Positions 1-64,000 of a stretch of DNA of 64,000 nt are shown here, one piece after another (the first letter of the stretch is position 1; each line of letters opens with the position of its first letter). The notes below the pieces were generated by a model. It saw only the letters and a program-made list of their open reading frames with translations, was not told where the DNA came from and did not search any database. The translations under genes were made by a program, and so were the position numbers. This DNA comes from a virus, in the IMG/VR virus record IMGVR_UViG_3300020380_000001, positions 124,001 through 188,000 of that record. One strand, written 5' to 3'.

Positions 1-660
1 AATTACAAAGTCTGACAGTATTTTGTTGATGATAACGTCGTCATCATCTTCCGTTACTAACGCAAAGTCTGAACCAATGCTACTAATAGTAGCGCCTGGC
101 TCAATAACTGAAACATCACCTGCGTTAATAAAGCTAGGCGACATCTTGAACTCGTCCCATAGAACACTAACTGCGCCACTAAAGTCGGAAACCGTCTTTG
201 GTATTTTAAAGGCACGCCTAATGTACTCGTAATTATTGCATATAGAGAAAAACGTTAGCGCTATTGACGTGTCAATATCGAGTGGCGTTTCTCCCTCGCG
301 GTACTTGAGAATGATACATTCACCGTGTACTCGTCTTAAGTAGGTAGCCGGTACAGTGTCTTTACCGTTTACGTCGTCTACCCATACTGCGCCTGATACG
401 TCGGTGTCCCGTACGAACCTAGCAGTGTCTTCTACCACTCTAGATTGCGGTATAAAATTAGTTGTAGCGACTACGCACGTTTTCTGAGCGCCGTGCTCGA
501 CTACACTTTCTGTTATTTTGCGTGTGTCGGTCGCCCTTACCGTAACTATGTTGTCAGCTAGCTCTGGCATATGTTTTTGCCATTGTGCTTCAACTAAAGC
601 AGACCTTACATTGTCGCCTTTGGGCGACATGTCTAGTAACACTAAAACAACATTATTCAT
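1..660 (-). CDS. Hypothetical protein, C-terminus beyond window
   Basis: An open frame of 220 codons starts at ATG 660 and runs off the left edge. The start overlaps the stop of the upstream gene as ATGA, so the two are translationally coupled. It opens with a short hydrophobic beta-like stretch (NNVVLVLLD), then an acidic, mixed sequence ending in a DDDD run. I recognise no family. Coding is supported by the intact frame and the coupled start. Confidence 0.8.
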   Translation of the reverse strand, partial: MNNVVLVLLDMSPKGDNVRSALVEAQWQKHMPELADNIVTVRATDTRKITESVVEHGAQKTCVVATTNFIPQSRVVEDTARFVRDTDVSGAVWVDDVNGKDTVPATYLRRVHGECIILKYREGETPLDIDTSIALTFFSICNNYEYIRRAFKIPKTVSDFSGAVSVLWDEFKMSPSFINAGDVSVIEPGATISSIGSDFALVTEDDDDVIINKILSDFVI

Positions 661-1001
661 TTTTTATAAATATCCTCAACTGATTTGGACGATATTACGC
701 GGTTATAAGCCACGGTATATGCGTTAACAGCCTCACGCTCCTTAGCTATCAAACGCTTGAAGAAGTCTTCGGAATTATGTATCTCAACTGGACGCTGATG
801 ATCATCTAAAATAGTGTATGTTTTGTTGCCCAAGTCGTGCATGGCCTTCGCATAACAAATCAACTCCCTGGTAGCTGCGAAGCATCCGCTCCCGTAATAC
901 AACACACGATCGCGTTCTACTACTTTTTGTAGCTGACGAATTTGCTGATTGGCTGACTTCCGTAAATTGGCCTGTTTGAGTAATGTACCTAGCTTATCCA
1001 T
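657..1001 (-). CDS. Hypothetical basic helical protein
   Basis: 114 residues, lysine/arginine-rich and probably helical, with KSANQQIRQLQKVVERDR suggesting a short coiled coil near the N-terminus. It is the first gene of the leftward pair and its TGA overlaps the next ATG. A palindromic TATACTAAAGTATA lies 18 nt upstream of the start. Function unknown. Confidence 0.75.
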   Translation of the reverse strand: MDKLGTLLKQANLRKSANQQIRQLQKVVERDRVLYYGSGCFAATRELICYAKAMHDLGNKTYTILDDHQRPVEIHNSEDFFKRLIAKEREAVNAYTVAYNRVISSKSVEDIYKK

Positions 1002-1018
1002 ACCTTTAACCTCGTCTA

Positions 1019-1032
1019 TATACTAAAGTATA
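1019..1032. repeat. Palindromic motif TATACT-AA-AGTATA, copy 1
   Basis: A perfect 6-bp inverted repeat around AA, in the divergent gap between the leftward gene at 1001 and the rightward gene at 1116. The same or nearly the same sequence recurs at 32745-32758 and 41420-41433. It could be an operator or a TATACT -10 element used on either strand. Confidence 0.5.
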
Positions 1033-1078
1033 CTTTTATTTATTGTTCGCTAAATCACCTGCTTAAAACTTTTTGTGC

Positions 1079-1084
1079 TAAATA
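1079..1084 (+). promoter_or_regulatory. Late-type promoter element TAAATA
   Basis: TAAATA (context GTGCTAAATACC) ends 31 nt before the ATG at 1116. One of a recurrent set resembling the T4 late promoter core. Confidence 0.5.
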
Positions 1085-1115
1085 CCAATAAACCAAAATC
1101 GTGAGGTAATACAAA

Positions 1116-1682
1116 ATGGGTAGACCAGTTAAATCTACATACTTCGGAAAACCTACCGGCAAACAGGCACAGATTGCATATACCGTGTCTAATTCTGGTA
1201 AGATACAGCCAATCATTAAAGAAGCTGGCGAAGGCTATAATAGCAAATTTAAGCTAGAATTAAAAGCTAAAGATGAAGAAGGCGAAGACGTATTGGCAGA
1301 ACTTTCTGTTTCTGTTAAAGACGGCGCAGTGTCTGAAGTATCTGTAGCGCAAACAGGTGAGTTTCCTGCCAACAAGAAACACACTGCACTAGACGGTATC
1401 CCTGCACCTGTTTCTGGTGGCGGTGTTATTGTTGGCAAGGGCGTTATTGACGAAAAGATCGGCGTTGAGGATGTGTTCATCATCAAACAACGTGGCCAGC
1501 GCAAATATGCAATTGGCGCAGTAGCAGACGAAACCCGCACCGGAGTTGGTAGCCTTGTAGAAAAAGCTGAGTCACTTGGCGACTTTGAAGTATCTGCAGG
1601 TGACGCAAAAGTGCATACAATCCAACAGTATCAAGTAAAGACTTTCGGTGGTGAAATCAAACCAATTTCCGATATACTTTAA
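1116..1682 (+). CDS. Probable virion structural protein (MGRPVKSTYFG type)
   Basis: 188 residues with a good ribosome site (GAGGT) before ATG 1116 and a TAAATA late-type element upstream. The start MGRPVKSTYFGKP resembles small proteins of T4-like marine phages that begin MGRP..KYFG; I recall these as virion-associated, so the structural role is an inference. The rest is beta-rich with GGGVIVGKGVI and a C-terminal FGGEIKPISDIL. No enzyme motif and no membrane segment. Followed at once by a TTGACA promoter-like box. Confidence 0.7.
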   Translation: MGRPVKSTYFGKPTGKQAQIAYTVSNSGKIQPIIKEAGEGYNSKFKLELKAKDEEGEDVLAELSVSVKDGAVSEVSVAQTGEFPANKKHTALDGIPAPVSGGGVIVGKGVIDEKIGVEDVFIIKQRGQRKYAIGAVADETRTGVGSLVEKAESLGDFEVSAGDAKVHTIQQYQVKTFGGEIKPISDIL

Positions 1683-1711
1683 TTGACAAAGTTTGCAAGA
1701 TCTGTTATCGT
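1683..1711 (+). promoter_or_regulatory. Possible sigma70 promoter
   Basis: TTGACA at 1683-1688, 17 nt, then TATCGT at 1706-1711, upstream of the gene at 1745. The -35 is perfect but the -10 is weak. Confidence 0.4.
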
Positions 1712-1744
1712 ATTGGTAATCATAATAACGATAATGGATCTTGC

Positions 1745-2032
1745 ATGGAAACCTTTATAGATGTTGTACTCCAAGCCTTAGTGGCACTCGCTGCTATTGG
1801 CGTCTCAGACGGCGCACGTAGGAAGATGTATGCCTGCGCACGTGACATAGAAACAGACGACCCCAAATTTAACGATGCGTATCGTGAGTTTCTAGACTAT
1901 AACAAAGGCATTGTGTCGCGTGACACACTTATCATATTCGTCGCTGCAATAGTCGCTATCCAATTTATTGGCATGGTGCCTACCTCTTGTGTTATTGTTG
2001 CTTGGTACATGTGGTTCACGAGAAACCTATGA
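1745..2032 (+). CDS. Small membrane protein
   Basis: 95 residues with two hydrophobic segments, about residues 6-20 and 62-92, around a charged cytosolic-type middle (RRKMYACARDIETDD). The stop overlaps the next start (ATGA). No family recognised; a phage inner-membrane protein is the plain reading. Confidence 0.75.
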   Translation: METFIDVVLQALVALAAIGVSDGARRKMYACARDIETDDPKFNDAYREFLDYNKGIVSRDTLIIFVAAIVAIQFIGMVPTSCVIVAWYMWFTRNL

Positions 2033-2334
2033 TTTCAAGACTACTAGAAGAACACGGCCTACTAAATCGCAACATAGGCGCAGCACGAACCATTAACGAC
2101 ATTCTTATCGAGTACAAGCGTAACCACAAGTATCGTGAACGTTTGCTTCATACTATCATGGCACATGATAAAGAATCAGATCACGAGGGTGATTACCTAA
2201 AAGGCTTGAAAGCTGCGCTTGCCATGCTTGACGGTTGTGACGATGTTGAAGCCCCTCCCAGTGATGCTGAGATTGAACACAATGCCGTGATGATAGGAAA
2301 TAAATTGCTGCCAACTAAGAAGCGCAATAAGTAA
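2029..2334 (+). CDS. Hypothetical protein
   Basis: 101 residues from ATG 2029, chosen because it overlaps the upstream TGA as ATGA; the longer frame back to 1987 would overlap the membrane gene needlessly. The protein is helical and charged (MISRLLEEHGLLNRN) with a lysine-rich tail. Function unknown. Confidence 0.75.
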   Translation: MISRLLEEHGLLNRNIGAARTINDILIEYKRNHKYRERLLHTIMAHDKESDHEGDYLKGLKAALAMLDGCDDVEAPPSDAEIEHNAVMIGNKLLPTKKRNK

Positions 2335-2354
2335 AAACAAAAAGAGATTTATCA

Positions 2355-3617
2355 ATGACCGAAATCAAATTGTCAGATATTTCAATCGGGTTTATTGGCC
2401 TTGGCAAGTTAGGCTTACCGTGCGCTGAAGTATTTGCCCAGCATCATCCAGTTTATGGCTATGACGTAGTTGACTATAAATCAGCAACAATAAACAAGTG
2501 CGAAGACATTGAAACCGTAGTTAAGCAGAGTGACTATGTCTTTATCGCAGTACCAACACCGCATGCGCCCGGCTACGGCGGCGAAACACCGACTAGCCAC
2601 CTCAAACCAACTGACTTTGATTACAGCATTGTTGACAACGTAATTAAGGAAGCTGTCAAATATACAGCTGGTACTGATACTGTATTAGTACTCATTTCTA
2701 CTGTATTGCCTGGCACTATCAGTGAACGTTGGCAAGACGATTTAAAGGGTACTACTTTCATTTACAACCCGTACTTGATTGCCATGGGCACAGTGGCACA
2801 TGACATGGTTAATCCTGAAATGATTATGATAGGCACAGCTGACGGTGAAACAACCGAACAAGCTGAAGTCCTTGCTGCTATGTACAAGAACATGGCTGAA
2901 GTAGATAACCTGCGCATTGAATACGGTACTCATACTGAGATAGAAGCACTAAAGGTGTTCTACAATACGTGGATCACAATGAAAGTCACTCTTTGTAATA
3001 TGGTACAAGACGTGGCTAACGCTGCCGGCAACATGAATGTTGACGTAGTAACTGGTGCTCTAGCACGTTCTGATTTGCGCATTATGTCAGACAAGTATAT
3101 GACAGCTGGTATGGGCGATGGTGGCGGATGTCACCCTAGAGACAATATTGCACTAAGCCAAATGTCATCCAAGTACAACCTCGGTTACGATATGTTTGGC
3201 GCACTAATTAAAGCACGTGAAGAACAAGCGCGTAATATGGCTGAGTTTCTCATGCAATATGATATGCCTGTCGTAATTGTTGGTAAAGCGTACAAGCCAG
3301 CCGTGCCTTATTGCGAAGGTTCACCGTCACTGTTAGTGGGCCACTATCTGGAAGAAAAGGGTACTGAGCTGTATTACATAGACAGCTTAGCAAGCAGAAC
3401 ACAACCTAAGAACTTTCTCAATAAGAAGGTTGTTTACTTACTTGCACACTCGTACGACGTGACGTATCACAAACAAAAGGCCGCAACAGAAGACTCTGCC
3501 CAAGTGCTGTATATATCACCGGGATCAGTTGTAGTTGATCCTTGGCGCAAATTCAAGTCAATTGACGATCGCGTAACAGTAGTTCACTATGGAGACACTC
3601 GTGGCAAATCACTATGA
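2355..3617 (+). CDS. Nucleotide-sugar dehydrogenase (UDP-glucose/GDP-mannose dehydrogenase family)
   Basis: 420 residues, close to the usual family size. This family oxidises the sugar C6 alcohol to a carboxylate with two NAD+. The N-terminus has the Rossmann signature IGFIGLGKLGLP. FIAVPTPHAP and STVLPGTISE match the conserved cofactor-side loops. The catalytic cysteine motif is GGGCHPRDN with Cys259, matching the family GGxCxPKD pattern. Residues 313-420 fit the sugar-binding C-terminal domain. It overlaps the start of a glycosyltransferase-like gene, suggesting joint work on a glycan, for instance host surface or virion glycosylation. Which sugar nucleotide is used cannot be read from sequence. 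Confidence 0.9.
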   Translation: MTEIKLSDISIGFIGLGKLGLPCAEVFAQHHPVYGYDVVDYKSATINKCEDIETVVKQSDYVFIAVPTPHAPGYGGETPTSHLKPTDFDYSIVDNVIKEAVKYTAGTDTVLVLISTVLPGTISERWQDDLKGTTFIYNPYLIAMGTVAHDMVNPEMIMIGTADGETTEQAEVLAAMYKNMAEVDNLRIEYGTHTEIEALKVFYNTWITMKVTLCNMVQDVANAAGNMNVDVVTGALARSDLRIMSDKYMTAGMGDGGGCHPRDNIALSQMSSKYNLGYDMFGALIKAREEQARNMAEFLMQYDMPVVIVGKAYKPAVPYCEGSPSLLVGHYLEEKGTELYYIDSLASRTQPKNFLNKKVVYLLAHSYDVTYHKQKAATEDSAQVLYISPGSVVVDPWRKFKSIDDRVTVVHYGDTRGKSL

Positions 3618-4659
3618 TTTCAAATATGCGGTTGACATTGAGTCAGTCGGCCTTGACTACTGGCGCTGGCTTAACAGCTATAAGAACACGCCTGGACTAA
3701 TCAGTGAGATAAGAGGCTTTCACCGCGCCCGTAGGCCATTTAATATTGTGTGTCCGTACGAAGCGTATGTTGGTATAGACAACCAATACAATTCGTTGCT
3801 TGAAGCAGTAAACGGTGACGCTGACTATATTAAAAACTACGTAACGGTTATTGCTGGGTCTGAACCCCGCAAGAATGCAGAGCGCTATAAACGAGTCGTT
3901 TACGGATCTTTTATCTTTGATTGGATGCAACATGATCCATACAGTGTGCCTGCATATAACGATAAGATACCCGAGCATGACTTCTTGTCGTTTAATCGCA
4001 TTATACGGCCGCACCGTTTGATGTTGATTGCTGCACTTGCGCATATAGGCCTACTCGACAAGAACTTAGTGAGTTACACACTAGCTCAGTTAGAACACTT
4101 TCCTAAGTTTGCATTAGACGGTGTTGCGTGCGTGCCAGATGAACGCGCCAAAAAGATAACAGAAATATTGGCTGAGTTACCTACTGAGCAAAAAGCTGAC
4201 CCGATTACGTGGGATTCTAATTTGTCAGTAATGACAGCGCCAAGTGATCTTTACGAAAATGCCTTTTATAGTCTTGTAACGGAAACCGCATTCTTTGAAG
4301 ATGATCCGTTCTTGACTGAAAAGATCATTAAGCCGCTGACATACGGGCATCCGTTCATTACATTAGCGCCTAAGAACACCCTGTCGCTTCTACAAGCGTA
4401 CGGCTTTAAAACCTACTCAAGTATATTCGATGAATCATACGACACTGTAGACGAAGGCTACGTGCGATTTAGACGCGTGATAAAGGAAGTTGTCCGTATT
4501 GCTAACTTGACACAAGAAGATAAGGCGCATTTGTTCGCGAGTGCACGTGAAATAGGTGAACATAACAGTGCCCACTTTAAAAAGAATGTCAAACAGATAA
4601 TTGAAATGTCTAGTAACATTAATGAGCACTTGGATATCAAGAACAAAGTCTTGCGTTAG
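3601..4659 (+). CDS. Glycosyltransferase-like protein (GT10/fucosyltransferase-type C-terminus)
   Basis: About 352 residues. I place the start at GTG 3601 because GGAG sits six bases before it; an in-frame ATG at 3589 lacks a ribosome site. The segment FYSLVTETAFFEDDPFLTEK followed by PLTYGHPFI resembles the GT-B nucleotide-binding half of alpha-1,3-fucosyltransferase-like enzymes (E..xxTEKxxxPL..G..PI). The N-terminal half is not recognisable. It overlaps the sugar-nucleotide dehydrogenase by 17 nt, which supports a glycan role. Family assignment is from motif shape only. Confidence 0.65.
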   Translation: MANHYDFKYAVDIESVGLDYWRWLNSYKNTPGLISEIRGFHRARRPFNIVCPYEAYVGIDNQYNSLLEAVNGDADYIKNYVTVIAGSEPRKNAERYKRVVYGSFIFDWMQHDPYSVPAYNDKIPEHDFLSFNRIIRPHRLMLIAALAHIGLLDKNLVSYTLAQLEHFPKFALDGVACVPDERAKKITEILAELPTEQKADPITWDSNLSVMTAPSDLYENAFYSLVTETAFFEDDPFLTEKIIKPLTYGHPFITLAPKNTLSLLQAYGFKTYSSIFDESYDTVDEGYVRFRRVIKEVVRIANLTQEDKAHLFASAREIGEHNSAHFKKNVKQIIEMSSNINEHLDIKNKVLR

Positions 4660-4703
4660 TGAATGAAGCGTGTTTTAATGTCGTAATACATTAGGGAGAT
4701 AGT

Positions 4704-5519
4704 ATGAAGATTTTATCTAAGTTTTATGATTATTACGACAGTTGCCTCGCAGCTGGTGTAGACACTACTGTTATCTTCAAACGCGAGCAGGAAACAAGTG
4801 ACTACCGTGATATTCTTGACGAATATTATCAGTACAAGACTGCTCGCGAACAGTTTTTCAGTAAGGATAAAAAGCCGCACGTGGTTAGCCGTTACGCTAC
4901 CCGCCTCAAGCACAACAAGAAGCTGATTCTCAGAACCGGTGTTGTTGGCTTTTGTGGTGAGTTTTATCCCTACGCTTATGCTAACATCATGGACTATTTC
5001 GATCACGACTACGAAACCGGCGAGTACTTTTATTCGTACGATGAGTTGGTTGAATATATACGTGGTTATTTCCCTGATTATATACAGCGCGTCAAGGGTA
5101 TTGACATAATAGACATTCCGAACGAGATTCATCGTTACCAAGCTGACGATTTACATAATCACTTCATCGGCAAATACACCAAGCTTGAATCGTTGTTCAG
5201 GGATCGTAATGTGGCGTACTTTGATATATCGCCTAGTCAATCGTTCCATTACGGTGTCGGGTTCGTTAAGTATCCTGAACTTAAGAAACTTAACTTCGCA
5301 CGCGTAGTTGACCCGTTTACTGCGTTCCAAAAAATTGAGCAGTTTATTACTGGCGTGCTAGGTGTAGGCGAGCCCGAAACTGTAGAGATAGGTGACACGT
5401 ACAAACGCGACGCAAAAGGCTTTGATGAGTGGAGTTTCAAAAACCAGCCGCCTATGCCCGGCAAAAGTCGCAAAATACGCAAACAAAAACGTAAACTAAA
5501 AGGCCGCACTGATGGGTGA
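4704..5519 (+). CDS. Hypothetical protein, aromatic-rich
   Basis: 271 residues, very rich in Tyr and Phe, with a basic tail (KSRKIRKQKRKLKGR). Ribosome site GGGAG before ATG 4704. It overlaps the next gene by 8 nt. No catalytic motif seen. The basic tail might bind nucleic acid, but that is only a guess. Confidence 0.8.
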   Translation: MKILSKFYDYYDSCLAAGVDTTVIFKREQETSDYRDILDEYYQYKTAREQFFSKDKKPHVVSRYATRLKHNKKLILRTGVVGFCGEFYPYAYANIMDYFDHDYETGEYFYSYDELVEYIRGYFPDYIQRVKGIDIIDIPNEIHRYQADDLHNHFIGKYTKLESLFRDRNVAYFDISPSQSFHYGVGFVKYPELKKLNFARVVDPFTAFQKIEQFITGVLGVGEPETVEIGDTYKRDAKGFDEWSFKNQPPMPGKSRKIRKQKRKLKGRTDG

Positions 5520-5889
5520 TTTGATTTACGATTATGAATTAGGGAAAGCCTGGGCAAAATGCTACCTGGCTTCCTACTACGGATGGTCTGACCGCAGCAC
5601 TGGTGACGACAAAGAGTTGTTTTTAATTTACAATGCTTTCCGTTCATCAAGGGTAGTGTCTGTTAGGTTCTCACACGTCGATTGCCCGGATAACCGCGAT
5701 AAGGCTAAAAGTCTTGTATTACACTTAGGCCCGAGAACTGAAGACTTAATAGAAGCCTTGCAGATAGAAATATTGCAGTGCCGCTGGCCGCGATCCGGTA
5801 TTACCGGTGTAATCAAAATGATAAAGGCAGAATATGATAAACAATGTAGCACTGAGGCCTGTGCGAGTCATAGTAGAGACGACGAATGA
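5512..5889 (+). CDS. Hypothetical protein
   Basis: 125 residues, mixed alpha/beta composition, no motif recognised. Start supported by AAGG 8 nt upstream and by the 8-nt overlap with the preceding gene. The last 56 nt overlap the next gene. Confidence 0.7.
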   Translation: MGDLIYDYELGKAWAKCYLASYYGWSDRSTGDDKELFLIYNAFRSSRVVSVRFSHVDCPDNRDKAKSLVLHLGPRTEDLIEALQIEILQCRWPRSGITGVIKMIKAEYDKQCSTEACASHSRDDE

Positions 5890-6271
5890 TTCTTTTTGTA
5901 TCGATGCCTATGTCATTTACGAGGAAGGCGCTGAGACGTTAGCTCTAAGGATTGATCGTGTTGAAGAGCGTGCGCTATTCGAGGAAGTTGCACTGTCTGT
6001 CGAGTTAAGTGGTAACACCTCCTCGCTACTATATGTCGTGAACCACTCCGCCACTTATTTCGGGGAGGATTTTGAGTTGTGGTGTAGTGCCCCGGCCTCT
6101 CCTGAACACTTCAGATATGCATCTCGCGGAATGCGACTGGAACATATGTTAATGAAAGCTGGACTAAAAAACCAATTCAATAACGGTATAATATTGTTTG
6201 AAAACTGGCGCACTCCGGAAGAGCGCGACGAGGCAGTGACTCTTTTAAAATTACAGCACGGTGGCGTATAA
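5834..6271 (+). CDS. Hypothetical protein
   Basis: 145 residues from ATG 5834 with AAAGGCAG just upstream. Acidic, beta-rich N-terminus and a helical C-terminus. It is the last gene of this rightward string and faces the leftward lysis genes. Unknown function. Confidence 0.7.
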   Translation: MINNVALRPVRVIVETTNDSFCIDAYVIYEEGAETLALRIDRVEERALFEEVALSVELSGNTSSLLYVVNHSATYFGEDFELWCSAPASPEHFRYASRGMRLEHMLMKAGLKNQFNNGIILFENWRTPEERDEAVTLLKLQHGGV

Positions 6272-6306
6272 AGTCTTGCGCTTAAACGACAGGCGTGCTG
6301 TAATTA

Positions 6307-7080
6307 TTACCAATGTTTCCAGAACTGCCACCAGGGCGCTTTTTTCTTATCCGGTACACTGTCGGATGGTTCAGAGGGAGCGGGTTTTTCTGGTTCATCG
6401 TCTTGTGGCGGTTGTGTTTGCTCGACTATCTTCTCCTTGAAAACGATACTATCGCTTTCTTGGTCGACTGCACGATCGCCACAAACCTCAACCCCGCCCC
6501 AACCGTCGTCTTTATACAAGTCTTGTAAACTGAATATAATCTTACGTGGATAATGACGGTTTTCTTCCTTAGCCCAATCAGCACGCGCACTGACATCCTC
6601 AACTGAGTTCCAGTATTGATCCCTGCTGCCGCCTTGTTGTTCTACTAAGTTTTTCTCACGGAATATCCACCCAGCCCCGCCGTTATACGCTGCGAGACTA
6701 AAGCCGTAATCGTTGCACTCGTCTATGGCAGAAATGCGTTTCTTCAAGTCACCCATGTAAAGCGCTTGTGCCTTTATAGCCCATTTAGGGTTCATCACAT
6801 CACCATCGTCTAACTCAGGAAACTTGTTGTTGACATAGTCGCGGGTATCGTCGGTGAACTGTGATAGTCCACATGCATATGGCGAGCATACATCAGGACG
6901 CCATGTGCTTTCCTGGTGTATTTGCCCTGCCAGCATACTAACAGGCGCGTCTAAGCCAAAGACGTATTGTGCTTCGGCTATCACAGAACGCTTATAACGG
7001 TAGGCGTTATCTGGTATTGACTGTGCGTTTACTGCAAAGCACAGCACCGCCAGCGCACTAAATGCCCAGCGATACACCAA
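6307..7080 (-). CDS. Secreted lytic transglycosylase, probable endolysin
   Basis: 257 residues. Residues 1-20 are a signal peptide or signal-anchor (WAFSALAVLCFAVNAQS). Residues about 40-150 form an SLT/goose-lysozyme-type domain. GQIHQESTWRP gives the catalytic Glu57, followed by ACGLSQFTDDT and the AAYNGGAGW motif typical of lytic transglycosylases. This family cleaves the glycan strand between MurNAc and GlcNAc. The tail is a long acidic/proline linker ending KKKAPWWQFWKHW, an aromatic basic end that could bind membrane or wall. It overlaps the upstream holin-like gene by 23 nt; together they form a lysis cassette reading against the surrounding genes. Confidence 0.88.
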   Translation of the reverse strand: MVYRWAFSALAVLCFAVNAQSIPDNAYRYKRSVIAEAQYVFGLDAPVSMLAGQIHQESTWRPDVCSPYACGLSQFTDDTRDYVNNKFPELDDGDVMNPKWAIKAQALYMGDLKKRISAIDECNDYGFSLAAYNGGAGWIFREKNLVEQQGGSRDQYWNSVEDVSARADWAKEENRHYPRKIIFSLQDLYKDDGWGGVEVCGDRAVDQESDSIVFKEKIVEQTQPPQDDEPEKPAPSEPSDSVPDKKKAPWWQFWKHW

Positions 7081-7375
7081 GTATTACCCCCACAATAATA
7101 ATAGCTCTACGGATCATAGCAGAGCCCGCAAGCTTGCTGAATGTCGCGTGTTTCTCTGTATCAATAGACTCGCGCATATCGGCAGCGATGTTATGTGGCC
7201 TAAAGTTAGGGAACAACATCAAGTCAATACCGTAGCCCAAGACCGCTGCTATCGACACAAGTGATAATTTATAAAGAACTAAAGGTACTTTGACCGGGCT
7301 TAGTAATCCTATGGTTACTAATAATAGTAAAGTTACGACGATGAAAGTTATCCGTCCTTGGTAAACTGGTCTCAT
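7058..7375 (-). CDS. Putative holin
   Basis: 105 residues from ATG 7375, chosen because AAAGGAG lies just upstream; the longer frame to 7414 has no ribosome site. Three hydrophobic segments (about 9-27, 34-52 and 88-105) and the pattern LYKLSLVSIAAVLGYGIDLMLFP...IRRAIIIVGVILGVSLG match a holin family common in Pseudomonas-type prophages and phages. Holins permeabilise the inner membrane to trigger lysis. Its place directly upstream of the endolysin supports this. Confidence 0.8.
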   Translation of the reverse strand: MRPVYQGRITFIVVTLLLLVTIGLLSPVKVPLVLYKLSLVSIAAVLGYGIDLMLFPNFRPHNIAADMRESIDTEKHATFSKLAGSAMIRRAIIIVGVILGVSLGI

Positions 7376-7477
7376 TATGTTATGCTCCTTTAAAAGACTA
7401 TAATATTTAGTCACATGTGGTTCTTAATATGACACGCTTGGTGTGTCACGCACTAAGTAACCATAAAAGAGGTAATT

Positions 7478-7756
7478 ATGAAACAATTAGGAAGACTTGA
7501 CCAATGGTTTCGTGTCGGTGTAGACGGACCGGGCAAATCAGTTATATTCGGTATAATTAGCGGTAGTGATGTTGCGGAAGACGGTGTGAGTTACTGTACC
7601 GGCGCTATACATATCCTTGATCACACAAAGGATATAGCAATAACAGCTGAAGGCCATTTTGCACTTGGCGACAAGAACAATGACGAGGCGATTCTTGATG
7701 AGATACTCAAGAGTTTTAACATTTATGAACACAAGGATTCACTGAGTTACTTATGA
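7478..7756 (+). CDS. Hypothetical protein
   Basis: 92 residues with ribosome site GAGG 5 nt before ATG 7478. Soluble and acidic. ATGA overlap with the next gene shows coupling. No family recognised. Confidence 0.7.
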   Translation: MKQLGRLDQWFRVGVDGPGKSVIFGIISGSDVAEDGVSYCTGAIHILDHTKDIAITAEGHFALGDKNNDEAILDEILKSFNIYEHKDSLSYL

Positions 7757-8109
7757 ACTTGGAACCAAGCAACGCTCGTATAGTTTTAGAAGATTTAACG
7801 CCTCCGCTATTGTTTGGCTACGCATGGGGATTCTTCGGTTTATATGTCGAGATGACTTTCGGTCCGTTTCTCACCGGCATACTTGTCACGATACTCGGGT
7901 GCATCGGGCTAGCAAAGTATAGACGATCATTACGCAAGCACTTGAAGCAACTGCGCGACATGTCTAATATTGCGAGAAAGTGCCACGGCAATACATCACT
8001 CACATATTCAATCGACGACGGGCAGTATTACCTACACTCGCAAGAGTACGGCACGATATGGTTTGCTGACGGCGATGGGCAGGGCTTCTCTGTTTATAAC
8101 CGTTTATAA
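7753..8109 (+). CDS. Small membrane protein
   Basis: 118 residues with a hydrophobic hairpin at about 20-55 (FGYAWGFFGLYVEMTFGPFLTGILVTILGCIGLAKY), followed by a basic helix and a soluble C-terminal domain. Coupled to the upstream gene. Function unknown. Confidence 0.7.
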   Translation: MNLEPSNARIVLEDLTPPLLFGYAWGFFGLYVEMTFGPFLTGILVTILGCIGLAKYRRSLRKHLKQLRDMSNIARKCHGNTSLTYSIDDGQYYLHSQEYGTIWFADGDGQGFSVYNRL

Positions 8110-8127
8110 AGTTTTCCATCTTGAACA

Positions 8128-8155
8128 TTGACTTGGTAAAAACCGGTGTTATTAT
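8128..8155 (+). promoter_or_regulatory. Sigma70-like promoter
   Basis: TTGACT at 8128-8133, 16-nt spacer, TATTAT at 8150-8155, 25 nt before the gene at 8180. Fits the recurrent 16-bp-spacer promoter class of this window. Confidence 0.6.
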
Positions 8156-8179
8156 GCGGGTTTTACTGGAGGGAATAAG

Positions 8180-8650
8180 ATGGAAAAGGCTAAGGCACTA
8201 TTCAAAATTAAAGATCGCAATCTGATAGCCGATCTGGATGATACTGTTAAACGCTTTGTAACGCGCAAACAAGATGTCAATATTGATGTGACTTGCTGCG
8301 AAGAGGTGGAAAGCATTAAAAAGAAGCTTAAGCCATACCTTCCAGCAAGCGCACTTCGTTCACTTTACATGTACAGTCCAATGGATCTGTCTCAGGGCGT
8401 AATAATGCATGAAGACTGTGAGTTCGTCGAAAGTACACATCTAAAACCAAACGCGTATGTCATTGTTACACATGCAAGTGACGCACCATCAGCTGGGCCG
8501 GACAGTCCGTCGAGTCAACTAATCATTAATTCTGGCAGGCAGCTCTGTGAACTATCAGAAGGCCTCGCATTCAGGTTCAACGCAACAAAGCAACACGGAC
8601 TAATCAACAATTCTACCTTACGTATGCTGGTCCTGTGGTTCGCTAAATAA
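8180..8650 (+). CDS. Hypothetical protein
   Basis: 156 residues with strong ribosome site GGAGGG. Helical charged N-terminus, then a mixed C-terminal half with PSAGPDSPSS linker. Expressed from its own promoter. Unknown function. Confidence 0.75.
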   Translation: MEKAKALFKIKDRNLIADLDDTVKRFVTRKQDVNIDVTCCEEVESIKKKLKPYLPASALRSLYMYSPMDLSQGVIMHEDCEFVESTHLKPNAYVIVTHASDAPSAGPDSPSSQLIINSGRQLCELSEGLAFRFNATKQHGLINNSTLRMLVLWFAK

Positions 8651-8676
8651 TCACTAAAGCAGTAAGGTTTGAGTAT

Positions 8677-8925
8677 ATGTCACAATGTTGGATCAAGTCA
8701 TCTAATATCACAAAAGCACTCCATAATTTAAACTGGTTTAGAAACACTGGTAAAGTGCCCGTAATAGCCTGGGCAATTGATATGCCACTCGGCTGCCGTC
8801 ATGTATTAATATATGAAGAAGGCAGTGACAAAATTAGAAAAGATCCGCACCGCGCCACCCATAGATTTGAATTTGTGTCTGAAGATGAATTCAGAGATAT
8901 TGTTGAAGAAAAGTTGCTGTCCTAA
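8677..8925 (+). CDS. Hypothetical small protein
   Basis: 82 residues with AAGG upstream of ATG 8677. Tryptophan-rich N-terminal half and acidic C-terminus (FVSEDEFRDIVEEKLL). No family recognised. Confidence 0.7.
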   Translation: MSQCWIKSSNITKALHNLNWFRNTGKVPVIAWAIDMPLGCRHVLIYEEGSDKIRKDPHRATHRFEFVSEDEFRDIVEEKLLS

Positions 8926-8969
8926 AATTCAGGTGTTATAGTTTGTTTAACCACAAAAAGGATAATACT

Positions 8970-9098
8970 ATGAAAACTATATTACAATGGCTTGAGAGTC
9001 TATCACCCTTTGCTTATATTGTATTACTGGCGATATTGGCGGCTATCGGCTTGACAATCGGTAACCTTATTGCGTTATTTATGACATCAGGGGTTTGA
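8970..9098 (+). CDS. 42-residue single-pass membrane protein
   Basis: Short gene with AAGG before ATG 8970. One hydrophobic segment (AYIVLLAILAAIGLTIGNLIAL) makes up most of the protein. Its stop lies 2 nt before the next start, so it sits in a tight pair with another membrane protein. Confidence 0.6.
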   Translation: MKTILQWLESLSPFAYIVLLAILAAIGLTIGNLIALFMTSGV

Positions 9099-9100
9099 AT

Positions 9101-9418
9101 ATGGAACCGGCTGTTATAAAAGTACTGATAAGCACCGCTGGCCTATTTGTAGGCTTTGTGTTGGCTATGTCTGCGCACCTTTGGCTCCCTAGGCTGTTTA
9201 GGGCTATACTCAAACGAATGCCTCTCGCCCCTGCTAAAAACACAGTAGTTGGTGATACGCCAGATCAACGTGTACGAGAGTTTATTTGTAGAATTGACGG
9301 GTGTATAACCGTTGGGTCATACTACGGTATGGCACAGGCAACCTGTAGACGATGTGGGCATAAAAACGCTTGCGCTGGTACACACGTTCCTGAATGGCGC
9401 GACCCGACACTGGAGTGA
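9101..9418 (+). CDS. Membrane-anchored protein with a zinc-ribbon-like tail
   Basis: 106 residues from ATG 9101, with GGGG 8 nt upstream; a TTG at 9095 is less likely. Residues 6-28 are a membrane segment. The C-terminal half has CRIDGC and CRRCGHKNAC, spacing compatible with a zinc site. Follows a 42-residue membrane protein. Function unknown. Confidence 0.65.
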   Translation: MEPAVIKVLISTAGLFVGFVLAMSAHLWLPRLFRAILKRMPLAPAKNTVVGDTPDQRVREFICRIDGCITVGSYYGMAQATCRRCGHKNACAGTHVPEWRDPTLE

Positions 9419-9450
9419 TTAAAAAATACTAATCCTCACCCTGCTCGTAC

Positions 9451-9456
9451 TAAATA
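9451..9456 (+). promoter_or_regulatory. Late-type promoter element TAAATA
   Basis: TAAATA (context GTACTAAATATC) 25 nt before the large adhesin gene at 9482, fitting late expression of a virion protein. Confidence 0.55.
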
Positions 9457-9481
9457 TCACTAAAAATAGTATGAGTATCAC

Positions 9482-12400
9482 ATGCAACGAATTCAAAATG
9501 TGGTTGCGCTCGGGACTCCGGGCGAACCCTCCCCTATACCTGAAGTTACACTAGACGACGGCACTGTCGCTGAAGGCTCTGGCACAGGCACATCGCTGCT
9601 GGTGTTTCCTATTCGCTTAACTGCGCCGTCTAATGCGCCAGTACAAGTATCATTTTCCACAGAAGTAACGGGTTCCGCCGCCGATGAAGCAACGCCAGGC
9701 GACGACTATGACGCTGTATCAGGCGCGGTGTACACTATATCTCCCGGCCAAACCCAAGTAAATGCCATGGTTACTGTGAACCGTGACTTTGATGCAGAGT
9801 ATGACGAGTTTGTGCAAGCCCGTATCACATTTGTTTCGGGTCCAGGAAACACTACTATTGCTCGTAGCGTGGCACGTGGCATTATTACAAACGACGACGG
9901 AGAGCCAGGCGATGCGTATACCGTTACATTGTCTGGCGGCACAGTTACTGAAGGCGCACCTGGCGAGAATCCACAATTAGAGTTTGTGGTTGATTTCGGC
10001 GCTGTGACTAATGTGCAGACAAGCTTTGACTTTGAAACATTGCCTACCGGCACTGCTACAGAAGGTGTTGATTATCAGTATACTCAGACTACTGTATTTC
10101 ACCCAAGCGGATCTCGCTTTGCATATGTGTATGTTGATATCATTGGCGATGACGTATTAGAAAGCAACGAAACAGTTGACGCACGTATATATAACCTAGT
10201 AGCGCCTACGGGCTCGACTATAGCTACAGGTACCGCCTCGGGTACAATTACAGATGATGATGTTCAATACGCGATAGACTTAGAGACAGGAACAGGCGAT
10301 CGTCTTGAATCCGATAACGCTGCTGGTGTAGTGAACAACATATTCAGGATACGTGTAATTGGCACTGACGCTAATGCGCCCCGTAGAGCAGGCGGGACTG
10401 TTAAATTCAGAACACTTGCAACAGGGACAGCAACACCTGGCACTGACTTCGAGGCCGTAGATAATTATGTTGTGTCTATCCCGTCCGGTTCTACTGCTGC
10501 ATATGTAGAAATACCTGTCAGAATTTACGGCGACTATGATCCTGAATCGGATGAAACGATTGTTGGTGAGATATATGACTTGGATACTACGGATAACAGA
10601 GCCTACATAAATACGTCTCAGCATTCGGTAACAATATCAGATAACGACCAAGTGGCAAATTATAGGTTGGTTACAACTAGTACGCTATACGATGAAGATG
10701 ATGGTTCGGCTGTGTTTCGTGTAGAAAACATAAATCCAGGATCAAAACCATTTGATGGTGCTACTGTGCAGATCACGTTTGAAACGTTTGTAAAAGGCGT
10801 TGCTAATGAAGCAGTCGCGGGTACTGATTATGTGGCTAAGACCCAAACAGTTACCTTCACTAATTCTTCTGCTACCTTTTTTGACATCCCTGTTTCGCTT
10901 ATAGACAACGAACAGTTAGATGGTGATAGACTGCTATACGCAAGAATTAAAGATATGGTTACTAATGACCCGCGTGCGCAGCTAGCAGGGACAGAAGCCT
11001 ACACAACCATACAAAATGAAGACACTGCATATTTTCCGTTACTAACAGGCTCAAGTCAGTCCGAGAGCTCGTCTAACTTGGTGTTTACTGTGCGAGCGTA
11101 CTTCGAAGACGTGAACGGTAATTATGTTGGATATAGCTCACCGCCTGAGCCTATTACGGGCATGTTTAGAACGTTAGTACCGACACAGGATCAAATAGAT
11201 AATCAGAACTATGCGGAGCCTGGTGTTGACTTTACGGCTGTAGATACAGGTTTTACTTTAACCAGTTCGTCGGTTAACATTAATGTGCCTATTATCTCTG
11301 ACTTGGATATTGAAGGGATAGAAACAGTTATGGCTGAAATTTATAATATCCAGTCAGACTCGCCTCGTGTGATAGTAGACAGGGTGGCTGATCACTCAGC
11401 TACCGGGATGATTACAAACGACGATCAGCCGGTTGTGTTTACTGTTAACCGTTCAGCAACAAACGTGACTGAAGGTGATCCGGGCGACAATATTACTGCG
11501 AGATTTTACGTAACTAGTAACCGCGCCGTAGCGCCCGGTAAAACAATTAACGTGCGACTGGTTACAACGAGCAATGATCGTGGTTTTTCGTACTCTGCAG
11601 GTGATAGACTTGCAGTAGCGGGCACTGACTATACCGCTATAGATCAAACTCTAACGTTTACTAATGCTGATGGTGTAGTAAGCAACTCAAGCAAATTTGT
11701 TGATGTGCCTATTATTGCCGACAACACTGAAGAAGATGATGCATTGGTATTTGTCGAGATTGCAGAGATAACAGGTGATGATCCTCGCGGCCAGTCTACC
11801 GGCACTAATGCATATAACTGGACTCGTATTACAGACGAAGACTTCCCCGCATTGCAAGTAACATGGCCTTACCCGGCTAATACCGGTGAAGAGTACACTG
11901 CAAATCAACAACGAACGTTCTCTGAATCAATATCTATATCAGGCGGTGATGGCAATTATTCTCATGTGTGGTATGTGGACAAACCATCATTTGTGACTGA
12001 ATTTAACGGCGACACACTTACTAACTATGTCGTTCGTATTAATGAGTTCACAGGTGCAGACGAGCTTATAACAGTGGGGCTAGATGTCAGTTCCACAGAT
12101 GGGCAGACAGTAACAAACACAACAACTATTACCGCACTTTCGCAAGGCGCACCAATCACGTATGATAGAATGACTATTGTAGCGAGTGCGTGGCCTTTTG
12201 AAGAAGCTGTGTTTGATGTTAACTCATCCAACCGCAACGCACGAATAGCGGGAAACAAACCGTCATGGAGTGTGCCGCCAACACCTGCTGATAGCACACA
12301 AGCCGCAACAGGCAACGGTATAAGTGTTATTGAGTTTGACTCTGCTATAAACCTGCGCGGCCTTAAGTTCCTAGTAGGCGCTGACGGCGCTGGCGAACCA

Positions 12401-12601
12401 ACTCGTTACAGAGTTAGGTACTGGACCGGTACTGAATGGGCTATAGCGCATAGTGGTAGTTATTTCACGCGAACATCAGGAAATACCGTTCAATCTCTGC
12501 TACTTAACCCAGTAACTACTACTAAGATAGAGATAGCCACCGGTAACGTGGCATCGGGTAATGACTTATTTATGACATATATTGACATATATGGTACTTG
12601 A
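9482..12601 (+). CDS. Large Calx-beta repeat adhesin / fibre protein
   Basis: 1039 residues. Six Calx-beta repeats occupy roughly residues 20-785. Each starts near a TEG/E.G turn and ends with ITNDD, ITDDD, ISDND, IQNED, ITNDD and ITDED, the usual calcium-binding end. Residues about 790-900 look like an Ig-like domain (SISGGDGNYSHVWYV). Residues 900-1039 resemble a discoidin/F5-8 carbohydrate-binding fold (GLKFLVGADGAGEPTRYRVRYW). No signal peptide, so it is probably a virion-exposed adhesin rather than secreted. A late-type promoter precedes it. It likely binds host surface glycans; that role is inferred from the domains. Confidence 0.85.
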   Translation: MQRIQNVVALGTPGEPSPIPEVTLDDGTVAEGSGTGTSLLVFPIRLTAPSNAPVQVSFSTEVTGSAADEATPGDDYDAVSGAVYTISPGQTQVNAMVTVNRDFDAEYDEFVQARITFVSGPGNTTIARSVARGIITNDDGEPGDAYTVTLSGGTVTEGAPGENPQLEFVVDFGAVTNVQTSFDFETLPTGTATEGVDYQYTQTTVFHPSGSRFAYVYVDIIGDDVLESNETVDARIYNLVAPTGSTIATGTASGTITDDDVQYAIDLETGTGDRLESDNAAGVVNNIFRIRVIGTDANAPRRAGGTVKFRTLATGTATPGTDFEAVDNYVVSIPSGSTAAYVEIPVRIYGDYDPESDETIVGEIYDLDTTDNRAYINTSQHSVTISDNDQVANYRLVTTSTLYDEDDGSAVFRVENINPGSKPFDGATVQITFETFVKGVANEAVAGTDYVAKTQTVTFTNSSATFFDIPVSLIDNEQLDGDRLLYARIKDMVTNDPRAQLAGTEAYTTIQNEDTAYFPLLTGSSQSESSSNLVFTVRAYFEDVNGNYVGYSSPPEPITGMFRTLVPTQDQIDNQNYAEPGVDFTAVDTGFTLTSSSVNINVPIISDLDIEGIETVMAEIYNIQSDSPRVIVDRVADHSATGMITNDDQPVVFTVNRSATNVTEGDPGDNITARFYVTSNRAVAPGKTINVRLVTTSNDRGFSYSAGDRLAVAGTDYTAIDQTLTFTNADGVVSNSSKFVDVPIIADNTEEDDALVFVEIAEITGDDPRGQSTGTNAYNWTRITDEDFPALQVTWPYPANTGEEYTANQQRTFSESISISGGDGNYSHVWYVDKPSFVTEFNGDTLTNYVVRINEFTGADELITVGLDVSSTDGQTVTNTTTITALSQGAPITYDRMTIVASAWPFEEAVFDVNSSNRNARIAGNKPSWSVPPTPADSTQAATGNGISVIEFDSAINLRGLKFLVGADGAGEPTRYRVRYWTGTEWAIAHSGSYFTRTSGNTVQSLLLNPVTTTKIEIATGNVASGNDLFMTYIDIYGT

Positions 12602-12611
12602 TTTGTGAATT

Positions 12612-12731
12612 AAAATGCCTTATTATAGATTCTAACAACAAGATTGGATAAAAAATAAAAATTATCCAACGACAAAACGAAAAGCAAGTCCTAAGAGACT
12701 GCCATTAATAAGAATAATAATAAGGCATTTT
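12612..12731 (+). promoter_or_regulatory. Structured mRNA leader sequestering a ribosome site
   Basis: A perfect 15-bp inverted repeat (12612-12626 with 12717-12731) closes a 90-nt loop. Inside are an 8-bp hairpin (12644-12651 with 12662-12669) and a smaller stem (12684-12690 with 12697-12702, one bulged A). The 3' arm contains TAAGG at 12721-12725, the only ribosome site for the ATG at 12736. The fold would block translation of that gene. It could also act as an end or processing site for the adhesin transcript, though no U-run follows. Confidence 0.6.
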
Positions 12732-12735
12732 GCAC

Positions 12736-14013
12736 ATGACTGACAATACCCCATACGTACCCGATCCATCTGAATTTGCATCCCTCTTTTTAGGCATTGC
12801 GATGAACTTGAAAGAGCGCAAAAAGCAACAAGATGCTGACTATGTTGATGTGTCTAAATTCATTACCATGAATGATCGTGATAATGATTTTGACATATCA
12901 AAACGATCGTCCATGCACTTCTTAGGACACGATGCTCCGAATGGTTTTGATATCCTCCCGGCTGTTGATTTAGGCGGCTTAGCCAACACAGATAAAAACG
13001 GGTACGATATGTTTATGCAGGTAGATGGCAGAATTGTCCCAGCCGAATTAAAGTCAACATCACTTAGCCCAACTGACCGTAATAACGAATATTGCCTAGA
13101 CGTAATGTCGCGACTATGCAAGCGTGTGGCATCCGGTGATTCATTTACGTTAGTGCCGCTTGAACAAGCACTAACTATCAGTTTTAAAATAAAAACCCAC
13201 TCAACCATGATGTTGAAACACTGCGACTGTTACTTGTACTTATTTGACGGTGACGCTCGTTCAGACGTTATCCAAATTTGGAAAGTTGCCGGTGATCGTA
13301 TCCTGGCATTCTTAGAAGAAAGACTTAACTTTGACAGCAAGGGGCGTTTAAAAGGCGGTTCCGGCGCGGTGAGTGTTCCTTTACAGTTCTTCATAGACAA
13401 CGGCATCGTGGTTCCGCCAATGTCAAGTAAGCAGTACGGTTGGGAAAATGCGCTTAAAGTATTACGTGAGCACTGTGACTATGACTTCAGAACAGATCAG
13501 CCAGGCCAGAAAAATGGCGAACAATTTATCAAGTATTTGTCGCCGGCACTAGATAAAGAAACAAACGAAACTTTTAAACAGCTACTAGAGCACCGCGGTC
13601 CGTCTGAGTACGAAACTAAGTTTGCAATTAACAAGCTACTTACTGAACGCGGACTAGACACCAGTCGTGTAATTATGACAGTAGTTAACAAAACCAAAGA
13701 CGGCAAGCGTATGTACTTTATGTCCGGTGCTCTACAAAAGAAAGGCAAACCCGGTGACGTGTTAATGATGCTTATGTACGAAGACATCTCCCAAAAAACA
13801 TATATGGTGGTTGTACCATACCGTGAGTATGTCACTACGTATAACGGCCGCCTCTACCTTAATCAAGCTGACGGCACTTATGCACCTCGCCCAAGACAAT
13901 CTAAAAGAGGCGATACTCTTGAAATGTATAACTTTCTTGTAAAAGATGTACATGACGCACTTGAAAAAATTGAAGTGTATTTGAACGAAGAAGCACCTGC
14001 TTCTGATAAATAA
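12736..14013 (+). CDS. Putative PD-(D/E)XK-type nuclease
   Basis: 425 residues from ATG 12736; a TTG at 12730 is less likely. NGYDMFMQVDGRIVPAELKS fits the D-x(n)-ExK pattern of restriction-type nuclease folds (D91, E104, K106). The remainder, including VIMTVVNKTKDGKRMYFMSG, is not recognised. It precedes dsbA-like and replication genes, so a DNA-processing role is plausible. The leader hairpin at 12612-12731 probably controls its translation. Nuclease activity is a motif-based inference only. Confidence 0.55.
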   Translation: MTDNTPYVPDPSEFASLFLGIAMNLKERKKQQDADYVDVSKFITMNDRDNDFDISKRSSMHFLGHDAPNGFDILPAVDLGGLANTDKNGYDMFMQVDGRIVPAELKSTSLSPTDRNNEYCLDVMSRLCKRVASGDSFTLVPLEQALTISFKIKTHSTMMLKHCDCYLYLFDGDARSDVIQIWKVAGDRILAFLEERLNFDSKGRLKGGSGAVSVPLQFFIDNGIVVPPMSSKQYGWENALKVLREHCDYDFRTDQPGQKNGEQFIKYLSPALDKETNETFKQLLEHRGPSEYETKFAINKLLTERGLDTSRVIMTVVNKTKDGKRMYFMSGALQKKGKPGDVLMMLMYEDISQKTYMVVVPYREYVTTYNGRLYLNQADGTYAPRPRQSKRGDTLEMYNFLVKDVHDALEKIEVYLNEEAPASDK

Positions 14014-14040
14014 AAACTATAAAAAAGAAGGAAACTGAAA

Positions 14041-14313
14041 ATGTCAGACGAAAGACCAAATGTACGCCACTATAACCAGGAAGACAAGGAACGCCTTAAA
14101 AAGCTGGTTAGAGAAGGGGTAGCGGTGAAACAAGAAGTTAAGGATCTTAACGACGGTTTAGCCGACGCGGTAAAGGCAGTTGCTGAGGAACTAGACATTC
14201 CTGCATCGCAGCTAAAGAAAGCGATTACTATTGCGCACAAACAGAACCTAAGTGATGAGCGTGCCAAGTTTGAAGAAGTCGAAGACATCTTAGAAACTAT
14301 AGGATTCAAGTAA
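14041..14313 (+). CDS. dsbA: DsbA-like dsDNA-binding late transcription regulator
   Basis: 90 residues, against 89 in T4 DsbA. The segment EVKDLNDGLADAVKAVAEEL, then IPASQLKKAITIAHKQNLSDERAKFEEVEDILETI follows the T4 protein pattern (lead helix, E-L-G/D-I, K-x-F/L-x-x-A-x-x-x-H-K, acidic end helix). T4 DsbA binds double-stranded DNA and aids late promoter use. Ribosome site GAAGGAAA upstream. This is not the disulfide oxidase of the same name. The many TAAATA elements in the window fit this call. Confidence 0.75.
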   Translation: MSDERPNVRHYNQEDKERLKKLVREGVAVKQEVKDLNDGLADAVKAVAEELDIPASQLKKAITIAHKQNLSDERAKFEEVEDILETIGFK

Positions 14314-14314
14314 A

Positions 14315-14650
14315 ATGAGCCAAGACACACAACACACTCTTATCAGTACTGCTGAAGAAATTAAATCGAACCAAGAAGCTGCTGCATTTGCGAGCAAGCT
14401 TTACAGCGACAACGATGACTCTATTGTTGATATTGACTTAACTTTCGATACTCAACGAGTTCTTATCGCGACAAAGCTGAGCGAGTTAATTAGCGAGACG
14501 TCACGACGACATTTCGCAACACAGTTACAAAGACATGGTGATGTGTGTCTTGCAGCCGGTGAAGCGATTCTAAACGAAGCTATTATCGACACACTCCAAA
14601 CCGCGGTTGACAGCGGTATGTTTGAAACAGACGAAGGCAGCGAAGAATGA
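14315..14650 (+). CDS. Hypothetical acidic protein downstream of dsbA
   Basis: 111 residues, helical, acidic, starting one base after the DsbA-like stop. In T4 the neighbour of dsbA is gene 33 (112 residues, RNA polymerase late co-activator). Length and position fit, but I see no sequence likeness, so gp33 is only a positional suggestion. It overlaps the next gene by 4 nt. Confidence 0.7.
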   Translation: MSQDTQHTLISTAEEIKSNQEAAAFASKLYSDNDDSIVDIDLTFDTQRVLIATKLSELISETSRRHFATQLQRHGDVCLAAGEAILNEAIIDTLQTAVDSGMFETDEGSEE

Positions 14651-15615
14651 GAAAGAACGTACTTGTACTGGGCTTAGGCATAGGTTCAGTTTATGTTGAC
14701 GAATTGTCTAAGACCCATGATGTGGACACTCTTGACAATAATCCAGAGTTAGACACGACATATAATGAGTTGTCCGATCTTGAGGTCATTGATCGCAAGA
14801 AGATGTACGACATTGCTATTGTGTGTTTGCCTAATTTCCTGCACGAACCGGCAATCGAAGCGCTGCGGGATTTAGCTGATATTATCCTTGTAGAAAAGCC
14901 GGGTTTACCGTCTCTTCCTGAATGGCAACGTATGCGTACTGAATGTGAAGTTGAAGGCACACGACTAGTGATGGCCAAGAACAACATGTACAGAAAAGGT
15001 TTAGGTGAGTTCTTTGACTTGGTTGATGTAATGATCGACAACGGCAGTGTCAAAAAGGTCTGTATTAGTTGGGTCAATAACGCACGCATTCCTAATCCCG
15101 GATCATGGTTCACTAATAAAGACAAAGCATGGGGCGGTGTTGGCCGCGATCTTATGCCGCACTTGTTAAACGAACTATACATGACAATGTACACTGATCC
15201 TGCGGATGAGCCATGCGACTGGATCAAGTCCGTAAAACTCACACAACGTTACGATATAGACAGTGCATCAAAGTTATGCAGTGATCCAGAATACGCGAAT
15301 GGTGATGCCACAGGCGTTTATAACGTAGACGATCGCGCTGTGATAGTTGCAGAAGACGACGGCGTGGAATACCACCTCACGGCTGACTGGGCACACGACT
15401 ATGGTGTCGAAGATGTGGGTATCTCGGTTGAGCTTACAGAAGGCTACATGTTGTATCGTTTAGGCCTATGTCCTAACGAGTGCTACGGTGATATGGTAAA
15501 CACGATGCTCGCGTTTATTGACGACCAAACATTCTGGGAAGAACAAGCCGAGATTGACGATTTCACGCTAGGTGCAATCGACTATTTGTATGAAAATGGA
15601 GACAAAAATGTCTGA
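14647..15615 (+). CDS. Gfo/Idh/MocA-family oxidoreductase
   Basis: 322 residues. N-terminal Rossmann pattern (VLVLGLGIGSVYVDEL), then VCLPNFLHEPAIEAL and the family EKP motif at E83-K84-P85 (ILVEKPG). GGVGRDLMPHLLNELY corresponds to the substrate-side helix with a conserved DxxxH. These enzymes use NAD(P) on sugars or related alcohols. It is translationally coupled to an MDR dehydrogenase. In bacterial polysaccharide loci the same two domains occur fused as one bi-domain oxidoreductase, so the pair may act together. Confidence 0.85.
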   Translation: MRKNVLVLGLGIGSVYVDELSKTHDVDTLDNNPELDTTYNELSDLEVIDRKKMYDIAIVCLPNFLHEPAIEALRDLADIILVEKPGLPSLPEWQRMRTECEVEGTRLVMAKNNMYRKGLGEFFDLVDVMIDNGSVKKVCISWVNNARIPNPGSWFTNKDKAWGGVGRDLMPHLLNELYMTMYTDPADEPCDWIKSVKLTQRYDIDSASKLCSDPEYANGDATGVYNVDDRAVIVAEDDGVEYHLTADWAHDYGVEDVGISVELTEGYMLYRLGLCPNECYGDMVNTMLAFIDDQTFWEEQAEIDDFTLGAIDYLYENGDKNV

Positions 15616-16570
15616 GAAGATTAGATACCTACACGCCTACGGTGACAGAAAGATCGTGTTTAGTGAAATAGACAAGCCTTCTTGTCCTGATAACGGTGTA
15701 TTAGTAAAAACCATTATGACTGGCGTGTGTCGTTCAGACGTAGCGCAGTACCTTGGTGATGAAAAGGGTGTGCCGTTCGGTATGTTTGGGCACGAAGGTC
15801 TCGGCGAAGTAGTTGAGATCGGTAAAGATTGTCATAAACCAGGACTAAAAATTGGTTCTATAGTTAGCACATGGAGCGACCCTGCGTATGCTGACTACTA
15901 TCCAGCCAAGATGAATGAGTTTGTTATCGTTCCTGAAGCCGCGCCTAAGTATATCTTACAGCCGGTGGCGTGCGCGATTAACATTCTTATGCAGACTATT
16001 AAATTCATGGAGCGCATGGATTTAGTGGGTGAAGAAATCCTGCTTCTTGGCACCGGCTTTATGAGTACTATTATCGGTGACGCTGCTAAAGCACGCGGGA
16101 TTGACATGACTATTGTTGGTCGCGCTAATACTGAGAAGTGGGATTCGCTTGGTTTTAAACGTTATGACACCAGTGCTGAATTGTGCGACGAAATAAAAAA
16201 TAAAACGCGTAAAAATTTTAGTGTAGTCATAGACTTATCGTCAAAAGAAGAAAACTTCTACGCCATTTCTGAAACCCTTGCCGGTGACGAAGCGTTAATA
16301 TGTTATGCAGGCACTCCTATGAGTGATGTGAAAACAAACTTCTTTGCCAACTGCTGGAAATGTCATACGTTGATTATGCCTAGCCCCAGAAACCGTGACT
16401 TTAATGATAGTATGGCAGAGTCTGCAAAACTTATTGAAGCCGGTGTTCTTGACACAGACAAGCTTTGGACTTGCGGTTATACACGTGATGTTGAAGCTGA
16501 TGTGATTCAAGCATTTGAAGACGGTTCTGACAGAACACCTGATTATATCCGGGGCTATATTAGCTGGTAA
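15608..16570 (+). CDS. MDR/zinc-type alcohol dehydrogenase-like protein
   Basis: 320 residues from ATG 15608, chosen for GGAG five bases upstream. Medium-chain dehydrogenase features: GVCRSD with Cys41 and GHEGLGEVVEIG with His62 and Glu63, the usual catalytic zinc ligands. The structural-zinc four-cysteine loop is absent. The nucleotide-binding stretch ILLLGTGFMSTIIGDAAK is less glycine-rich than usual. It overlaps the Gfo/Idh/MocA gene by 8 nt, so they are likely partners in one sugar-type reaction. Substrate unknown. Confidence 0.82.
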   Translation: MSEKIRYLHAYGDRKIVFSEIDKPSCPDNGVLVKTIMTGVCRSDVAQYLGDEKGVPFGMFGHEGLGEVVEIGKDCHKPGLKIGSIVSTWSDPAYADYYPAKMNEFVIVPEAAPKYILQPVACAINILMQTIKFMERMDLVGEEILLLGTGFMSTIIGDAAKARGIDMTIVGRANTEKWDSLGFKRYDTSAELCDEIKNKTRKNFSVVIDLSSKEENFYAISETLAGDEALICYAGTPMSDVKTNFFANCWKCHTLIMPSPRNRDFNDSMAESAKLIEAGVLDTDKLWTCGYTRDVEADVIQAFEDGSDRTPDYIRGYISW

Positions 16571-16578
16571 GGTAACCA

Positions 16579-19512
16579 ATGTATATTGACGCAATAAAAG
16601 ACGCTAAGAATAATAAAATACACACGGTCAACAGAGTTAACGGCGAGCGAATCTATAAGTCGTACCCAATTGACTGGTCTTTTTATTACGACGATTCAAC
16701 CGGTGAACACATGAGCTGGTATAATACACCAGTTAAGAAAGTGGAGCCGTCAAGCGCTGCTGACCATAAAAAGTTGGTAGGGTCTTTTGGCAACCGCAGA
16801 CTTTATGAGTCTGACGTTAACCACGTGTTTAGATGCTTAGAGCAACATTACCCTGATACAAGTCAGAGTCCCAACTTGCATGTTGCTTTTTTCGATATCG
16901 AGACTGACTTTGACGAAGAAATGGGATATTCGTCACCGACAGAAGCATTTAACCCTATTACGTCAATTGCTGTATACTTGCAATGGTGTAATACTATGGT
17001 GTGTTTGGCTGTGCCGCCTCCTACATTATCGCGGGAAGAAGCAAAAGCCATCGCCGCGCAGGTCCCTGATGTTATACTGTGCGCCACTGAAAAAGAAATG
17101 CTACAAGATTTCCTGAGCATTATTGAAGATGCTGACGTGTTGTCTGGCTGGAACAGCGCAATGTACGATATTCCGTACACTATTCACCGCTTGCAGAAAA
17201 CTATAGGCGGCGAAGCTGCACGACAAATGTGCCTTTGGGGACATATGCCACAGCGCAAGAAAGTGAATCACTTCGGTAAAGAAGAGGTGACATATTCACT
17301 TATAGGCCGTCAGCATTTGGATTATCTTGATCTGTACAAGAAGTACACGTATGAAGAGAAACAAAGTTACAAGCTGAACTCAATTGCAGAAGCCGAGCTT
17401 GGCGAGCAGAAAGTTGAGTACCAAGGTACACTTGATGACCTGTATAAGAAAGACTTTAAAAAGTTTTTAGAGTACAACATTCAAGATACCAAGCTACTTG
17501 ACAGCCTAGACGAAAAGCTAAAGTATATTGACTTAGTTAACACCATTGCACACAACAACCAGGTGCCAATCCAAACAGCGCTAGGCACCGTGTCCATGAT
17601 GGAACAGGTCATCACAGTTGAGGCGCACAACAACGGGTTTATAGTTCCAGACAAACGTAAAGATATTACGGATGATGGACAAGCCGCTGGTGGTTGGGTT
17701 AGTAAGCCTAAGAAGGGATTACATCGCTGGGTAGGCAGCTCGGATTTGAACTCACTTTATCCGTCAGTTATCCGTGCATTTAACATGAGTCCTGAAACGA
17801 TTGTTGGGCAGGTAGATATGTCTTACACTCGTAGTTGTGTTGAAGAATACATCGCTAAAGGATCCAAGTATACGTTCTCTGGCTGGTGGAATGATCGTTT
17901 CAATATTCTTGAAATGGAAGCGTTTTACGATGGCAGCAAGACTACACCTGTTAAACTGCACATTGAAGACAACGGCAAGAAGGGTCCTATCCTTGATATA
18001 ACAGGGCGTGAATTACGCGATGTTATATTCAGTGAAGACCACGACTGGTGTATAAGTGCTAACGGGACTATTTTTGATAATAGTCGTCAAGGCACTGTGC
18101 CTAGCTTGCTTTCAAGATGGTATAACGAACGTAAACAATTACAGAAAGTAATGAAGCGTCTTAAGTTCCTTGCCGCAGCCAACTACGAAGTGCCCAGCGA
18201 TCTAGTTGCGCAATTTGCAGTTGATGAAGAAAAAGAACTTACTAAGAGTGACGTTTACGACTTTCCGCTTGATGCGTTTGACGAGATGGTCAACAACAAA
18301 GACGTTGAGGCACTCAAAAGCTTTATGGACACCTGGGGCTTGACTGTGCATAACGGGCACTTTGCGCCTTGTCCTGCTTGGAAGACTGCGTACACGTATG
18401 CATGTGACTATTGGGATAAACAACAATTAGTTCGTAAGATTAACCTGAACTCGTGTTACGGTGGACTACTGAACGCCCACATGAAGTTCTACGATCAACG
18501 AATTGGTCAGAGTACTACACTAAGCGGGCGCTCAATCACGCGTCACATGACTGCTAAGACTGCCGAGTTGCTAGAAGGCAAATACGACATAGAAGACGTG
18601 AAGTCTATTATCTACAACGATACTGACTCTGTGTATTTCTCAGTATGGCCTGTAATCAAAGACAAGGTAGAAGCGGGCGAAATGGAATGGAACAAAGACA
18701 TAGCTGTGAAGCTGTATGACGATGTATCCGATCAGGTAAGTGACACTTTCCCTGAGTTCCTTAAAACGAAGTTCAATGTGCCTGAGCACCGTGGATCTAT
18801 TATCGCAAGTGGGCGTGAAATTGTTGCTGAGTCTGGATTGTATATTACCAAGAAACGTTATGCTGCACTTGTGTATGACGATGAAGGTGTAAGACGTGAC
18901 ACAGACGGCAAGCCCGGTAAGCTAAAAGCCATGGGTCTTGACTTGAGACGAAGCGACACCCCTGTTTATATCCAGGAATTTTTAAAAGAGATTCTGTTGG
19001 ATACGCTACAAAACAAAGGTGAAAGCTATGTTGTTGACAAGATACTTGACTTTAAGAAAAACGTACAAGGCAAGCTTAAGCCATGGCAACGCGGTGTACC
19101 GAAAGCCGTAAACGGCATGTACAAGTACACCAAAAAGAAAGAACAGCACATCGAGAATCTGATGCGCGGTGTGAAGTCATCCTTGGCTATCCCGGGACAC
19201 GTACAAGCCAGTTTTAACTGGAACGAGTTACTCGAATCCAATGGCGATATGGAGTCTACTAAGATAACAGACGGCACGAAAGTTATTGTGTGTTACTTAA
19301 AGACTAACGAGCGCAACTATACGTCGGTTGCGTACCCGGTGGACCAGTCACGTTTACCTACTTGGTTTACTGATTTGCCATTTGACGTTGATGACATGGA
19401 AGAGCGTGTTCTTGACAAGAAAGTAAGTAACTTACTTTCAGTGCTTAAATGGGACTTAAGCATGGCTAGTAAACAAGGCGAGGTATTTGGTAACTTGTTT
19501 ACTTTTAATTAA
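16579..19512 (+). CDS. Family B DNA polymerase (T4 gp43-like)
   Basis: 977 residues; T4 gp43 has 898. The proofreading exonuclease motifs are present: FFDIETD (D106, E108), SGWNSAMYDIPY, and EYNIQDTKLL. Polymerase motif A is SDLNSLYPS (D389), motif B is KINLNSCYGG, motif C is YNDTDSVYF (D681, D683). It copies the phage genome and should work with the sliding clamp encoded next. Start ATG 16579 follows AAGG. All catalytic residues are intact. Confidence 0.97.
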   Translation: MYIDAIKDAKNNKIHTVNRVNGERIYKSYPIDWSFYYDDSTGEHMSWYNTPVKKVEPSSAADHKKLVGSFGNRRLYESDVNHVFRCLEQHYPDTSQSPNLHVAFFDIETDFDEEMGYSSPTEAFNPITSIAVYLQWCNTMVCLAVPPPTLSREEAKAIAAQVPDVILCATEKEMLQDFLSIIEDADVLSGWNSAMYDIPYTIHRLQKTIGGEAARQMCLWGHMPQRKKVNHFGKEEVTYSLIGRQHLDYLDLYKKYTYEEKQSYKLNSIAEAELGEQKVEYQGTLDDLYKKDFKKFLEYNIQDTKLLDSLDEKLKYIDLVNTIAHNNQVPIQTALGTVSMMEQVITVEAHNNGFIVPDKRKDITDDGQAAGGWVSKPKKGLHRWVGSSDLNSLYPSVIRAFNMSPETIVGQVDMSYTRSCVEEYIAKGSKYTFSGWWNDRFNILEMEAFYDGSKTTPVKLHIEDNGKKGPILDITGRELRDVIFSEDHDWCISANGTIFDNSRQGTVPSLLSRWYNERKQLQKVMKRLKFLAAANYEVPSDLVAQFAVDEEKELTKSDVYDFPLDAFDEMVNNKDVEALKSFMDTWGLTVHNGHFAPCPAWKTAYTYACDYWDKQQLVRKINLNSCYGGLLNAHMKFYDQRIGQSTTLSGRSITRHMTAKTAELLEGKYDIEDVKSIIYNDTDSVYFSVWPVIKDKVEAGEMEWNKDIAVKLYDDVSDQVSDTFPEFLKTKFNVPEHRGSIIASGREIVAESGLYITKKRYAALVYDDEGVRRDTDGKPGKLKAMGLDLRRSDTPVYIQEFLKEILLDTLQNKGESYVVDKILDFKKNVQGKLKPWQRGVPKAVNGMYKYTKKKEQHIENLMRGVKSSLAIPGHVQASFNWNELLESNGDMESTKITDGTKVIVCYLKTNERNYTSVAYPVDQSRLPTWFTDLPFDVDDMEERVLDKKVSNLLSVLKWDLSMASKQGEVFGNLFTFN

Positions 19513-19525
19513 AACGAAATCCGAC

Positions 19526-19554
19526 TTGACAAAAACTGTCAAGTCGCGTATAAT
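19526..19554 (+). promoter_or_regulatory. Consensus sigma70 promoter of the clamp gene
   Basis: Perfect TTGACA (19526-19531), 17 nt, perfect TATAAT (19549-19554), 43 nt before the clamp ATG. The strongest host-type promoter in the window. A TTGACAAAAACTGTCAA inverted repeat overlaps the -35 and might be an operator. Confidence 0.85.
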
Positions 19555-19597
19555 ACATCAGATAATAATAATAAGAAGCCTAGGAGCTCACACACAT

Positions 19598-20368
19598 ATG
19601 TCTAAAGTAACCTACGAAGGTCTAAACGATCTTCTTCAATTCACTCACCGTCTTGGTTTCATCCCTGCTGTTAAGCTAACAGGTACAGCGGAAGAGACTC
19701 AGGCAGCGTCTATCCTAGAAGACAAGTCTGTTGTCTTTTTTGGCAAACTGCGCACACCAATCAGCGAACTACAGGGGCAAGTAGTAGGCCTTTCTCGTAT
19801 GAACGTACTTGACGGCTTTATGCGTTATCCTGACTTTACGCCGACTAAAAACGGTACTATCTCGTTCAAGAAAGAAAACCACCCATCCCACGGTGATGTT
19901 GTTAGTGAAGTGCACTTTGAAAGTAAAGCTGGCACGACTGGTAGCTACCGTTTCGTAGGCCGCACTACAATCGAAGAACAGATTCGCGTACCGGAGTTCC
20001 GTGGCGTTAACTGGGACATTACCTACGTACCTACCAAAGAAGACTACGAAGACTTAAAATACCTAGCCGGTATCTTCGCAGCGCAAGAAGCTGTATTCAT
20101 TCCTGAAATTGCAGGCGATGAACTTGTATTCAGCATCGGTACCCAAGCTAGTGACCGCACACAGATTCACTTAAACACTGGTGAACTTACTGTGGAAAAC
20201 ACGTTGAAAGGTAATTTGAGCTGGCCGCTAGATAAGGTACTAACTATTCTAGCTAAAGGCATGGACGCAGAGTGTAAGATGTTTATTTCTTCAGCCGGCG
20301 CGCTTAAGATTGAGATCGACACTGGTGTTGGCCTTTACGAGTACATCCTGACAGCGAAGCCTGTTTAA
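19598..20368 (+). CDS. Sliding clamp / processivity factor (T4 gp45-like)
   Basis: 256 residues from ATG 19598; T4 gp45 has 228. Placement directly after the polymerase, the size and the alternating beta-alpha pattern of two clamp domains support the call (for example LSWPLDKVLTILAKGMDAEC and LKIEIDTGVGLYEYIL at the end). In T4 the clamp trimer tethers the polymerase and, with gp33 and gp55, activates late transcription, which fits the TAAATA elements here. The longer frame from 19487 would overlap the promoter and polymerase, so I reject it. Confidence 0.85.
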   Translation: MSKVTYEGLNDLLQFTHRLGFIPAVKLTGTAEETQAASILEDKSVVFFGKLRTPISELQGQVVGLSRMNVLDGFMRYPDFTPTKNGTISFKKENHPSHGDVVSEVHFESKAGTTGSYRFVGRTTIEEQIRVPEFRGVNWDITYVPTKEDYEDLKYLAGIFAAQEAVFIPEIAGDELVFSIGTQASDRTQIHLNTGELTVENTLKGNLSWPLDKVLTILAKGMDAECKMFISSAGALKIEIDTGVGLYEYILTAKPV

Positions 20369-20397
20369 TACAACAATAACAAACACACGAGGCTCGA

Positions 20398-22137
20398 ATG
20401 AGTAGAGAAAATCACGATTTGAGTGCCGAGTTTGATGAGCAGAATTACGCGGTCTACTTGCCCGCGTTATCTGGCTTTTATACTCAGTCACTTGCTAAGG
20501 TTAAAGACAAACCTGAAACCATGCGTAAAGACGGTCCGCCTAAGGGATTCGAATACGGCTTTGAAGGCTTAGACTTCTTGAGAAAAGAAGACAATTACTT
20601 TAGGTACCGTTATGCGCTATACTCTGCAGGTCACGCGCAACTGGACTTAGAAAAAGCTAACGCTGACTCACCTATGGTGCACGAACGTCCAGACGATACT
20701 ATTATTGTTGGCGACTCGGGCGGGTTCCAGCTTGCAACTGGTGTAATTAAAATGAACTGGGAAAATGCAAAGTCTGCAAATGACCCAGAGCGCGAAAAGT
20801 TGTGTGAGAAAATCCTGCGTTGGCTAGAGCATACTGCTGACTGGTCAATGACACTGGATGTGCCAGCCCTAGCGGCAGCGCCACCACTAAACAAAAAGAC
20901 TGGTTTAACAAGTTTCCAAGATACATTAGATATTACTCTTCTGAATCTTGATTACTTTATGAAGAACCGTGTGCCTGGTGCGACTAAGTTCTTGAACGTG
21001 CTTTCTGGCTCCACACAAACCGATCTTAAGCGTTGGTATGACGCGGTAATAAAGTACTCAGATCCCGAGCAGGTAAAGGCTATGGGCTATACAGAAGACC
21101 GTACGCTGGAAGGCTTTGCTTACGCCGGTATTAACGCACTTAATATTGGATCTGCGCTTGAGACAACGTGTCGACTAATAGACGACGGCATGCTTAAAGA
21201 GTGTGAGTGGATTCACATACTAGGCATCGGGCGTACTGACTACGCGTGTTATATCAACTCACTGCAACGTGAACTGAATAAACACCACGCGCCTAAACTT
21301 AAGATTAGTTACGATGCGGCAAGTCCGTTTGTATCTACTGCATATGGCCAGTTTTACGGTGACGGCACGTACACCAAACACCGCATTGGTTACAACATGG
21401 GCAAGGCGCCAGACGACAAGCGCTTAGCGTTCTGTGAAGATCGCATGCCGTGGAACAACCCTATTATGAACCGCTGTCGTATTAATGACATTTGTGTTCG
21501 TAAGCCTGCGTATGCTGAGGTCAACGGTGAACTACTATTCCCGCGCCAAAGCAAGTTTAAAGACAAGAAGAAAGCTGAAGCTGAAAACGAAGTGTTCCTT
21601 GCTGAGTTTGAAGATCAGATTAATGACTTGCGCGAAGCAGGGGTAGAAGCAACGTTTTATCCGCCAGAGCTTAATCGCCAGGATAAAGAAACACGTACTT
21701 CTTGGGATATTGGTTCTTACATGATTATGATGGGTCACAACGTGTGGACACACATTGACTCAGTAACACAAGCGATCCGCTTAGGTAAGCTTGAAGCACA
21801 TAATTATCGTGATGTGTCGTGGCGCGACTGGATGCCAGGCAAGGGCAAGAGTTCAACTAACGCTTTTGCCGAATACGTGCCTGGATCAGTTATCTACTTT
21901 GATAGCTTATGTCGTGACTTGTTTGACCCAGCGCGTACTAGTGAAGAACGTATGCAAATTCTTAAAGAAGCGCAACCGTTCCTGAACACCATTAACGCAC
22001 GTAACTTGGGATCAGGCAACGTGTTCGATAGCTTATTCGATATAGGCGACGAAGGCGCTACTGACCCTGAAAGCTCTTACGCTAGTCTGGATGACGAAAA
22101 GATGGTAAATCTGGAACAGAATCAAGACGATTTGTAA
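20398..22137 (+). CDS. dpdA: DpdA-like 7-deazaguanine DNA transglycosylase
   Basis: 579 residues. TIIVGDSGGFQLATG carries the DSGGFQ active-site motif of the tRNA-guanine transglycosylase superfamily (D106). KISYDAASP gives a candidate nucleophile (D306). The length and divergence from bacterial Tgt, and the QueE gene 110 nt downstream, fit the phage DpdA group that swaps guanine in DNA for a 7-deazaguanine such as preQ0. This protects phage DNA from restriction. A terminator at 22152 ends its transcript. Confidence 0.82.
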   Translation: MSRENHDLSAEFDEQNYAVYLPALSGFYTQSLAKVKDKPETMRKDGPPKGFEYGFEGLDFLRKEDNYFRYRYALYSAGHAQLDLEKANADSPMVHERPDDTIIVGDSGGFQLATGVIKMNWENAKSANDPEREKLCEKILRWLEHTADWSMTLDVPALAAAPPLNKKTGLTSFQDTLDITLLNLDYFMKNRVPGATKFLNVLSGSTQTDLKRWYDAVIKYSDPEQVKAMGYTEDRTLEGFAYAGINALNIGSALETTCRLIDDGMLKECEWIHILGIGRTDYACYINSLQRELNKHHAPKLKISYDAASPFVSTAYGQFYGDGTYTKHRIGYNMGKAPDDKRLAFCEDRMPWNNPIMNRCRINDICVRKPAYAEVNGELLFPRQSKFKDKKKAEAENEVFLAEFEDQINDLREAGVEATFYPPELNRQDKETRTSWDIGSYMIMMGHNVWTHIDSVTQAIRLGKLEAHNYRDVSWRDWMPGKGKSSTNAFAEYVPGSVIYFDSLCRDLFDPARTSEERMQILKEAQPFLNTINARNLGSGNVFDSLFDIGDEGATDPESSYASLDDEKMVNLEQNQDDL

Positions 22138-22151
22138 GATTAAAACATTTT

Positions 22152-22179
22152 AAAAAAGCGCCAAACAGGCGCTTTTTTT
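22152..22179 (+). terminator. Rho-independent terminator
   Basis: An 11-bp stem (AAAAAAGCGCC, loop AAACA) followed by a T-run, 15 nt after the dpdA-like stop. Confidence 0.9.
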
Positions 22180-22180
22180 G

Positions 22181-22208
22181 TTGCAATTTTTGGTAGTTCT
22201 GCTATACT
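22181..22208 (+). promoter_or_regulatory. Sigma70-like promoter of queE
   Basis: TTGCAA (22181-22186), 16 nt, TATACT (22203-22208), 39 nt before the queE ATG and directly after the terminator. Confidence 0.65.
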
Positions 22209-22246
22209 ACTTAAAACCGTAGAATAAAAATTATAAGGTTGTGTAA

Positions 22247-23152
22247 ATGTCTAAAGAATATAGATATACTGAGATTTTTAGAAGTTTGCAGGGTGAAGGC
22301 ATGTACACCGGCGTTAACACCGCTTGGCTACGTTTCTTTATGTGTAACTTGGAGTGCCGTGGTTTTGGACAACCAGAGCCAGCTAATCCAGAGTCTTACT
22401 ACCCTGTGGGCCAGACTATTGATATTACTGATATCACTAGCTTAGATGATGTGCCGGTACACGAGTACGGCTGTGATAGTGCGTACTCTGTTGCCAAACA
22501 GTACAGAAACCTTGCTATGAAAGGTACTGCTGCTGAAATTGCAGACAAAATAACTGCGATGCTGGCTAACGACTTTAATCCGGATGGGTTGTTTTTAAAT
22601 CCGCATACAGGATTAGATACGCATATGGCATTCACTGGTGGTGAGCCCATGATGCAACAACCAGCTATGATTGACATTATGGAAGAGTTTAATCACAGAA
22701 GCAACCCTATCCGTTACATGACTATTGAGACAAATGGCACACGTAACTTAGATGGGAAGTTTGGGTCTTATATTGCGGAGCAACTTCTCTGTTCAGAATT
22801 ACAAGAAGTGTTCTGGTCAATTAGTCCTAAACTAAAGCACGTATCGGGCGAGGATCCTAAGAAAGCGATCAAGCCAGCAGTGTTGGCAGCTTACGCAGAT
22901 ACGTACGATCACGGACAGTTAAAGTTCGTGTTAAACAACGATCCCACAGCATGGCGTGAACTGCATTTGGCAATTAAAAAGTTCCGTGATGTTGGTGTTG
23001 ATTGGCCAGTATACATTATGCCGGTTGGTGGTCTTAAAGAAGACCAAGAATGTGACGCAACACGTAGAGTAGTTGAACGCGCATTATATGAAGGGTTCCA
23101 TGTAAGTGGGCGCTTGCACGCGCACATCTTTGGTAACGAACACAACACGTAA
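22247..23152 (+). CDS. queE: 7-carboxy-7-deazaguanine synthase QueE (radical SAM)
   Basis: 301 residues. EIFRSLQGEGMYTG is the QueE N-terminal motif. CNLEC gives Cys33 and Cys37; the third cluster cysteine is probably Cys76 in GCDSAYSV. TGGEPMMQQ and IETNGT are the SAM and substrate motifs. QueE converts 6-carboxy-tetrahydropterin to CDG in the preQ0 pathway. With DpdA it supplies the base put into phage DNA; QueD, FolE and QueC are not visible here and may come from the host or elsewhere in the genome. The cysteine spacing C-x3-C-x38-C is unusual compared with the common CX3CX2C. Confidence 0.88.
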   Translation: MSKEYRYTEIFRSLQGEGMYTGVNTAWLRFFMCNLECRGFGQPEPANPESYYPVGQTIDITDITSLDDVPVHEYGCDSAYSVAKQYRNLAMKGTAAEIADKITAMLANDFNPDGLFLNPHTGLDTHMAFTGGEPMMQQPAMIDIMEEFNHRSNPIRYMTIETNGTRNLDGKFGSYIAEQLLCSELQEVFWSISPKLKHVSGEDPKKAIKPAVLAAYADTYDHGQLKFVLNNDPTAWRELHLAIKKFRDVGVDWPVYIMPVGGLKEDQECDATRRVVERALYEGFHVSGRLHAHIFGNEHNT

Positions 23153-23164
23153 TAAGGACGAGGT

Positions 23165-23371
23165 ATGGCCATGTTTTACGACGATGTTAGCTACGATGTA
23201 CTTAACGAGTCAGGCGGCAGAATTGACTGGCTCGAGGAAGACTTACAGAAAGCAGAGGAGCAAAATAAAAAGCTCATGGAAAAATTAGAGTTTATATTGG
23301 CGAATTCTGAAGAAGCACGCGCCCTCGCAAACGCCTGGGACGGTTCAGTCATAATACAGAAAGGTGGTTAA
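23165..23371 (+). CDS. Small coiled-coil protein
   Basis: 68 residues, ribosome site AAGGACGAGG. The middle (WLEEDLQKAEEQNKKLMEKLEF) is a heptad-type coiled coil. It starts 12 nt after queE and begins a run of closely overlapping small genes. Confidence 0.7.
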   Translation: MAMFYDDVSYDVLNESGGRIDWLEEDLQKAEEQNKKLMEKLEFILANSEEARALANAWDGSVIIQKGG

Positions 23372-23372
23372 T

Positions 23373-23525
23373 ATGATGTTCGAAGAAGATGGTCCTGACA
23401 CTGTTTTTAAAGGTAGTAAAACAAACCACGACCTTGAAGAAGAAAACCGGGAGTTGAAAGCACAACTCGACGCACTTACTGAGAGACTCGACAAGCTTGA
23501 GGAGAGGATTCAAAATGAACGATGA
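23373..23525 (+). CDS. 50-residue coiled-coil protein
   Basis: Start ATG 23373 after AAAGGTGG. Residues 20-48 form a clear leucine heptad coil (LEEENRELKAQLDALTER then LDKLEERI). Ends inside the next gene's start region. Probably pairs with the preceding small coiled-coil protein; that is an inference. Confidence 0.6.
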   Translation: MMFEEDGPDTVFKGSKTNHDLEEENRELKAQLDALTERLDKLEERIQNER

Positions 23526-23880
23526 TGACGTTTTCAATCCTGGTAATATCTGGAAAAGATCCCTGGAAAAAGCAAGTGATAGTTTTGACCCATGGACTAA
23601 CCAGCGTGCTAGTGATCATATTTCGGAAGCCCTAAGAAAACAACGGGATAAGGATTTTAAGGATTTCCTGTTAAACGGTTTGTACAAGTCCGAAGACAGC
23701 GCGGGAATCAAACGTGCGAAAGAAGCAGAAGAGCGCTACCAACGCCTGCACCGTGATTTAAAAGACCTTTTGGATATGTGTCCGGAAGCGCAGGACGCTT
23801 GGAATAAGCTAATGGGAATCAGACGTTTACAAGGCGAGGACGAGTACAATGACAGTATATCCAAAAGAGCCGGAGGATAA
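23515..23880 (+). CDS. Hypothetical helical protein
   Basis: 121 residues from ATG 23515, with GAGGAGAGG upstream. Charged and helical, with WKRSLEKASDSFDPW at the start. Overlaps the genes on both sides. No family recognised. Confidence 0.7.
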   Translation: MNDDDVFNPGNIWKRSLEKASDSFDPWTNQRASDHISEALRKQRDKDFKDFLLNGLYKSEDSAGIKRAKEAEERYQRLHRDLKDLLDMCPEAQDAWNKLMGIRRLQGEDEYNDSISKRAGG

Positions 23881-24169
23881 GCCGGGCATAAGTATCGGTG
23901 GCTACATCAACGTACTCGGTTTCATGATGAGTTACGACAACGAATACGGTATTGCTGATTACATAAAATCCATAGAAGATCAGCAAAAGCCTGCTATGAT
24001 AGCAATCAAAAAGGCTTGCGCTAAGTTTATCCCTGTTCTTAAAAACGAAAACCGTTTTTACACAGACTGGGCAGCTTACGTGATTGGCAAGAAACAAAAC
24101 AGCCAGTCCGCATTAACCGTTGAATCTCTTCAATCAGCGTTTCGATACATGGATAGTTTTGATGGATGA
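23849..24169 (+). CDS. Hypothetical protein
   Basis: 106 residues, ribosome site GCGAGGACGAG. N-terminal part is soluble (GGYINVLGFMMSYDNEYG). Overlaps neighbours by 32 and 8 nt, typical of this small-gene run. Unknown. Confidence 0.7.
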   Translation: MTVYPKEPEDKPGISIGGYINVLGFMMSYDNEYGIADYIKSIEDQQKPAMIAIKKACAKFIPVLKNENRFYTDWAAYVIGKKQNSQSALTVESLQSAFRYMDSFDG

Positions 24170-24452
24170 TAAACATGTAGAGCGATATACTCGTTTAGTT
24201 GAATGGTTTGCGAGTCGCTACCGTATTTGTCAGTATAACCGCAACAACCTTATAGCCTTTCAGATATGGTCGTTGTCGCACTTAGAGCACGAGCAATGCC
24301 TTACTAATGCTGTGGCTGTATCACGCGAAGCTAATGTCCTAGAGAAACAAGCTAAGAAGACTAAATGCGAAAGAGTATCTCCCTTTTGGGCAGAAAGACG
24401 TGCTCTTACCGCACTATTCAGGAGGTTTTTAGAAAAGTATGGCAAGAAATAA
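24162..24452 (+). CDS. Hypothetical basic protein
   Basis: 96 residues from ATG 24162, which overlaps the upstream stop by 8 nt; the longer frame to 24120 would overlap more. Basic C-terminus (FWAERRALTALFRRFLEKYGKK). Unknown. Confidence 0.65.
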   Translation: MDDKHVERYTRLVEWFASRYRICQYNRNNLIAFQIWSLSHLEHEQCLTNAVAVSREANVLEKQAKKTKCERVSPFWAERRALTALFRRFLEKYGKK

Positions 24453-24645
24453 TATGGGCGAAGCTCAACGAATCCGACAAGAAAAAGCCATTTTTGACAC
24501 TGCGCGTGACCTGTTAATCAGTTACACCCGAAGCGGTAAGATTGCTATCCCGCTGCATGTTGATGAGATTTACGAGAGTGCTGAAAAACTGCACAAGAAG
24601 TTTCAAGATAGAATGGAAGCAAGTGAGGACTGGAAAGATGACTAA
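24439..24645 (+). CDS. Hypothetical small protein
   Basis: 68 residues with AGGAGG upstream. Helical, with EIYESAEKLHKKFQDRM near the end. Overlaps its neighbours. Unknown function. Confidence 0.7.
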   Translation: MARNNMGEAQRIRQEKAIFDTARDLLISYTRSGKIAIPLHVDEIYESAEKLHKKFQDRMEASEDWKDD

Positions 24646-24868
24646 GAAAGCATTCCAGCCGGCTGCGCCTATAATGAGTGTTGATATGGCACTAGGCGAA
24701 GCACCGGGCCTAAATAAATTAGAGATATTTACTCTTCACATTGCTAGTGGATTGACTTCTGCGAACCAGCAGGCAATCAATAGCATGGCAGCTAGGCAAA
24801 TAGTATCCAGCGCGGTTAATTTATTAAATGCTGTAGAAGAAAAAGAAAAAGAACTACGAGGCGAGTAA
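24638..24868 (+). CDS. Hypothetical small protein
   Basis: 76 residues from ATG 24638; the longer frame to 24542 lies inside the previous gene. Helical C-terminus (SAVNLLNAVEEKEKELRGE). Unknown. Confidence 0.65.
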   Translation: MTKKAFQPAAPIMSVDMALGEAPGLNKLEIFTLHIASGLTSANQQAINSMAARQIVSSAVNLLNAVEEKEKELRGE

Positions 24869-24869
24869 C

Positions 24870-25403
24870 ATGGGATTATTTTGGCTGTGGCCAAGGCATT
24901 GGGGATTGCGCGGTCGCGACAGAAAAGAAGCACGTATTAGATACAATGCTAAGTCTGACTACGATGCTGAACTGGAAATCATTAAGTTGGATTTCCCGCA
25001 ATTGTTTGATGAAAATCTCGAACAAGACGAGGACGAAGATTTCATCGCAGCTGAACAACGTGCGTATGACGAAGCTGTTCTTGATGTGCAACTGAAGCAC
25101 GGCAAGATACGCAAGAAAGAATACGACGAAAAAATGAAAGACATGTCAGGCGAAGGCTGGGTTAAAGTAATCGGGGTAGAGTATAACCCCGATAAACCCG
25201 AGCAAGCAGGCATGGTGCTGGACTATAACGAGCAGTTTGTTATAGACTTACGGGCTGCTGGTTACGAAGGCCAAACAGATGACGACGTAGTGTCACAATG
25301 GCTGGACCATTTATTCCTTAGTTCTCTTGTAGAGGACGTTGATTTGGAAATCGCAAGCGACATAAAAACACAACTAGAAGCCGCTAGACGGGGGAAACGA
25401 TGA
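24870..25403 (+). CDS. Hypothetical acidic protein
   Basis: 177 residues. Acidic region QDEDEDF and a C-terminal helical part. Its stop overlaps the start of the nuclease gene as ATGA. No family recognised. Confidence 0.75.
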   Translation: MGLFWLWPRHWGLRGRDRKEARIRYNAKSDYDAELEIIKLDFPQLFDENLEQDEDEDFIAAEQRAYDEAVLDVQLKHGKIRKKEYDEKMKDMSGEGWVKVIGVEYNPDKPEQAGMVLDYNEQFVIDLRAAGYEGQTDDDVVSQWLDHLFLSSLVEDVDLEIASDIKTQLEAARRGKR

Positions 25404-26404
25404 GCAAAAAGAGACTTTACATACTCGTAGACACTATGAACATGGCGTTCAGGGCACGACACGGCGGTAGCAAAGCTGCCGATATTGATCAACAAATAGG
25501 CATGAGCATGCATATTATGCTGACTTCTATCGCGTCCTGTGTGCACCGCTTCGGGCAAGACACAGAAGCAAGGGTTGTGTTCAACTTCGAGGGGAAGTCC
25601 TGGCGTAAGAAGGTTAGTGCGCAATACAAAGCAAACCGTGACTTAAAGAAACTAGAACGCACACCGCGTGAAGTGGAAGAAGACGAATTGTTTATCGAAG
25701 CAGTAGAAAGCTTCAAAGAGTTTGTCACTGAAAAGACTAACGCGATTTGTCTTCAACACGACGAGTTAGAAGCTGACGACTTTATTGCATTTTGGATTCA
25801 GCACCACCCGGATGATGACCACATTATCGTGAGTACCGACTCTGACTATAAACAGCTTATTGCAGAGAATGTTGATCTGTTCGATGGCGTCCGTGACTAT
25901 ATGTACACAATAGACGGCGTGTTTGATAACAAGGGTCGTCCCGTAGAAAAGAAAGGCGTGCCACTTACTGTTGAACCTGAATACGAATTGTTTATGAAGT
26001 GCATACGCGGCGACAAGTCGGACAATATCTTCTCTGCATATCCCGGTGTCAGAGAAAAAGGCACTAAGAACAAAGTGGGTATTCGTGAGGCATTTGAAGA
26101 CCGTCACGACAAGGGTTACAACTATAACAATTTTATGTTACAGCGCTGGACTAACCACGAGGGCGAGGAAGTAAGAGTAAAAGACGCCTACGCCATGAAC
26201 CGCCTTTTAATTGACTTAACTGCACAGCCGGAAGAGTACAAAGTCAAAGGTGCGATTGCTATTGAAAATGCCAAGAATGCCGACCCAATCCCGGCTGCAT
26301 CAATTGGTTTTAACTTCATGAAGTTCTGTCAAATGTGGGCACTAAACCGCATTGGTGAGAAAACAGACTTCTTTGCTGGACTGTTGAGCAAAGGCTACAA
26401 GTAA
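25400..26404 (+). CDS. rnh: RNase H / 5'-3' flap exonuclease (T4 Rnh-like)
   Basis: 334 residues; T4 RNase H has 305. FEN1/5'-nuclease acidic motifs are seen in order: LVDTMNMAFRA (D11), DELEADDFIAFW, STDSDYKQL and GDKSDNIFSAYPG (helix-hairpin region). The enzyme removes RNA primers and flaps during lagging-strand synthesis. The arrangement and size are closer to T4 Rnh than to T5/T7-type exonucleases. Works with the polymerase and clamp encoded upstream. Confidence 0.88.
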   Translation: MSKKRLYILVDTMNMAFRARHGGSKAADIDQQIGMSMHIMLTSIASCVHRFGQDTEARVVFNFEGKSWRKKVSAQYKANRDLKKLERTPREVEEDELFIEAVESFKEFVTEKTNAICLQHDELEADDFIAFWIQHHPDDDHIIVSTDSDYKQLIAENVDLFDGVRDYMYTIDGVFDNKGRPVEKKGVPLTVEPEYELFMKCIRGDKSDNIFSAYPGVREKGTKNKVGIREAFEDRHDKGYNYNNFMLQRWTNHEGEEVRVKDAYAMNRLLIDLTAQPEEYKVKGAIAIENAKNADPIPAASIGFNFMKFCQMWALNRIGEKTDFFAGLLSKGYK

Positions 26405-26414
26405 ACTTTTCCAT

Positions 26415-26420
26415 TAAATA
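26415..26420 (+). promoter_or_regulatory. Late-type promoter element TAAATA
   Basis: Context CATTAAATACAT, 32 nt before the ATG at 26453. Confidence 0.45.
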
Positions 26421-26452
26421 CATACCTATAATAAAAACAATAAAGGTACACA

Positions 26453-26965
26453 ATGACAAGCAAGTTTTATCAAGTTGAAGAAAATGCGTTAATGGTTGTT
26501 GACGGTGAAGAAACCCGTCTTATTGTCGAAAACCCGGGCATCGGCCTCGTGTTTATGGGCAATGACTCTGTTGAGTTATACAACGACCGAACATCCTTTA
26601 CAAAAGCAACCGGCGTAGAACTAAGCAACGTTCGCACTAAAACGCTTCCTGAAAAATCTCAGCTGTATATTCGCGGTGTTAAGATGCCTGCAACTGGCGA
26701 ATTTTATTTGCCGACACCCGAGTATTCAAGTAAATATAACTTGCCGTTATTTAGGAAAAACGAAGTTACTGACATCCACTTTGTTGCGGGTATCTACCTG
26801 CTTAAAGAAGGTGAGGGCAAAGTAACGCCTAAAGATACCCCGAAATTAGACACGCTACTTGACGCGGCTGAAGGATACGAAGGCCCGTTTAAAGATATGC
26901 GTAAAGCTCGTGATAGAGCGATGGTTCTACGAAAAGAATACAAAAAAAGGACTAGAAACACATGA
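26453..26965 (+). CDS. Hypothetical protein
   Basis: 170 residues, ribosome site AAAGGT. Beta-rich N-terminal two thirds and a basic helical end (MRKARDRAMVLRKEYKKRTR). Overlaps the glutaredoxin start by 4 nt. Unknown. Confidence 0.75.
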   Translation: MTSKFYQVEENALMVVDGEETRLIVENPGIGLVFMGNDSVELYNDRTSFTKATGVELSNVRTKTLPEKSQLYIRGVKMPATGEFYLPTPEYSSKYNLPLFRKNEVTDIHFVAGIYLLKEGEGKVTPKDTPKLDTLLDAAEGYEGPFKDMRKARDRAMVLRKEYKKRTRNT

Positions 26966-27186
26966 ATAAAATTGTAGTATACACCAAAGACAATTGCGGA
27001 TTCTGCACTAAAGCCAAAGAGCTATTAGAGTCACGTGGATTAGAATATGATGAAATCAGTTTTAATGACCCGGGCGTACTAGCAGAGTTCAAAGAAAAGT
27101 ACCCAATGGCGCGCACTGCACCTCAGATCCTCATCGATGGTGAGCGTATCGGCGGACACAAAGAACTGGTTCAGCTTTTGGACTAA
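26962..27186 (+). CDS. Glutaredoxin
   Basis: 74 residues, the size of phage and small bacterial glutaredoxins. VYTKDNCGFCTKAKELL has the redox pair C12-G-F-C15. The cis-proline region is TAPQILIDG, followed by GGHKEL. It would reduce disulfides, classically for ribonucleotide reductase, with glutathione. No reductase lies in this window. Confidence 0.93.
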   Translation: MNKIVVYTKDNCGFCTKAKELLESRGLEYDEISFNDPGVLAEFKEKYPMARTAPQILIDGERIGGHKELVQLLD

Positions 27187-27189
27187 TTA

Positions 27190-28863
27190 ATGACAATACG
27201 TGATGCTATAACAACGCATACGAGCAAGCCGGGCGATGCGTGGGCGAGATCTAATATCTTACCTACGAAGCCTGGCTTCGTTCTTTTTATGCACGACTCA
27301 AAACCAGACCTCGAACACCTTGACTTTAGGCATGCTAATGTAACACTGAAGGCAGGTCGCCACCTTAAACCAGACAAACATGGCCACCGAGCTTTATCCG
27401 CAGCATGTGGACAGTACGGCACAGCATGTGATATTGAGGTTGACTTCTACGCATTTGACCGTAACAGTATTACTGAATTACTCGCGTCGTTTGAAATGTT
27501 AGTTCATGATGCGATCCGCGACCCGAGACGAGTTGCGGTTTCTGTTAACTGGCAAATCACTGACGCAGTGTACGCAGAAAATGCAGATCGTTTAGACTAC
27601 TGTTTTAGGACACTTGCTAACGCGAATGTGCCTGTATTTGTCGCCGCTGGTAACATGGGCACGGATCTAGTCATGTACCCGTGTAACCACAAGTCGGTAA
27701 TAATCACAGGCTCCCATGACAAAGATGGTATGATCAGTCTGTTTAACAACACGCCTGAATTAATACGTGTGTTTGCACTAGGCAAAGATGTTCGTGTCGC
27801 GTCCTTAGACAGCCGTACAGGGTACACAACTGATAGTGGTACTAGCTTTAGTAATTCAGCAGTGGCTGCGGCTATGGCTTATTATGATACTGTAGACGAG
27901 TTGTTGGCTGCGACGATACAAAATACATTGAACTGGAAACGAGCGAGTCTAAACAAACTAACATCCAGAGCATTGTTTTGTGGTGATCTTGATAGAACGC
28001 GATCAGTCAATAACGTAACGCACGGCAACACTGAACTCAAATACGAGGACGGCCTGCAGATTATCGTGCACGACTTCAACACAAGTGATTATTCAAGTGA
28101 CAAGACGCATGTTGAATACTGTGTTGATCACATAAACGAAAAGCTTGCTGGCGAAAACGTTTGGATACCTATGTCCGGCGGCCTTGATAGTGAGTATGTG
28201 ATGCATTGTGCTCTGCAATCAGAAGCGAGAGTTCGCCCTGTAATTATGCGCTACATGTCTGACTTCGGTAAGCCACTTAACGAATATGATTACAAGAACG
28301 CCATAGCCTATTGCGAAGCAAACAACTTAGAACCACGCTTCATTGATGCAAAGATACGTGAGTTGTTTGATAATGGCGAGTACTGGTATTTTGTTAAGAA
28401 GTTTATTACCCGTAGTCCACAACTCGCAGCGCATCTGTGGATGATCAATCAACTAGATGCCAACTGTATTTTGCCGGGAGATCCACTAACGCTACATGGT
28501 TCTGGCAACATAGGCATACAACCGTATGACTATTACTGCTATGATAGGATGTTCCATAGCAAGCGCATGACGAACAGTATAGCTAGGCTACACACTGCAT
28601 CTGGCAACATAGTTAAAAAGAGTTTAGAAATTACAGCGAGCTTGGATCCTGCTATGGCACCTGCAGAAAGAAAGCATGAGTTCTATTCTCGTTGCGGCAT
28701 GCCTGATACTGCGCCAAGGATAAAGTACACTGGCTTCGAAAAAGTGCGCGAGGAGTACGACAAAAAGTACAGCGCGATTGATTATTTTAATCGCAAGTTT
28801 AGGATGCCAGCAAAGCACCTTCACACCTACGGGAGTAAGTTTTTCTATGACGGACTTGACTAA
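27190..28863 (+). CDS. Subtilisin-like protease domain fused to a PP-loop ATPase domain
   Basis: 557 residues in one unbroken frame. Residues about 28-235 form an S8 subtilase domain. FMHDSKPDL gives the catalytic Asp36, KHGHRALSAACG gives His64, VAAGNMG gives oxyanion Asn155, and DSGTSFSNSAVAAA gives Ser219. All four residues are kept, at spacing almost the same as in subtilisin. No signal peptide or propeptide is visible. Residues about 300-557 form an N-type PP-loop domain with IPMSGGLDSEYVMHCAL (SGGxDS at 329-334), as in asparagine synthetase, QueC and related ATP pyrophosphatases. The zinc-cysteine tail of QueC is absent. The pairing is unusual; the function could be ATP-driven amide or sulfur chemistry with proteolytic activation, but this is speculation. 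Confidence 0.8.
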   Translation: MTIRDAITTHTSKPGDAWARSNILPTKPGFVLFMHDSKPDLEHLDFRHANVTLKAGRHLKPDKHGHRALSAACGQYGTACDIEVDFYAFDRNSITELLASFEMLVHDAIRDPRRVAVSVNWQITDAVYAENADRLDYCFRTLANANVPVFVAAGNMGTDLVMYPCNHKSVIITGSHDKDGMISLFNNTPELIRVFALGKDVRVASLDSRTGYTTDSGTSFSNSAVAAAMAYYDTVDELLAATIQNTLNWKRASLNKLTSRALFCGDLDRTRSVNNVTHGNTELKYEDGLQIIVHDFNTSDYSSDKTHVEYCVDHINEKLAGENVWIPMSGGLDSEYVMHCALQSEARVRPVIMRYMSDFGKPLNEYDYKNAIAYCEANNLEPRFIDAKIRELFDNGEYWYFVKKFITRSPQLAAHLWMINQLDANCILPGDPLTLHGSGNIGIQPYDYYCYDRMFHSKRMTNSIARLHTASGNIVKKSLEITASLDPAMAPAERKHEFYSRCGMPDTAPRIKYTGFEKVREEYDKKYSAIDYFNRKFRMPAKHLHTYGSKFFYDGLD

Positions 28864-29254
28864 AGAAAAGGTACACGAGTTACTAGGCGGCGAAAACGAT
28901 TTTAGTATTTTTGCCAGTCAGGATTCTTGGTTATTAACACCCGCAGCGTTTCATGCGTTGCGGGAGAAGATAACAGCATATAAGCTAGAGTCAGATCCTA
29001 GTATGGTACTGATTAATCGTGATGTGATACGTTTGTCACGCACAATGCGCGAGCCGTATTATATCCAGTACCCAAATGACAAGCGTAGAACAGTGACATA
29101 TGGCAGACGCAACGGTAAATTAGCTAGGATATATTCTGGTGTTGATGATAATGAAAAACAAAGTGCCGCGGTGTGGGTGTTTAACTTTAATATGGCAGCA
29201 ACGGCAAAAGTAATGGGCGATTTCCGCCCATTACTTGATCAATTAGACTATTGA
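28847..29254 (+). CDS. Hypothetical protein
   Basis: 135 residues from ATG 28847, chosen because GGGAG precedes it and the longer frame lies inside the fusion gene. Contains YYIQYPNDKRRTVTYGRR and an alanine-rich end. Its 3' end converges with the leftward gene ending at 29243 (12-nt overlap). Unknown. Confidence 0.7.
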   Translation: MTDLTKEKVHELLGGENDFSIFASQDSWLLTPAAFHALREKITAYKLESDPSMVLINRDVIRLSRTMREPYYIQYPNDKRRTVTYGRRNGKLARIYSGVDDNEKQSAAVWVFNFNMAATAKVMGDFRPLLDQLDY

Positions 29255-30301
29255 TAATATTAGTGTTTCTCTTGTAAGCTTGCCGTTCATTCTAGCGTCA
29301 AGCTTATCTACTCCCTTGTAGTACTTCTTTAATTCCTTAGCATCAGTGACCCCAGACATCTTTTTCTTGTAGTCTTTTAAGTCAACACGCTTACTTCTTG
29401 ATTCAGTACTAAAGCTGATTAGACTGGATCCCTTTACACTTAGTCCGTTCGCATCCTCGGCATAGTACACACCCAGTTTATTAAGACGAGTATCAAATAC
29501 CCACACTTCCTTGGAACCGATAAGCGTTTTTAAGTCTGCACTCTTAACACCAATCTCACTCCAACCAGGCCTAACTTTAAGTGATTTTATTAACTGAGCA
29601 GGATCCTTAGGCGTTACTTGTTTGCTGTATAAGTATCTAACGTCAGTTAACAACTTGTCGTACACCTTAGCCAAGCGTTTGGCGTTCATACGAGTAAAGT
29701 TATCACCTATAAGTTCATAGTCGCTATCGGCTTCTATGGCGTTATTAACATTAGCAAGTTCTTCACCATAAACTGCGATTAGCATCTCTAGGGCTTTTGC
29801 TTTGGGGTCGTGTGGCGCAAGGATAGTGACAAAGTCGTACTTGGGGTCAAGTAAAGTCGTATCAATGATCATACCATCAATGACATTATCAATCTCGCCT
29901 GAAATTTGTTCTACTTGCTTTTGAGCAATTTGCTCAGCTGAAGGCTTTTTTACCTTTGGTTTGCTGTCCTCCTCGACAGCGACTATAGACTGTGACTTTT
30001 CGATAACTTGATCAACATATTTCCACAGGGAGCCGTATTTGTCGGGGAGTTCCGCGCCGCTATTAAGTGCGTAAAGGTATTTGCCTATTACTGCGAATTC
30101 GTAATCGGGTAGCTGGTCCAAGTCTTTGGTTACAGACGTACCTTTATTCTCTCTAGCCCAGCGAAGGGTTTCGGTTTTAAGTTTCTTTTCCAGCACTTCG
30201 GACTGAGCCCAGTGTAGCCAATGTCGCCATTGTTTAAGGCATTCAGGGCTATTAAGCTCAGTCTTGGTGAAGCGCGGTTTTGTTTGTAATACTTTTGCCA
30301 T
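29243..30301 (-). CDS. Conserved phage protein, possibly virion-associated
   Basis: 352 residues. The C-terminal segment IGSKEVWVFDTRLNKLGVYY then SVKGSSLISFSTES resembles a region I know from proteins of T4-like marine phages (LWVFNTKYKTLTVY), whose role is unknown. The middle has a lysine-rich linker (KPKVKKPSAEQIAQKQ). It is the last gene of the leftward structural string. Structural role inferred from context. Confidence 0.75.
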   Translation of the reverse strand: MAKVLQTKPRFTKTELNSPECLKQWRHWLHWAQSEVLEKKLKTETLRWARENKGTSVTKDLDQLPDYEFAVIGKYLYALNSGAELPDKYGSLWKYVDQVIEKSQSIVAVEEDSKPKVKKPSAEQIAQKQVEQISGEIDNVIDGMIIDTTLLDPKYDFVTILAPHDPKAKALEMLIAVYGEELANVNNAIEADSDYELIGDNFTRMNAKRLAKVYDKLLTDVRYLYSKQVTPKDPAQLIKSLKVRPGWSEIGVKSADLKTLIGSKEVWVFDTRLNKLGVYYAEDANGLSVKGSSLISFSTESRSKRVDLKDYKKKMSGVTDAKELKKYYKGVDKLDARMNGKLTRETLILSIV

Positions 30302-30330
30302 AATTTCCGTCTGTGTGTTTTAATTATAGT

Positions 30331-30336
30331 TATTTA
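30331..30336 (-). promoter_or_regulatory. Late-type promoter element TAAATA
   Basis: Context CGTAAATAAC on the minus strand, 29 nt before the start at 30301. Confidence 0.45.
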
Positions 30337-30343
30337 CGATGTG

Positions 30344-31288
30344 CTATGATGCTCGTTCTCTAAACATAGTCACATAAGCAAACAATTTCCAGTCATTGCC
30401 CGACTCACTGTGCGCTGATAACTCGATCGTATAGCCTTTACGTAGGCGAATACAATCCCAGTTATCAAACGTTTCGTAGCCGTGACTGTCACCGTATACT
30501 GGTATTTTGTTCATGAATATTGCGTACACTGCTTCACGATCAAAGTAGATGTCAGCGTTGCCGTCGCCAGCTGGTGCCGGTGTTAGATCCATTGTTTCGG
30601 ATAAGTTCCAGTAACCATCATGGTCGTGGTTTCTTACAGGACAAGGCGTTTGTGCGAACCCGTGTGTGCCTGCGCCCATACCGGCATATACCACTCTGCC
30701 GTCCTCCGTTAAGGTGTAATCCAAGTTTACTGCGGTTTGCATAACAGCTCTACTCGCAATACATCTAGCAGTAACGTAGTCACCTACACCCGCGCCGGAC
30801 CACATAAGCTGGGCCTGTTGCACGTAAATAGGATCCATATCGTTAAGACCGTGATAGAACTCCAGCTTCTTAGTAGCCACTGGCGTAGCGGCACTAGGCT
30901 CCATGATTAATAAGTCGCCAGAACCTAGTTCACTAGTTGTCTCGCCGGCGCCAGTCCAGTAAACGTAAATCGTCCTGCCTTCTTTTTCCGGTCGTGGCGA
31001 ATTGTGAGTCCACACTTTGTTGCCCGTTGCATAAGAAGACTGTGCGATTGTTGACTTGACTTCTGTGCCGTTTAGGATGTTCCATGCGGCAACTGGTTCT
31101 AAGTCACCGCTCTGATCAGATATAACGATACTACCGTCAGCTAGCTTTTCGAATAATACATCGTTATTTGCTAATCCGTCTATCTTTCCAGGGTCGCTGA
31201 TGTTCCTAGACGCGTTTGGTGAAAACACGATGCCTGATATAGCGATGTGCTCGTCAGTCGTGTTGGTTACAGTTATAGATACACTCAT
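30344..31288 (-). CDS. Probable tail-fibre or tail-associated structural protein
   Basis: 314 residues, almost all beta in character, glycine/threonine/serine-rich, no enzyme motif. It follows two similar structural-type genes with no gap (31289 is the next base). The histidine-rich patch NHDHDGYWN resembles metal-binding loops of fibre tips. Assignment rests on composition and neighbours. Confidence 0.65.
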   Translation of the reverse strand: MSVSITVTNTTDEHIAISGIVFSPNASRNISDPGKIDGLANNDVLFEKLADGSIVISDQSGDLEPVAAWNILNGTEVKSTIAQSSYATGNKVWTHNSPRPEKEGRTIYVYWTGAGETTSELGSGDLLIMEPSAATPVATKKLEFYHGLNDMDPIYVQQAQLMWSGAGVGDYVTARCIASRAVMQTAVNLDYTLTEDGRVVYAGMGAGTHGFAQTPCPVRNHDHDGYWNLSETMDLTPAPAGDGNADIYFDREAVYAIFMNKIPVYGDSHGYETFDNWDCIRLRKGYTIELSAHSESGNDWKLFAYVTMFRERAS

Positions 31289-32032
31289 TTATACATTCCA
31301 ATAGTTGCCGTACCAAGGTCTAAATATTTGCCCTGATGTGTTTCTGTTGTGCGTCAATACCCCGTTCTCGCCTAGATCATCAATATCAGCGGTGTAGTAC
31401 AATGACACAACCGCGTCATTCATATCTCGTCTATCCTCGCGGTAGAACACTGCTATGCGATCTTGCTGGTCAATCCTTACGTTCAGGCCAGTGTGTATTA
31501 TCTCTTGTTGATCATAAACCCGTACTGAATATAACAAGTCGGGCGCTGAATAGATACTTCTGTCAACCGGCATGCGTAATATCCACAAGTACCCGTCGGC
31601 GCCGTTTTGTCTATGGTTTATAGTGACAGCTTTTAGGATAGAGTTGTACGGCGATATCCACGCTATTCTATCATTTGAAATGCTACTTGCACCTGTCAAC
31701 TGCAAGAACTCGTCAGAAACTGTATTTGGTCCTGAATATGATATACACCAAGACGGGCAAGAGTTAGTAAATGTCTCTCTAGTAACGGCCTTGCCTTTTT
31801 GTTTTCCGGTACACCATACACTTAGACTTTCATAGTTAGAAAGTATGTAATCTATTTCGCCAATCTCAGACGTTGAAAGGTCGCCGTCATAATACAAGGC
31901 AACTTGTGAAACATCGGTGTATTCTATGTACTTTAATGGCGTGGTGATGCCCTCTGCGTTTTCCAGCAATAGCTGTAGACAGGATGGATCCACGCCTTCT
32001 TTATGTCTTACTAGACTAGGTAACTGCGCCAC
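31289..32032 (-). CDS. Probable structural protein
   Basis: 247 residues, beta-rich with many aromatic residues (SCPSWCISYSGPNTVSDEFL). Overlaps the upstream gene by 17 nt and abuts the downstream one. Possibly a fibre or baseplate-associated component; no domain recognised. Confidence 0.65.
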   Translation of the reverse strand: MAQLPSLVRHKEGVDPSCLQLLLENAEGITTPLKYIEYTDVSQVALYYDGDLSTSEIGEIDYILSNYESLSVWCTGKQKGKAVTRETFTNSCPSWCISYSGPNTVSDEFLQLTGASSISNDRIAWISPYNSILKAVTINHRQNGADGYLWILRMPVDRSIYSAPDLLYSVRVYDQQEIIHTGLNVRIDQQDRIAVFYREDRRDMNDAVVSLYYTADIDDLGENGVLTHNRNTSGQIFRPWYGNYWNV

Positions 32033-32684
32033 CGTTTATTCTCCATATGTAAAGTGAATAATTCCATATAGAGGCCTTGGAACCAGCTAAGCCGGCCCGT
32101 AGTTGTATATCAATGGTGTGCGTGCCTTCGGCCAATGTTAATATAGAAAAATCATTGTAGCCGCGCTTGAGAGCAGTTCCCGTAGACAGATAGTCGCCTA
32201 AAACAAGTCCGTCGTTATTATCGGCAATCTCGTTTAAGTCTATAGTTGAATCCAGTTGTACTTTCCAACCCGCGGCATTTTGCGAATCGCTACAATTGTA
32301 ATTAAACCTATAGCCTACAAAGTAAGTACCGCCCCCGGCAGGGACACTGAAAGTACTTGACGGACCCGTTGACCATGTAGCTGAGGTAACGGTAGTTAGT
32401 GTTGGGTCACTGAAATAATTAAACCCGGTAAGTTCTTGAAACTCGAGTGAAGCGATGGCGTTATTGACGAATTCTTGCGTGGCACTTGAGGCGCTAGCAA
32501 GGTCTAACCAATCGGTGTTCAGCTCGTTCCTGAATTTTATTGCGCGTGTGGTTGAGTTAATCCAGACACTTCCAGCGATGACACTAGTAGGTTCTATAGG
32601 AGTGTGGTAAATTTTCGGGCTTTTAGATCCGATCTGTATTTCGGATTTAACTGTCCCAGTAAAAGCAAGGAATTTATCACTCAT
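32016..32684 (-). CDS. Probable tail-fibre-like structural protein
   Basis: 222 residues. The start (SVIAGSVWINSTTRAIKFRN) is typical of phage fibre proteins, where a short G-x-x-W-x-x-x-T motif recurs. The second half looks like a jelly-roll or C1q-like beta domain (PAGGGTYFVGYRFNYNC). A TAAATA element precedes it, fitting late expression. Confidence 0.7.
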   Translation of the reverse strand: MSDKFLAFTGTVKSEIQIGSKSPKIYHTPIEPTSVIAGSVWINSTTRAIKFRNELNTDWLDLASASSATQEFVNNAIASLEFQELTGFNYFSDPTLTTVTSATWSTGPSSTFSVPAGGGTYFVGYRFNYNCSDSQNAAGWKVQLDSTIDLNEIADNNDGLVLGDYLSTGTALKRGYNDFSILTLAEGTHTIDIQLRAGLAGSKASIWNYSLYIWRINGGAVT

Positions 32685-32709
32685 ATCACATTTATTCTTT
32701 TTGTTCTTA

Positions 32710-32715
32710 TATTTA
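32710..32715 (-). promoter_or_regulatory. Late-type promoter element TAAATA
   Basis: Context CGATAAATATAAG on the minus strand, 25 nt before the fibre-like gene start at 32684. Confidence 0.5.
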
Positions 32716-32743
32716 TCGTGTTCTAGACCTTGCAGAGCGCGGG

Positions 32744-32759
32744 TTATACTAAAGTATAA
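32744..32759. repeat. Palindromic motif TTATACT-AA-AGTATAA, copy 2
   Basis: Perfect 7-bp inverted repeat directly after the stop of the ferredoxin-like gene, sharing its 14-nt core with the copy at 1019. Confidence 0.5.
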
Positions 32760-32921
32760 TCAACTAGGCAGAGGCCGAACAGGAATACGGTTTTTCGAGA
32801 GTTTGTCTTTGAGATTTGTCTTTTTATGTTGTATGCACTTACCACAAGCCGTACCAACCAAATCCTTTTTGCTAGGCGGGTCACTTTCCTTAACTGCATG
32901 ACAAATACAAAGGTATGCCAT
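32760..32921 (-). CDS. Bfd-like [2Fe-2S] ferredoxin
   Basis: 53 residues. MAYLCICHAVKESD then LVGTACGKCIQHKK matches bacterioferritin-associated ferredoxin (E. coli Bfd: YVCLCN... VGNQCGKC). The four cluster cysteines Cys5, Cys7, Cys26 and Cys29 have the C-x-C and C-x2-C spacing, but the segment between them is shorter than in Bfd. Ribosome site GAGAGG upstream and a TAAATA element 19 nt before the start. Bfd binds a 2Fe-2S cluster and helps release iron from bacterioferritin. Another possibility is that it senses iron or feeds electrons to a phage enzyme. Confidence 0.75.
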   Translation of the reverse strand: MAYLCICHAVKESDPPSKKDLVGTACGKCIQHKKTNLKDKLSKNRIPVRPLPS

Positions 32922-32940
32922 TTTATTCCTCTCTTATTGT

Positions 32941-32946
32941 TATTTA
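32941..32946 (-). promoter_or_regulatory. Late-type promoter element TAAATA
   Basis: Context GTATTAAATAAC on the minus strand, 19 nt before the ferredoxin-like start. Confidence 0.45.
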
Positions 32947-32976
32947 ATACCAACGTGGTTGTAGCTGTGTCAGAAA

Positions 32977-33774
32977 TTATTCACTTAAGTACAGGTCTTC
33001 TTCCAACTCTGCTCTGTATTCTGGATCTCTAATTGCACGGGCGTATCTGTCCGGGTCGTACGAACTGACTTTGCCTGCCAAATAATAATGATGGGCCTTT
33101 ATGTTTGCTAACTTGCGAGTAACCCGGCCTTCAGATACCATACCGGTATGGTGATAATGTGATTTTTCCATATACCTCAGTACATGATCAAGTATCATCG
33201 GCGTGTACAGTATGCGGTTTCGGGTTGCTGTATGGATCAAATGTCCGAAACTAACTTCTCGTTTATGTGCATTTCCAAGTGGTCTTGAAACAGTCACATA
33301 GCGCTTTATATAAAAGCTCTTGTGTAGGCGATCGGTATTGTTCTTTACTATAGTTTCATATGCACATTGCATGAGATTCGCAAAAAACTTGGCGCGGTCA
33401 CCTGCAATGCCATGATACGGACCGTCAAGCCTTATTATCTTTTTTGACATGAACTGGGAAAATTCAACTTCGTCAAGTATCAAGTACTCACCGACGTGAC
33501 AGTAGTATGGTATGCCTATTCCCTTCTTCGCTATAGAAGCAAGAGCGTTGGCTGTCTTTACCATTTCTTTAGGACTAGGGATATAACCGTCACTTATGGT
33601 ATCAATGTCCAGATCCGGTGTGCATAGTGTAGTGGCTAGGCGCATTGCTTGCCAATGTTGGTGATTGCTACCTGACACGTAATAGGAATTGGCCTGCGAT
33701 TCAGATCTACACAACCGAGCTTTCGCCGCGGCTATATCGATGCCGACTTTCTCGAATAGTTCACGATATGTCAT
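32977..33774 (-). CDS. Hypothetical protein, basic
   Basis: 265 residues, rich in His, Tyr and Arg, no transmembrane segment. Starts 3 nt after the ArfA-like gene. No family recognised. Confidence 0.75.
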   Translation of the reverse strand: MTYRELFEKVGIDIAAAKARLCRSESQANSYYVSGSNHQHWQAMRLATTLCTPDLDIDTISDGYIPSPKEMVKTANALASIAKKGIGIPYYCHVGEYLILDEVEFSQFMSKKIIRLDGPYHGIAGDRAKFFANLMQCAYETIVKNNTDRLHKSFYIKRYVTVSRPLGNAHKREVSFGHLIHTATRNRILYTPMILDHVLRYMEKSHYHHTGMVSEGRVTRKLANIKAHHYYLAGKVSSYDPDRYARAIRDPEYRAELEEDLYLSE

Positions 33775-33777
33775 GTA

Positions 33778-33972
33778 TTACACTCTGTTATGAATAGCTT
33801 GGCTAAAAACACTTAATAAAAATGCCTTTAGCCAAGAATCTTCACGACCCTTGTGTTTGCGCTTTCTGTTATACTTGGTAGCGTCTTCTTCAACACGCTT
33901 CCTAAACATCGGCGTTCTTACCACTTGTTTAATGGCGCTTGGTTGGCTATGTTTAACTTTCTTCTTGCCCAT
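33778..33972 (-). CDS. arfA: ArfA-like alternative ribosome-rescue factor
   Basis: 64 residues; bacterial ArfA has about 72. AIKQVVRTPMFRKRVEEDAT followed by the basic NRKRKHKGRED matches ArfA ([33 protein letters not shown]). ArfA binds stalled ribosomes without a stop codon and recruits RF2. The last 18 residues are hydrophobic (WLKAFLLSVFSQAIHNRV) and lie on a 10-bp hairpin in the coding sequence, as in E. coli arfA, where cleavage removes such a tail. Strong ribosome site GGAGGA. ArfA is known from gamma- and betaproteobacteria, so transfer from a host is likely. Confidence 0.82.
   Translation of the reverse strand: MGKKKVKHSQPSAIKQVVRTPMFRKRVEEDATKYNRKRKHKGREDSWLKAFLLSVFSQAIHNRV
33798..33836 (-). 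promoter_or_regulatory. Hairpin inside the arfA-like coding end
   Basis: Perfect 10-bp inverted repeat CTTGGCTAAA/TTTAGCCAAG with a 19-nt loop, within codons about 46-58 and lacking a following U-run. In E. coli arfA an RNase III-cut hairpin at this place makes a non-stop message controlled by tmRNA; the same control is inferred here. Confidence 0.65.
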
Positions 33973-34014
33973 AATTTCCTCCTGGCGTTAGAAGAGGGCA
34001 TTGTATTAATGCCC

Positions 34015-34290
34015 TTACATTAGAACTGGTATGATCATCAAAGTCAACATCAAAGCGTAGAAAATTATCCGTAGGTAGACATTAGTCTTGTGCTTGAATG
34101 CGTCGAACCTTTCCAGATACTCAGCCACATTGCGTGCTGACGGCAGTGCTAATAACACCGCAATAATACCCACAAAAGCTTCTAGATACACCGTTAGCAC
34201 TACGGCAGCGATACAGAGTACCACAACAATAATACCATGGCCTATACAGTCTACGGTTTCTTCGTCTAAGTCGCTGAATAAATGATTCAT
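34015..34290 (-). CDS. Membrane protein
   Basis: 91 residues with hydrophobic segments at about 18-50 (two strands of a hairpin) and 72-91. Charged loop NVAEYLERFDAFKHK between them. Follows a tiny gene by 2 nt. Unknown function. Confidence 0.72.
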   Translation of the reverse strand: MNHLFSDLDEETVDCIGHGIIVVVLCIAAVVLTVYLEAFVGIIAVLLALPSARNVAEYLERFDAFKHKTNVYLRIIFYALMLTLMIIPVLM

Positions 34291-34292
34291 AA

Positions 34293-34412
34293 TTAGCCCA
34301 GTTCTTCTACTAGGTTGCTATAATGCATAACTGTTTTTGCATGAAGCAACGCGTTTTCAATACTAAATGAGTAGCATTCCAAAAAGGCCACTGCATATAT
34401 GTATATATCCAT
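34293..34412 (-). CDS. 39-residue hypothetical protein
   Basis: Small gene filling the gap between two genes, with GGAGTG ahead of ATG 34412 and stop 2 nt before the next start. Soluble, with VAFLECYSFSIENALLHAK. Supported by spacing only. Confidence 0.5.
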   Translation of the reverse strand: MDIYIYAVAFLECYSFSIENALLHAKTVMHYSNLVEELG

Positions 34413-34419
34413 AACAAGA

Positions 34420-34749
34420 TCACTCCATCGGCGGCACGGTTATTTTTCCCTGGAACGCAAGTAGGGCAATGGTTTCTGGCTCTATCTTAACAAACGTTTC
34501 ACGGGTTTTATTAGACGCACGCTCATGTCGTCCTGGTGTGCCTACGCGCACTGATGATCCTATCCACATAGAAGCACCGGAGGCTGTAGGCTTTTTAATA
34601 CGGCCTAGCTTTAAGCCTGACGACTTATAAACACTCACAGCAACAATGTCGCCTGCACGTATTTCATTTCCGAGACAGTCAGTCCCTACTTCATCTGATG
34701 TATCTGACATAAGTTCCTCTACTTTTTGGCGATATGATTTCTGCGTCAT
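34420..34749 (-). CDS. Hypothetical protein, possible SH3-like fold
   Basis: 109 residues. GNEIRAGDIVAVSVYKSSGLKLGRI resembles a small beta-barrel (KOW/SH3-like) opening. Its ATG overlaps the stop of the MazG-like gene. No family confirmed. Confidence 0.7.
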   Translation of the reverse strand: MTQKSYRQKVEELMSDTSDEVGTDCLGNEIRAGDIVAVSVYKSSGLKLGRIKKPTASGASMWIGSSVRVGTPGRHERASNKTRETFVKIEPETIALLAFQGKITVPPME

Positions 34750-35081
34750 TACTCTTCTTTAAGATTCAAGAGGACAGGTGTGTCAAACCCGCCTCGTTTT
34801 TCTCTCTTGTACTTACGCTTATCTTCAATGCCGGTTTCAGAAACCTTACCAATTTTGATAATTGCTGCCAAAACTTCAAACACGTCTGCTAGTTCTTCTT
34901 CAAGCGCTTCGGTATCACCTCGATAAATCTCAGCTAGAACTTCTTCGACTTCTTCGTGTGCTTTGTCACAAAGTAAGGCAAGGTGATCTTGAGTGGTAAG
35001 CTCGTCTACGGGAAGTAGGGGCAGTGGGTCAGATGCAATATCGGGGATTTTATCCCTGATCAATTTGTGTGGGTACTTCAT
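34749..35081 (-). CDS. MazG-like nucleotide pyrophosphohydrolase
   Basis: 110 residues. KLIRDKIPDIA at the start, LCDKAHEEVEEVLAE and EEELADVFEVLAAI in the middle, and RKYKREKRGGFDTPVLL at the end are the signature of the all-alpha NTP pyrophosphatase group related to HisE/MazG (EExxE...ExxD metal site). It would hydrolyse a nucleoside triphosphate to the monophosphate, either cleaning noncanonical nucleotides or lowering alarmones. Confidence 0.85.
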   Translation of the reverse strand: MKYPHKLIRDKIPDIASDPLPLLPVDELTTQDHLALLCDKAHEEVEEVLAEIYRGDTEALEEELADVFEVLAAIIKIGKVSETGIEDKRKYKREKRGGFDTPVLLNLKEE

Positions 35082-35109
35082 CAGATGTTCCTCTTGTTAT
35101 TATCTCCGT

Positions 35110-35138
35110 ATTATAAGGCAAGAGGATGTCAAAATCAA
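35110..35138 (-). promoter_or_regulatory. Sigma70-like promoter
   Basis: Minus-strand TTGATT (35138-35133), 17 nt, TATAAT (35115-35110), 29 nt before the MazG-like start. Confidence 0.6.
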
Positions 35139-35386
35139 GACTTAGATGAAAACTTTCCGGAAAATGTGTCTTCGTGTAACGAGTTTGTGAGGTGACTAAT
35201 ATACGCCATATCAGCCGCACGCACTGCGATCATGTTTTCGACATAGTCGCGCATGTCGTGGGCATCGATGGCTTGATCTAAGGTGCCTGCGAAGCTGCTA
35301 ATCATAGGTATGGTGGACACCCCCGTATAGACAGCGACTCTGGCTTGATCTTTAAATTGTTGCGCTACCTTTATACCATCAGCCAT
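35135..35386 (-). CDS. Hypothetical protein
   Basis: 83 residues; ends in serine/lysine-rich FSGKFSSKS. Overlaps the upstream gene by 8 nt. Part of a run of six overlapping genes of unknown function up to 37574. Confidence 0.7.
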   Translation of the reverse strand: MADGIKVAQQFKDQARVAVYTGVSTIPMISSFAGTLDQAIDAHDMRDYVENMIAVRAADMAYISHLTNSLHEDTFSGKFSSKS

Positions 35387-35744
35387 CGTTGTCTCCTTGC
35401 TTGTCGGATAAAAATCCGGGTATCAGATCCAGGTATGCGTTGGTGATAGGACACCCTAACAACCTTAAGCGAGCAACTGTTTCGGTATTCATCTTCATTG
35501 CGCCTTTACCCTTCCAATTATCGTACTCGTCATCTACCATACAAAACGGCAGATACTTTTTCCAGCGCATATATTCATCAACATCGTGTCTGATAGCCGG
35601 GTGCATCAGAGGTTTCAACTCGTCAGCACTCATTTTACCGCGCAATAAGGCTTCCGTAAAAGATCCTGGACTCACACCGTAAATCCAGAACATTTCGACA
35701 GCCGAACAAATGTTTGTGTCTAAACTAAATTTTAAATCGCCCAT
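35379..35744 (-). CDS. Hypothetical protein
   Basis: 121 residues. LKFSLDTNICSAVEMFWIYG at the start. Overlaps both neighbours (8 and 13 nt). No family recognised. Confidence 0.7.
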   Translation of the reverse strand: MGDLKFSLDTNICSAVEMFWIYGVSPGSFTEALLRGKMSADELKPLMHPAIRHDVDEYMRWKKYLPFCMVDDEYDNWKGKGAMKMNTETVARLRLLGCPITNAYLDLIPGFLSDKQGDNDG

Positions 35745-36208
35745 GTGAACTCCAGATCACTATCAGAAATCGGTGCGCCGTTCTCGTGCATCATCTTGAT
35801 GATTTTAACGTAATCCTCACGCAGCTTTTTCAGTTTGTCCAGGCATTCTTCGCGTATAATAGATATAGTCTCGTCGAGATTAGATTCCAAAACGCCTGTG
35901 GCCATAGTCCAATAATTTCTCTCTATAAAACGATCGCGCACCCAGCGAAGTGACTCTGATTCTGTTACCCCTACTTTGAAATGCTCGCCATAATGCTCAC
36001 GTAATGCGGCTAGGCGTGCTGTAAGTGTATCAGCTATGGCTTTGTCAATAAACATCATCGTGTCAGCAACAACTTCTAAACTAAGAATACTTGTGCTTCG
36101 GGAATATTCGTATTCACCGTCCTTTTCAATCATACCAAGTATAAAATGCAAGTTATCCATGTCTTTATGGATTAAGCTCACATACGGGTTTAACGGATCA
36201 TTGCTCAT
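35732..36208 (-). CDS. Hypothetical helical protein
   Basis: 158 residues, largely helical and acidic. Shares a general look with the next two upstream products (long helices, conserved W/F), suggesting related proteins, but this is only an impression. Confidence 0.72.
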   Translation of the reverse strand: MSNDPLNPYVSLIHKDMDNLHFILGMIEKDGEYEYSRSTSILSLEVVADTMMFIDKAIADTLTARLAALREHYGEHFKVGVTESESLRWVRDRFIERNYWTMATGVLESNLDETISIIREECLDKLKKLREDYVKIIKMMHENGAPISDSDLEFTWAI

Positions 36209-36644
36209 TGATTTGCTCCGTTACACCGTCAGTTAATGTTTGTTTAATTTTGACAGCCAAGTTCCAATATTTCTCTGCTAGTTGCTGTTCCAACGCATTG
36301 TGTTTCAACGTGTAGAGGTCTTTTTTTATTACCTGCTTGCGCAGTGTCTCTATCATTCCGGCACTTCTTCTGAGGTCAAGGTGGTGTCGGCGTGTCACCA
36401 CTTCCGGCGAACCCTCTTTGGCACTGCGCATTACCAAGACATCGGAGTATGCATCATACAAGTCAATATAGGCACGAATCGCGTCAATTGTCTCTTGCCA
36501 TTTTAGGGTGTAATCGAGGTTTTCAATCAAAGTTACTTTGAACGGTGCAGATGCAAATATGTTGTCGCTACGGTTTACGTCATCAATATTCGAAACCATG
36601 GCAAGCGCATTTATCAGATCGGCTCTCAGCTTTTTAGCATTCAT
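36198..36644 (-). CDS. Hypothetical helical protein
   Basis: 148 residues, ATGA overlap with the upstream gene and an 11-nt overlap downstream. Contains YTLKWQETIDAIRAYI and a helical C-terminus (KYWNLAVKIKQTLTDGV). Unknown. Confidence 0.72.
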   Translation of the reverse strand: MNAKKLRADLINALAMVSNIDDVNRSDNIFASAPFKVTLIENLDYTLKWQETIDAIRAYIDLYDAYSDVLVMRSAKEGSPEVVTRRHHLDLRRSAGMIETLRKQVIKKDLYTLKHNALEQQLAEKYWNLAVKIKQTLTDGVTEQINEQ

Positions 36645-37321
36645 GATCGTGCCATTCCTTCTTCTACTATTTTATCAGCCAGCGTTCGTACTTCGTTAGT
36701 CAACACTTCATGCTTGAGTGTCCATTCGCCATCCGACATTAGTTTTTTCATTGCAATTGAAACCAACAGATACGTAGACGTAGGTGATATACGAGTTTCA
36801 AGACGCTTGCATAGTAAAGCAGGATCGCCAAGCACGCCGTTTTCAAGCATATTCAACTCACCAAGCAACGACTTACATGTTTTGTCAAATGTGGCAACAT
36901 CAACCCCGCGCCCGTGTCGTGTAAGGTCCGGGTAAGTTTTGACGACATAGTCAACATAAGGCTGTACTGCGAATAAGTCATAGCCAATCGGATCAAGTGG
37001 TCGGTTAAATTTATGCCGCGCTATTTGCAACGCGCACATATCAACCATCATATCAGATGAGTGTGCGCGTACTTTACGCCGCATTTCGAGTCCATAGCCG
37101 TACAGCTTGCCGAGTCGCTCACATAATCGATCGGCGTTATAGGCGGCTATACGAAACCGGGCTTGTCCTGATATGAGGTGGGTATTGTCGCGCCTGACGT
37201 CGTCAATCAATTCACGGTCTTCGGCTGTGAGTTTTTTATACTCAGATGGGGTGTCGTATAACCACCCCAACATAGAGTCGACGAACACCAGCAAGGTGTG
37301 CCGGTATGGCCTTTTAGACAT
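36641..37321 (-). CDS. Hypothetical protein, possibly related to the 37622 product
   Basis: 226 residues. The end SDGEWTLKHEVLTNEVRTLADKIVEEG resembles DGGWTLQMELGRQKLDAVIEKAI in the gene at 37622-38401, and both carry a similar stretch before it. They may be paralogues. Function unknown. Confidence 0.72.
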   Translation of the reverse strand: MSKRPYRHTLLVFVDSMLGWLYDTPSEYKKLTAEDRELIDDVRRDNTHLISGQARFRIAAYNADRLCERLGKLYGYGLEMRRKVRAHSSDMMVDMCALQIARHKFNRPLDPIGYDLFAVQPYVDYVVKTYPDLTRHGRGVDVATFDKTCKSLLGELNMLENGVLGDPALLCKRLETRISPTSTYLLVSIAMKKLMSDGEWTLKHEVLTNEVRTLADKIVEEGMARS

Positions 37322-37574
37322 TTGCGCTTTCCTTCAATACAGAGTTGATGTGTGCTACTGCCTCTTCAACTTGCTCGTCAACGGTGCCGTTGCACTTGCC
37401 TTGTTTGCGTAGTTCAACAACTAAGTCATACCGTTCCATAGGTTGTAGATGATTAATCCAAATAGAATACGCCGGGTCAACTAAATCAACCGGCGTGCCT
37501 AACTCTTCAAACAATTTTTGATCAACTGCTTTGCGTGCTTTCTCTGCACTAAGTATTCTGTCTTTAAAAATCAT
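37314..37574 (-). CDS. Hypothetical protein
   Basis: 86 residues from ATG 37574, chosen because GAAAGGTG lies just upstream; an ATG at 37589 has no ribosome site. Helical, charged. Overlaps the next gene by 8 nt. Confidence 0.68.
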   Translation of the reverse strand: MIFKDRILSAEKARKAVDQKLFEELGTPVDLVDPAYSIWINHLQPMERYDLVVELRKQGKCNGTVDEQVEEAVAHINSVLKESANV

Positions 37575-37621
37575 CTTATCACCTTTCATCTATTAAGCAA
37601 GAATTAAGTTTCTCACTACTG

Positions 37622-38401
37622 TTAGATATTATAGGGTAACTCAGTTAGAATAGCAAATTTATTTTCAACAAGGTCTTCTATTAATTTAACTCTTTCTTTT
37701 TTAATTTCACGGATAGCTTTTTCTATAACTGCATCAAGCTTTTGGCGGCCTAACTCCATCTGTAATGTCCAACCACCGTCAGTGCCAAAGTCAACCAAGT
37801 CCCTACAAAAGTTACCAGTATACGGCATGTCTGATTCAAACATGAAGTCAATAAACTCAGAACAGCCGCTTATTATATCAGCTGACAGTTGAGCGTACTT
37901 TGTGCGGTTTAAAAAAGACCATGAACACAAGTCGTAATTTATTTGATCGTAGTCGTAATAGCCGTCGTGTTTGGTTTCAAGCCTGGATATTAACGTGGCA
38001 TACGCTATCTCATGCCGTGCTATCCGACAAGCGCGTCTGAATTGTGGCGAGCCGTATTCATCAACCAGTGCCTGTGTTGCTTTGGCGATAGTCCCGAATG
38101 CTAGATCATTTGACAGAATAAGATCATTCTTGACTTCCTTTTTCACCACCGAGCCCCATGTAGGAAACGTGCCGCTTGCGTTTGAGCTTGATACATGATT
38201 CATCAGACGAAGAATGGTATACGCTTTGTTTTCGAAATTGCGTCTTATCACACACCCGGGATTGACCTTCCCTGCGTAAAAGTGCAAATAGCGAATATAC
38301 CAAAACACGCGATCATTGGCCCAACATACCATAGGTGATGGATCGAAACGATTTAAGTTTCCTAGATTAAGTACTAATAACTTATGTTTTTGGACGTTCA
38401 T
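37622..38401 (-). CDS. Hypothetical protein
   Basis: 259 residues, Tyr/Phe-rich. TDGGWTLQMELGRQKLD near the end resembles the 36641 product. Overlaps the TOPRIM gene by 20 nt. No motif recognised. Confidence 0.72.
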   Translation of the reverse strand: MNVQKHKLLVLNLGNLNRFDPSPMVCWANDRVFWYIRYLHFYAGKVNPGCVIRRNFENKAYTILRLMNHVSSSNASGTFPTWGSVVKKEVKNDLILSNDLAFGTIAKATQALVDEYGSPQFRRACRIARHEIAYATLISRLETKHDGYYDYDQINYDLCSWSFLNRTKYAQLSADIISGCSEFIDFMFESDMPYTGNFCRDLVDFGTDGGWTLQMELGRQKLDAVIEKAIREIKKERVKLIEDLVENKFAILTELPYNI

Positions 38402-38945
38402 TATATCGTGGCAACCCTAGTGTGGCAAGCATACGATCGATTTCATCTTCCGACATCTCTCCCATATCCTCGGCAGACGGAATGTAAATCTCATCAACAA
38501 AATACTTGATATGATCTCGCTCGCGCTTTTTTGACTTAAGCAAATGGTCGTTATCGCGTACAAGTATAGTCCTACGACCACGTGATGTTATCCAGTTACG
38601 TGTGCGCTTATGTACATTAGACGAGAGCATCGCTAAGCTCGTGTATCCGCGATTTGCAAGCCTGACAGAATCAAACGCACCTTCACTTAAAAATATAACG
38701 TCTGGACTCCAGTGAAAGGTCTCCATACCGAATAACGGCACCATGCCTTCCTTACTTGAACTCGAAAAGTACTTGCTGTTTTGATCGGTGGTATCCTTAG
38801 AGCCAAGCGGGTAATATTGCAATATGCCAGCGAGTTGCATCCGATCATTAGCCAGCCAAAAGGTGACTTTGTCGGCTTCGTCATCAACATGACAGTGATA
38901 CATATCCACGTCAAGGTGCCGTTGTTTCAAATGTGTTCTTATCAT
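38382..38945 (-). CDS. TOPRIM-domain protein (primase/nuclease-related)
   Basis: 187 residues. VIFLSEGAFDSVRLANRGYTSLAML matches the TOPRIM glutamate strand (E88) of phage primases and OLD-type proteins. ILVRDNDH gives the DxD acidic pair (D131, D133). The domain binds Mg2+ for nucleotidyl transfer or cleavage. The protein is much shorter than a complete primase-helicase and has no zinc finger or helicase motif. It overlaps the upstream gene by 4 nt, and that partner may supply the rest. Confidence 0.75.
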   Translation of the reverse strand: MIRTHLKQRHLDVDMYHCHVDDEADKVTFWLANDRMQLAGILQYYPLGSKDTTDQNSKYFSSSSKEGMVPLFGMETFHWSPDVIFLSEGAFDSVRLANRGYTSLAMLSSNVHKRTRNWITSRGRRTILVRDNDHLLKSKKRERDHIKYFVDEIYIPSAEDMGEMSEDEIDRMLATLGLPRYNERPKT

Positions 38946-39523
38946 TCCAATCCTAACTCTTCGGATAGTTTTAGTTGGTCAATTAATTTGCGCATACGTT
39001 CCTTAGGTCGCAGCTCAGAAACTTTTACTTCAGTACGTTCGTCCTGTAATTGATTACCGCGATGGATGTACAGTAGCGACTTGTTTTTGTCGTAGTAAAC
39101 ATCGTGAGTATCATAGTGCATGAGAAACTCAACATCCTGCCATGTGGCGTACTTATTGCCGAAATTAGGCGTGCGCTTGCCCCTGCGATACATGTTTACT
39201 GCGATCTCGTTTAACTGTCGTGCATAGCGACATATTCTAGGAGCGCCATTGACTTCTTTAGTCCAGTAACGGACTTGACCCGGCGTAAGTGTTCTATACT
39301 TTAAAAAGTACTCGGCATGTTGCGTACCGATAAAAGAATCGAACGATGTAAACCCGCGACCGTTATGCTCAACGGTGGTGGCGGCTTCTTTCTCGTCTTC
39401 AGTTTGACGGTTGTACAGATTTACGAGTGCTTTGCCTATATAGACGGCGACATAGTTGGTACCCTTAGTCGACAATACCAACGCCATGCTTTCGCGGCTA
39501 ATAATAGTGTGTTTGACTGCCAT
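38942..39523 (-). CDS. Hypothetical basic protein
   Basis: 193 residues, coupled to the TOPRIM gene. Basic, with VRYWTKEVNGAPRICRYARQ and a helical end RPKERMRKLIDQLKLSEEL. Could be a DNA-binding partner of the TOPRIM protein; inferred only from coupling. Confidence 0.7.
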   Translation of the reverse strand: MAVKHTIISRESMALVLSTKGTNYVAVYIGKALVNLYNRQTEDEKEAATTVEHNGRGFTSFDSFIGTQHAEYFLKYRTLTPGQVRYWTKEVNGAPRICRYARQLNEIAVNMYRRGKRTPNFGNKYATWQDVEFLMHYDTHDVYYDKNKSLLYIHRGNQLQDERTEVKVSELRPKERMRKLIDQLKLSEELGLE

Positions 39524-39922
39524 AGTTTATACCTATTAAAATGATTGTTTATCAAAGTGTAAGGCATAAAGTGGCCAAAGTAAAGAAAAGATTGAATAAA
39601 AAATGGCACACAAGGTAAAAGTAAAAAATCAATAATCAAGGGCTAGGCCTTCAACGGCTCACACCCACAACCCAAAGCATACTATCAACTAATCAAAGGA
39701 CATCATTATCGATCAAAAATCACATGTATTGGCTTGCAATATTCTATATTCGATTTATCAATATCCGTCGGAAAAGTAGTAATCTTCATTTAGTCAACTC
39801 GTTTACGAGTAATGGGTTTTTACTTTTATTATTCCTAGTGTGCCAAGTTCGGGGCCAGAAACGATCGAAATCACGCCCCTATCTAACAAGGTGCCTAAGC
39901 CTAAGCACCCCGTGAGAATTCT
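39524..39922. other. 400-nt gap without a convincing gene
   Basis: AT-rich sequence upstream of the leftward gene at 39523. I see small inverted repeats (ACTCGTTTACGAGT; GGTGC and GCACC around a CTAAGC direct repeat near 39890; GGGGC/GCCCC near 39855) but no clear promoter, tRNA or coding frame. Confidence 0.4.
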
Positions 39923-40507
39923 TTAAATTATTTCAAAATCACGTAGTGTGTCAATAACGTCGTCTGACAGCGTGATTTTGTTTGCGAGGTTTAACTCAAG
40001 AAGCTGTTCGTCAATTTCGCGAAGTCTGCGCTTTTTCGAGTTAATAATATCACTTATACGGCCTTCATGATCTTCTGACATAACAACTACGTCAGCAGTT
40101 CCGGAACGGTAGTTGAACTCATCCGAGTTGGAGCGCTCTGCTTTTGACTTGATACGCTCTTCTAATTCATCAGGGCCCGATATTAGTGGCTGATGTACAT
40201 GGCGCACATCAAAGCGCTGCAACATTTTGATTACTTCTTTTGCTTCGTTATACTCAGATAACAAATCAGCAACACCGCAACTGGCATTCGCCCGGGCTAG
40301 TTCTTTACGGATGAAAAACATTGCTGATGTTACTACTTCAATTTTTTCGATGGTTTCCCAGATGCCGTCTGATGCCTTTTGAGCGGCTTTCACTGCTTGG
40401 TCTGGACTGTCAAGTGAAATTGACTTAGATGTAGCGAAGTTAGTGTTGTGTAACTCAGCTGACAGTAGCTTCGCCAGGGCTGAAGCCTTCTTTAGATTTA
40501 CTTGCAT
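39923..40507 (-). CDS. Hypothetical helical protein
   Basis: 194 residues from ATG 40507, where GGAAGG is well placed; an upstream ATG at 40546 lacks a site. Almost all helical (ALAKLLSAEL, KRRLREIDEQLLELNLANK). Transcribed from the promoter at 40587-40614. Unknown. Confidence 0.72.
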   Translation of the reverse strand: MQVNLKKASALAKLLSAELHNTNFATSKSISLDSPDQAVKAAQKASDGIWETIEKIEVVTSAMFFIRKELARANASCGVADLLSEYNEAKEVIKMLQRFDVRHVHQPLISGPDELEERIKSKAERSNSDEFNYRSGTADVVVMSEDHEGRISDIINSKKRRLREIDEQLLELNLANKITLSDDVIDTLRDFEII

Positions 40508-40586
40508 CGGATTTCCTTCCTTTATAATGAATGTTGAATCGCACATGGTTTCTGCGAATTACTTTCTTTTTCATTTAATTTTCCTT

Positions 40587-40614
40587 ATTATACATTATTA
40601 TTTTTCAGTTGCAA
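40587..40614 (-). promoter_or_regulatory. Sigma70-like promoter
   Basis: Minus-strand TTGCAA (40614-40609), 16 nt, TATAAT (40592-40587), about 80 nt before the gene at 40507. A short basic frame (MKKKVIRRNHVRF...) could start in this leader. Confidence 0.6.
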
Positions 40615-40643
40615 GACCTTTTTGGACAATTCTTATAAGAAAA

Positions 40644-40676
40644 GTGAGTAGGGAATCTGACTTGCTACCTACTCAC
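40644..40676 (-). terminator. Rho-independent terminator
   Basis: Perfect 9-bp stem GTGAGTAGG/CCTACTCAC with a 15-nt loop, then TTTTCTTAT on the minus strand, just after the gene ending at 40695. Confidence 0.8.
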
Positions 40677-40694
40677 TACCCGGTTTGTGAATTA

Positions 40695-41108
40695 CTACTG
40701 CGCAGGATTAGTGTACGCTTCACGTTTTCCGAACATGATACGTGTGCTATCTCTGCGCTCATAGAAACGTCCATTTTCTGGGTTGCGTTCGACCAAAATT
40801 GGTCCGTTAGATTTCATTTTAAATACATGTTTTTCACCGCTTTTGTTGCGTGTGATTTTGTATTCTTGATTAGTTGCATGTTTACCATTTCGGTCAGTTC
40901 TCGATGCGCGGTCTTCTTGAACCACTACATAAGAAAATCGTCCATGAGTAAACACGTCTATTACCGTGGCTGGCGTCTTGCCTTTCCACGTAACTAAGGT
41001 TGCCGGCTCGCCTACTTCGCGACCCTGTACAGGATCAGGTCTCGGCTGCATCGGTGCTTTCATAGCTACCCCCACACCCTTAACTACATTTACTCGAATA
41101 TTAGACAT
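40695..41108 (-). CDS. Hypothetical basic beta-rich protein
   Basis: 137 residues with TPATVIDVFTHGRFSYVVVQED and KHVFKMKSNGPILVER, suggesting a small beta-barrel. Has its own terminator, so it is a single-gene unit. Unknown. Confidence 0.75.
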   Translation of the reverse strand: MSNIRVNVVKGVGVAMKAPMQPRPDPVQGREVGEPATLVTWKGKTPATVIDVFTHGRFSYVVVQEDRASRTDRNGKHATNQEYKITRNKSGEKHVFKMKSNGPILVERNPENGRFYERRDSTRIMFGKREAYTNPAQ

Positions 41109-41481
41109 ACAAAAAATTTCCCCGTGTTGTGTTAATTACACCGAGATTATTATACAGAAACGGTCATAAGTCAACAAATTTCCTTAAAATAATTAAAAAA
41201 ACTTCGAAGACAAATTACGTAATGTTAACTTTGATTATTTGTAGTCATGAGCCAGCGCACCAAAAAAGTTCTTAAAAGTTTGTGTTTATTATTGCTTTTC
41301 ACAAACTTAATACTACCAAGTCCCTTATCGATCTTGTCCCAATGCTAGCTTTTACTGGGAGCGCCTACGGTGTGCGCTCGAATAATACAAAAGTAGCATC
41401 CCTGGACAACGTGATATAATATACGAAAGTATACTAGGCCTTGCAAGCGTTTTTTGCATATTTTACAAGGCCGTGTATAAA
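41109..41481. other. 370-nt non-coding gap with strong inverted repeats
   Basis: No coding frame. Contains AAGTTTGTG/CACAAACTT (41276-41284 with 41300-41308) and a nested fold with an 11-bp outer stem with one bulge (41342-41353 with 41389-41399) around GAGCGC/GCGCTC (41359-41364 with 41374-41379). It also holds the palindromic motif at 41420-41433 and GGCCTTG/CAAGGCC near 41437-41472, the last possibly the terminator of the gene ending at 41482. Candidate non-coding RNA. Confidence 0.5.
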
Positions 41482-41946
41482 TTACACTCTACGTCTTATA
41501 GATAGTGTAAGGCCGCTCGGTTTTACTTTGTGCCACGCACGCACTGCCCAGTAATATAACTTAGCCATGCTGAAGTTTAAGTCCTCCAACATCTCTTTAA
41601 AGATTATATCAATCTGTTTAGTAGTAACCCATTCCATCTCTTTAGGATGCTCGTTTTTAATTTGAAGAAGAACGTCATGCACCAACGTAGCGCGCCACAG
41701 TTCTGGCCTTCCAATACTAGTGTCCCACTTACCATCCCAAGTACCAATAATCATTGGACCTATTCTAAATTTAGGCGATGCGCCATCCCATGCGTATCCT
41801 GGATATACAGTAAGCTCACCGGCTTTTGTTAAGGTTGCTAGAACTTTTGTACCATCGTCCGACATAACGTTGAGATCAGTATAAGGTTCTATATCGAAGC
41901 TCTCAGAGACAACTTCTGTGAGAGTGTAAAAGTAATTTTTAGACAT
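41482..41946 (-). CDS. DUF1353-like protein
   Basis: 154 residues from ATG 41946. AAGGAAAG precedes it and the late-type element at 41975 gives normal spacing; ATG 41964 would be too close. GYAWDGASP and RATLVHDVLLQ then KQIDIIFKEML match the DUF1353 pattern (DGAS.P...HD.L...D..F), found in phage and bacterial proteins of unknown role. Confidence 0.75.
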   Translation of the reverse strand: MSKNYFYTLTEVVSESFDIEPYTDLNVMSDDGTKVLATLTKAGELTVYPGYAWDGASPKFRIGPMIIGTWDGKWDTSIGRPELWRATLVHDVLLQIKNEHPKEMEWVTTKQIDIIFKEMLEDLNFSMAKLYYWAVRAWHKVKPSGLTLSIRRRV

Positions 41947-41974
41947 ACCACTTTCCTTAGTCAAGTACTAGTGA

Positions 41975-41980
41975 TATTTA
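41975..41980 (-). promoter_or_regulatory. Late-type promoter element TAAATA
   Basis: Context ACGTAAATATCAC on the minus strand, 29 nt before the chosen start of the DUF1353-like gene. Confidence 0.5.
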
Positions 41981-42005
41981 CGTAGATATGAAAATTGGGG
42001 CGGTT

Positions 42006-42314
42006 TTAATCCCAACCCCAAGGATCCTCCCAGCGCTTGTTAGGTTTAAACTCGTAACAAGTAGTGGGGTCAATTGCCATTTTACGACACGCATTTCGTT
42101 CATAACAGCGGCGTGCACGATTGTCGTAATGTTTTACATAGCGCAAATAACCGCGCCAGTGTCCAATATCACGAGTGTAAGTTCTCATGTAAAACTTTTC
42201 GTCAAAGTCATAATACCAATAAGAATCGCGACTCTTATTAAGTTGACGTTCGATGTGGGCCTTTAGCTCACCTTTCGTTTTACAGTAATGGCGCTTACGC
42301 ACAGTTCTAGACAT
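42006..42314 (-). CDS. Hypothetical basic protein
   Basis: 102 residues, very basic and aromatic (YWYYDFDEKFYMRTYTRD). Ribosome site GGAGG. A perfect 8-bp hairpin CCGTTGAA/TTCAACGG (42323-42344) touches the ribosome site and could slow translation. Unknown. Confidence 0.72.
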   Translation of the reverse strand: MSRTVRKRHYCKTKGELKAHIERQLNKSRDSYWYYDFDEKFYMRTYTRDIGHWRGYLRYVKHYDNRARRCYERNACRKMAIDPTTCYEFKPNKRWEDPWGWD

Positions 42315-42369
42315 TGTATCCTCCGTTGAAAATTAATTCAACGGAAAACTAGTGCTGGTCCTAACATAA

Positions 42370-42726
42370 TTATGCCTCTTTAGATGATTCCGGAACAGGG
42401 AAAGTAGCGTAAAACATGCCATCGCCTTTAGTCTGTAACTCAGAGCCAAGGTCGCTTAGCTTTACGTATAAACCCGATTCACCGGATATTGTGTACGCTG
42501 TAATAGTGCGCATTGTAATGCCAAAAAGTTGGCTGTGATATTCAAGAGTGCAACGTTGCGACCCTGTAATATCAGTTAACAGCACCGGTGCCATTTTCAC
42601 ATTAGCGTCCGCTCGTAGCGTAGTGCCAATCAAACCGTCTTCGATTACTACTGCCGGGAAGGCATTTAAGTCGTAATCAATTTGTACTTCTTGCTCTTCC
42701 GCTACCGTTGCTACCACTTCTGTCAT
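42370..42726 (-). CDS. Hypothetical beta-rich protein
   Basis: 118 residues, beta-rich, no cysteine motif or membrane segment except residues rich in Thr/Val. A TAAATA element lies 32 nt upstream. Unknown, possibly a virion component. Confidence 0.72.
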   Translation of the reverse strand: MTEVVATVAEEQEVQIDYDLNAFPAVVIEDGLIGTTLRADANVKMAPVLLTDITGSQRCTLEYHSQLFGITMRTITAYTISGESGLYVKLSDLGSELQTKGDGMFYATFPVPESSKEA

Positions 42727-42757
42727 GTTAAATCCTACGTGTTTGTTAATGTATAGG

Positions 42758-42763
42758 TATTTA
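42758..42763 (-). promoter_or_regulatory. Late-type promoter element TAAATA
   Basis: Context ACGTTAAATACC on the minus strand, 32 nt before the start at 42726. Confidence 0.5.
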
Positions 42764-42796
42764 ACGTGCGGTACTCAGTGTTGCGTCAAAAAGTAC

Positions 42797-43045
42797 TCAT
42801 TTTGTTCGCTTGCGTGATTTTTCGCGTACTGCTTTGTAATACGCCCTTTCATCTGCCTTGCTGGCAAATACGGTGCGGTAGCCAATGCCGCGAGTTGAAG
42901 CAGTCATTTTGCCGTTATAAATGGCAAGATTACGCGCTTTTGCGCGTAACCTGGCATATTGCTTTCTGCCTGCATGAGTCCTTATCTCTGGCACAACCGA
43001 CAATAATATTTGCCGGTTAAACCATTTTCGGATGCACCGCAGCAC
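42797..43045 (-). CDS. Hypothetical basic protein
   Basis: 82 residues, GTG start whose first base overlaps the upstream TAG (TAGTG), so coupled. Strongly basic (KQYARLRAKARNLAIYNGK, EKSRKRTK), probably nucleic-acid binding. Unknown. Confidence 0.65.
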   Translation of the reverse strand: MLRCIRKWFNRQILLSVVPEIRTHAGRKQYARLRAKARNLAIYNGKMTASTRGIGYRTVFASKADERAYYKAVREKSRKRTK

Positions 43046-43215
43046 TAGAACTCTCGTGAGCGATCAGTCAAAATGATAATCGCATCAGGGTCTGCAAGCT
43101 CTGGTTTAGACTCTCGGCCACTTACAAATTGCATCTCATTGACACGGCGCAAATAATCCGGCTTGTCTACATGAGAGTTAATTTCGCTTATTAAGTCGTC
43201 GAGTAATTGATCCAT
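43045..43215 (-). CDS. 56-residue hypothetical protein
   Basis: Start ATG 43215. Acidic helical protein (MDQLLDDLISEINSHVDK). Stop overlaps the GTG of the next gene. Supported by position and coupling. Confidence 0.6.
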   Translation of the reverse strand: MDQLLDDLISEINSHVDKPDYLRRVNEMQFVSGRESKPELADPDAIIILTDRSREF

Positions 43216-43488
43216 TTTGTCTAAACCTTTAAAGTGGTGCCCGGCTTCATTTTATGTATTCTATCCACTAACACCAAAGCCTCCAAGCGCTATGACTAGT
43301 ATTAGCAACTAACGCAAGCCCATCCCCGTAAGCACTATGTATTATATTATGGTCCACAGTCAATTCACTACTCGGGGTAGAGCGTGCTAAGCATTTAATG
43401 ATCGTCGTGGACGGGCAGTTGTAAACCCGCCGGGCGTTGTTAATTAAGCCGTGATTGTAACAAACCAAATCACACTTGCAAGGTGTTT
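43216..43488. other. 270-nt gap, possible structured RNA
   Basis: A perfect long-range inverted repeat GCCCGGC/GCCGGGC (43239-43245 with 43429-43435) brackets the gap, with a smaller stem CGGG/CCCG nearby. A 66-codon minus-strand frame starting at TTG 43468 lacks a ribosome site and is not convincing. Confidence 0.4.
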
Positions 43489-43719
43489 TTAGGAAATTTT
43501 GTATTTCAATATCTTGTCTAAGTGAGAACTCATTTGGTTATAAGCTTTGACACTAATGCCGTCGGTGTTACTGCCGATCGCATCGTCTAGCGCCTTTATT
43601 GCTAAGCCTAGCTCAACAGGCACACCAAGCTTTGTCGCTTGTGCTTGTCTTTTTGCTGCTAGCTCTGCAGCGACTTCTTCCGCGTGCTTGTCGTGCCAAT
43701 ATTGTTGTCCCGAACTCAT
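43489..43719 (-). CDS. Hypothetical small protein
   Basis: 76 residues, alanine-rich helical N-terminus (HAEEVAAELAAKRQAQATKL). Starts 4 nt after the upstream gene. Unknown. Confidence 0.7.
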   Translation of the reverse strand: MSSGQQYWHDKHAEEVAAELAAKRQAQATKLGVPVELGLAIKALDDAIGSNTDGISVKAYNQMSSHLDKILKYKIS

Positions 43720-43723
43720 AAGT

Positions 43724-43999
43724 TCATTCTCCTATTATATCACTCACATTCAATGTTTTGACTCTACCACGTCTTTCGTAGAGTATGATCTCTACGCCTA
43801 TTTCGTGCAGTAATTTGACACACTCCAAATAGGCATCGCGCGTTAGGTTCTCACCATGTGCGCCTGAAATATACGCTGTCGTATCCGAAATATGCTGTAT
43901 TGTAAAAATACCCGTATACGGCTTACGTTCGTCATATCCGTCTGAATCCTCGTATACCCTAATTTGACTAACTAACCTACTTATGTGTGCACCGTACAT
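43724..43999 (-). CDS. Hypothetical protein
   Basis: 91 residues, alpha/beta composition, TAAATA element 23 nt upstream and ribosome site GGAGAT. Unknown. Confidence 0.72.
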   Translation of the reverse strand: MYGAHISRLVSQIRVYEDSDGYDERKPYTGIFTIQHISDTTAYISGAHGENLTRDAYLECVKLLHEIGVEIILYERRGRVKTLNVSDIIGE

Positions 44000-44021
44000 A
44001 AATCATCTCCTATTATAGAGA

Positions 44022-44027
44022 TATTTA
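44022..44027 (-). promoter_or_regulatory. Late-type promoter element TAAATA
   Basis: Context CTGTAAATATC on the minus strand, 23 nt before the start at 43999. Confidence 0.45.
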
Positions 44028-44031
44028 CAGG

Positions 44032-44271
44032 TTACTCACTCGGGTTCCAAATCCAGAGCATTACTTTTTTGGAAGCTTTGTACTCAGTCCATCCTTTCGG
44101 TATGTCACCGACCCTGCCATTTTTACGCGCTTCGGATGTTGACTTTACCACCTTTAATTCTTTCAACAAGTTGGGTATCGGCATATCATCCACGAAGATA
44201 ACTTCTTCGTCACCGTACAAGATGTCGAGATCGTTTTGTGTCCATGGACTTGATCTTACTACTACATTCAT
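44032..44271 (-). CDS. Hypothetical protein
   Basis: 79 residues from ATG 44271, which overlaps the upstream TGA as ATGA. Acidic N-terminal half (DLDILYGDEEVIFVDDMPIP) and a Trp-rich end (VMLWIWNPSE). Unknown. Confidence 0.68.
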   Translation of the reverse strand: MNVVVRSSPWTQNDLDILYGDEEVIFVDDMPIPNLLKELKVVKSTSEARKNGRVGDIPKGWTEYKASKKVMLWIWNPSE

Positions 44272-44600
44272 TGATCCATGCGCCTGAAGTGTTTGGCTAA
44301 ACTGCGAGTCCTGCACTCTGACAGGTATCGTCTCAGTTTTGATACTTTTACGTGGAACTTGTTAGCGGCCTCGGAATCAGTACAGTCGTGTTCGTTAAGA
44401 TACTTAGCTGCTCTGCGTACTGCATTACAGTGACGTCTGTACTGTCGTGCCACTTCTTTTTCGGTGTGATTAAACTTTTCGGCAATGCTTTTTGAACACG
44501 TTACTACTACAGGATCAGAATCGTTTAAGATTGATATACCCGTTGCGCTCAATACCAGGCGTTCCATTTCCCTGTTTGCTTGGTAATATTTTCCTGGCAT
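44268..44600 (-). CDS. Possible DNA-binding protein
   Basis: 110 residues, basic. CTDSEAANKFHVKVSKLRRYL near the C-terminus has the spacing of a helix-turn-helix, and KEVARQYRRHCNAVRRAAKYL is a second basic helix. Could be a regulator; no family confirmed. Confidence 0.6.
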   Translation of the reverse strand: MPGKYYQANREMERLVLSATGISILNDSDPVVVTCSKSIAEKFNHTEKEVARQYRRHCNAVRRAAKYLNEHDCTDSEAANKFHVKVSKLRRYLSECRTRSLAKHFRRMDQ

Positions 44601-44613
44601 ACATCCTCCGTGT

Positions 44614-44868
44614 TTACTTCACGCCCATTATGCCCTCGATTTCTTTCTTAGACATCATGACATATGTGTTGTCAATTACCTTGCACCATTTGCCGTTGAT
44701 TTTGGTAGCCACTTCAGTGCGATATTGGTTACAGCAAGGATCGTGACCATCAGGGAATCGCGCATTGAGGCTCACTTTTTCACGATCATGTGGATACGTC
44801 GAAGCGTGGTAAACCTCGCCTCGTTTAATCCCTAGTCTCGTGTCGTTCTTCAGAATCATTACTTCCAC
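44614..44868 (-). CDS. Hypothetical protein
   Basis: 84 residues with GTG start 6 nt after AAGGAA (an ATG at 44859 is the alternative). One CC pair at DPCCNQY. Overlaps the lipoprotein gene by 44 nt. Unknown. Confidence 0.6.
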   Translation of the reverse strand: MEVMILKNDTRLGIKRGEVYHASTYPHDREKVSLNARFPDGHDPCCNQYRTEVATKINGKWCKVIDNTYVMMSKKEIEGIMGVK

Positions 44869-45136
44869 TGGGTATTCCTTTTTCTAGAGCTTGAATTTCA
44901 CCGGTATCAGTGTCTAATACGTAGACAAATACACGGCAGTATGAACGTATTGTTGCGATGCGGCACTGTCTACGGTCTGACTGAGAAACTAGTTGCTCGC
45001 AGCCTGACAATGTGGTGTTAAATGCAATGCGGTCCTGGCCGCTCACATTAGTACAATCTTGTTCAGTAAATGGTTGGAATCGGGAACAACCGGTGATAAA
45101 CAGTAATGGGACTAACACACCTAATAGTTTTCGCAT
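44825..45136 (-). CDS. Small cysteine-containing lipoprotein
   Basis: 103 residues from ATG 45136 with CGGAG upstream. MRKLLGVLVPLLFITGCSRF is a lipoprotein signal with lipobox ITGC. The mature part has several cysteines (EQDC, SGCEQL, RRQC, SYC) that may form disulfides. It could be an outer-membrane phage lipoprotein such as an outer spanin, though no inner partner is seen beside it. Confidence 0.7.
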   Translation of the reverse strand: MRKLLGVLVPLLFITGCSRFQPFTEQDCTNVSGQDRIAFNTTLSGCEQLVSQSDRRQCRIATIRSYCRVFVYVLDTDTGEIQALEKGIPSGSNDSEERHETRD

Positions 45137-45326
45137 ACTTCGTTGCTCCGTTATAAATAAGGCCCGGGCGCTTTGAGCAGAACAGACGGCCAGTGCTGTA
45201 TCTACCCATAACGCCCTTGAAGGCATAGAATCATCCCTCTATATGTTTTTTGCGCACGGCATACGCGCCGTGGTGGGATTTGCGCCCAAATGAAGCATGC
45301 CAACCAATTTAACTGGTTGAAAAGGG

Positions 45327-45447
45327 TGGAGAGTAAGGAATCGAACCAAATCCGCCGGCTTGGGTTTAATGAAAACTTGCTGTTAGAATACTAATACAGT
45401 ATTCGTTTCATTCGGGGCCGGAGTGCAACCATTACACTTCATCTCCA
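45327..45447 (-). tRNA. Degenerate tRNA-like gene carrying the shared insert (copy B)
   Basis: Acceptor 5' TGGAGAT pairs six of seven with CTCTCCA. The D arm is AGTG-TAATGGTTG-CACT. The anticodon stem CCGGC/GCCGG is intact, and the T loop is TTCGATT in a stem with two U-U mismatches. No CCA is encoded. The anticodon loop is opened by an insert: the core at 45378-45404 is identical over 27 nt to the tRNA-Ile insert at 50296-50322, but the outer arms differ (45368-45376 with 45405-45412). Removing it does not give a normal loop (no U33), so the isotype is not called. It may be a pseudogene or a working unusual RNA. Confidence 0.55.
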
Positions 45448-45466
45448 TATTCGCTATTATACGTTT

Positions 45467-45703
45467 TTACTTGTTAGTGTCAAGTAGTTTTAGCAAATTT
45501 TTTAAAAATTCTGGATCTTGTTGTTGGACTGGCGCAGTAGTTGGAATTGGAACGGCGCGTACAAACTCGGGTTCTTTATTTCGTTTGCATGACATGACAC
45601 ATCCGCATGTCATATCAAAAGCAGATTCACCAAAACCGTGACTCACGATGTCTTCTACTTCAGTGACACAGTTGCAATTGGTGCATATTATTATTTCATT
45701 CAT
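45467..45703 (-). CDS. Hypothetical protein with cysteine motif
   Basis: 78 residues. IICTNCNCVTEVE and MTCGCVMSCKRN give a possible zinc site, followed by a Pro/Gln linker and a helix (EFLKNLLKLLDTNK). Unknown. Confidence 0.65.
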   Translation of the reverse strand: MNEIIICTNCNCVTEVEDIVSHGFGESAFDMTCGCVMSCKRNKEPEFVRAVPIPTTAPVQQQDPEFLKNLLKLLDTNK

Positions 45704-45752
45704 TATAGTTGCTCATATAACAGATGGGCCAAAGGTATCGCGGATAGCAGGG

Positions 45753-46124
45753 CTAAAGGTACTCTATGTCTATTACCTTAGCACTAGGCACAGTGAACTC
45801 AGTCTCACGATCAGTTATATTACCAAAAATGATATCGTTTGGGTTGAACTCAAACGTTACCAGTATTTCTTCTTCTGCTAGGCCGCTATAATAGTCAAGC
45901 ACATAATCACGGTCAAGTGACATGTAAATGCCGTTACCGGGCATTCGCATCGTATCGCCTTTCTTTATATCAAGCACTATGCGATTGTTGGCGCCTGCTA
46001 CTACTTTGCCGTTTTCTATGGCCATGACTTTATAGCCGGTCATAGTTTGATTTCCGGCAATGTTTTCAGCCATGCTACGTAGTACAGCCGATACATCATC
46101 CTGAAAAAGTTCATCTAAAATCAT
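45753..46124 (-). CDS. Hypothetical protein
   Basis: 123 residues. RMPGNGIYMSLDRDYVLDYYSG then EEILVTFEFNPNDIIFG looks like a conserved compact domain; the layout recalls the small ADP-ribosyltransferase-like folds but no catalytic triad is clear. Late-type element 25 nt upstream. Confidence 0.7.
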   Translation of the reverse strand: MILDELFQDDVSAVLRSMAENIAGNQTMTGYKVMAIENGKVVAGANNRIVLDIKKGDTMRMPGNGIYMSLDRDYVLDYYSGLAEEEILVTFEFNPNDIIFGNITDRETEFTVPSAKVIDIEYL

Positions 46125-46148
46125 ACAAGTTCCCGTTAGTTGTTACAC

Positions 46149-46154
46149 TATTTA
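46149..46154 (-). promoter_or_regulatory. Late-type promoter TATAAATA
   Basis: Minus-strand CATATAAATAGTG contains the full T4 late consensus TATAAATA, 25 nt before the start at 46124. Confidence 0.6.
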
Positions 46155-46175
46155 TATGATTTTAGTTGAACGCTT

Positions 46176-46430
46176 TCAATCCTGTGCGGGAAAGCGAACA
46201 GCAACCTGATTGCCATTTGTGTCAATACCATTGACAGACCAGGTTTTGTTAATATGATTTTGACGCACCATGGCAGTCAATGTCACAGATTCACCAGTTG
46301 TGAACTCCACGAGCATCTTACACATATGGGTGTCAACAAATTGCAGATCATCAAAGTCCACAGATTCGACAACGCGGGTGTCATACCCGCGATATCGTTT
46401 ACTAAACCATTTGAGTGTTATTACTTCCAT
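46176..46430 (-). CDS. Hypothetical protein
   Basis: 84 residues from ATG 46430, overlapping the upstream TGA. Beta-rich, with VESVDFDDLQFVDTHMCKM. Unknown; translationally coupled to the gene at 46810. Confidence 0.68.
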   Translation of the reverse strand: MEVITLKWFSKRYRGYDTRVVESVDFDDLQFVDTHMCKMLVEFTTGESVTLTAMVRQNHINKTWSVNGIDTNGNQVAVRFPAQD

Positions 46431-46810
46431 CAACCTCTCGCTTGTTTCATTGCTTCAATATCATCTTCGTCGTACAAATACGCATCACCAACAGCGTCGT
46501 GGGCTGGGCTACCGTAACGCGGCGCTACAGCGTACCATAAATCTGAACGGTGTAATTTGGGATAGCGGCCTTCTTCAGAAATTTTATGACGCATAATGTT
46601 TAAGCGCTCACGTTGCAAGTTCAAATCTTCGCTTGCAGCAACATGGCGATAACGCTTACCGTTGAATAATTCAACTTGGAAATAATAAACATCAACGATG
46701 ACGTTTTCACCGTCTTCAGTGTAATGACCAGCTTTATATTGCTTATCAGAAACAATCTCAAGCGAATGTATTTGAACGCCTTCTAGGGCTTTGGTGTACT
46801 TGTCTGTCAT
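46430..46810 (-). CDS. Hypothetical protein
   Basis: 126 residues, transcribed from the strong promoter at 46846-46873. Contains LFNGKRYRHVAASEDLNLQRER. Coupled to the next gene. Unknown. Confidence 0.72.
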   Translation of the reverse strand: MTDKYTKALEGVQIHSLEIVSDKQYKAGHYTEDGENVIVDVYYFQVELFNGKRYRHVAASEDLNLQRERLNIMRHKISEEGRYPKLHRSDLWYAVAPRYGSPAHDAVGDAYLYDEDDIEAMKQARG

Positions 46811-46845
46811 ATCGTTTTACCTTGTTTTGTTAGTTTACAATAGAT

Positions 46846-46873
46846 ATGATAGCGCCTTGAGCGTCAATGTCAA
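46846..46873 (-). promoter_or_regulatory. Sigma70-like promoter
   Basis: Minus-strand TTGACA (46873-46868), 16 nt, TATCAT (46851-46846), 36 nt before the start at 46810. Confidence 0.65.
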
Positions 46874-46908
46874 GGCCTTTTTGAAGAAAAATTAAAAATT
46901 ATTCTTAT

Positions 46909-47082
46909 TCAGCTTAGCTCTGCACGAGTCGCTGCGTCAAGCAAGTCAGTGATAGTTTTCAAGTAGCCTAGACGCAAGTTAACACCGTGGCCGTCGCAAT
47001 CATTGCCAACGTAGCGCGCCATTTCTTCTCTCAGTGCTGCCGCCGACATGTTTTGTAATTTTTCAAATGCTTTGTTTTTCAT
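46909..47082 (-). CDS. 57-residue hypothetical protein
   Basis: Start ATG 47082 with AAGGTAAT upstream. Helical (NKAFEKLQNMSAAALREEMARY). Downstream lies the promoter of the next gene. Looks like a genuine small gene. Confidence 0.62.
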   Translation of the reverse strand: MKNKAFEKLQNMSAAALREEMARYVGNDCDGHGVNLRLGYLKTITDLLDAATRAELS

Positions 47083-47129
47083 GATATTACCTTATTAATT
47101 GGGAGGAAGGGAGGGTTGTTAAACAACCC

Positions 47130-47402
47130 TTAGCGTAAGTAAGTTTGCTTCAAACTGTCAATCCAGTTTGTCATGCTTACTAGTTGCTTCTGAGTCATGC
47201 GCTCAGTGCCTGCCAATTCAAGCACTTCGTCTAACATGTAACCAATTTGGTCGCTGTTAGCGTAGTAAGGATTATTTTTGCTTAACACATAACCAGTGTT
47301 ACGTGTACGACGCTTAACGAAATTTTTAAGGTCAGCCACAGTGTGCTTTGGCTTTTCAATCAACGCTAGCTGTTCTTTTTTAATGCTGTTCAAAGTGTTC
47401 AT
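47130..47402 (-). CDS. Hypothetical basic protein
   Basis: 90 residues. Basic N-terminal half (LKNFVKRRTRNTGYVLSKNN), helical end. Ribosome site AAAGGTAAG and its own promoter. Unknown. Confidence 0.72.
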   Translation of the reverse strand: MNTLNSIKKEQLALIEKPKHTVADLKNFVKRRTRNTGYVLSKNNPYYANSDQIGYMLDEVLELAGTERMTQKQLVSMTNWIDSLKQTYLR

Positions 47403-47443
47403 AGTGTCTTACCTTTGTTTGTTAAATGTCGTCTTCAGTATCT

Positions 47444-47471
47444 ATATTACTACCTTGACGACCAAAGTCAA
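47444..47471 (-). promoter_or_regulatory. Sigma70-like promoter
   Basis: Minus-strand TTGACT (47471-47466), 16 nt, TAATAT (47449-47444), 42 nt before the start at 47402. Confidence 0.55.
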
Positions 47472-47507
47472 CACCTATTTGAAAAAAATTTCAATTATTT
47501 TTCGACA

Positions 47508-47951
47508 CTACTTTAGGAAGCATTTTGACATTAAGCTGCCGGCAGGTATAATAATATAGTACACCGCGTTGTCACCGTGTCCCATTTCATTCCAAAAAAA
47601 CAACACATAATCACCTGAGTTTATTTCCTGGATTACTAACGACTCACCGTGCATTTCGTTAATGCTAAACGGATCAAGGTTAGTGTTGTATTGCACCGGC
47701 GCGGATATAAATTCCAAACCATCTCGCTCTACGCCAATTAAATCAGCTATCACTGACTCATCAGCGTCAACAATATAAAGGTAAAAACCTTCCACGCTAG
47801 GGTCAAGATTTATAATACCGTTGCACAGCACGTTTGATACCATGCCCGGAGGGATAGGGGTATGTAACACAGAACCAGGGCGTATAAAAGAAAGTGATGA
47901 AAGTCCCGATCTAACAATGCCGTCAACGGTGTTTGCGATTAAGTGAGTCAT
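47508..47951 (-). CDS. Hypothetical beta-rich protein
   Basis: 147 residues, rich in Val/Ile and Gly with many short strands (EINSGDYVLFFWNEMGHGDNAVYYIIIPAG). No signal or motif. Unknown. Confidence 0.72.
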   Translation of the reverse strand: MTHLIANTVDGIVRSGLSSLSFIRPGSVLHTPIPPGMVSNVLCNGIINLDPSVEGFYLYIVDADESVIADLIGVERDGLEFISAPVQYNTNLDPFSINEMHGESLVIQEINSGDYVLFFWNEMGHGDNAVYYIIIPAGSLMSKCFLK

Positions 47952-48076
47952 ACTATTGCCTTTTTAAGAATTAGTTCAAAGACAGTATTACATGGTGTGA
48001 GATTGAAAACAAGACTATTCGCGAGTTGTCTTGCCGGTCATTTGTTCCTACCTTCTAATTGCCATTTAGTAAGGCT

Positions 48077-48170
48077 GACCCCGGACCTTCCCCTAACAAG
48101 TTAGGCTAGCTGGTTAAGTAGCTGGCTGGGCTACACAGCACATACGGCTCCAGTTTGTCGCGATCCGGTC
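48077..48170. other. Possible structured non-coding RNA
   Basis: GACC..GGA (48077-48085, two bulged C) pairs with TCCGGTC (48164-48170), enclosing CTAAC-AA-GTTAG and an AGCTGG repeat that can pair. It lies in the 227-nt gap 47952-48178, which holds no gene. Confidence 0.4.
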
Positions 48171-48178
48171 TTTTTCGT

Positions 48179-48427
48179 TTAATCCTTGGATGTCTTTTCA
48201 ACATCCTCGATATTCTGCATTACATCCTGTCTGAATGCTTTATACGCGCTCGCTAGTACATCAGGTCGCGTTAAACCAATCCACCACGACATAATGTTAT
48301 TGATTCTATTTGAATCGTCAGACGGTGCCTGTGGCGTTTTAAACCAATGAAATACAGTTAGCATACCTAGCAGGGTAAAGAATATACCGCCAACTGAGAG
48401 TAAAAATAAGAATAGTGACAGAATCAT
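48179..48427 (-). CDS. Membrane protein
   Basis: 82 residues from ATG 48427, chosen for AAAAGGAG upstream. Residues 1-28 are a membrane segment (LSLFLFLLSVGGIFFTLLGML); the rest is charged. Unknown. Confidence 0.7.
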   Translation of the reverse strand: MILSLFLFLLSVGGIFFTLLGMLTVFHWFKTPQAPSDDSNRINNIMSWWIGLTRPDVLASAYKAFRQDVMQNIEDVEKTSKD

Positions 48428-48443
48428 AGAATCTCCTTTTCTT

Positions 48444-48938
48444 TTATTTACTCTCACCGACTGCTGACTTTATCAGTTCTGCCTCGCCGCTTGCGACGAT
48501 GTCAAATTCAGCTTGCGCTTTCTTGAATGCTCGTTGCTTTTTCTCTTTGAGTGCGGTTATTTCGTCGGCATACGCATTAATAAAGTGCGCTTTGCCTTCC
48601 GGGTTTAGTAAGTTCCATAAGTAGAAAACTGACACGAAATCGTTATACGGGTTGTCAAGCTTGGCACGCAATACTTGTACTGAATTAAAGTACTCAACCC
48701 CACGAAGTTCGCGCGGGTATGCGCCACTTATTTCGATATTGTATTCTTTATTTTCGTGACGAGTCCAGCCATTACTTTTGCCAAGAAAATCGCCCTCGAC
48801 TTCAGTGAATTCAATATCAAAGTATGACATGAATGTTTTCATTTCAATGCGTGCTGGTTTCTTGAAGTTGATTGTATTTCTATCAACGGCCGCGGCAATG
48901 GTTTCAATACCAGGCGACAGGATAAAAGCTTCTTTCAT
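48444..48938 (-). CDS. Hypothetical protein
   Basis: 164 residues from ATG 48938. Middle part with YPRELRGVEYFNSVQVLRAK, helical basic end. Lies directly after tRNA-Cys. Unknown. Confidence 0.72.
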   Translation of the reverse strand: MKEAFILSPGIETIAAAVDRNTINFKKPARIEMKTFMSYFDIEFTEVEGDFLGKSNGWTRHENKEYNIEISGAYPRELRGVEYFNSVQVLRAKLDNPYNDFVSVFYLWNLLNPEGKAHFINAYADEITALKEKKQRAFKKAQAEFDIVASGEAELIKSAVGESK

Positions 48939-48955
48939 CACTTACTCAATAAGGT

Positions 48956-49032
48956 TGGAGCACACTGCGGGATTCGAACCCGCGTAATCTGGATTTGCAA
49001 TCCAGTGCCTATATCCACTCGGCCAAGCGTGC
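48956..49032 (-). tRNA. tRNA-Cys(GCA)
   Basis: Full cloverleaf: acceptor GCACGCT/AGTGTGC, anticodon stem CTGGA/TCCAG with loop TTGCAAA, T arm GCGGG-TTCGAAT-CCCGC, discriminator U73 as expected for Cys, and encoded CCA. Confidence 0.95.
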
Positions 49033-49039
49033 TTTATAT

Positions 49040-49279
49040 TTAAGAACAAGAAGTTGCAACAAGCGCAACGGCGTCAACTAGTGCAAGAATTTCATTTTCA
49101 GTTTTGTTTTCTAAACTCTCAAAACATATGTCCATTGACGTACAATCAACGAACTGGAGTTCGAACGAGTCAGTCATTGTCGGAATTACGCCGACGTGAA
49201 ACATAATCGGTGCCTTGTCGCGAATACGTGCAGACAATTCGTTAAAGAATTCTTTTGAAATAATCTTCTTGTTTGTCAT
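49040..49279 (-). CDS. Hypothetical protein
   Basis: 79 residues, ribosome site GGAAAAAAG. FVDCTSMDICFESL and an alanine/valine-rich end ALVDAVALVATSCS. Unknown. Confidence 0.7.
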   Translation of the reverse strand: MTNKKIISKEFFNELSARIRDKAPIMFHVGVIPTMTDSFELQFVDCTSMDICFESLENKTENEILALVDAVALVATSCS

Positions 49280-49287
49280 CTTTTTTC

Positions 49288-49866
49288 CTAGTATGTACTT
49301 ACGTCTTGTGCGAACTCGTCGCCAAATCCAACCAATAACTCAGTCATGTTTTGGCAATCAAGGTAGTTGGCAGCGTGCACATCTGCAAAAACAGCAACGT
49401 CACCGCGCTCGCGGGGCTCTAGCATTTCTGTCGATCTAGCTAAAGTTTCGACGTCCATTTCATAATGTGATTTGATGTACGCACCGTTTACAATGCTACC
49501 CAGACGCTGTCCATCTGCGTTGCCGCCATATACCATGAATTCTTCCACGATATAGTTACCAATTGGCATTGAGAATGATTCACTGTCAATCACTGCGATA
49601 CGGTATTCACCGATTTCGCACACTAACACACCTTCAAGCCCAGTAGCACCTTCGTGCTTTACTAGATCAGGCGTTTTAAGCATAGATATAACTTCGTCTA
49701 TGTGTTCTTGACCTTTGCATAGTGCAAGGCTTGTGCCGTCAGAGCCGCTAATATCGAGTTCAATACAAGCCGGTGGTGTTACGCTTGATTGGCAGTAAAA
49801 TGTACCTTCGAGGTTAAGTTTACTGCCCGGGTAGTGGATTTCTACCTTGTGCGGTACGAGTTCCAT
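49288..49866 (-). CDS. Hypothetical protein, paralogue of the 58458 product
   Basis: 192 residues. CEIGEYRIAVIDSESFSMPI then YIVEEFMVYGGNADGQRLG aligns with FEVADYFILFTDSESLSPEL and HEHMVCFGAEMDDVAIHD in the gene at 58458-59066. Both also share the order of flanking acidic regions, so they arose by duplication. Ribosome site GGAG, and a sigma70 promoter 44 nt upstream. Role unknown. Confidence 0.75.
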   Translation of the reverse strand: MELVPHKVEIHYPGSKLNLEGTFYCQSSVTPPACIELDISGSDGTSLALCKGQEHIDEVISMLKTPDLVKHEGATGLEGVLVCEIGEYRIAVIDSESFSMPIGNYIVEEFMVYGGNADGQRLGSIVNGAYIKSHYEMDVETLARSTEMLEPRERGDVAVFADVHAANYLDCQNMTELLVGFGDEFAQDVSTY

Positions 49867-49909
49867 GATCGTTCTCCGTTACGTAAAGTCCAATTACTCT
49901 ACTTCGTGC

Positions 49910-49937
49910 ATTATAACACCGGATCCAAATCAGTCAA
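49910..49937 (-). promoter_or_regulatory. Sigma70-like promoter
   Basis: Minus-strand TTGACT (49937-49932), 16 nt, TATAAT (49915-49910), 44 nt before the start at 49866. Confidence 0.7.
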
Positions 49938-49956
49938 CTGTTTTGTGAAAAATGAT

Positions 49957-50100
49957 TTATTTCTTTTTCTTCTTGTCTTTTTTGGCTGGTGTTGCTTTTT
50001 CTTCAACTTTTACTTTAGGTACGCTAACTGCTTGAGGTTCAATGTTATTTGCAAACACTGATTCTATTAGTTCAACAAACCATATTCCGTTTTTTCCCAT
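49957..50100 (-). CDS. 47-residue lysine-rich protein
   Basis: ATG 50100 with CGGAGG upstream. Hydrophobic/aromatic start (NGIWFVELIESVFANN) and a tail of Lys and Ala (PAKKDKKKKK). The strong ribosome site supports it. Unknown. Confidence 0.62.
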   Translation of the reverse strand: MGKNGIWFVELIESVFANNIEPQAVSVPKVKVEEKATPAKKDKKKKK

Positions 50101-50238
50101 ATATCCTCCGTTATTATGATGATGGTGACCCTAGTGAAAATTAAACAAGCTTGATGGCGAGGTTAGATTCAGAAGGAGACGGTCTTATAAGTATATACTA
50201 GAAAATTTCATTAATTACCGGCATGCGGTGTAAAGAAG

Positions 50239-50359
50239 TGGTAGGGAGTGCAGGACTCGAACCTGCGACCAACGGCTTATCAGGCAAAAAGGATATGCTG
50301 TTAGAATACTAATACAGTATTCATTTTTACGTTGCTCTACCCAACTGAGCTAACTCCCT
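50239..50359 (-). tRNA. tRNA-Ile(GAT) interrupted by a 44-nt structured insert (copy A)
   Basis: Reads as tRNA up to position 29, then a 44-nt insert (plus-strand 50286-50329), then the rest. With the insert removed every stem is perfect: acceptor AGGGAGT/ACTCCCT, D arm GCTC/GAGC, anticodon arm ACGGC-CTGATAA-GCCGT, T arm GCAGG-TTCGAGT-CCTGC, A73 and CCA. The junction in the anticodon stem is unique. The insert has an outer AAAAA/TTTTT arm and a 7-bp hairpin GAATACT-GTATT-AGTATTC, then CTAACAGCA. It is far too short for a group I or II intron. Whether it is removed or tolerated as an extra arm is not known. Confidence 0.85.
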
Positions 50360-50570
50360 AGAAGTTTCTAATGAACTGTCTTAAGTCTTTGACACCTCCA
50401 CATCCGAGTATTATTAACCCACCTAGTGGCAACATGCTAAAAATACCTGCGAGTGCGTTAAACGCGAAGCAGTATATGATGGCCATTACTAAACCAATAT
50501 TAAGGGTTAGTATACCAGCCATCAAAAGCATTGCACAAAAACGGGCTAATGTTTTAAATGTTGTTTCCAT
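50358..50570 (-). CDS. Membrane protein
   Basis: 70 residues with two membrane segments (about 12-32 and 38-58). Its stop overlaps the interrupted tRNA by 2 nt, so the tRNA must be cut out of a shared transcript. Unknown. Confidence 0.68.
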   Translation of the reverse strand: METTFKTLARFCAMLLMAGILTLNIGLVMAIIYCFAFNALAGIFSMLPLGGLIILGCGGVKDLRQFIRNF

Positions 50571-50591
50571 TTTCTTAGTATGAACCCAAGT

Positions 50592-50867
50592 TTACTTTTT
50601 GTCAAGGAATTTTTTAAAATCGCTGTAAATTTCTATACCGGCTTCATCAACTTCTGATTGTGTCAAAAACGCCGAGTCCGAGTACAATGTGCCGTCGCGT
50701 TTAATGAAGTAAAACCGATCATCGACTTTGCCCAACACAGCACCCCGTTCCAAAAGTCCAGGCACCATATCAATCAAAGAGTCTGCGCCAAACACGGTGC
50801 CCTTAAACAATTCAGCATCAGGCACTACACCAATCAAAACGCTGGTAACATCATCTATTGTTGCCAT
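50592..50867 (-). CDS. Hypothetical protein
   Basis: 91 residues, alpha/beta, acidic. ATG 50867 lies 2 nt after the upstream stop. Unknown. Confidence 0.72.
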   Translation of the reverse strand: MATIDDVTSVLIGVVPDAELFKGTVFGADSLIDMVPGLLERGAVLGKVDDRFYFIKRDGTLYSDSAFLTQSEVDEAGIEIYSDFKKFLDKK

Positions 50868-50868
50868 G

Positions 50869-51216
50869 TTAACCTCGCTTACATTTAACGGGTAGCGTTA
50901 AATAATTCCCTGTATCGAACTCTGCGATGCGCATGAGGAACTTGCGCTCCGCGATGATGCCGCGCTTTTTGCCTTTGACGGAAAGTTGGCAGCGATAGTG
51001 ACCATCCCAGAGTTTGCGTTGGAGTTTCTTTAGTTCGCCGGACTTGATTGAGTACACTTCTTCGCGCTCAATAGAAACATAGTAACCTGGCGCTTTTGCT
51101 ATTGGGTATAGTAGATCTGATTTGTCTAATTCGACGGCATCACGGGGCGGGGATAAATGTTGCTCGTTAAGCCGGTCTAGCGCCGCTAGTACAGCTTCTT
51201 TAATTCTTTTAATCAT
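50869..51216 (-). CDS. NUMOD4-like protein without a nuclease domain
   Basis: 115 residues. GYYVSIEREEVYSIKSGELKKLQRKLWDGHYRCQLSVKGKKRGIIAERKFL resembles the DNA-binding segment of phage HNH homing endonucleases (Y.VSn.G.VySlksg...GY..v.L...Gk....vH.Lv). The HNH nuclease part is missing. It lies between two of the interrupted tRNA-like genes, so it may be a remnant linked to their spread; speculative. Confidence 0.5.
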   Translation of the reverse strand: MIKRIKEAVLAALDRLNEQHLSPPRDAVELDKSDLLYPIAKAPGYYVSIEREEVYSIKSGELKKLQRKLWDGHYRCQLSVKGKKRGIIAERKFLMRIAEFDTGNYLTLPVKCKRG

Positions 51217-51235
51217 AGTAACCTCAAGTTAAGGT

Positions 51236-51340
51236 TGCCGGGCCAAGGAATCAAACCTCGTTCGGGTGCGTACTTGCGAAGTTTGCTGCGACAAATCTAA
51301 TACAGACTTGATGGAGTTCCCTCAGAATCATTCACCCGGC
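51236..51340 (-). tRNA. tRNA-like gene with a variant of the shared insert (copy C)
   Basis: Acceptor GCCGGGT/GCCCGGC pairs over seven positions (last is U-G), A73, no CCA encoded. The T arm is CGAGG-TTTGATT-CCTTG (loop has TTT in place of TTC). No D arm or anticodon arm can be assigned. Positions 51284-51310 match the insert core of copies A and B in the loop, the following CAGCA and the stem, but the stem bases differ by paired changes (CAAGTCT/AGATTTG). It might be a divergent tRNA with insert or an unrelated tRNA-like RNA. Confidence 0.5.
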
Positions 51341-51384
51341 ATAATAGGTACGTAAAAGTTAGCACCTATTTGATTAAAAGTCTA

Positions 51385-51855
51385 CTAGTTTCCTGGATGT
51401 CTACGATGCCATTCACGCTCTTGTTCAGCTTCAGCGTCATCTTGCCATTGCTGTTTTTCGTCACTAGTTGCTTCAAACTCAATCTCGGAGCCGTTCACAT
51501 CATATGTAACTTTGTCGAAATACTTCTCGTTTGCGTCGAAGAATTCCTGAACGTGATCCGGGCTTGCCGCGTGCTTTGCCTCGCTAGCAAGTCGTTGGAT
51601 TTCTTTGTCAGTGATGTAGTCGTTTGGTCCAAACGAATCAGAGTTGGCGATTTCACGATCCATATAAATCTCAACTGGATCCTTGGTGCCTGCCATCTTA
51701 TTGAGATAACGCAGAATGGCTACTAGTAGTTCAGCCACTGCCATGTTTTGACACAGGTAAAATTGATCGTCTACGCTGTGGTCAATAACTAGAGCAAGGT
51801 CTACGTTTAAAGAGCTCTCCATGAGCTTTGCTGATTTGGTGATTTTATCAAACAT
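51385..51855 (-). CDS. Hypothetical acidic protein
   Basis: 156 residues, acidic, no membrane segment. ENAxKYFD-like stretch and a Glu/Gln/Arg-rich tail. A TAAATA element 37 nt upstream. Unknown. Confidence 0.72.
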   Translation of the reverse strand: MFDKITKSAKLMESSLNVDLALVIDHSVDDQFYLCQNMAVAELLVAILRYLNKMAGTKDPVEIYMDREIANSDSFGPNDYITDKEIQRLASEAKHAASPDHVQEFFDANEKYFDKVTYDVNGSEIEFEATSDEKQQWQDDAEAEQEREWHRRHPGN

Positions 51856-51891
51856 TATGAATTACGCCTTGTCGTTGTGTTTTAACGTGTG

Positions 51892-51897
51892 TATTTA
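51892..51897 (-). promoter_or_regulatory. Late-type promoter element TAAATA
   Basis: Context GTGCTAAATACAC on the minus strand, 37 nt before the start at 51855. Confidence 0.45.
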
Positions 51898-51930
51898 GCA
51901 CTCATTAAAACACAACGTCAAGATCTTTAA

Positions 51931-52875
51931 TCATCGTTTCGATTTCTTTTTAGGTTTTGGTTTATATGTAGGCTTTGGTTTCGGCTTATACTTTGGTTTC
52001 GGCGCGTAAGTCGATTTCGGCTTTGGTGTAAAAGAACTTGTGCTGGCCTTAGGAACCGGCTTACGGGTAGTTATTGTCTGATTAGCTTTAGGCGTCTGGG
52101 TAGTGGTAGACGATGCTGCCTTGGCATTAGCGTTAGCCGCAGCGCGGTTTTTCTTACAGGTCGTAGTCGTGCAGTTATTCCACGCGCTGTCTTTGTTGCC
52201 CGTCTTCTTGCTACCCCATCCACCTTGCGCTACTGAGCTCGATTGTGTTTTGGGCTTCGTGTCGGTTGTCTTTGGCTTTGATTTGATCTTAGACGACACT
52301 GTCTGTTTAGTTTCGGTATACTTGCGCTTGCGCACATTATACATGGCATCGCTTGACGACTTACGTCTACGATAGTCAGCCTCTGAGATTGACTTACCGT
52401 CCGACGACGTGTAGTTATTAACAGTGACGTTTGTAGTGCGCCATCCGCCTGGGTTAGAACTTTCCCAGCTGTTACGGGTTAATGCATATGCCGCTGATGC
52501 TGCTAGTACGCCGGTTGCTATTTGATACGACACGTAGTTTCTAGACTGCTGGGCATAGATGCTATTAGGGTCATGCCATTCCCAGTTACCAAACGCGTTC
52601 CAGTGGCCGTACTGCAAATTACCGCGGTAATCAACATAAGCGCCCGGCGCTACGGGGCGGTTGTAATACGCCATTCTTTCTTCATGTCTGGATTTGTTTA
52701 GTTGCTCATAGTAGCCTGACTCAATTCTTGCCAGCTCTAATTCATGCTGACGAGCGCGGCGTAACTCTTTTTCTTCAGCTGTTTCGCAACCACTTAAGCT
52801 GCTACCAACCAATACAATACACAGTGCCACTACCACGGTGGTTATTGTATTCCTTACCGATTTACTGATTTTCAT
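51931..52875 (-). CDS. Lipoprotein with lysine-proline repeat tail
   Basis: 314 residues. Signal ITTVVVALCIVLVGSSLSGCE with lipobox LSGC, cysteine at residue 30. A short coiled charged region follows, then WHDPNS, a second hydrophobic patch (about 118-133), a Ser/Thr-rich part, and a C-terminal KPKP repeat (PKPKYKPKPKPTYKPKPKKK). The last part resembles wall- or DNA-binding tails. It lies next to and after the SPFH-like gene, 52 nt apart, so the two may work together at the envelope. Confidence 0.8.
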   Translation of the reverse strand: MKISKSVRNTITTVVVALCIVLVGSSLSGCETAEEKELRRARQHELELARIESGYYEQLNKSRHEERMAYYNRPVAPGAYVDYRGNLQYGHWNAFGNWEWHDPNSIYAQQSRNYVSYQIATGVLAASAAYALTRNSWESSNPGGWRTTNVTVNNYTSSDGKSISEADYRRRKSSSDAMYNVRKRKYTETKQTVSSKIKSKPKTTDTKPKTQSSSVAQGGWGSKKTGNKDSAWNNCTTTTCKKNRAAANANAKAASSTTTQTPKANQTITTRKPVPKASTSSFTPKPKSTYAPKPKYKPKPKPTYKPKPKKKSKR

Positions 52876-52927
52876 GCTCTTTCCTTATGTGGTGAATGGG
52901 GCCGAAGCCCCAAACGGTTTGATTACA

Positions 52928-54913
52928 TTACTCGCCTTTCTTATCCGTAGATAGGAACTGTGCAATGTTGTTGGTCGTGCCAAGTAATGTGGCTGCCGCT
53001 GTGGTACTTTCGCCACCGTCGCCGCCTACAAATACAGTAGCAGTTTTAACCATTTCTGGGTTCTTAACAGCACCGTCTACAGCCATTTTAAATAACACCT
53101 GCTCTTGTACTTTCTCTTCACCCATTACAGCTACTAGCTCGCGCTGACCTTTCGCAGCTTCAATATCACGGTCACGCATACCCTCACCCTCTTTCTTAAG
53201 TTCATAAGCGCGGGCATCAGCTAGCTTTTCACGTTCGGACTTGATCTTGTCAGCCGCTTGGTCACGTAGTTCAGCAGTAACAACAATCTTCTGATTTTCT
53301 GCTTCTACACGGGCTGCCTCTGAGTCTTTACGTTGCTCGTAGGTAGCTTGCTCTTCCTTAAACGTGTTTTGTAACTGTCGAGCATAGTTAGCACGCATAC
53401 GCGGGATAAGAGACTCAACTGGTAAGTTAGGATGACCCATAGTCTGGATGTTAATTCCCAGACCGTAGTCAGAAACAAACTCGTTAAGTGCTGTAATGCT
53501 TTCCGATTCAATCTCTGCGCGGTTGTTGATCAAGTCAAATAAACGTCGACTTTCGTCAACACATTCTTGATCCTTATACGTGCCCGCAGCGTACTTGAGC
53601 TTTTTGCCTTCGTACACATCGTTTTCGTACACAGCACAGCGCATGATATCCTGGCCTTGTGCTGCAATACGGAACGTACTTTCAATTGGGTTTTTAAGGA
53701 ACTGCTCCACAGCGTGTAAGCCTGTGTTTCTGTCTTGCACGAAGTCACCGATTGTTGCAACTACCAGAGGCGCGTCAACAACTTGGTATTTCGTTTTCAA
53801 ATCAATAGGCACTGTCCAGCCTTCTACCACTACATCAATGGCTTCGCCTTCCGCGTTAGCTGGTTTAGTGATAGTGTCAGATCCAATGATGTTTTTGATC
53901 TTACCGTCATCTTCCATTTCAAACGATACGGTTTTCTTAACGTATCCGCCGAAACGGTCAAAGTCTTGCTGGCGAGTAGGTACGTGGGTAATCGTATACA
54001 CTTTAGGGTGGAAACGATACGTTTTAGGCTCAAGGTGTTCGTTCCATACGCCAGCACAGCCCTTAGGCACTAAGTAAGTAACCGCACCATTAAACGAACG
54101 TACTTCTCTACGATTATCATTACAAAATTCACTAGGCAAGTCGTCTGTAGCTGAACGCACAACGCCTACTTCACCAGTTCTAATGTCTTCCGCAGGGTAG
54201 TTTTTAAAGCTGTATAGGATTTTGTTTGCCATGATCACACCGCCTGTTACTAGCGTTGACTGATCACCGCGGTAACCAAGCTTGTTGCCGTTGCTGTCAG
54301 TTTTAGATAGGAATGTCGCAGCATCAAGGAATTCGTTTTGGTCCTGCCATTTTGGCGCAAGGATCATGTCGTCTGACATTGGACGGCCATCACGTGTATT
54401 CACGATAGCGAAGTGGTTCGCAGGAATGCTGTGAGGCTTAGTCAAGTCAATTTCAGTACCGTTGATCTCAATCTCGTCTAGCTCTGTATACAAGACATCA
54501 ATTAACGGGAACCATTTAAAACCAGGTGTGAATACTGTCGCTTGTGGGCCTTTCATGCCACCGAACGGGTTCGCTGTCATTGGCTTAGTTGCAACATAGT
54601 GTCCAACTGGGAGTGGTTCACCACCGTATACACGAGAGAAGTGTTTGATTTCACCGTCACTAACGTATACTGAGTTGAGGTCAACCATCAACACAATTAC
54701 CAACACCGTCGCGATTACTGCCGGAAACTTGGAAACGACACGAACAATGCTCTTAGCTACTTTTGCATGGGGCGATTCGTTTCGTCTACCGTACTGATCT
54801 TGTTGCGATGAATGTTGCTCTGATTGTTTTTGAAGTTTTTCTCGCTTCTTGCGCGTCAGTGCGAAATACACGAGATAGATTATTCCTACGAGTAGGAGTA
54901 GTAACTTGAACAT
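52928..54913 (-). CDS. SPFH/flotillin-like membrane protein
   Basis: 661 residues. Two N-terminal membrane segments (about 1-18 and 62-80). The following region (about 85-480) has the SPFH order of beta strands, including PVGHYVATKP, TPGFKWFPLIDVLYTE and VEGWTVPIDLKTKYQVVDAP. The C-terminal part (about 500-620) is a long Glu/Lys/Ala coiled coil typical of flotillin and HflK/C (KSEREKLADARAYELKKEGEG). SPFH proteins form ring-shaped scaffolds on membranes. A phage copy could organise the envelope or block a host membrane defence; role unknown. Confidence 0.78.
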   Translation of the reverse strand: MFKLLLLLVGIIYLVYFALTRKKREKLQKQSEQHSSQQDQYGRRNESPHAKVAKSIVRVVSKFPAVIATVLVIVLMVDLNSVYVSDGEIKHFSRVYGGEPLPVGHYVATKPMTANPFGGMKGPQATVFTPGFKWFPLIDVLYTELDEIEINGTEIDLTKPHSIPANHFAIVNTRDGRPMSDDMILAPKWQDQNEFLDAATFLSKTDSNGNKLGYRGDQSTLVTGGVIMANKILYSFKNYPAEDIRTGEVGVVRSATDDLPSEFCNDNRREVRSFNGAVTYLVPKGCAGVWNEHLEPKTYRFHPKVYTITHVPTRQQDFDRFGGYVKKTVSFEMEDDGKIKNIIGSDTITKPANAEGEAIDVVVEGWTVPIDLKTKYQVVDAPLVVATIGDFVQDRNTGLHAVEQFLKNPIESTFRIAAQGQDIMRCAVYENDVYEGKKLKYAAGTYKDQECVDESRRLFDLINNRAEIESESITALNEFVSDYGLGINIQTMGHPNLPVESLIPRMRANYARQLQNTFKEEQATYEQRKDSEAARVEAENQKIVVTAELRDQAADKIKSEREKLADARAYELKKEGEGMRDRDIEAAKGQRELVAVMGEEKVQEQVLFKMAVDGAVKNPEMVKTATVFVGGDGGESTTAAATLLGTTNNIAQFLSTDKKGE

Positions 54914-55003
54914 ATATGCTCCTTGTGTGTGTATGAGTATGTTCGGTTAGGTTTTACATTATAGTCATTTAGGCATTCTGTCTAGATAACTATGAATTTT
55001 TTA

Positions 55004-55270
55004 TTAATACGAACGTCGCTGGCCGGCTCTTATTTGTGAATATCCTGACTTGGACTTTACTTCGCCAATAGCATCAACACAATGGTTTATTGACTTGTCA
55101 AGGCTGCGGCCTAGTTCATCCAACTCTTCGTAGTCGCCGAGTTTGGGCTCGTGTATCTTGTTAAATCTTTCTTTAATGCGTGTGAGGTCTCTGTGGATAG
55201 ACTCCAGTACGCCCAAGTCGCCTGGAGATTCTAAAAGTAGTGCTATTTGTTTGAAATCTTGATTTTTCAT
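55004..55270 (-). CDS. Hypothetical protein
   Basis: 88 residues, helical, charged. Late-type element 23 nt upstream. Lies upstream of the SPFH-like gene. Unknown. Confidence 0.7.
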   Translation of the reverse strand: MKNQDFKQIALLLESPGDLGVLESIHRDLTRIKERFNKIHEPKLGDYEELDELGRSLDKSINHCVDAIGEVKSKSGYSQIRAGQRRSY

Positions 55271-55292
55271 TTGTTATCCTCAATTGGCACAG

Positions 55293-55298
55293 TATTTA
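55293..55298 (-). promoter_or_regulatory. Late-type promoter element TAAATA
   Basis: Context AATTAAATACT on the minus strand, 23 nt before the start at 55270. Confidence 0.45.
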
Positions 55299-55328
55299 AT
55301 TAACTGCGCACGGATAACACCATATCAA

Positions 55329-55613
55329 TTACCAATCAATATGTAAGTCAAGCATTTCGCTGTATACGAAACCGTCTTCTTCGTCATACGAATCGTTAAG
55401 CTCAGAAGTATACAAATTAATTTCTTCTTCTTCGAAGCCAGCACGCTTCATGACATCAGCAATTGCGTCAATCGCTTCTTGCTTATTTTTGCACTCAACA
55501 AAGCCGTCTTCAACTGATAAAATCATTTCAAGATCATAGCTACCATCGTTTGGCAGGTCTAAAATAATAGCGTCAGTGGCGTCAATAATTTTAAACGTAT
55601 TCGGTTGTGCCAT
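55329..55613 (-). CDS. Hypothetical acidic protein
   Basis: 94 residues, highly acidic (YDEEDGFVYSEMLDLHIDW). CKNKQEAIDAIADVMKRAGF is a common small-domain pattern also seen at residues 9-19 of the 56302 product. Strong sigma70 promoter upstream. Unknown. Confidence 0.72.
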   Translation of the reverse strand: MAQPNTFKIIDATDAIILDLPNDGSYDLEMILSVEDGFVECKNKQEAIDAIADVMKRAGFEEEEINLYTSELNDSYDEEDGFVYSEMLDLHIDW

Positions 55614-55646
55614 AATTTCTTGCCTTGTTTTGTTAAGTTCGTATAC

Positions 55647-55674
55647 ATTATAGCGTTTTGAAGTTCAATGTCAA
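55647..55674 (-). promoter_or_regulatory. Sigma70-like promoter
   Basis: Minus-strand TTGACA (55674-55669), 16 nt, TATAAT (55652-55647), 34 nt before the start at 55613. Confidence 0.75.
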
Positions 55675-55754
55675 CATCTATTTGAAAATAATTTCAAAAA
55701 TAGATACAAAAAGAGCCCTGTTATTAACAGAGCTCAGCGTAACACGAAGTTATA

Positions 55755-55946
55755 TCACGCAAGTGTTATGACGTTACCTTTACGGACTGCTAGGCCTTCG
55801 TCCAAAACACGATGCACCCAGCGTATTGCTGTTTTTTCAGTGCAACCAAACTTCGCGCTAACTAGGCCACGTACTTGCCAGTCAAAAGCCGCAAACTCGG
55901 TTTCTGACAAAAACTTCGCTACAGCTTGTGGATTAAATTTAGCCAT
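55755..55946 (-). CDS. Small winged-helix-like DNA-binding protein
   Basis: 63 residues from ATG 55946, with CAAGGTG upstream; the longer frame to 56054 has no ribosome site. WQVRGLVSAKFGCTEKTAIRWVHRVLDEGLAVRKGNVITL reads as a helix-turn-helix plus wing. Probably a regulator. Promoter 32 nt upstream. Confidence 0.68.
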   Translation of the reverse strand: MAKFNPQAVAKFLSETEFAAFDWQVRGLVSAKFGCTEKTAIRWVHRVLDEGLAVRKGNVITLA

Positions 55947-55977
55947 TTTGACACCTTGTGTTGTTAAGTTCACATAC

Positions 55978-56005
55978 ATTATAGCAAGGCGAATATCAAA
56001 CACAA
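55978..56005 (-). promoter_or_regulatory. Sigma70-like promoter
   Basis: Minus-strand TTGTGT (56005-56000), 16 nt, TATAAT (55983-55978), before the winged-helix-like gene. Confidence 0.5.
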
Positions 56006-56017
56006 GGCCTGTTTGGA

Positions 56018-56257
56018 TTATTTCTTCTGCATATATTTGTATATCGCAGCGCACTTGCCGAGCACTTCTTCTATTTGGTTATCGAGTTCAACCAAAGCGC
56101 GATCAAGGTTAGGGTCTGCAAGGTCGGGCATGTCGTTTTCAAGCTTTTGTTTGGCCGCTTTGATAGACATGTAGGCGTTTCGAATTGGCGCGGTGGCCTT
56201 GGTTACTGCTGTCGTAGTGTTTGGTGACGAGCGTTCAGTAATACTGCTAATTTTCAT
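56018..56257 (-). CDS. Hypothetical helical protein
   Basis: 79 residues from ATG 56257 with GGAG upstream and a TAAATA element at 56282. Thr/Ala-rich N-terminus, then helical (KAAKQKLENDMPDLADPNLD). Unknown. Confidence 0.68.
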   Translation of the reverse strand: MKISSITERSSPNTTTAVTKATAPIRNAYMSIKAAKQKLENDMPDLADPNLDRALVELDNQIEEVLGKCAAIYKYMQKK

Positions 56258-56281
56258 GGGGTACTCCAATCTTATGTGCAG

Positions 56282-56287
56282 TATTTA
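56282..56287 (-). promoter_or_regulatory. Late-type promoter element TAAATA
   Basis: Context GGGCTAAATACT on the minus strand, 25 nt before the start at 56257. Confidence 0.5.
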
Positions 56288-56301
56288 GCCCCCGGCTCGT
56301 A

Positions 56302-56484
56302 TTACCAGACAAATCGCACGCCAGGCACAAGGGTAGGCTCTAGCGCGTCAGTGTCATCATTTGCATCTTGTTCAGCGGCAGTGATATAAGCGTCAACCAC
56401 CTCTAAGTCAACGCCGTTGCCTAGCATTTCAATTGCTAGAGTATCAAGAGCTTCTTGCTTTGTTTTGAATTTACGTTCTTTCAT
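56302..56484 (-). CDS. 60-residue hypothetical protein
   Basis: Start ATG 56484 with GAAAGGTG 8 nt upstream; a GTG at 56493 overlaps that site. Contains FKTKQEALDTLAIEML, like the acidic gene at 55329. Unknown. Confidence 0.65.
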   Translation of the reverse strand: MKERKFKTKQEALDTLAIEMLGNGVDLEVVDAYITAAEQDANDDTDALEPTLVPGVRFVW

Positions 56485-56517
56485 AATCTTCACCTTTCTT
56501 TTTTAGTTACGTGAAGA

Positions 56518-56545
56518 ATATAACACCTATCAAACAGGCAATCAA
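56518..56545 (-). promoter_or_regulatory. Sigma70-like promoter
   Basis: Minus-strand TTGATT (56545-56540), 16 nt, TTATAT (56523-56518), 34 nt before the start at 56484. Confidence 0.5.
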
Positions 56546-56552
56546 GATGATT

Positions 56553-56993
56553 TTAAAAATAATAAGACTCGTCGTCTTCGCGATAGTTTTTAAGACCAGG
56601 AAGTATTTTGCCGTCGTTATAGTTCTCAGTGATTTCCTTTTTATGACCCATAGCACCAGCACAATAGAAACTATCATCAACACATAATAGGAAATTGTTA
56701 AGGAAGAACGGCTTCAGCACACGGTCACCGTTGTGCCACTGCTGAGTTTCAATGTACCCGGCGCTTTCAAGGTGACTGCGCAGTGTCTGGAATGCAGGGT
56801 GGTAGTCAAATGACACGGTTCCGAATGATGCTTGTTTTGAATCATAATACTTTATGCCAGAAAAGACATCACACAAGTATTCCGGCTTAATGAAATAATA
56901 AGGCGGACAGTCTAAATCAAGCTCAAGCTGATAATATACGCCCTGACTTACAGCAATATCGTGAATTAAACCTATTGAGACGGCGCCGAACAT
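56553..56993 (-). CDS. Hypothetical protein
   Basis: 146 residues, aromatic-rich (YYFIKPEYLCDVFSGIKYYD). Overlaps the upstream gene by 22 nt. Unknown. Confidence 0.72.
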   Translation of the reverse strand: MFGAVSIGLIHDIAVSQGVYYQLELDLDCPPYYFIKPEYLCDVFSGIKYYDSKQASFGTVSFDYHPAFQTLRSHLESAGYIETQQWHNGDRVLKPFFLNNFLLCVDDSFYCAGAMGHKKEITENYNDGKILPGLKNYREDDESYYF

Positions 56994-57298
56994 TCTTCTA
57001 CCCCGGATACTAAATCTAGCATTGCAGCAAGGAACCTTTCAACATCACACAAGTGCCACATATTGATATCGACATTTGCGGTGTACATGTTCTGTCCTGC
57101 GAATACCCATTTCTCAGACACCATGTTGTCTATTTTGCTTATGTTTTGTTTATTGGTTGTAACTGAAAGCGAGCCACTAGACGTGACGTTTATGATAACA
57201 GAGTTTTCGTACAAACGAGATATTACAGTTTCGCCCTGTGGGTCAGGATAAAAGAATTCTCCCAGATAAATAGGACGGATGAGGTTTGCTACGAGCAT
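56972..57298 (-). CDS. Hypothetical protein
   Basis: 108 residues, beta-rich. Ends with a cysteine near SGVEECSAPSQ. First gene of a pair with the next. Unknown. Confidence 0.7.
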   Translation of the reverse strand: MLVANLIRPIYLGEFFYPDPQGETVISRLYENSVIINVTSSGSLSVTTNKQNISKIDNMVSEKWVFAGQNMYTANVDINMWHLCDVERFLAAMLDLVSGVEECSAPSQ

Positions 57299-57537
57299 AA
57301 ATCCCTTCTTGTTATAATAGTGGCGCCCCGTGAGTCGTTAGACTCATTAATGAAACGACAGGTTTATTGTACTGCCACGCTTAGGAGGCCACCACAGCCG
57401 TACCCCTAGGTGATCAACGTCCTACTTATGCAGACAGTACATGAGTGGTTAGTCCATATAGCGGCCTGCATACTTTCAAACTCAACAGTGACCAGAGAGA
57501 TCATTTCATAAGTGCCATGCACCGGGGCATAGAACTT
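57299..57537. other. 240-nt non-coding gap with inverted repeats
   Basis: No gene seen. TATGCAG/CTGCATA (57427-57433 with 57466-57472), TGTACTG/CAGTACA (about 57370 and 57435) and TGAGTC/GACTCA near 57331 could form a folded RNA. It lies between protein genes in the tRNA region. Confidence 0.4.
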
Positions 57538-57651
57538 TTACGACTTACCGTCGTTTTGTTTCTTTTCTAACTCTTCAACACGTTTTGTTAACTCTTTAAC
57601 CTGTTCTATTAATTTAGATACAGGATCTACACCGGCTGTGATTGTTAACAT
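57538..57651 (-). CDS. 37-residue coiled-coil protein
   Basis: Start ATG 57651. Nearly all of it is a leucine/valine heptad coil (VSKLIEQVKELTKRVEELEK). Sits between tRNA-Ser and the gap. Similar in style to the coiled-coil gene at 23373. Confidence 0.55.
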   Translation of the reverse strand: MLTITAGVDPVSKLIEQVKELTKRVEELEKKQNDGKS

Positions 57652-57665
57652 ACTTTGTCTCTATT

Positions 57666-57752
57666 TGGCAGTGGGTGTGGGATTCGAACCCACGTGCCCC
57701 GAAGGACAATTGCTTTCCAGGCAATCGCGTTAGACCGCTCCGCCAACCCACT
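57666..57752 (-). tRNA. tRNA-Ser(GGA)
   Basis: Class II tRNA of 87 nt: acceptor AGTGGGT/ACCCACT, anticodon loop CTGGAAA, long variable arm (TGTCC-TTCG-GGGCA type), T arm GTGGG-TTCGAAT-CCCAC, G73, CCA encoded. Confidence 0.95.
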
Positions 57753-57772
57753 AAAATTCGGATATAAACTTA

Positions 57773-58075
57773 CTACGCTTTAACCACATAAGTGATTGAC
57801 ATGTTACTGTTAATCATTGTGGGCGTTCTGTGCTTGGTGCGCTTAAGGTCACCTTTCTTTAACAACCGTTTCAAGTCTGGATCCTTGTCCAGCACAATAC
57901 AACCACGGAAATTTACAGGAATAGCCATACCTTCTTTACAATATGCAAGGATACGGTCTCTGCGTTCTTTACCGTACGGCGCTCTATAAAGCCATTGCTG
58001 TACTTCTTCTTTCACCTCGAAGCTTGCGGCTTTGAGCCACGCATCGGGGTTACTGATGGTTTCTGCGGTCATCAT
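57773..58075 (-). CDS. Hypothetical protein
   Basis: 100 residues, ribosome site GGGAG. Contains AYCKEGMAIPVNFRGCIVLDKDPDLKRLLKKG, basic end. Unknown. Confidence 0.72.
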   Translation of the reverse strand: MMTAETISNPDAWLKAASFEVKEEVQQWLYRAPYGKERRDRILAYCKEGMAIPVNFRGCIVLDKDPDLKRLLKKGDLKRTKHRTPTMINSNMSITYVVKA

Positions 58076-58095
58076 AGACTCCCTTAAGTGTTAAC

Positions 58096-58216
58096 CATTT
58101 TGTGTAATACCTCATGGTAGGACCTGATCCCTACTTCGTCAAGCCAAGCTTGATTTACCGGTACCTTTAAACCTGCCTTTCCTCGAGTAAACGAGCACAA
58201 AGTATTACACAAAATG
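58096..58216. ncRNA. Cloverleaf-like structured element
   Basis: A perfect 15-bp inverted repeat (58096-58110 with 58202-58216) encloses three hairpins: GTAGG/CCTAC (58117-58134), CAAGC-CAA-GCTTG (58140-58152) and CTCG/CGAG (58182-58195). The outline is a four-way junction like a large tRNA, but no tRNA loops are present. Its size and 15-bp closing stem echo the leader element at 12612-12731. Strand and function unknown. Confidence 0.5.
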
Positions 58217-58349
58217 ACACCAGCACCCCGCCGCATTCACAACGCTTATCTGGCTTATCCGCTCCGCATTCAGCGCAGAGACTTACAAGGTGATTACTGC
58301 AACGGTTGACGGGATTAGTAGGATTCCCGGGGTATCCACACCCCGCCCG
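58170..58349 (-). pseudogene. Cysteine-rich reading frame without a start
   Basis: A 60-codon minus-strand frame with eight cysteines in zinc-ribbon style (CGYPGNPTNP, CSNHLVSLCAECGADK, then CECGG), running into the cloverleaf-like element and ending at 58167. No start codon lies in this frame; an ATG at 58353 would reach it with a +1 shift near the G-run. Either a broken zinc-ribbon gene, a frameshifted gene, or chance. The surrounding 58217-58457 also has GACGGG/CCCGTC and GGTGATTA/TAATCACC inverted repeats. Confidence 0.4.
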
Positions 58350-58457
58350 TCATTGCTCGCCTGCATGGTGCGGTTCTATTAATCCTAGCGATTGAAATCC
58401 CGTGGACTGAATTAATCACCAATAGACGCTCGATACCGCATCGTTACAATAATTCGG

Positions 58458-59066
58458 TTACAAGTCGTTTACTTCAACGACTCGTGCAAAGTCAACAATA
58501 AATTGTACAATATAATCCCAAGAATGACCGTTTTCGATGTTGTATTCAGCAATACGACACAGCGCGTCGAGCGTAGCTTCGTATTCTTCATCATCATCGC
58601 CGTCAACGGTGCACGTCCCTTCGTCGTACATTTCTTTGGCTGCTTCAAAATCCATTTCCAAGTCGTGTACAAGCATTGAAGCCAAGTCACAATCATGGAT
58701 GGCAACATCGTCCATTTCAGCACCGAAACAAACCATGTGTTCGTGTACGAACTCGCTAAGCTCAGGACTTAGTGATTCACTATCAGTAAACAAAATGAAG
58801 TAGTCAGCCACTTCAAATACGATAATCTCGTCGGAACCAATACTGTCGCGCAGTGACTCGATATCACTTTCATCTAGCATACCCAGGAAAGTTTGGATAT
58901 CAGACTCGTTAGACGTCACGTAAACACTAGCGTAATCGCTACCAGTCAAAAAAGACGTATCGTCTACGTCACCGCGCACGGTGTCAGAGTCAGTAGGCAA
59001 GTATGATGTATATTCAACATCAAGCGTTTCGTGTACTAACTTACGTTTTTCGGTGGTGAATTCCAT
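58458..59066 (-). CDS. Hypothetical acidic protein, paralogue of the 49288 product
   Basis: 202 residues from ATG 59066 with GGAGG upstream. Very acidic. FEVADYFILFTDSESLSPEL and HEHMVCFGAEMDDVAIHD match the 49288 product. Its C-terminus (ENGHSWDYIVQFIVDFAR) is extra. Unknown. Confidence 0.75.
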   Translation of the reverse strand: MEFTTEKRKLVHETLDVEYTSYLPTDSDTVRGDVDDTSFLTGSDYASVYVTSNESDIQTFLGMLDESDIESLRDSIGSDEIIVFEVADYFILFTDSESLSPELSEFVHEHMVCFGAEMDDVAIHDCDLASMLVHDLEMDFEAAKEMYDEGTCTVDGDDDEEYEATLDALCRIAEYNIENGHSWDYIVQFIVDFARVVEVNDL

Positions 59067-59082
59067 CACGCCTCCAAAGAAA

Positions 59083-59158
59083 TGGTGCCCCTAACTGGAT
59101 TCGAACCAGTGACCTAACGATTATGAGTCGTCCGCTCTGCACACTGAGCTACAGGGGC
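59083..59158 (-). tRNA. tRNA-Met(CAT)
   Basis: 76 nt: acceptor GCCCCTG/TAGGGGC, D arm GCTC/GAGC, anticodon arm GACGA-CTCATAA-TCGTT, T arm ACTGG-TTCGAAT-CCAGT, A73, CCA encoded. Elongator Met or, with lysidine, Ile; not an initiator type (paired first base). Confidence 0.95.
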
Positions 59159-59252
59159 TTTAAATAACTTCTTAAAACTTGTGTCTATTATACAACCATT
59201 TAGGTTGCTTGCAAGAAAAACTTTTAATTATTTTCCACATTGACACGGTGAT

Positions 59253-59327
59253 TGGAGCGGATAAGGGGAGTCGAACCCCTTCACTACGGCTTGGAAGGCC
59301 GAGGGCGTCACCAGTGAGCTTACCCGC
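59253..59327 (-). tRNA. tRNA-Gly(TCC)
   Basis: 75 nt: acceptor GCGGGTA/TATCCGC, anticodon loop CTTCCAA, T arm AGGGG-TTCGACT-CCCCT, U73, CCA encoded. D stem is GCTC with GACGC-side mismatch, slightly irregular. Confidence 0.93.
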
Positions 59328-59338
59328 GTATTTTGTTA

Positions 59339-59788
59339 CTAAGCATGATTCACATAAGCCGTACTAATAATACAAGCAGTGTGATAATCAGCTTCCTGTT
59401 TAAAAGCGTTAAAGAGTTCAGCGTACTGTTCTTTAACAGATAATTCTTGATCCATGTCAGTAATGTGGAAACGACATTTATGACCACATAGCTTTTTACT
59501 AATTGAACGGCCGATGTCAGTTTTTGGATTACTGTCACAGTAAACGTAAAGGCCGATACGTTCTAGTGCAATGCCGCCGCCCCATTCTACGACTAGGCGA
59601 TACGTGTTATCAATTGCATTACCGCGTATGTTAAGGAAACAACGGGTACTTCTGAACGTAGTGTCAACGTCGACATTGTACTTTTGCTTGAGTTGCTCAA
59701 CATAATCGACTAACTGTGCCTTTATAAAAGCAAAGCTGTCAAGTTCTTTAACAGCCTCGCCCATACTAATCATGCCTGGTAATCTCAT
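59339..59788 (-). CDS. Hypothetical protein
   Basis: 149 residues, alpha/beta. YDQLVEYVEQLKQKYNV-like helix at the start, then YRLVVEWGGGIALERIGLYVY strands. Stop lies just after tRNA-Gly(TCC). Sigma70 promoter 33 nt upstream. Unknown. Confidence 0.72.
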   Translation of the reverse strand: MRLPGMISMGEAVKELDSFAFIKAQLVDYVEQLKQKYNVDVDTTFRSTRCFLNIRGNAIDNTYRLVVEWGGGIALERIGLYVYCDSNPKTDIGRSISKKLCGHKCRFHITDMDQELSVKEQYAELFNAFKQEADYHTACIISTAYVNHA

Positions 59789-59820
59789 CTTTGTAACCTT
59801 CTTTCTTAAAGTTCACAAAG

Positions 59821-59848
59821 AGTATAACAAACGATTACCAGTTTACAA
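59821..59848 (-). promoter_or_regulatory. Sigma70-like promoter
   Basis: Minus-strand TTGTAA (59848-59843), 16 nt, TATACT (59826-59821), before the gene at 59788. Confidence 0.5.
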
Positions 59849-59853
59849 GACTT

Positions 59854-60414
59854 TTAAGATACTACTTTGACCCACTGGTTATAAAACGCATCGCGTCCAA
59901 ACCCAAGGTACATATCGTCACCAACTAACACAAGAGCTACTTCACGAGAACTTGTTTTAGATGCAGACGGATTAGGCGCAGCAAGATATCTGCTCCAGTC
60001 AGCACTAACGATACCATGTTTGTCAAGAAGGCTTTCGATATCTTCATAATGAACAACGTTATTGCCGCGGCCTATTTGGCGCCAATTTGAAGGTTTAGTG
60101 TTCCACTCTGCACCCAAGTCATGTAACGCTTGGTAAATTTCACCAACTGCATCTAAGTCAGTAGCATAGCCGTCGCCTGATTCAAGAATGGCTTGGATAC
60201 GACTTGCTCTTGACGACGGGCGAGCACTTTCCATTATCTCGCCTATTTCTTCAGCCATTTTGTCTTCAAAGTTCATAAGCTTATCCATGATTCTGTCATA
60301 GAATGCTTTGATTTTATCAGCTGATGCTTGGTCGTCGACCTGAAGCATTAAGTAATTGCGCTCTTTAGTCAGAGCAGTGTAAGTGGCGTTAGCCAATGAG
60401 TTAAATTTTGACAT
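59854..60414 (-). CDS. Hypothetical protein
   Basis: 186 residues. Helical first half, then a Ser/Arg-rich linker (SARPSSRASR) and a C-terminal alpha/beta part. Follows tRNA-Gly(GCC) by 37 nt. Unknown. Confidence 0.72.
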   Translation of the reverse strand: MSKFNSLANATYTALTKERNYLMLQVDDQASADKIKAFYDRIMDKLMNFEDKMAEEIGEIMESARPSSRASRIQAILESGDGYATDLDAVGEIYQALHDLGAEWNTKPSNWRQIGRGNNVVHYEDIESLLDKHGIVSADWSRYLAAPNPSASKTSSREVALVLVGDDMYLGFGRDAFYNQWVKVVS

Positions 60415-60451
60415 ATTAGAATCCTATTCTTTTGTTTTTGTTATTAGGATT

Positions 60452-60527
60452 TGGAGCGGGTAACGGGGTTCGAACCCGTGGCCTCTACCTTGGCAAGGTA
60501 GCGCTCTACCAACTGAGCTACACCCGC
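60452..60527 (-). tRNA. tRNA-Gly(GCC)
   Basis: 76 nt: acceptor GCGGGTG/TACCCGC, D arm GCTC/GAGC, anticodon arm CTACC-TTGCCAA-GGTAG, T arm ACGGG-TTCGAAC-CCCGT, U73, CCA encoded. Confidence 0.95.
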
Positions 60528-60535
60528 ATAAATGG

Positions 60536-60742
60536 TTATTCGCCTACGTACTCGAGATGTCTTTCGCAATGGCGATCTGAACAAGTCTGGTCAGTGTAAG
60601 TCATAGTACCGCAATCGGGACAAGGAATACTTCCTTCTCTCCCTTCGCGCACTTTGGATTCGCTTCTGCGAGAACGGCGCTTAACTGAACTTTCTGTCAG
60701 TTTACTTAGTAGTTTTTTGTTAGTTTTATCATACTTTGACAT
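60536..60742 (-). CDS. Small zinc-ribbon protein
   Basis: 68 residues. Basic N-terminus (KRRSRRSESKVREGREG) then IPCPDCGTMTYTDQTCSDRHCERH, a four-cysteine zinc-ribbon pattern. Possibly nucleic-acid binding. Late-type element 23 nt upstream, inside the upstream gene's end. Confidence 0.72.
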   Translation of the reverse strand: MSKYDKTNKKLLSKLTESSVKRRSRRSESKVREGREGSIPCPDCGTMTYTDQTCSDRHCERHLEYVGE

Positions 60743-60763
60743 AATAGTTTCCTTGTATTACGA

Positions 60764-61174
60764 CTATTTAGCATGTCGTTCAAGGTCTGTTCTATTATCT
60801 TTATCAACTGAATGCTTGGCTCTGCGTGCTTCTGATTCAGAGCGCATACTCACCAAGTGCTTGCCCGGCGTACCCAATACTACATCGTGGATTGGTTCTA
60901 TGCGAATAGTGTTTACCATTTGGCGATAGCGCTTTTTAGTGTCGTCGCTTAACTCAGTATACTCTGTGCGAGTACCGAAAAAGAAATTAGAGCGCTTGGT
61001 AGGTGACCCGGCAATTAGCCACTTTAGATGATTTACTGTCTTACCGATTCTTTCAACTAAATGCCCGTAGTCAGACCCTGCGACTATTTCACTATTATCC
61101 AATAAAAACTGGGTGTCGCCATTCTCTAAAGTGAACACAACAACATATATTTTAGCTGCATGCATTTTGACCAT
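60764..61174 (-). CDS. Hypothetical protein
   Basis: 136 residues, beta strands first (KIYVVVFTLENGDTQFLLD), then basic helices (SESEARRAKHS). Ribosome site GAGG. Lies between the tmRNA-like element and the zinc-ribbon gene. Unknown. Confidence 0.72.
   Translation of the reverse strand: MVKMHAAKIYVVVFTLENGDTQFLLDNSEIVAGSDYGHLVERIGKTVNHLKWLIAGSPTKRSNFFFGTRTEYTELSDDTKKRYRQMVNTIRIEPIHDVVLGTPGKHLVSMRSESEARRAKHSVDKDNRTDLERHAK
60765..60770 (-). promoter_or_regulatory. Late-type promoter element TAAATA
   Basis: Context TGCTAAATAGTC on the minus strand, 23 nt before the start at 60742. Confidence 0.45.
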
Positions 61175-61194
61175 GCCAGAACCTCATTATAAAA

Positions 61195-61346
61195 TGGACG
61201 AGCCGCCGGGATTCGAACCCGGGAATACAGAATACTTCCGCTATTTGCATTTCGCTTGGCATTGTCTGTACCTTTAAACCCCTCATACCAATACTTGGCT
61301 TAAAGAACCGATGCACCGATTCTTAAAGTTGCAAGGAGTCAGCCCG
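61195..61346 (-). ncRNA. tmRNA-like or unusual tRNA-like RNA (152 nt, element D)
   Basis: 5' CGGGCUGAC pairs with 3' CGGCUCG: C1-G72, G2-C71, G3-U70, G4-C69, C5-G68, U6-G67, G7-C66. The T arm is perfect (CCGGG-TTCGAAT-CCCGG), followed by U73 and encoded CCA. The 5' NGGGCUGA start, the G3-U70 pair and the lack of a D stem match the tRNA-like domain of tmRNA (E. coli GGGGCUGA). The interior has an 8-of-9-bp hairpin (CTTTAAGAA/TTCTTTAAG) but is far shorter than tmRNA. I see no tag ending in Ala-Ala-stop. U73 is atypical. It could be a shortened tmRNA relative or an interrupted tRNA. Confidence 0.5.
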
Positions 61347-61356
61347 ATTGTTAAAA

Positions 61357-61436
61357 TGGCGCAGGTGTAGGGAGTCGAACCCTCAAGTCTCTCGACACGG
61401 TTTTGGAGACCGCTTTGCTCGCCAATGCGCACCTAC
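61357..61436 (-). tRNA. tRNA with CCA (Trp) anticodon and a long variable arm
   Basis: 80 nt: acceptor GTAGGTG/CACCTGC, anticodon arm GCGGT-CTCCAAA-ACCGT, variable region of 12 nt with GTC-GAGA-GAC stem, T arm GAGGG-TTCGACT-CCCTA (one mismatch), G73, CCA encoded. The anticodon arm is of normal Trp type, but Trp tRNAs have short variable loops. Only Ser, Leu and Tyr use long arms in bacteria. D stem is short and the loop large. Confidence 0.8.
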
Positions 61437-61625
61437 TTAATTCAAATTACCTAGTATCGCAGTAAGCACGATACCGACTTCTAGTCCCAGTAAAACGCCT
61501 ACACAAGCGCAGGGAATCATATAACGGTATTCACCCTGCCGTGCATGGACAGGTTTTCTTGCATAGAACGCCAACGGCGCAGCCATGCCTAATAACATTC
61601 CGATAATACCGCATACGATTAGCAT
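61437..61625 (-). CDS. Small membrane protein
   Basis: 62 residues with two membrane segments (about 2-22 and 38-60), basic loop between (RKPVHARQGEYR). Its stop abuts the 5' end of the Trp-anticodon tRNA. Unknown. Confidence 0.68.
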   Translation of the reverse strand: MLIVCGIIGMLLGMAAPLAFYARKPVHARQGEYRYMIPCACVGVLLGLEVGIVLTAILGNLN

Positions 61626-61641
61626 ATTTTCACCTAATAAT

Positions 61642-61726
61642 TGGTACGGATGGAGAGACTTGAACTCTCACGCCTTGCGGCACTGGAACCTAAATCCAGC
61701 GTGTCTACCAATTCCACCACATCCGC
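61642..61726 (-). tRNA. tRNA-Leu(TAG)
   Basis: 85 nt class II tRNA: acceptor GCGGATG/CATCCGT, anticodon arm CTGGA-TTTAGGT-TCCAG, variable arm TGCC-GCAA-GGCG, T arm GAGAG-TTCAAGT-CTCTC, A73, CCA encoded. Confidence 0.95.
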
Positions 61727-61730
61727 GTTG

Positions 61731-61991
61731 TTACTTTTTAACTTTCTCGCCGAGCGGAAGATCGTCTAGCGCATACGCATCGTAATCGCCGAGCACTGTT
61801 TCTGCGTGCTCTATTGCATCTTCCACTGACCAAAACGGTTTAGGCGGTATATCATCTTCATGATCACCTACCCCTTTTGCTACGTACCGTCTTGTATCTA
61901 ACATTAGGTACACATTAAAGCGCTCATACGGGTCTTTGTATTCTATGAATGCCTTGAACTCGTATAAAGGCAATAAATCGTCTAACAGCAT
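61731..61991 (-). CDS. Hypothetical protein
   Basis: 86 residues, alpha/beta, acidic. PFWSVEDAIEHAETVL in the second half. Late-type element 27 nt upstream. Ends next to tRNA-Leu. Unknown. Confidence 0.72.
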   Translation of the reverse strand: MLLDDLLPLYEFKAFIEYKDPYERFNVYLMLDTRRYVAKGVGDHEDDIPPKPFWSVEDAIEHAETVLGDYDAYALDDLPLGEKVKK

Positions 61992-62017
61992 ATTCGTACA
62001 TCCTTATGGTATACGAA

Positions 62018-62023
62018 TATTTA
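62018..62023 (-). promoter_or_regulatory. Late-type promoter element TAAATA
   Basis: Context GCATAAATATTC on the minus strand, 27 nt before the start at 61991. Confidence 0.45.
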
Positions 62024-62033
62024 TGCATTTGAT

Positions 62034-62330
62034 TTAATGCTCGAAAATATCGTCGCAGGTTATTTCACCATCAATTACGGCTCTAACTAGCGCACGTTTT
62101 TCGTCAGCTTTTCCAATAACAGGACAACCAGCAGTTTCAAAGTAAAAATCACACTTATTGCAGCCTGCGTTGGTTGAGCCTGATACAAAATCTTCGAACG
62201 TTGGTGTCATCATGGCCAGCGCTTGCTCGCGCTGCATATCATACGAAGCAACAACCTTATCAATAGCGGTTGCTAGATGATTGATGAACCATGCTCGTAG
62301 ATCATCTGAAATCTTTATGCCTTTACGCAT
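62034..62330 (-). CDS. Hypothetical protein with cysteine cluster
   Basis: 98 residues. GCNKCDFYFETAGC and a later cysteine (EITCDDIF) suggest a metal site or Fe-S-like cluster. The N-terminus is helical. Unknown. Confidence 0.7.
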   Translation of the reverse strand: MRKGIKISDDLRAWFINHLATAIDKVVASYDMQREQALAMMTPTFEDFVSGSTNAGCNKCDFYFETAGCPVIGKADEKRALVRAVIDGEITCDDIFEH

Positions 62331-62406
62331 AAGTAAACCTCATATGCTATCTAAACATAGTCTTAGTATAAGGCCTTTTTTAGTATTGTAAAGACTTATC
62401 TGACAT

Positions 62407-62440
62407 AAAAAATGCGGCTAACTTTCGTTGCCGCATTTTT
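62407..62440 (-). terminator. Rho-independent terminator
   Basis: AAAAATGCGGC/GCCGCATTTTT with an 11-nt loop, followed by T-run on the minus strand, just after the gene ending at 62460. Confidence 0.88.
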
Positions 62441-62459
62441 GTGAACTGCTTAAGTTAAA

Positions 62460-62870
62460 TTAACGTGCAGTACGCATAATTGTGGCATAAATTTCTAACA
62501 AGTCGTTGAGTTGGAAAACTTCTTCTTGTAGAAAGTCGATTGCTTCCATAGCAACGTCATTGCCGTAGCCTACGCGCTTAGCCCAATCAAAAAAGTACTG
62601 CTCAACAGCACGGTATTGATCGTCGCTAGCTGAACCGAAGTTAGTAACACCGAATTGCTTAAGGAAGCGGCCAGGACGGCGGCGTTTCATTTCAGCTGTG
62701 ATTTCCCACGCTACGTGAACGATTTGCTCAGGTGAACCATAGTCGCTTGCAGCGTCCATAACTTCGTCAGAATCAAGTGTTGCGCCAGGTAGGGCAGCAA
62801 TGTCAGCAGCATATTGGCCAACTTCTGAGTCGTCTTCAGTCATAAGGTTCATAATTTTTCTCATATCCAT
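62460..62870 (-). CDS. Hypothetical protein
   Basis: 136 residues, helical and acidic, with VAWEITAEMKRRRPGRFLKQFG. Ribosome site GGAG; terminator follows. Two TAAATA matches lie upstream (62939 and 63014) but far from the start. Unknown. Confidence 0.75.
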   Translation of the reverse strand: MDMRKIMNLMTEDDSEVGQYAADIAALPGATLDSDEVMDAASDYGSPEQIVHVAWEITAEMKRRRPGRFLKQFGVTNFGSASDDQYRAVEQYFFDWAKRVGYGNDVAMEAIDFLQEEVFQLNDLLEIYATIMRTAR

Positions 62871-63049
62871 AAAGCTGTCTCCTTTAAAATGCTAATTGGA
62901 ATGTTTGTCGCTTGCATATTTCGCATAACTTACAAGAGTATTTAGTAAAGTTCTATCGTTGTCGATAATTAACGGTTCAATTTACTCTTTTTGTATTACT
63001 ATCTAAAGTAACGTATTTAGTGCCTTGTTACAAAGCAAGCTTCAATTAT

Positions 63050-63250
63050 TTATCGCCTTATCAGTTCTATGCTACATTTTCGCTTTATTTTGGCAGAAAG
63101 TTTTCTTGCTTTAGTCTGTAAGCGATGCCACTCAATGGCAATTTCGTTATCGTGGTCACTTTCTATATGCAACATTCTTTCTTCAAGTTCACCGATGCGA
63201 TCGAAAACTTTGGCTTCTTTCTTAAGCAGTTTCAGGAGTTTATGTGACAT
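63050..63250 (-). CDS. Small coiled-coil protein
   Basis: 66 residues. Charged helix with DRIGELEERMLHIESDHDNE and a basic end. Starts just after tRNA-Arg. Unknown. Confidence 0.7.
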   Translation of the reverse strand: MSHKLLKLLKKEAKVFDRIGELEERMLHIESDHDNEIAIEWHRLQTKARKLSAKIKRKCSIELIRR

Positions 63251-63265
63251 GATGTGCCTATAATA

Positions 63266-63342
63266 TGGCAGGTGCGGCAGGATTCGAACCTGCGACCCTT
63301 GGCTTAGAAGGCCAATGCTCTATCCAGCTGCGCTACGCACCC
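63266..63342 (-). tRNA. tRNA-Arg(TCT)
   Basis: 77 nt: acceptor GGGTGCG/CGCACCT (first pair G-U), D arm GCGC/GAGC, anticodon arm TTGGC-CTTCTAA-GCCAA, T arm GCAGG-TTCGAAT-CCTGC, G73, CCA encoded. Confidence 0.94.
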
Positions 63343-63354
63343 ATTAAAGATGGT

Positions 63355-63648
63355 TTAATCAAACGGCCAGTTCGGGTCTCGTTCTGAGAATTCCATCATA
63401 GAGCCATGGAATTCAAGGTTAATTGAACCTACCTTAGCTTCATGGTAAAATATCCCTATCACCGAGTCGTCTTGGTTGTATATCACCTCAACACGGTGCC
63501 CGTCAATTTCTGACTGTTCGATGTCGTCGCTACTAACCTCCATAGTGAGGTCTTCCCAACGACTGTAATTAACTTTTTTGAAGTTTCCGGATTCAGTAAG
63601 TGGCTTACCTTCCATCACGTTCATAAATCCACGCATTGTATCTGACAT
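63355..63648 (-). CDS. Hypothetical protein
   Basis: 97 residues, mostly beta in the second half (GHRVEVIYNQDDSVIGIFYHEAK), acidic. Late-type element 26 nt upstream. Unknown. Confidence 0.72.
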   Translation of the reverse strand: MSDTMRGFMNVMEGKPLTESGNFKKVNYSRWEDLTMEVSSDDIEQSEIDGHRVEVIYNQDDSVIGIFYHEAKVGSINLEFHGSMMEFSERDPNWPFD

Positions 63649-63673
63649 ATTGAGTTATCCTATATAATGTACG

Positions 63674-63679
63674 TATTTA
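63674..63679 (-). promoter_or_regulatory. Late-type promoter element TAAATA
   Basis: Context CACTAAATACGT on the minus strand, 26 nt before the start at 63648. Confidence 0.5.
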
Positions 63680-63706
63680 GTGACAGAGGCTTCTTCACTG
63701 TATAAT

Positions 63707-63868
63707 TCAAAGATTAAAGTAGCGGTTTCTATCTTCAATACTAGGGGTCAGTTTACGCGTGGTTTCGCGAAACTTTTCTTCTTGTTCACGCACACTGCGC
63801 CAAAACTCTAGACCCTCTTCTTTAGTGGGTTCATGTTCAGAAAGTGCTTTCAGTAACTCGTCATCCAT
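63707..63868 (-). CDS. 53-residue hypothetical protein
   Basis: Start ATG 63868 overlaps the upstream TAA, so coupled. Highly charged helical (KALSEHEPTKEEGLEFWR, SVREQEEKF). Unknown. Confidence 0.62.
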   Translation of the reverse strand: MDDELLKALSEHEPTKEEGLEFWRSVREQEEKFRETTRKLTPSIEDRNRYFNL

Positions 63869-64000
63869 TATTTCGACTCACTCTCGTGTATCTTCTTCCA
63901 CTGTTCAACAGCATCAAAAAACAAGTCACTCACGGCATCAGCGCCGGCATCAGCAATAGATATCATTGTTTCCGAGTCGTTCCACTGCGAAAGCCACTTC
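63868..64000 (-). CDS. Hypothetical protein, N-terminus beyond window
   Basis: The last 43 codons of a leftward gene enter from the right edge (SETMISIADAGADAVSDLFF then AVEQWKKIHESESK) and end in TAA overlapping the next ATG. Helical. No start in the window. Confidence 0.65.
   Translation of the reverse strand, partial: KWLSQWNDSETMISIADAGADAVSDLFFDAVEQWKKIHESESK

Follow-up and report, generated by a model that had tools for sequence, protein, structure and literature searches.

What does a 44-nt insert do in the anticodon stem of an otherwise complete phage tRNA gene? The gene in question lies on the minus strand (50359-50239) of the 64,000-nt stretch of DNA analysed here, hereafter the window, which belongs to a virus record of 306.5 kb. 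The comparison of this locus with its relatives in other phages led us to the view that the 44 extra bases very probably serve as a docking hairpin, rather than being an intron, and that the protein docking there is a relative of the RNA-handling protein Ro60 encoded by the virus itself. Ro60 proteins bind Y RNAs, and in YrlA a Ro-binding stem made from the ends of the RNA is combined with a tRNA-like domain (PMC8394870).

The interrupted gene and a second copy in the window

The 5' tRNA half (50330-50359) reads AGGGAGT TA GCTC..GAGC A ACG, comprising the acceptor 5' strand, the D arm and positions 26-29, and ends at an RCG junction. After the 44 inserted bases (50286-50329), which separate tRNA positions 29 and 30, the 3' half (50239-50285) continues as GC CTGATAA GCCGT TGGTC GCAGG TTCGAGT CCTGC ACTCCCT A CCA, providing positions 30-31, the anticodon loop CUGAUAA (GAU), the 3' stem, the T arm, the acceptor 3' strand, A73 and an encoded CCA. 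All tRNA arms are complete, matching the tRNA-like effector domain of YrlA. The initial annotation described the gene without 50286-50329 as a flawless tRNA-Ile(GAU) with encoded CCA, and rightly so: solely the exact removal of these bases, with the cut after position 29, restores a 5-bp anticodon stem and U33. Neither ARAGORN in its default setting (introns off) nor the Rfam tRNA model at gathering threshold detected the gene, and the intron mode of ARAGORN returned it as tRNA-Ile(gat) with a 44-nt insert.

The insert forms a predicted Ro60-binding module of the Y-RNA type, made of a strand a, a closing loop and a strand b. Strand a (50316-50329) starts with an A-rich lead, TAAAAAT, followed by the helix strand GAATACT, and free-standing Y RNAs end in the same strand. 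The loop GTATT and the second helix strand AGTATTC (50304-50315) follow, the latter forming 7 covarying pairs with strand a. Strand b then continues (50286-50303) with the conserved single-stranded motif UAACAGCAU and a U-rich stretch. The gene scores 111 bits with our covariance model R1, being itself among the 39 sequences from which the model was built. With 38 other sequences of like architecture and covarying hairpin in this family, the alignment indicates that the window insert is neither chance nor decay.

In a sister phage (contig L002), the orthologue of window positions 50242-50359 (7249-7366) has UGU (Thr) as its anticodon where the window gene has GAU (Ile), and shows a single further change in the tRNA body. 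Decoding specificity is therefore not conserved between the two, and this single case seems to fit a mimic better than a decoder.

The window contains a second insert-bearing tRNA-like gene, overlooked by the initial annotation, with the module in its anticodon arm (45327-45446, minus strand; R1 38 bits; orthologue at 12178-12297 of L002). Its tRNA body is unrelated to that of the first gene and simple joining of the halves gives no U33, but 27 nt of its module (45378-45404, minus strand) are identical to the module core at 50322-50296. Two adjacent tRNAs of cyanophage BUCT-ZZ01 likewise share a nearly identical insert. From such like inserts in different tRNA genes, the module appears to have been copied between genes.

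Two other features of this phage touch on tRNA biology. ARAGORN reports a tRNA with anticodon TTA, which reads the UAA stop codon, outside the window at record positions 189501-189597 (L319 19501-19597, minus strand). At 20398-23152 (plus strand) of the window, adjacent open reading frames resemble, as judged by eye from their translations, a relative of tRNA-guanine transglycosylase with a DSGGFQ motif and a radical-SAM protein of the QueE type, and may belong to a 7-deazaguanine pathway.

Two families of insert-bearing tRNAs

The BLAST matches in BUCT-ZZ01 and Vibrio phage 6E35.1a already bore the same type of insert, and a general search pattern allowing a tRNA about 30-60 additional bases matched at least 120 IMG/VR loci, many of them insert tRNAs. 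Among the matches listed, 72 genes have halves that join perfectly; about 50 of these belong to the family of the window gene (family A), about 17 to a second family (family B) and a few to neither. In family A, the insert enters at 28^29 or 29^30 with an RCG/UA junction, the slash marking the joint. A lead of 5-19 nt, mostly A-rich, precedes a 6-7 bp hairpin whose short loop usually begins with G; then come 2-4 nt, CNGCA(A/U), 8-20 nt and the 3' half, the consensus beyond the lead and the covarying hairpin being UNACNGCAAU. In the 39 aligned sequences, two-sided changes occur at 7 of 7 hairpin pairs and 89% of cells are paired. The acceptor, D, T and anticodon arms covary too, yet they were criteria for selecting these sequences.

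Family A modules sit in tRNAs with many different anticodons. Among unselected candidates bearing the core, the halves join perfectly in 60% of cases, compared with 19% after exchange of the 3' halves between genes (200 shuffles, at most 32%), and by this measure both halves of an insert gene belong together. The joint itself is distinctive, CG preceding it in 41 of 49 insert tRNAs and at the same place in 71 of 333 intronless tRNAs (p=2e-17). Insert tRNAs at some loci (L049, L101, L119, L276, L277, L323) retain a complete 5' anticodon stem, and there the joined loop seems to lack U33.

Isolates with family A inserts include Vibrio phages KVP40, nt-1 and 6E35.1a, Aeromonas phage Aeh1 and cyanophages BUCT-ZZ01 and B23; the inserts are also present in contigs labelled as bacterial MAGs. 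R1 matched five insert-bearing tRNA genes of KVP40 (NC_005083; positions in L322: 1572-1691, 1959-2081, 2200-2312, 2323-2443 and 3997-4109) and three of Aeh1 (L323, within 2852-3236). Three of the KVP40 genes are annotated as pseudo-tRNAs, scoring 73-92 bits, and two are unannotated; one of the Aeh1 genes is annotated as tRNA-Val. The tRNA-Asn of nt-1, whose insert measures 41 nt, is orthologous to KVP40 tRNA-Pseudo-3 (NC_005083 179301-179416). The initial annotation had named plainly decayed relatives as what would speak against the locus, and relatives across many phages instead keep the hairpin and both tRNA halves.

Family B inserts occupy the same joint, measure 50-75 nt and mostly end in GUUACUU (L010, L023, L033, L043, L116, L250, L254, L263, L266, L269 and L271).

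A Ro60-like protein as probable partner

To find what the carriers have in common, we compared all proteins of ten fetched phage genomes or contigs, nine of them insert-bearing; the tenth, phiTY18, was included on account of a split BLAST hit. A family of proteins about 500 aa long was recovered from 10/10 genomes with one query or more and from 9/10 with most queries, the next best family reaching 4/10. It corresponds to Pfam DUF2828 plus DUF7788, a vWA-like domain, and to phrog_850, 'RNA-binding protein'. DUF2828 occurs in 42 of 47 family A records; with the tRNA-bearing controls pooled, it is found in 44/50 insert-positive and 10/28 insert-negative records (p=4e-6). In many records 22-700 nt separate the gene from an insert tRNA, and in most small genomes it stands inside the tRNA cluster near the insert tRNAs. 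In one record (G051) the sole tRNA found is an insert tRNA, 359 nt from the DUF2828 gene. The phage of the window has its DUF2828 gene outside the window, at record positions 55838-57274, about 117 kb from the tRNA, a distance that speaks against our reading. Neither a DUF2828 nor a TROVE gene was detected in three large insert-bearing records (G002, G013 and G092), which likewise counts against it.

An AlphaFold model of the protein, computed from an 18-sequence alignment (mean pLDDT 84), has Ro60/TROVE structures as all of its ten best PDB matches, with TM scores up to 0.62, among them the Ro60 of Thermus phage phiLo. A DxSGSM motif is invariant in the DUF2828 plus DUF7788 proteins. By its modelled HEAT-like ring and vWA/MIDAS fold, the partner protein falls within the Ro60 superfamily. 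Family B points the same way by tracking the TROVE branch of this superfamily: true TROVE-family genes are present in 10/21 family B records and in 0/18 controls (p=6e-4). In the literature, TROVE proteins of jumbo phages have been placed among RNA-repair functions (PMC7824862), and in Listeria phage CKA15 strongly transcribed regions near an Rsr homologue have been proposed to be Y RNAs (PMC12282133).

Free-standing and permuted relatives

In phages of other lineages, we examined the sequence surrounding Ro-like genes for strands resembling those of the insert. Small elements, built as helix-UNACAGCAAU ... AAAA(U/C)-helix-(U/A)G, were found in Listeria LP-048, mycobacteriophage Winky, FelixO1, Campylobacter CPX, Enterococcus VRE9_2, Bacillus PJN02 and others. 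A strict version of the pattern gave 9 matches near Ro-like genes, in LP-048, Winky, FelixO1, Campylobacter CPX and Enterococcus VRE9_2, all on the strand of the gene, against 0.25 expected from a Markov control. The likeness of motif is partly circular because the search used the insert's own motif; the position, the strand and the shuffled control escape that circularity. An Rfam search gave no Y-RNA match. The window's own phage has candidate free-standing Y RNAs outside the window, at about 197533-198183 of the record (minus strand).

The family A insert consists of the strands of these free-standing Y-type RNAs in swapped order, and the same two strands pair as terminal helix in free-standing and YrlA-type RNAs beside Ro60-like genes (LP-048, FelixO1, Winky). 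Forms intermediate between the two are present in Winky, Enterococcus EA1 and about 20 loci, where the strands flank a circularly permuted tRNA made of the 3' half, a short linker and the 5' half; its joint coincides in position with that of the insert tRNAs and mostly again reads RCG/UA. A single RNA design is therefore found in two topologies, of which the window gene, as its sequence reads, is the unpermuted one. In phiTY18 (L326 1980-2120), insert-like tRNA fragments are ordered like the permuted form, and the phage encodes a distant DUF2828 protein.

YrlA, a tRNA mimic bound by Rsr via its basal stem (PMC8394870), is the nearest known RNA. It shares with the window RNA a tRNA-like body (D, T and acceptor arms), a Ro60-binding helix, predicted in the window RNA, in the place of the anticodon stem and genes located by a Ro60-family gene. 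In the insert genes, the helix strands are the same as those of Y-type RNAs by Ro60-like genes and a Ro60/TROVE-family gene is co-encoded. The window RNA differs in being unpermuted, with a loop-closed helix, an acceptor end left open with encoded CCA and a complete anticodon stem-loop including U33, whereas the helix of YrlA arises from the 5' and 3' ends of a permuted RNA with no free CCA. According to the YrlA structure paper, such a free end is reportedly absent from YrlA. With its unpermuted order and encoded CCA, the window RNA is therefore a topological variant and not a YrlA. The free-standing RNAs of mycobacteriophages, Listeria P100-like phages and FelixO1 have the same strand a/b motif and the same Ro60-like family, but in them the helix arises by pairing of the two ends of a small RNA, and most have no tRNA body. 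In our literature search, whose scope did not extend to the primary YrlA papers, the unpermuted topology was not found reported.

Docking arm, intron or relic

The conserved module, its strand identity with Y-type RNAs, the co-occurrence and adjacency with the partner gene and the Ro60 fold are computed results; together with family B, the module, the DUF2828 link and the fold make a Ro60-binding Y-RNA arm the best reading of the insert. If the insert is such a docking hairpin, the gene product is a tRNA fused to a Y RNA, and we consider it likely that the gene encodes this tRNA/Y-RNA hybrid with the insert as predicted docking arm. The tRNA body would keep all its arms and a free CCA end, and the insert at 29^30 would fold into the Ro60-binding helix from strand a, AAAA(U/C)-helix-UG, and strand b, helix-UNACNGCAAU. 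The arm may then recruit the phage's own Ro60-like ring protein (DUF2828 plus vWA-like domain), the tRNA part serving as mimic or effector domain as in YrlA, with unpermuted strands. Binding, retention of the arm and its task during infection are inferred; by analogy, the arm is most likely retained rather than excised. In Deinococcus, a Y RNA tethers Rsr to PNPase (PMC7790460), and a retained arm could similarly tether the Ro60 ring to a tRNA-binding factor, either a nuclease such as PNPase or a repair enzyme. Alternatively, the hybrid RNA may act as a decoy against tRNA-cutting host defences, YrlA having been suggested as a competitive inhibitor of anticodon nuclease (PMC7790460). The initial annotation had offered an extra arm or a decoy: the arm is favoured by the evidence, as one that recruits the Ro60-like protein, and the decoy stands as a proposed task.

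Against the hybrid stands the perfect tRNA form that is kept by the anticodon loop and by the stem halves on either side of the insert. Why a pure tether should need this is not obvious, and it is this fit of the exons that leaves room for excision to a working tRNA. The 44 nt would then be a removable intron, the halves being ligated at 29^30 into a functional tRNA-Ile with the Ro60-like protein as chaperone or maturase. Perfect stems and U33 upon joining with many different anticodons, as well as the excess of CG at the joint, agree with such an intron, and ligation at the same joint would mend the permuted forms too. We nevertheless regard it as unlikely: about 40% of cases, including the window's 45327-45446 copy, yield no perfect arm with U33 on joining, and in the published description of YrlA the Ro-binding stem remains part of the acting RNA (PMC8394870). 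A phage-encoded RNA ligase or RtcB partner was rejected, as none is common to the 48 carriers (RtcB 7/48, T4-type Rnl1 4/48, Rnl2-like 19/48). The initial suggestion of a new class of removable RNA insert is thus not supported here, the insert fitting a Ro60-binding Y-RNA module and the carriers sharing no splicing enzyme. In a combined version, which seems distinctly unlikely to us, splicing would be assisted by Ro60: the module would be both docking site and intron, the ring would hold the halves, and permuted forms would mature at the same joint. Ro60 proteins are not known to act as nucleases or ligases.

That different tRNA genes of a single phage can share the same core, as in the window pair and the adjacent tRNAs of BUCT-ZZ01, could also suggest a selfish element, a tiny self-splicing intron with a new ribozyme spreading among phage tRNA genes. 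One hairpin and about eight conserved bases, between flanks that vary in length and do not pair, make this very improbable, and it leaves the tight link with the Ro60-like gene unexplained. Hardly any more credit can be given to a decaying pseudogene with a chance insertion, although database annotation has such genes as tRNA-Pseudo or tRNA-OTHER in KVP40 and 6E35.1a; compensatory hairpin changes across diverse phages contradict it, and the insert recurs at the same joint.

Known tRNA introns offer further comparisons. Archaeal, eukaryotic and bacterial group I introns likewise interrupt tRNA genes near the anticodon, and archaeal ones can sit at 29/30. Family A differs from all of these in having neither a common ligase nor a group I core, and in the association of its conserved hairpin with a Ro60-like gene. 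Rfam gave no match to a group I intron in the window or its relatives, the insert being 44 nt long, nor one that would place the insert in another known RNA family, and a comparison confined to the precursor folds showed no bulge-helix-bulge common to them. The initial statement that known phage tRNA introns are all of group I was incomplete, given the 'enigmatic' tRNA introns of Lak megaphages reported in 2019 (Devoto 2019, PMC6784885), the one report retrieved by a literature search on short phage tRNA introns. Those are also phage tRNA-gene inserts described as introns of unknown mechanism, but in the Lak-A1 stretch analysed with ARAGORN they lie in the anticodon loop and measure 93-114 nt; this position, and the lack of a high-scoring R1 match there, led us to reject identity with them. 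Other ideas were also abandoned. An AAAAA/UUUUU flank helix holding the splice sites is not conserved, L093 and L231 being A-rich on both sides; the CNGC motif is unchanged when the CG exon end, its supposed pairing partner, changes; and short-arm tRNAs with Ser, Leu or Tyr anticodons are just modestly over-represented, which does not make anticodon swapping a main theme.

Concluding remarks

In many phages, tRNA genes thus have a predicted arm for the docking of Ro60, and the two insert families track the DUF2828 and TROVE branches of the Ro60 superfamily. Default-mode tRNA finders often miss or mislabel these tRNAs, so inventories of phage tRNAs are incomplete. Laboratory phages are concerned as well, since KVP40, nt-1, Aeh1 and cyanophage BUCT-ZZ01 bear such genes, now unannotated or labelled pseudo-tRNAs. 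The roles of Ro60 and Y RNAs in bacteria are largely open and their presence in phages has been little studied. The hybrid RNAs predicted here would link phage tRNA arrays to a pathway of RNA quality control or tRNA defence.
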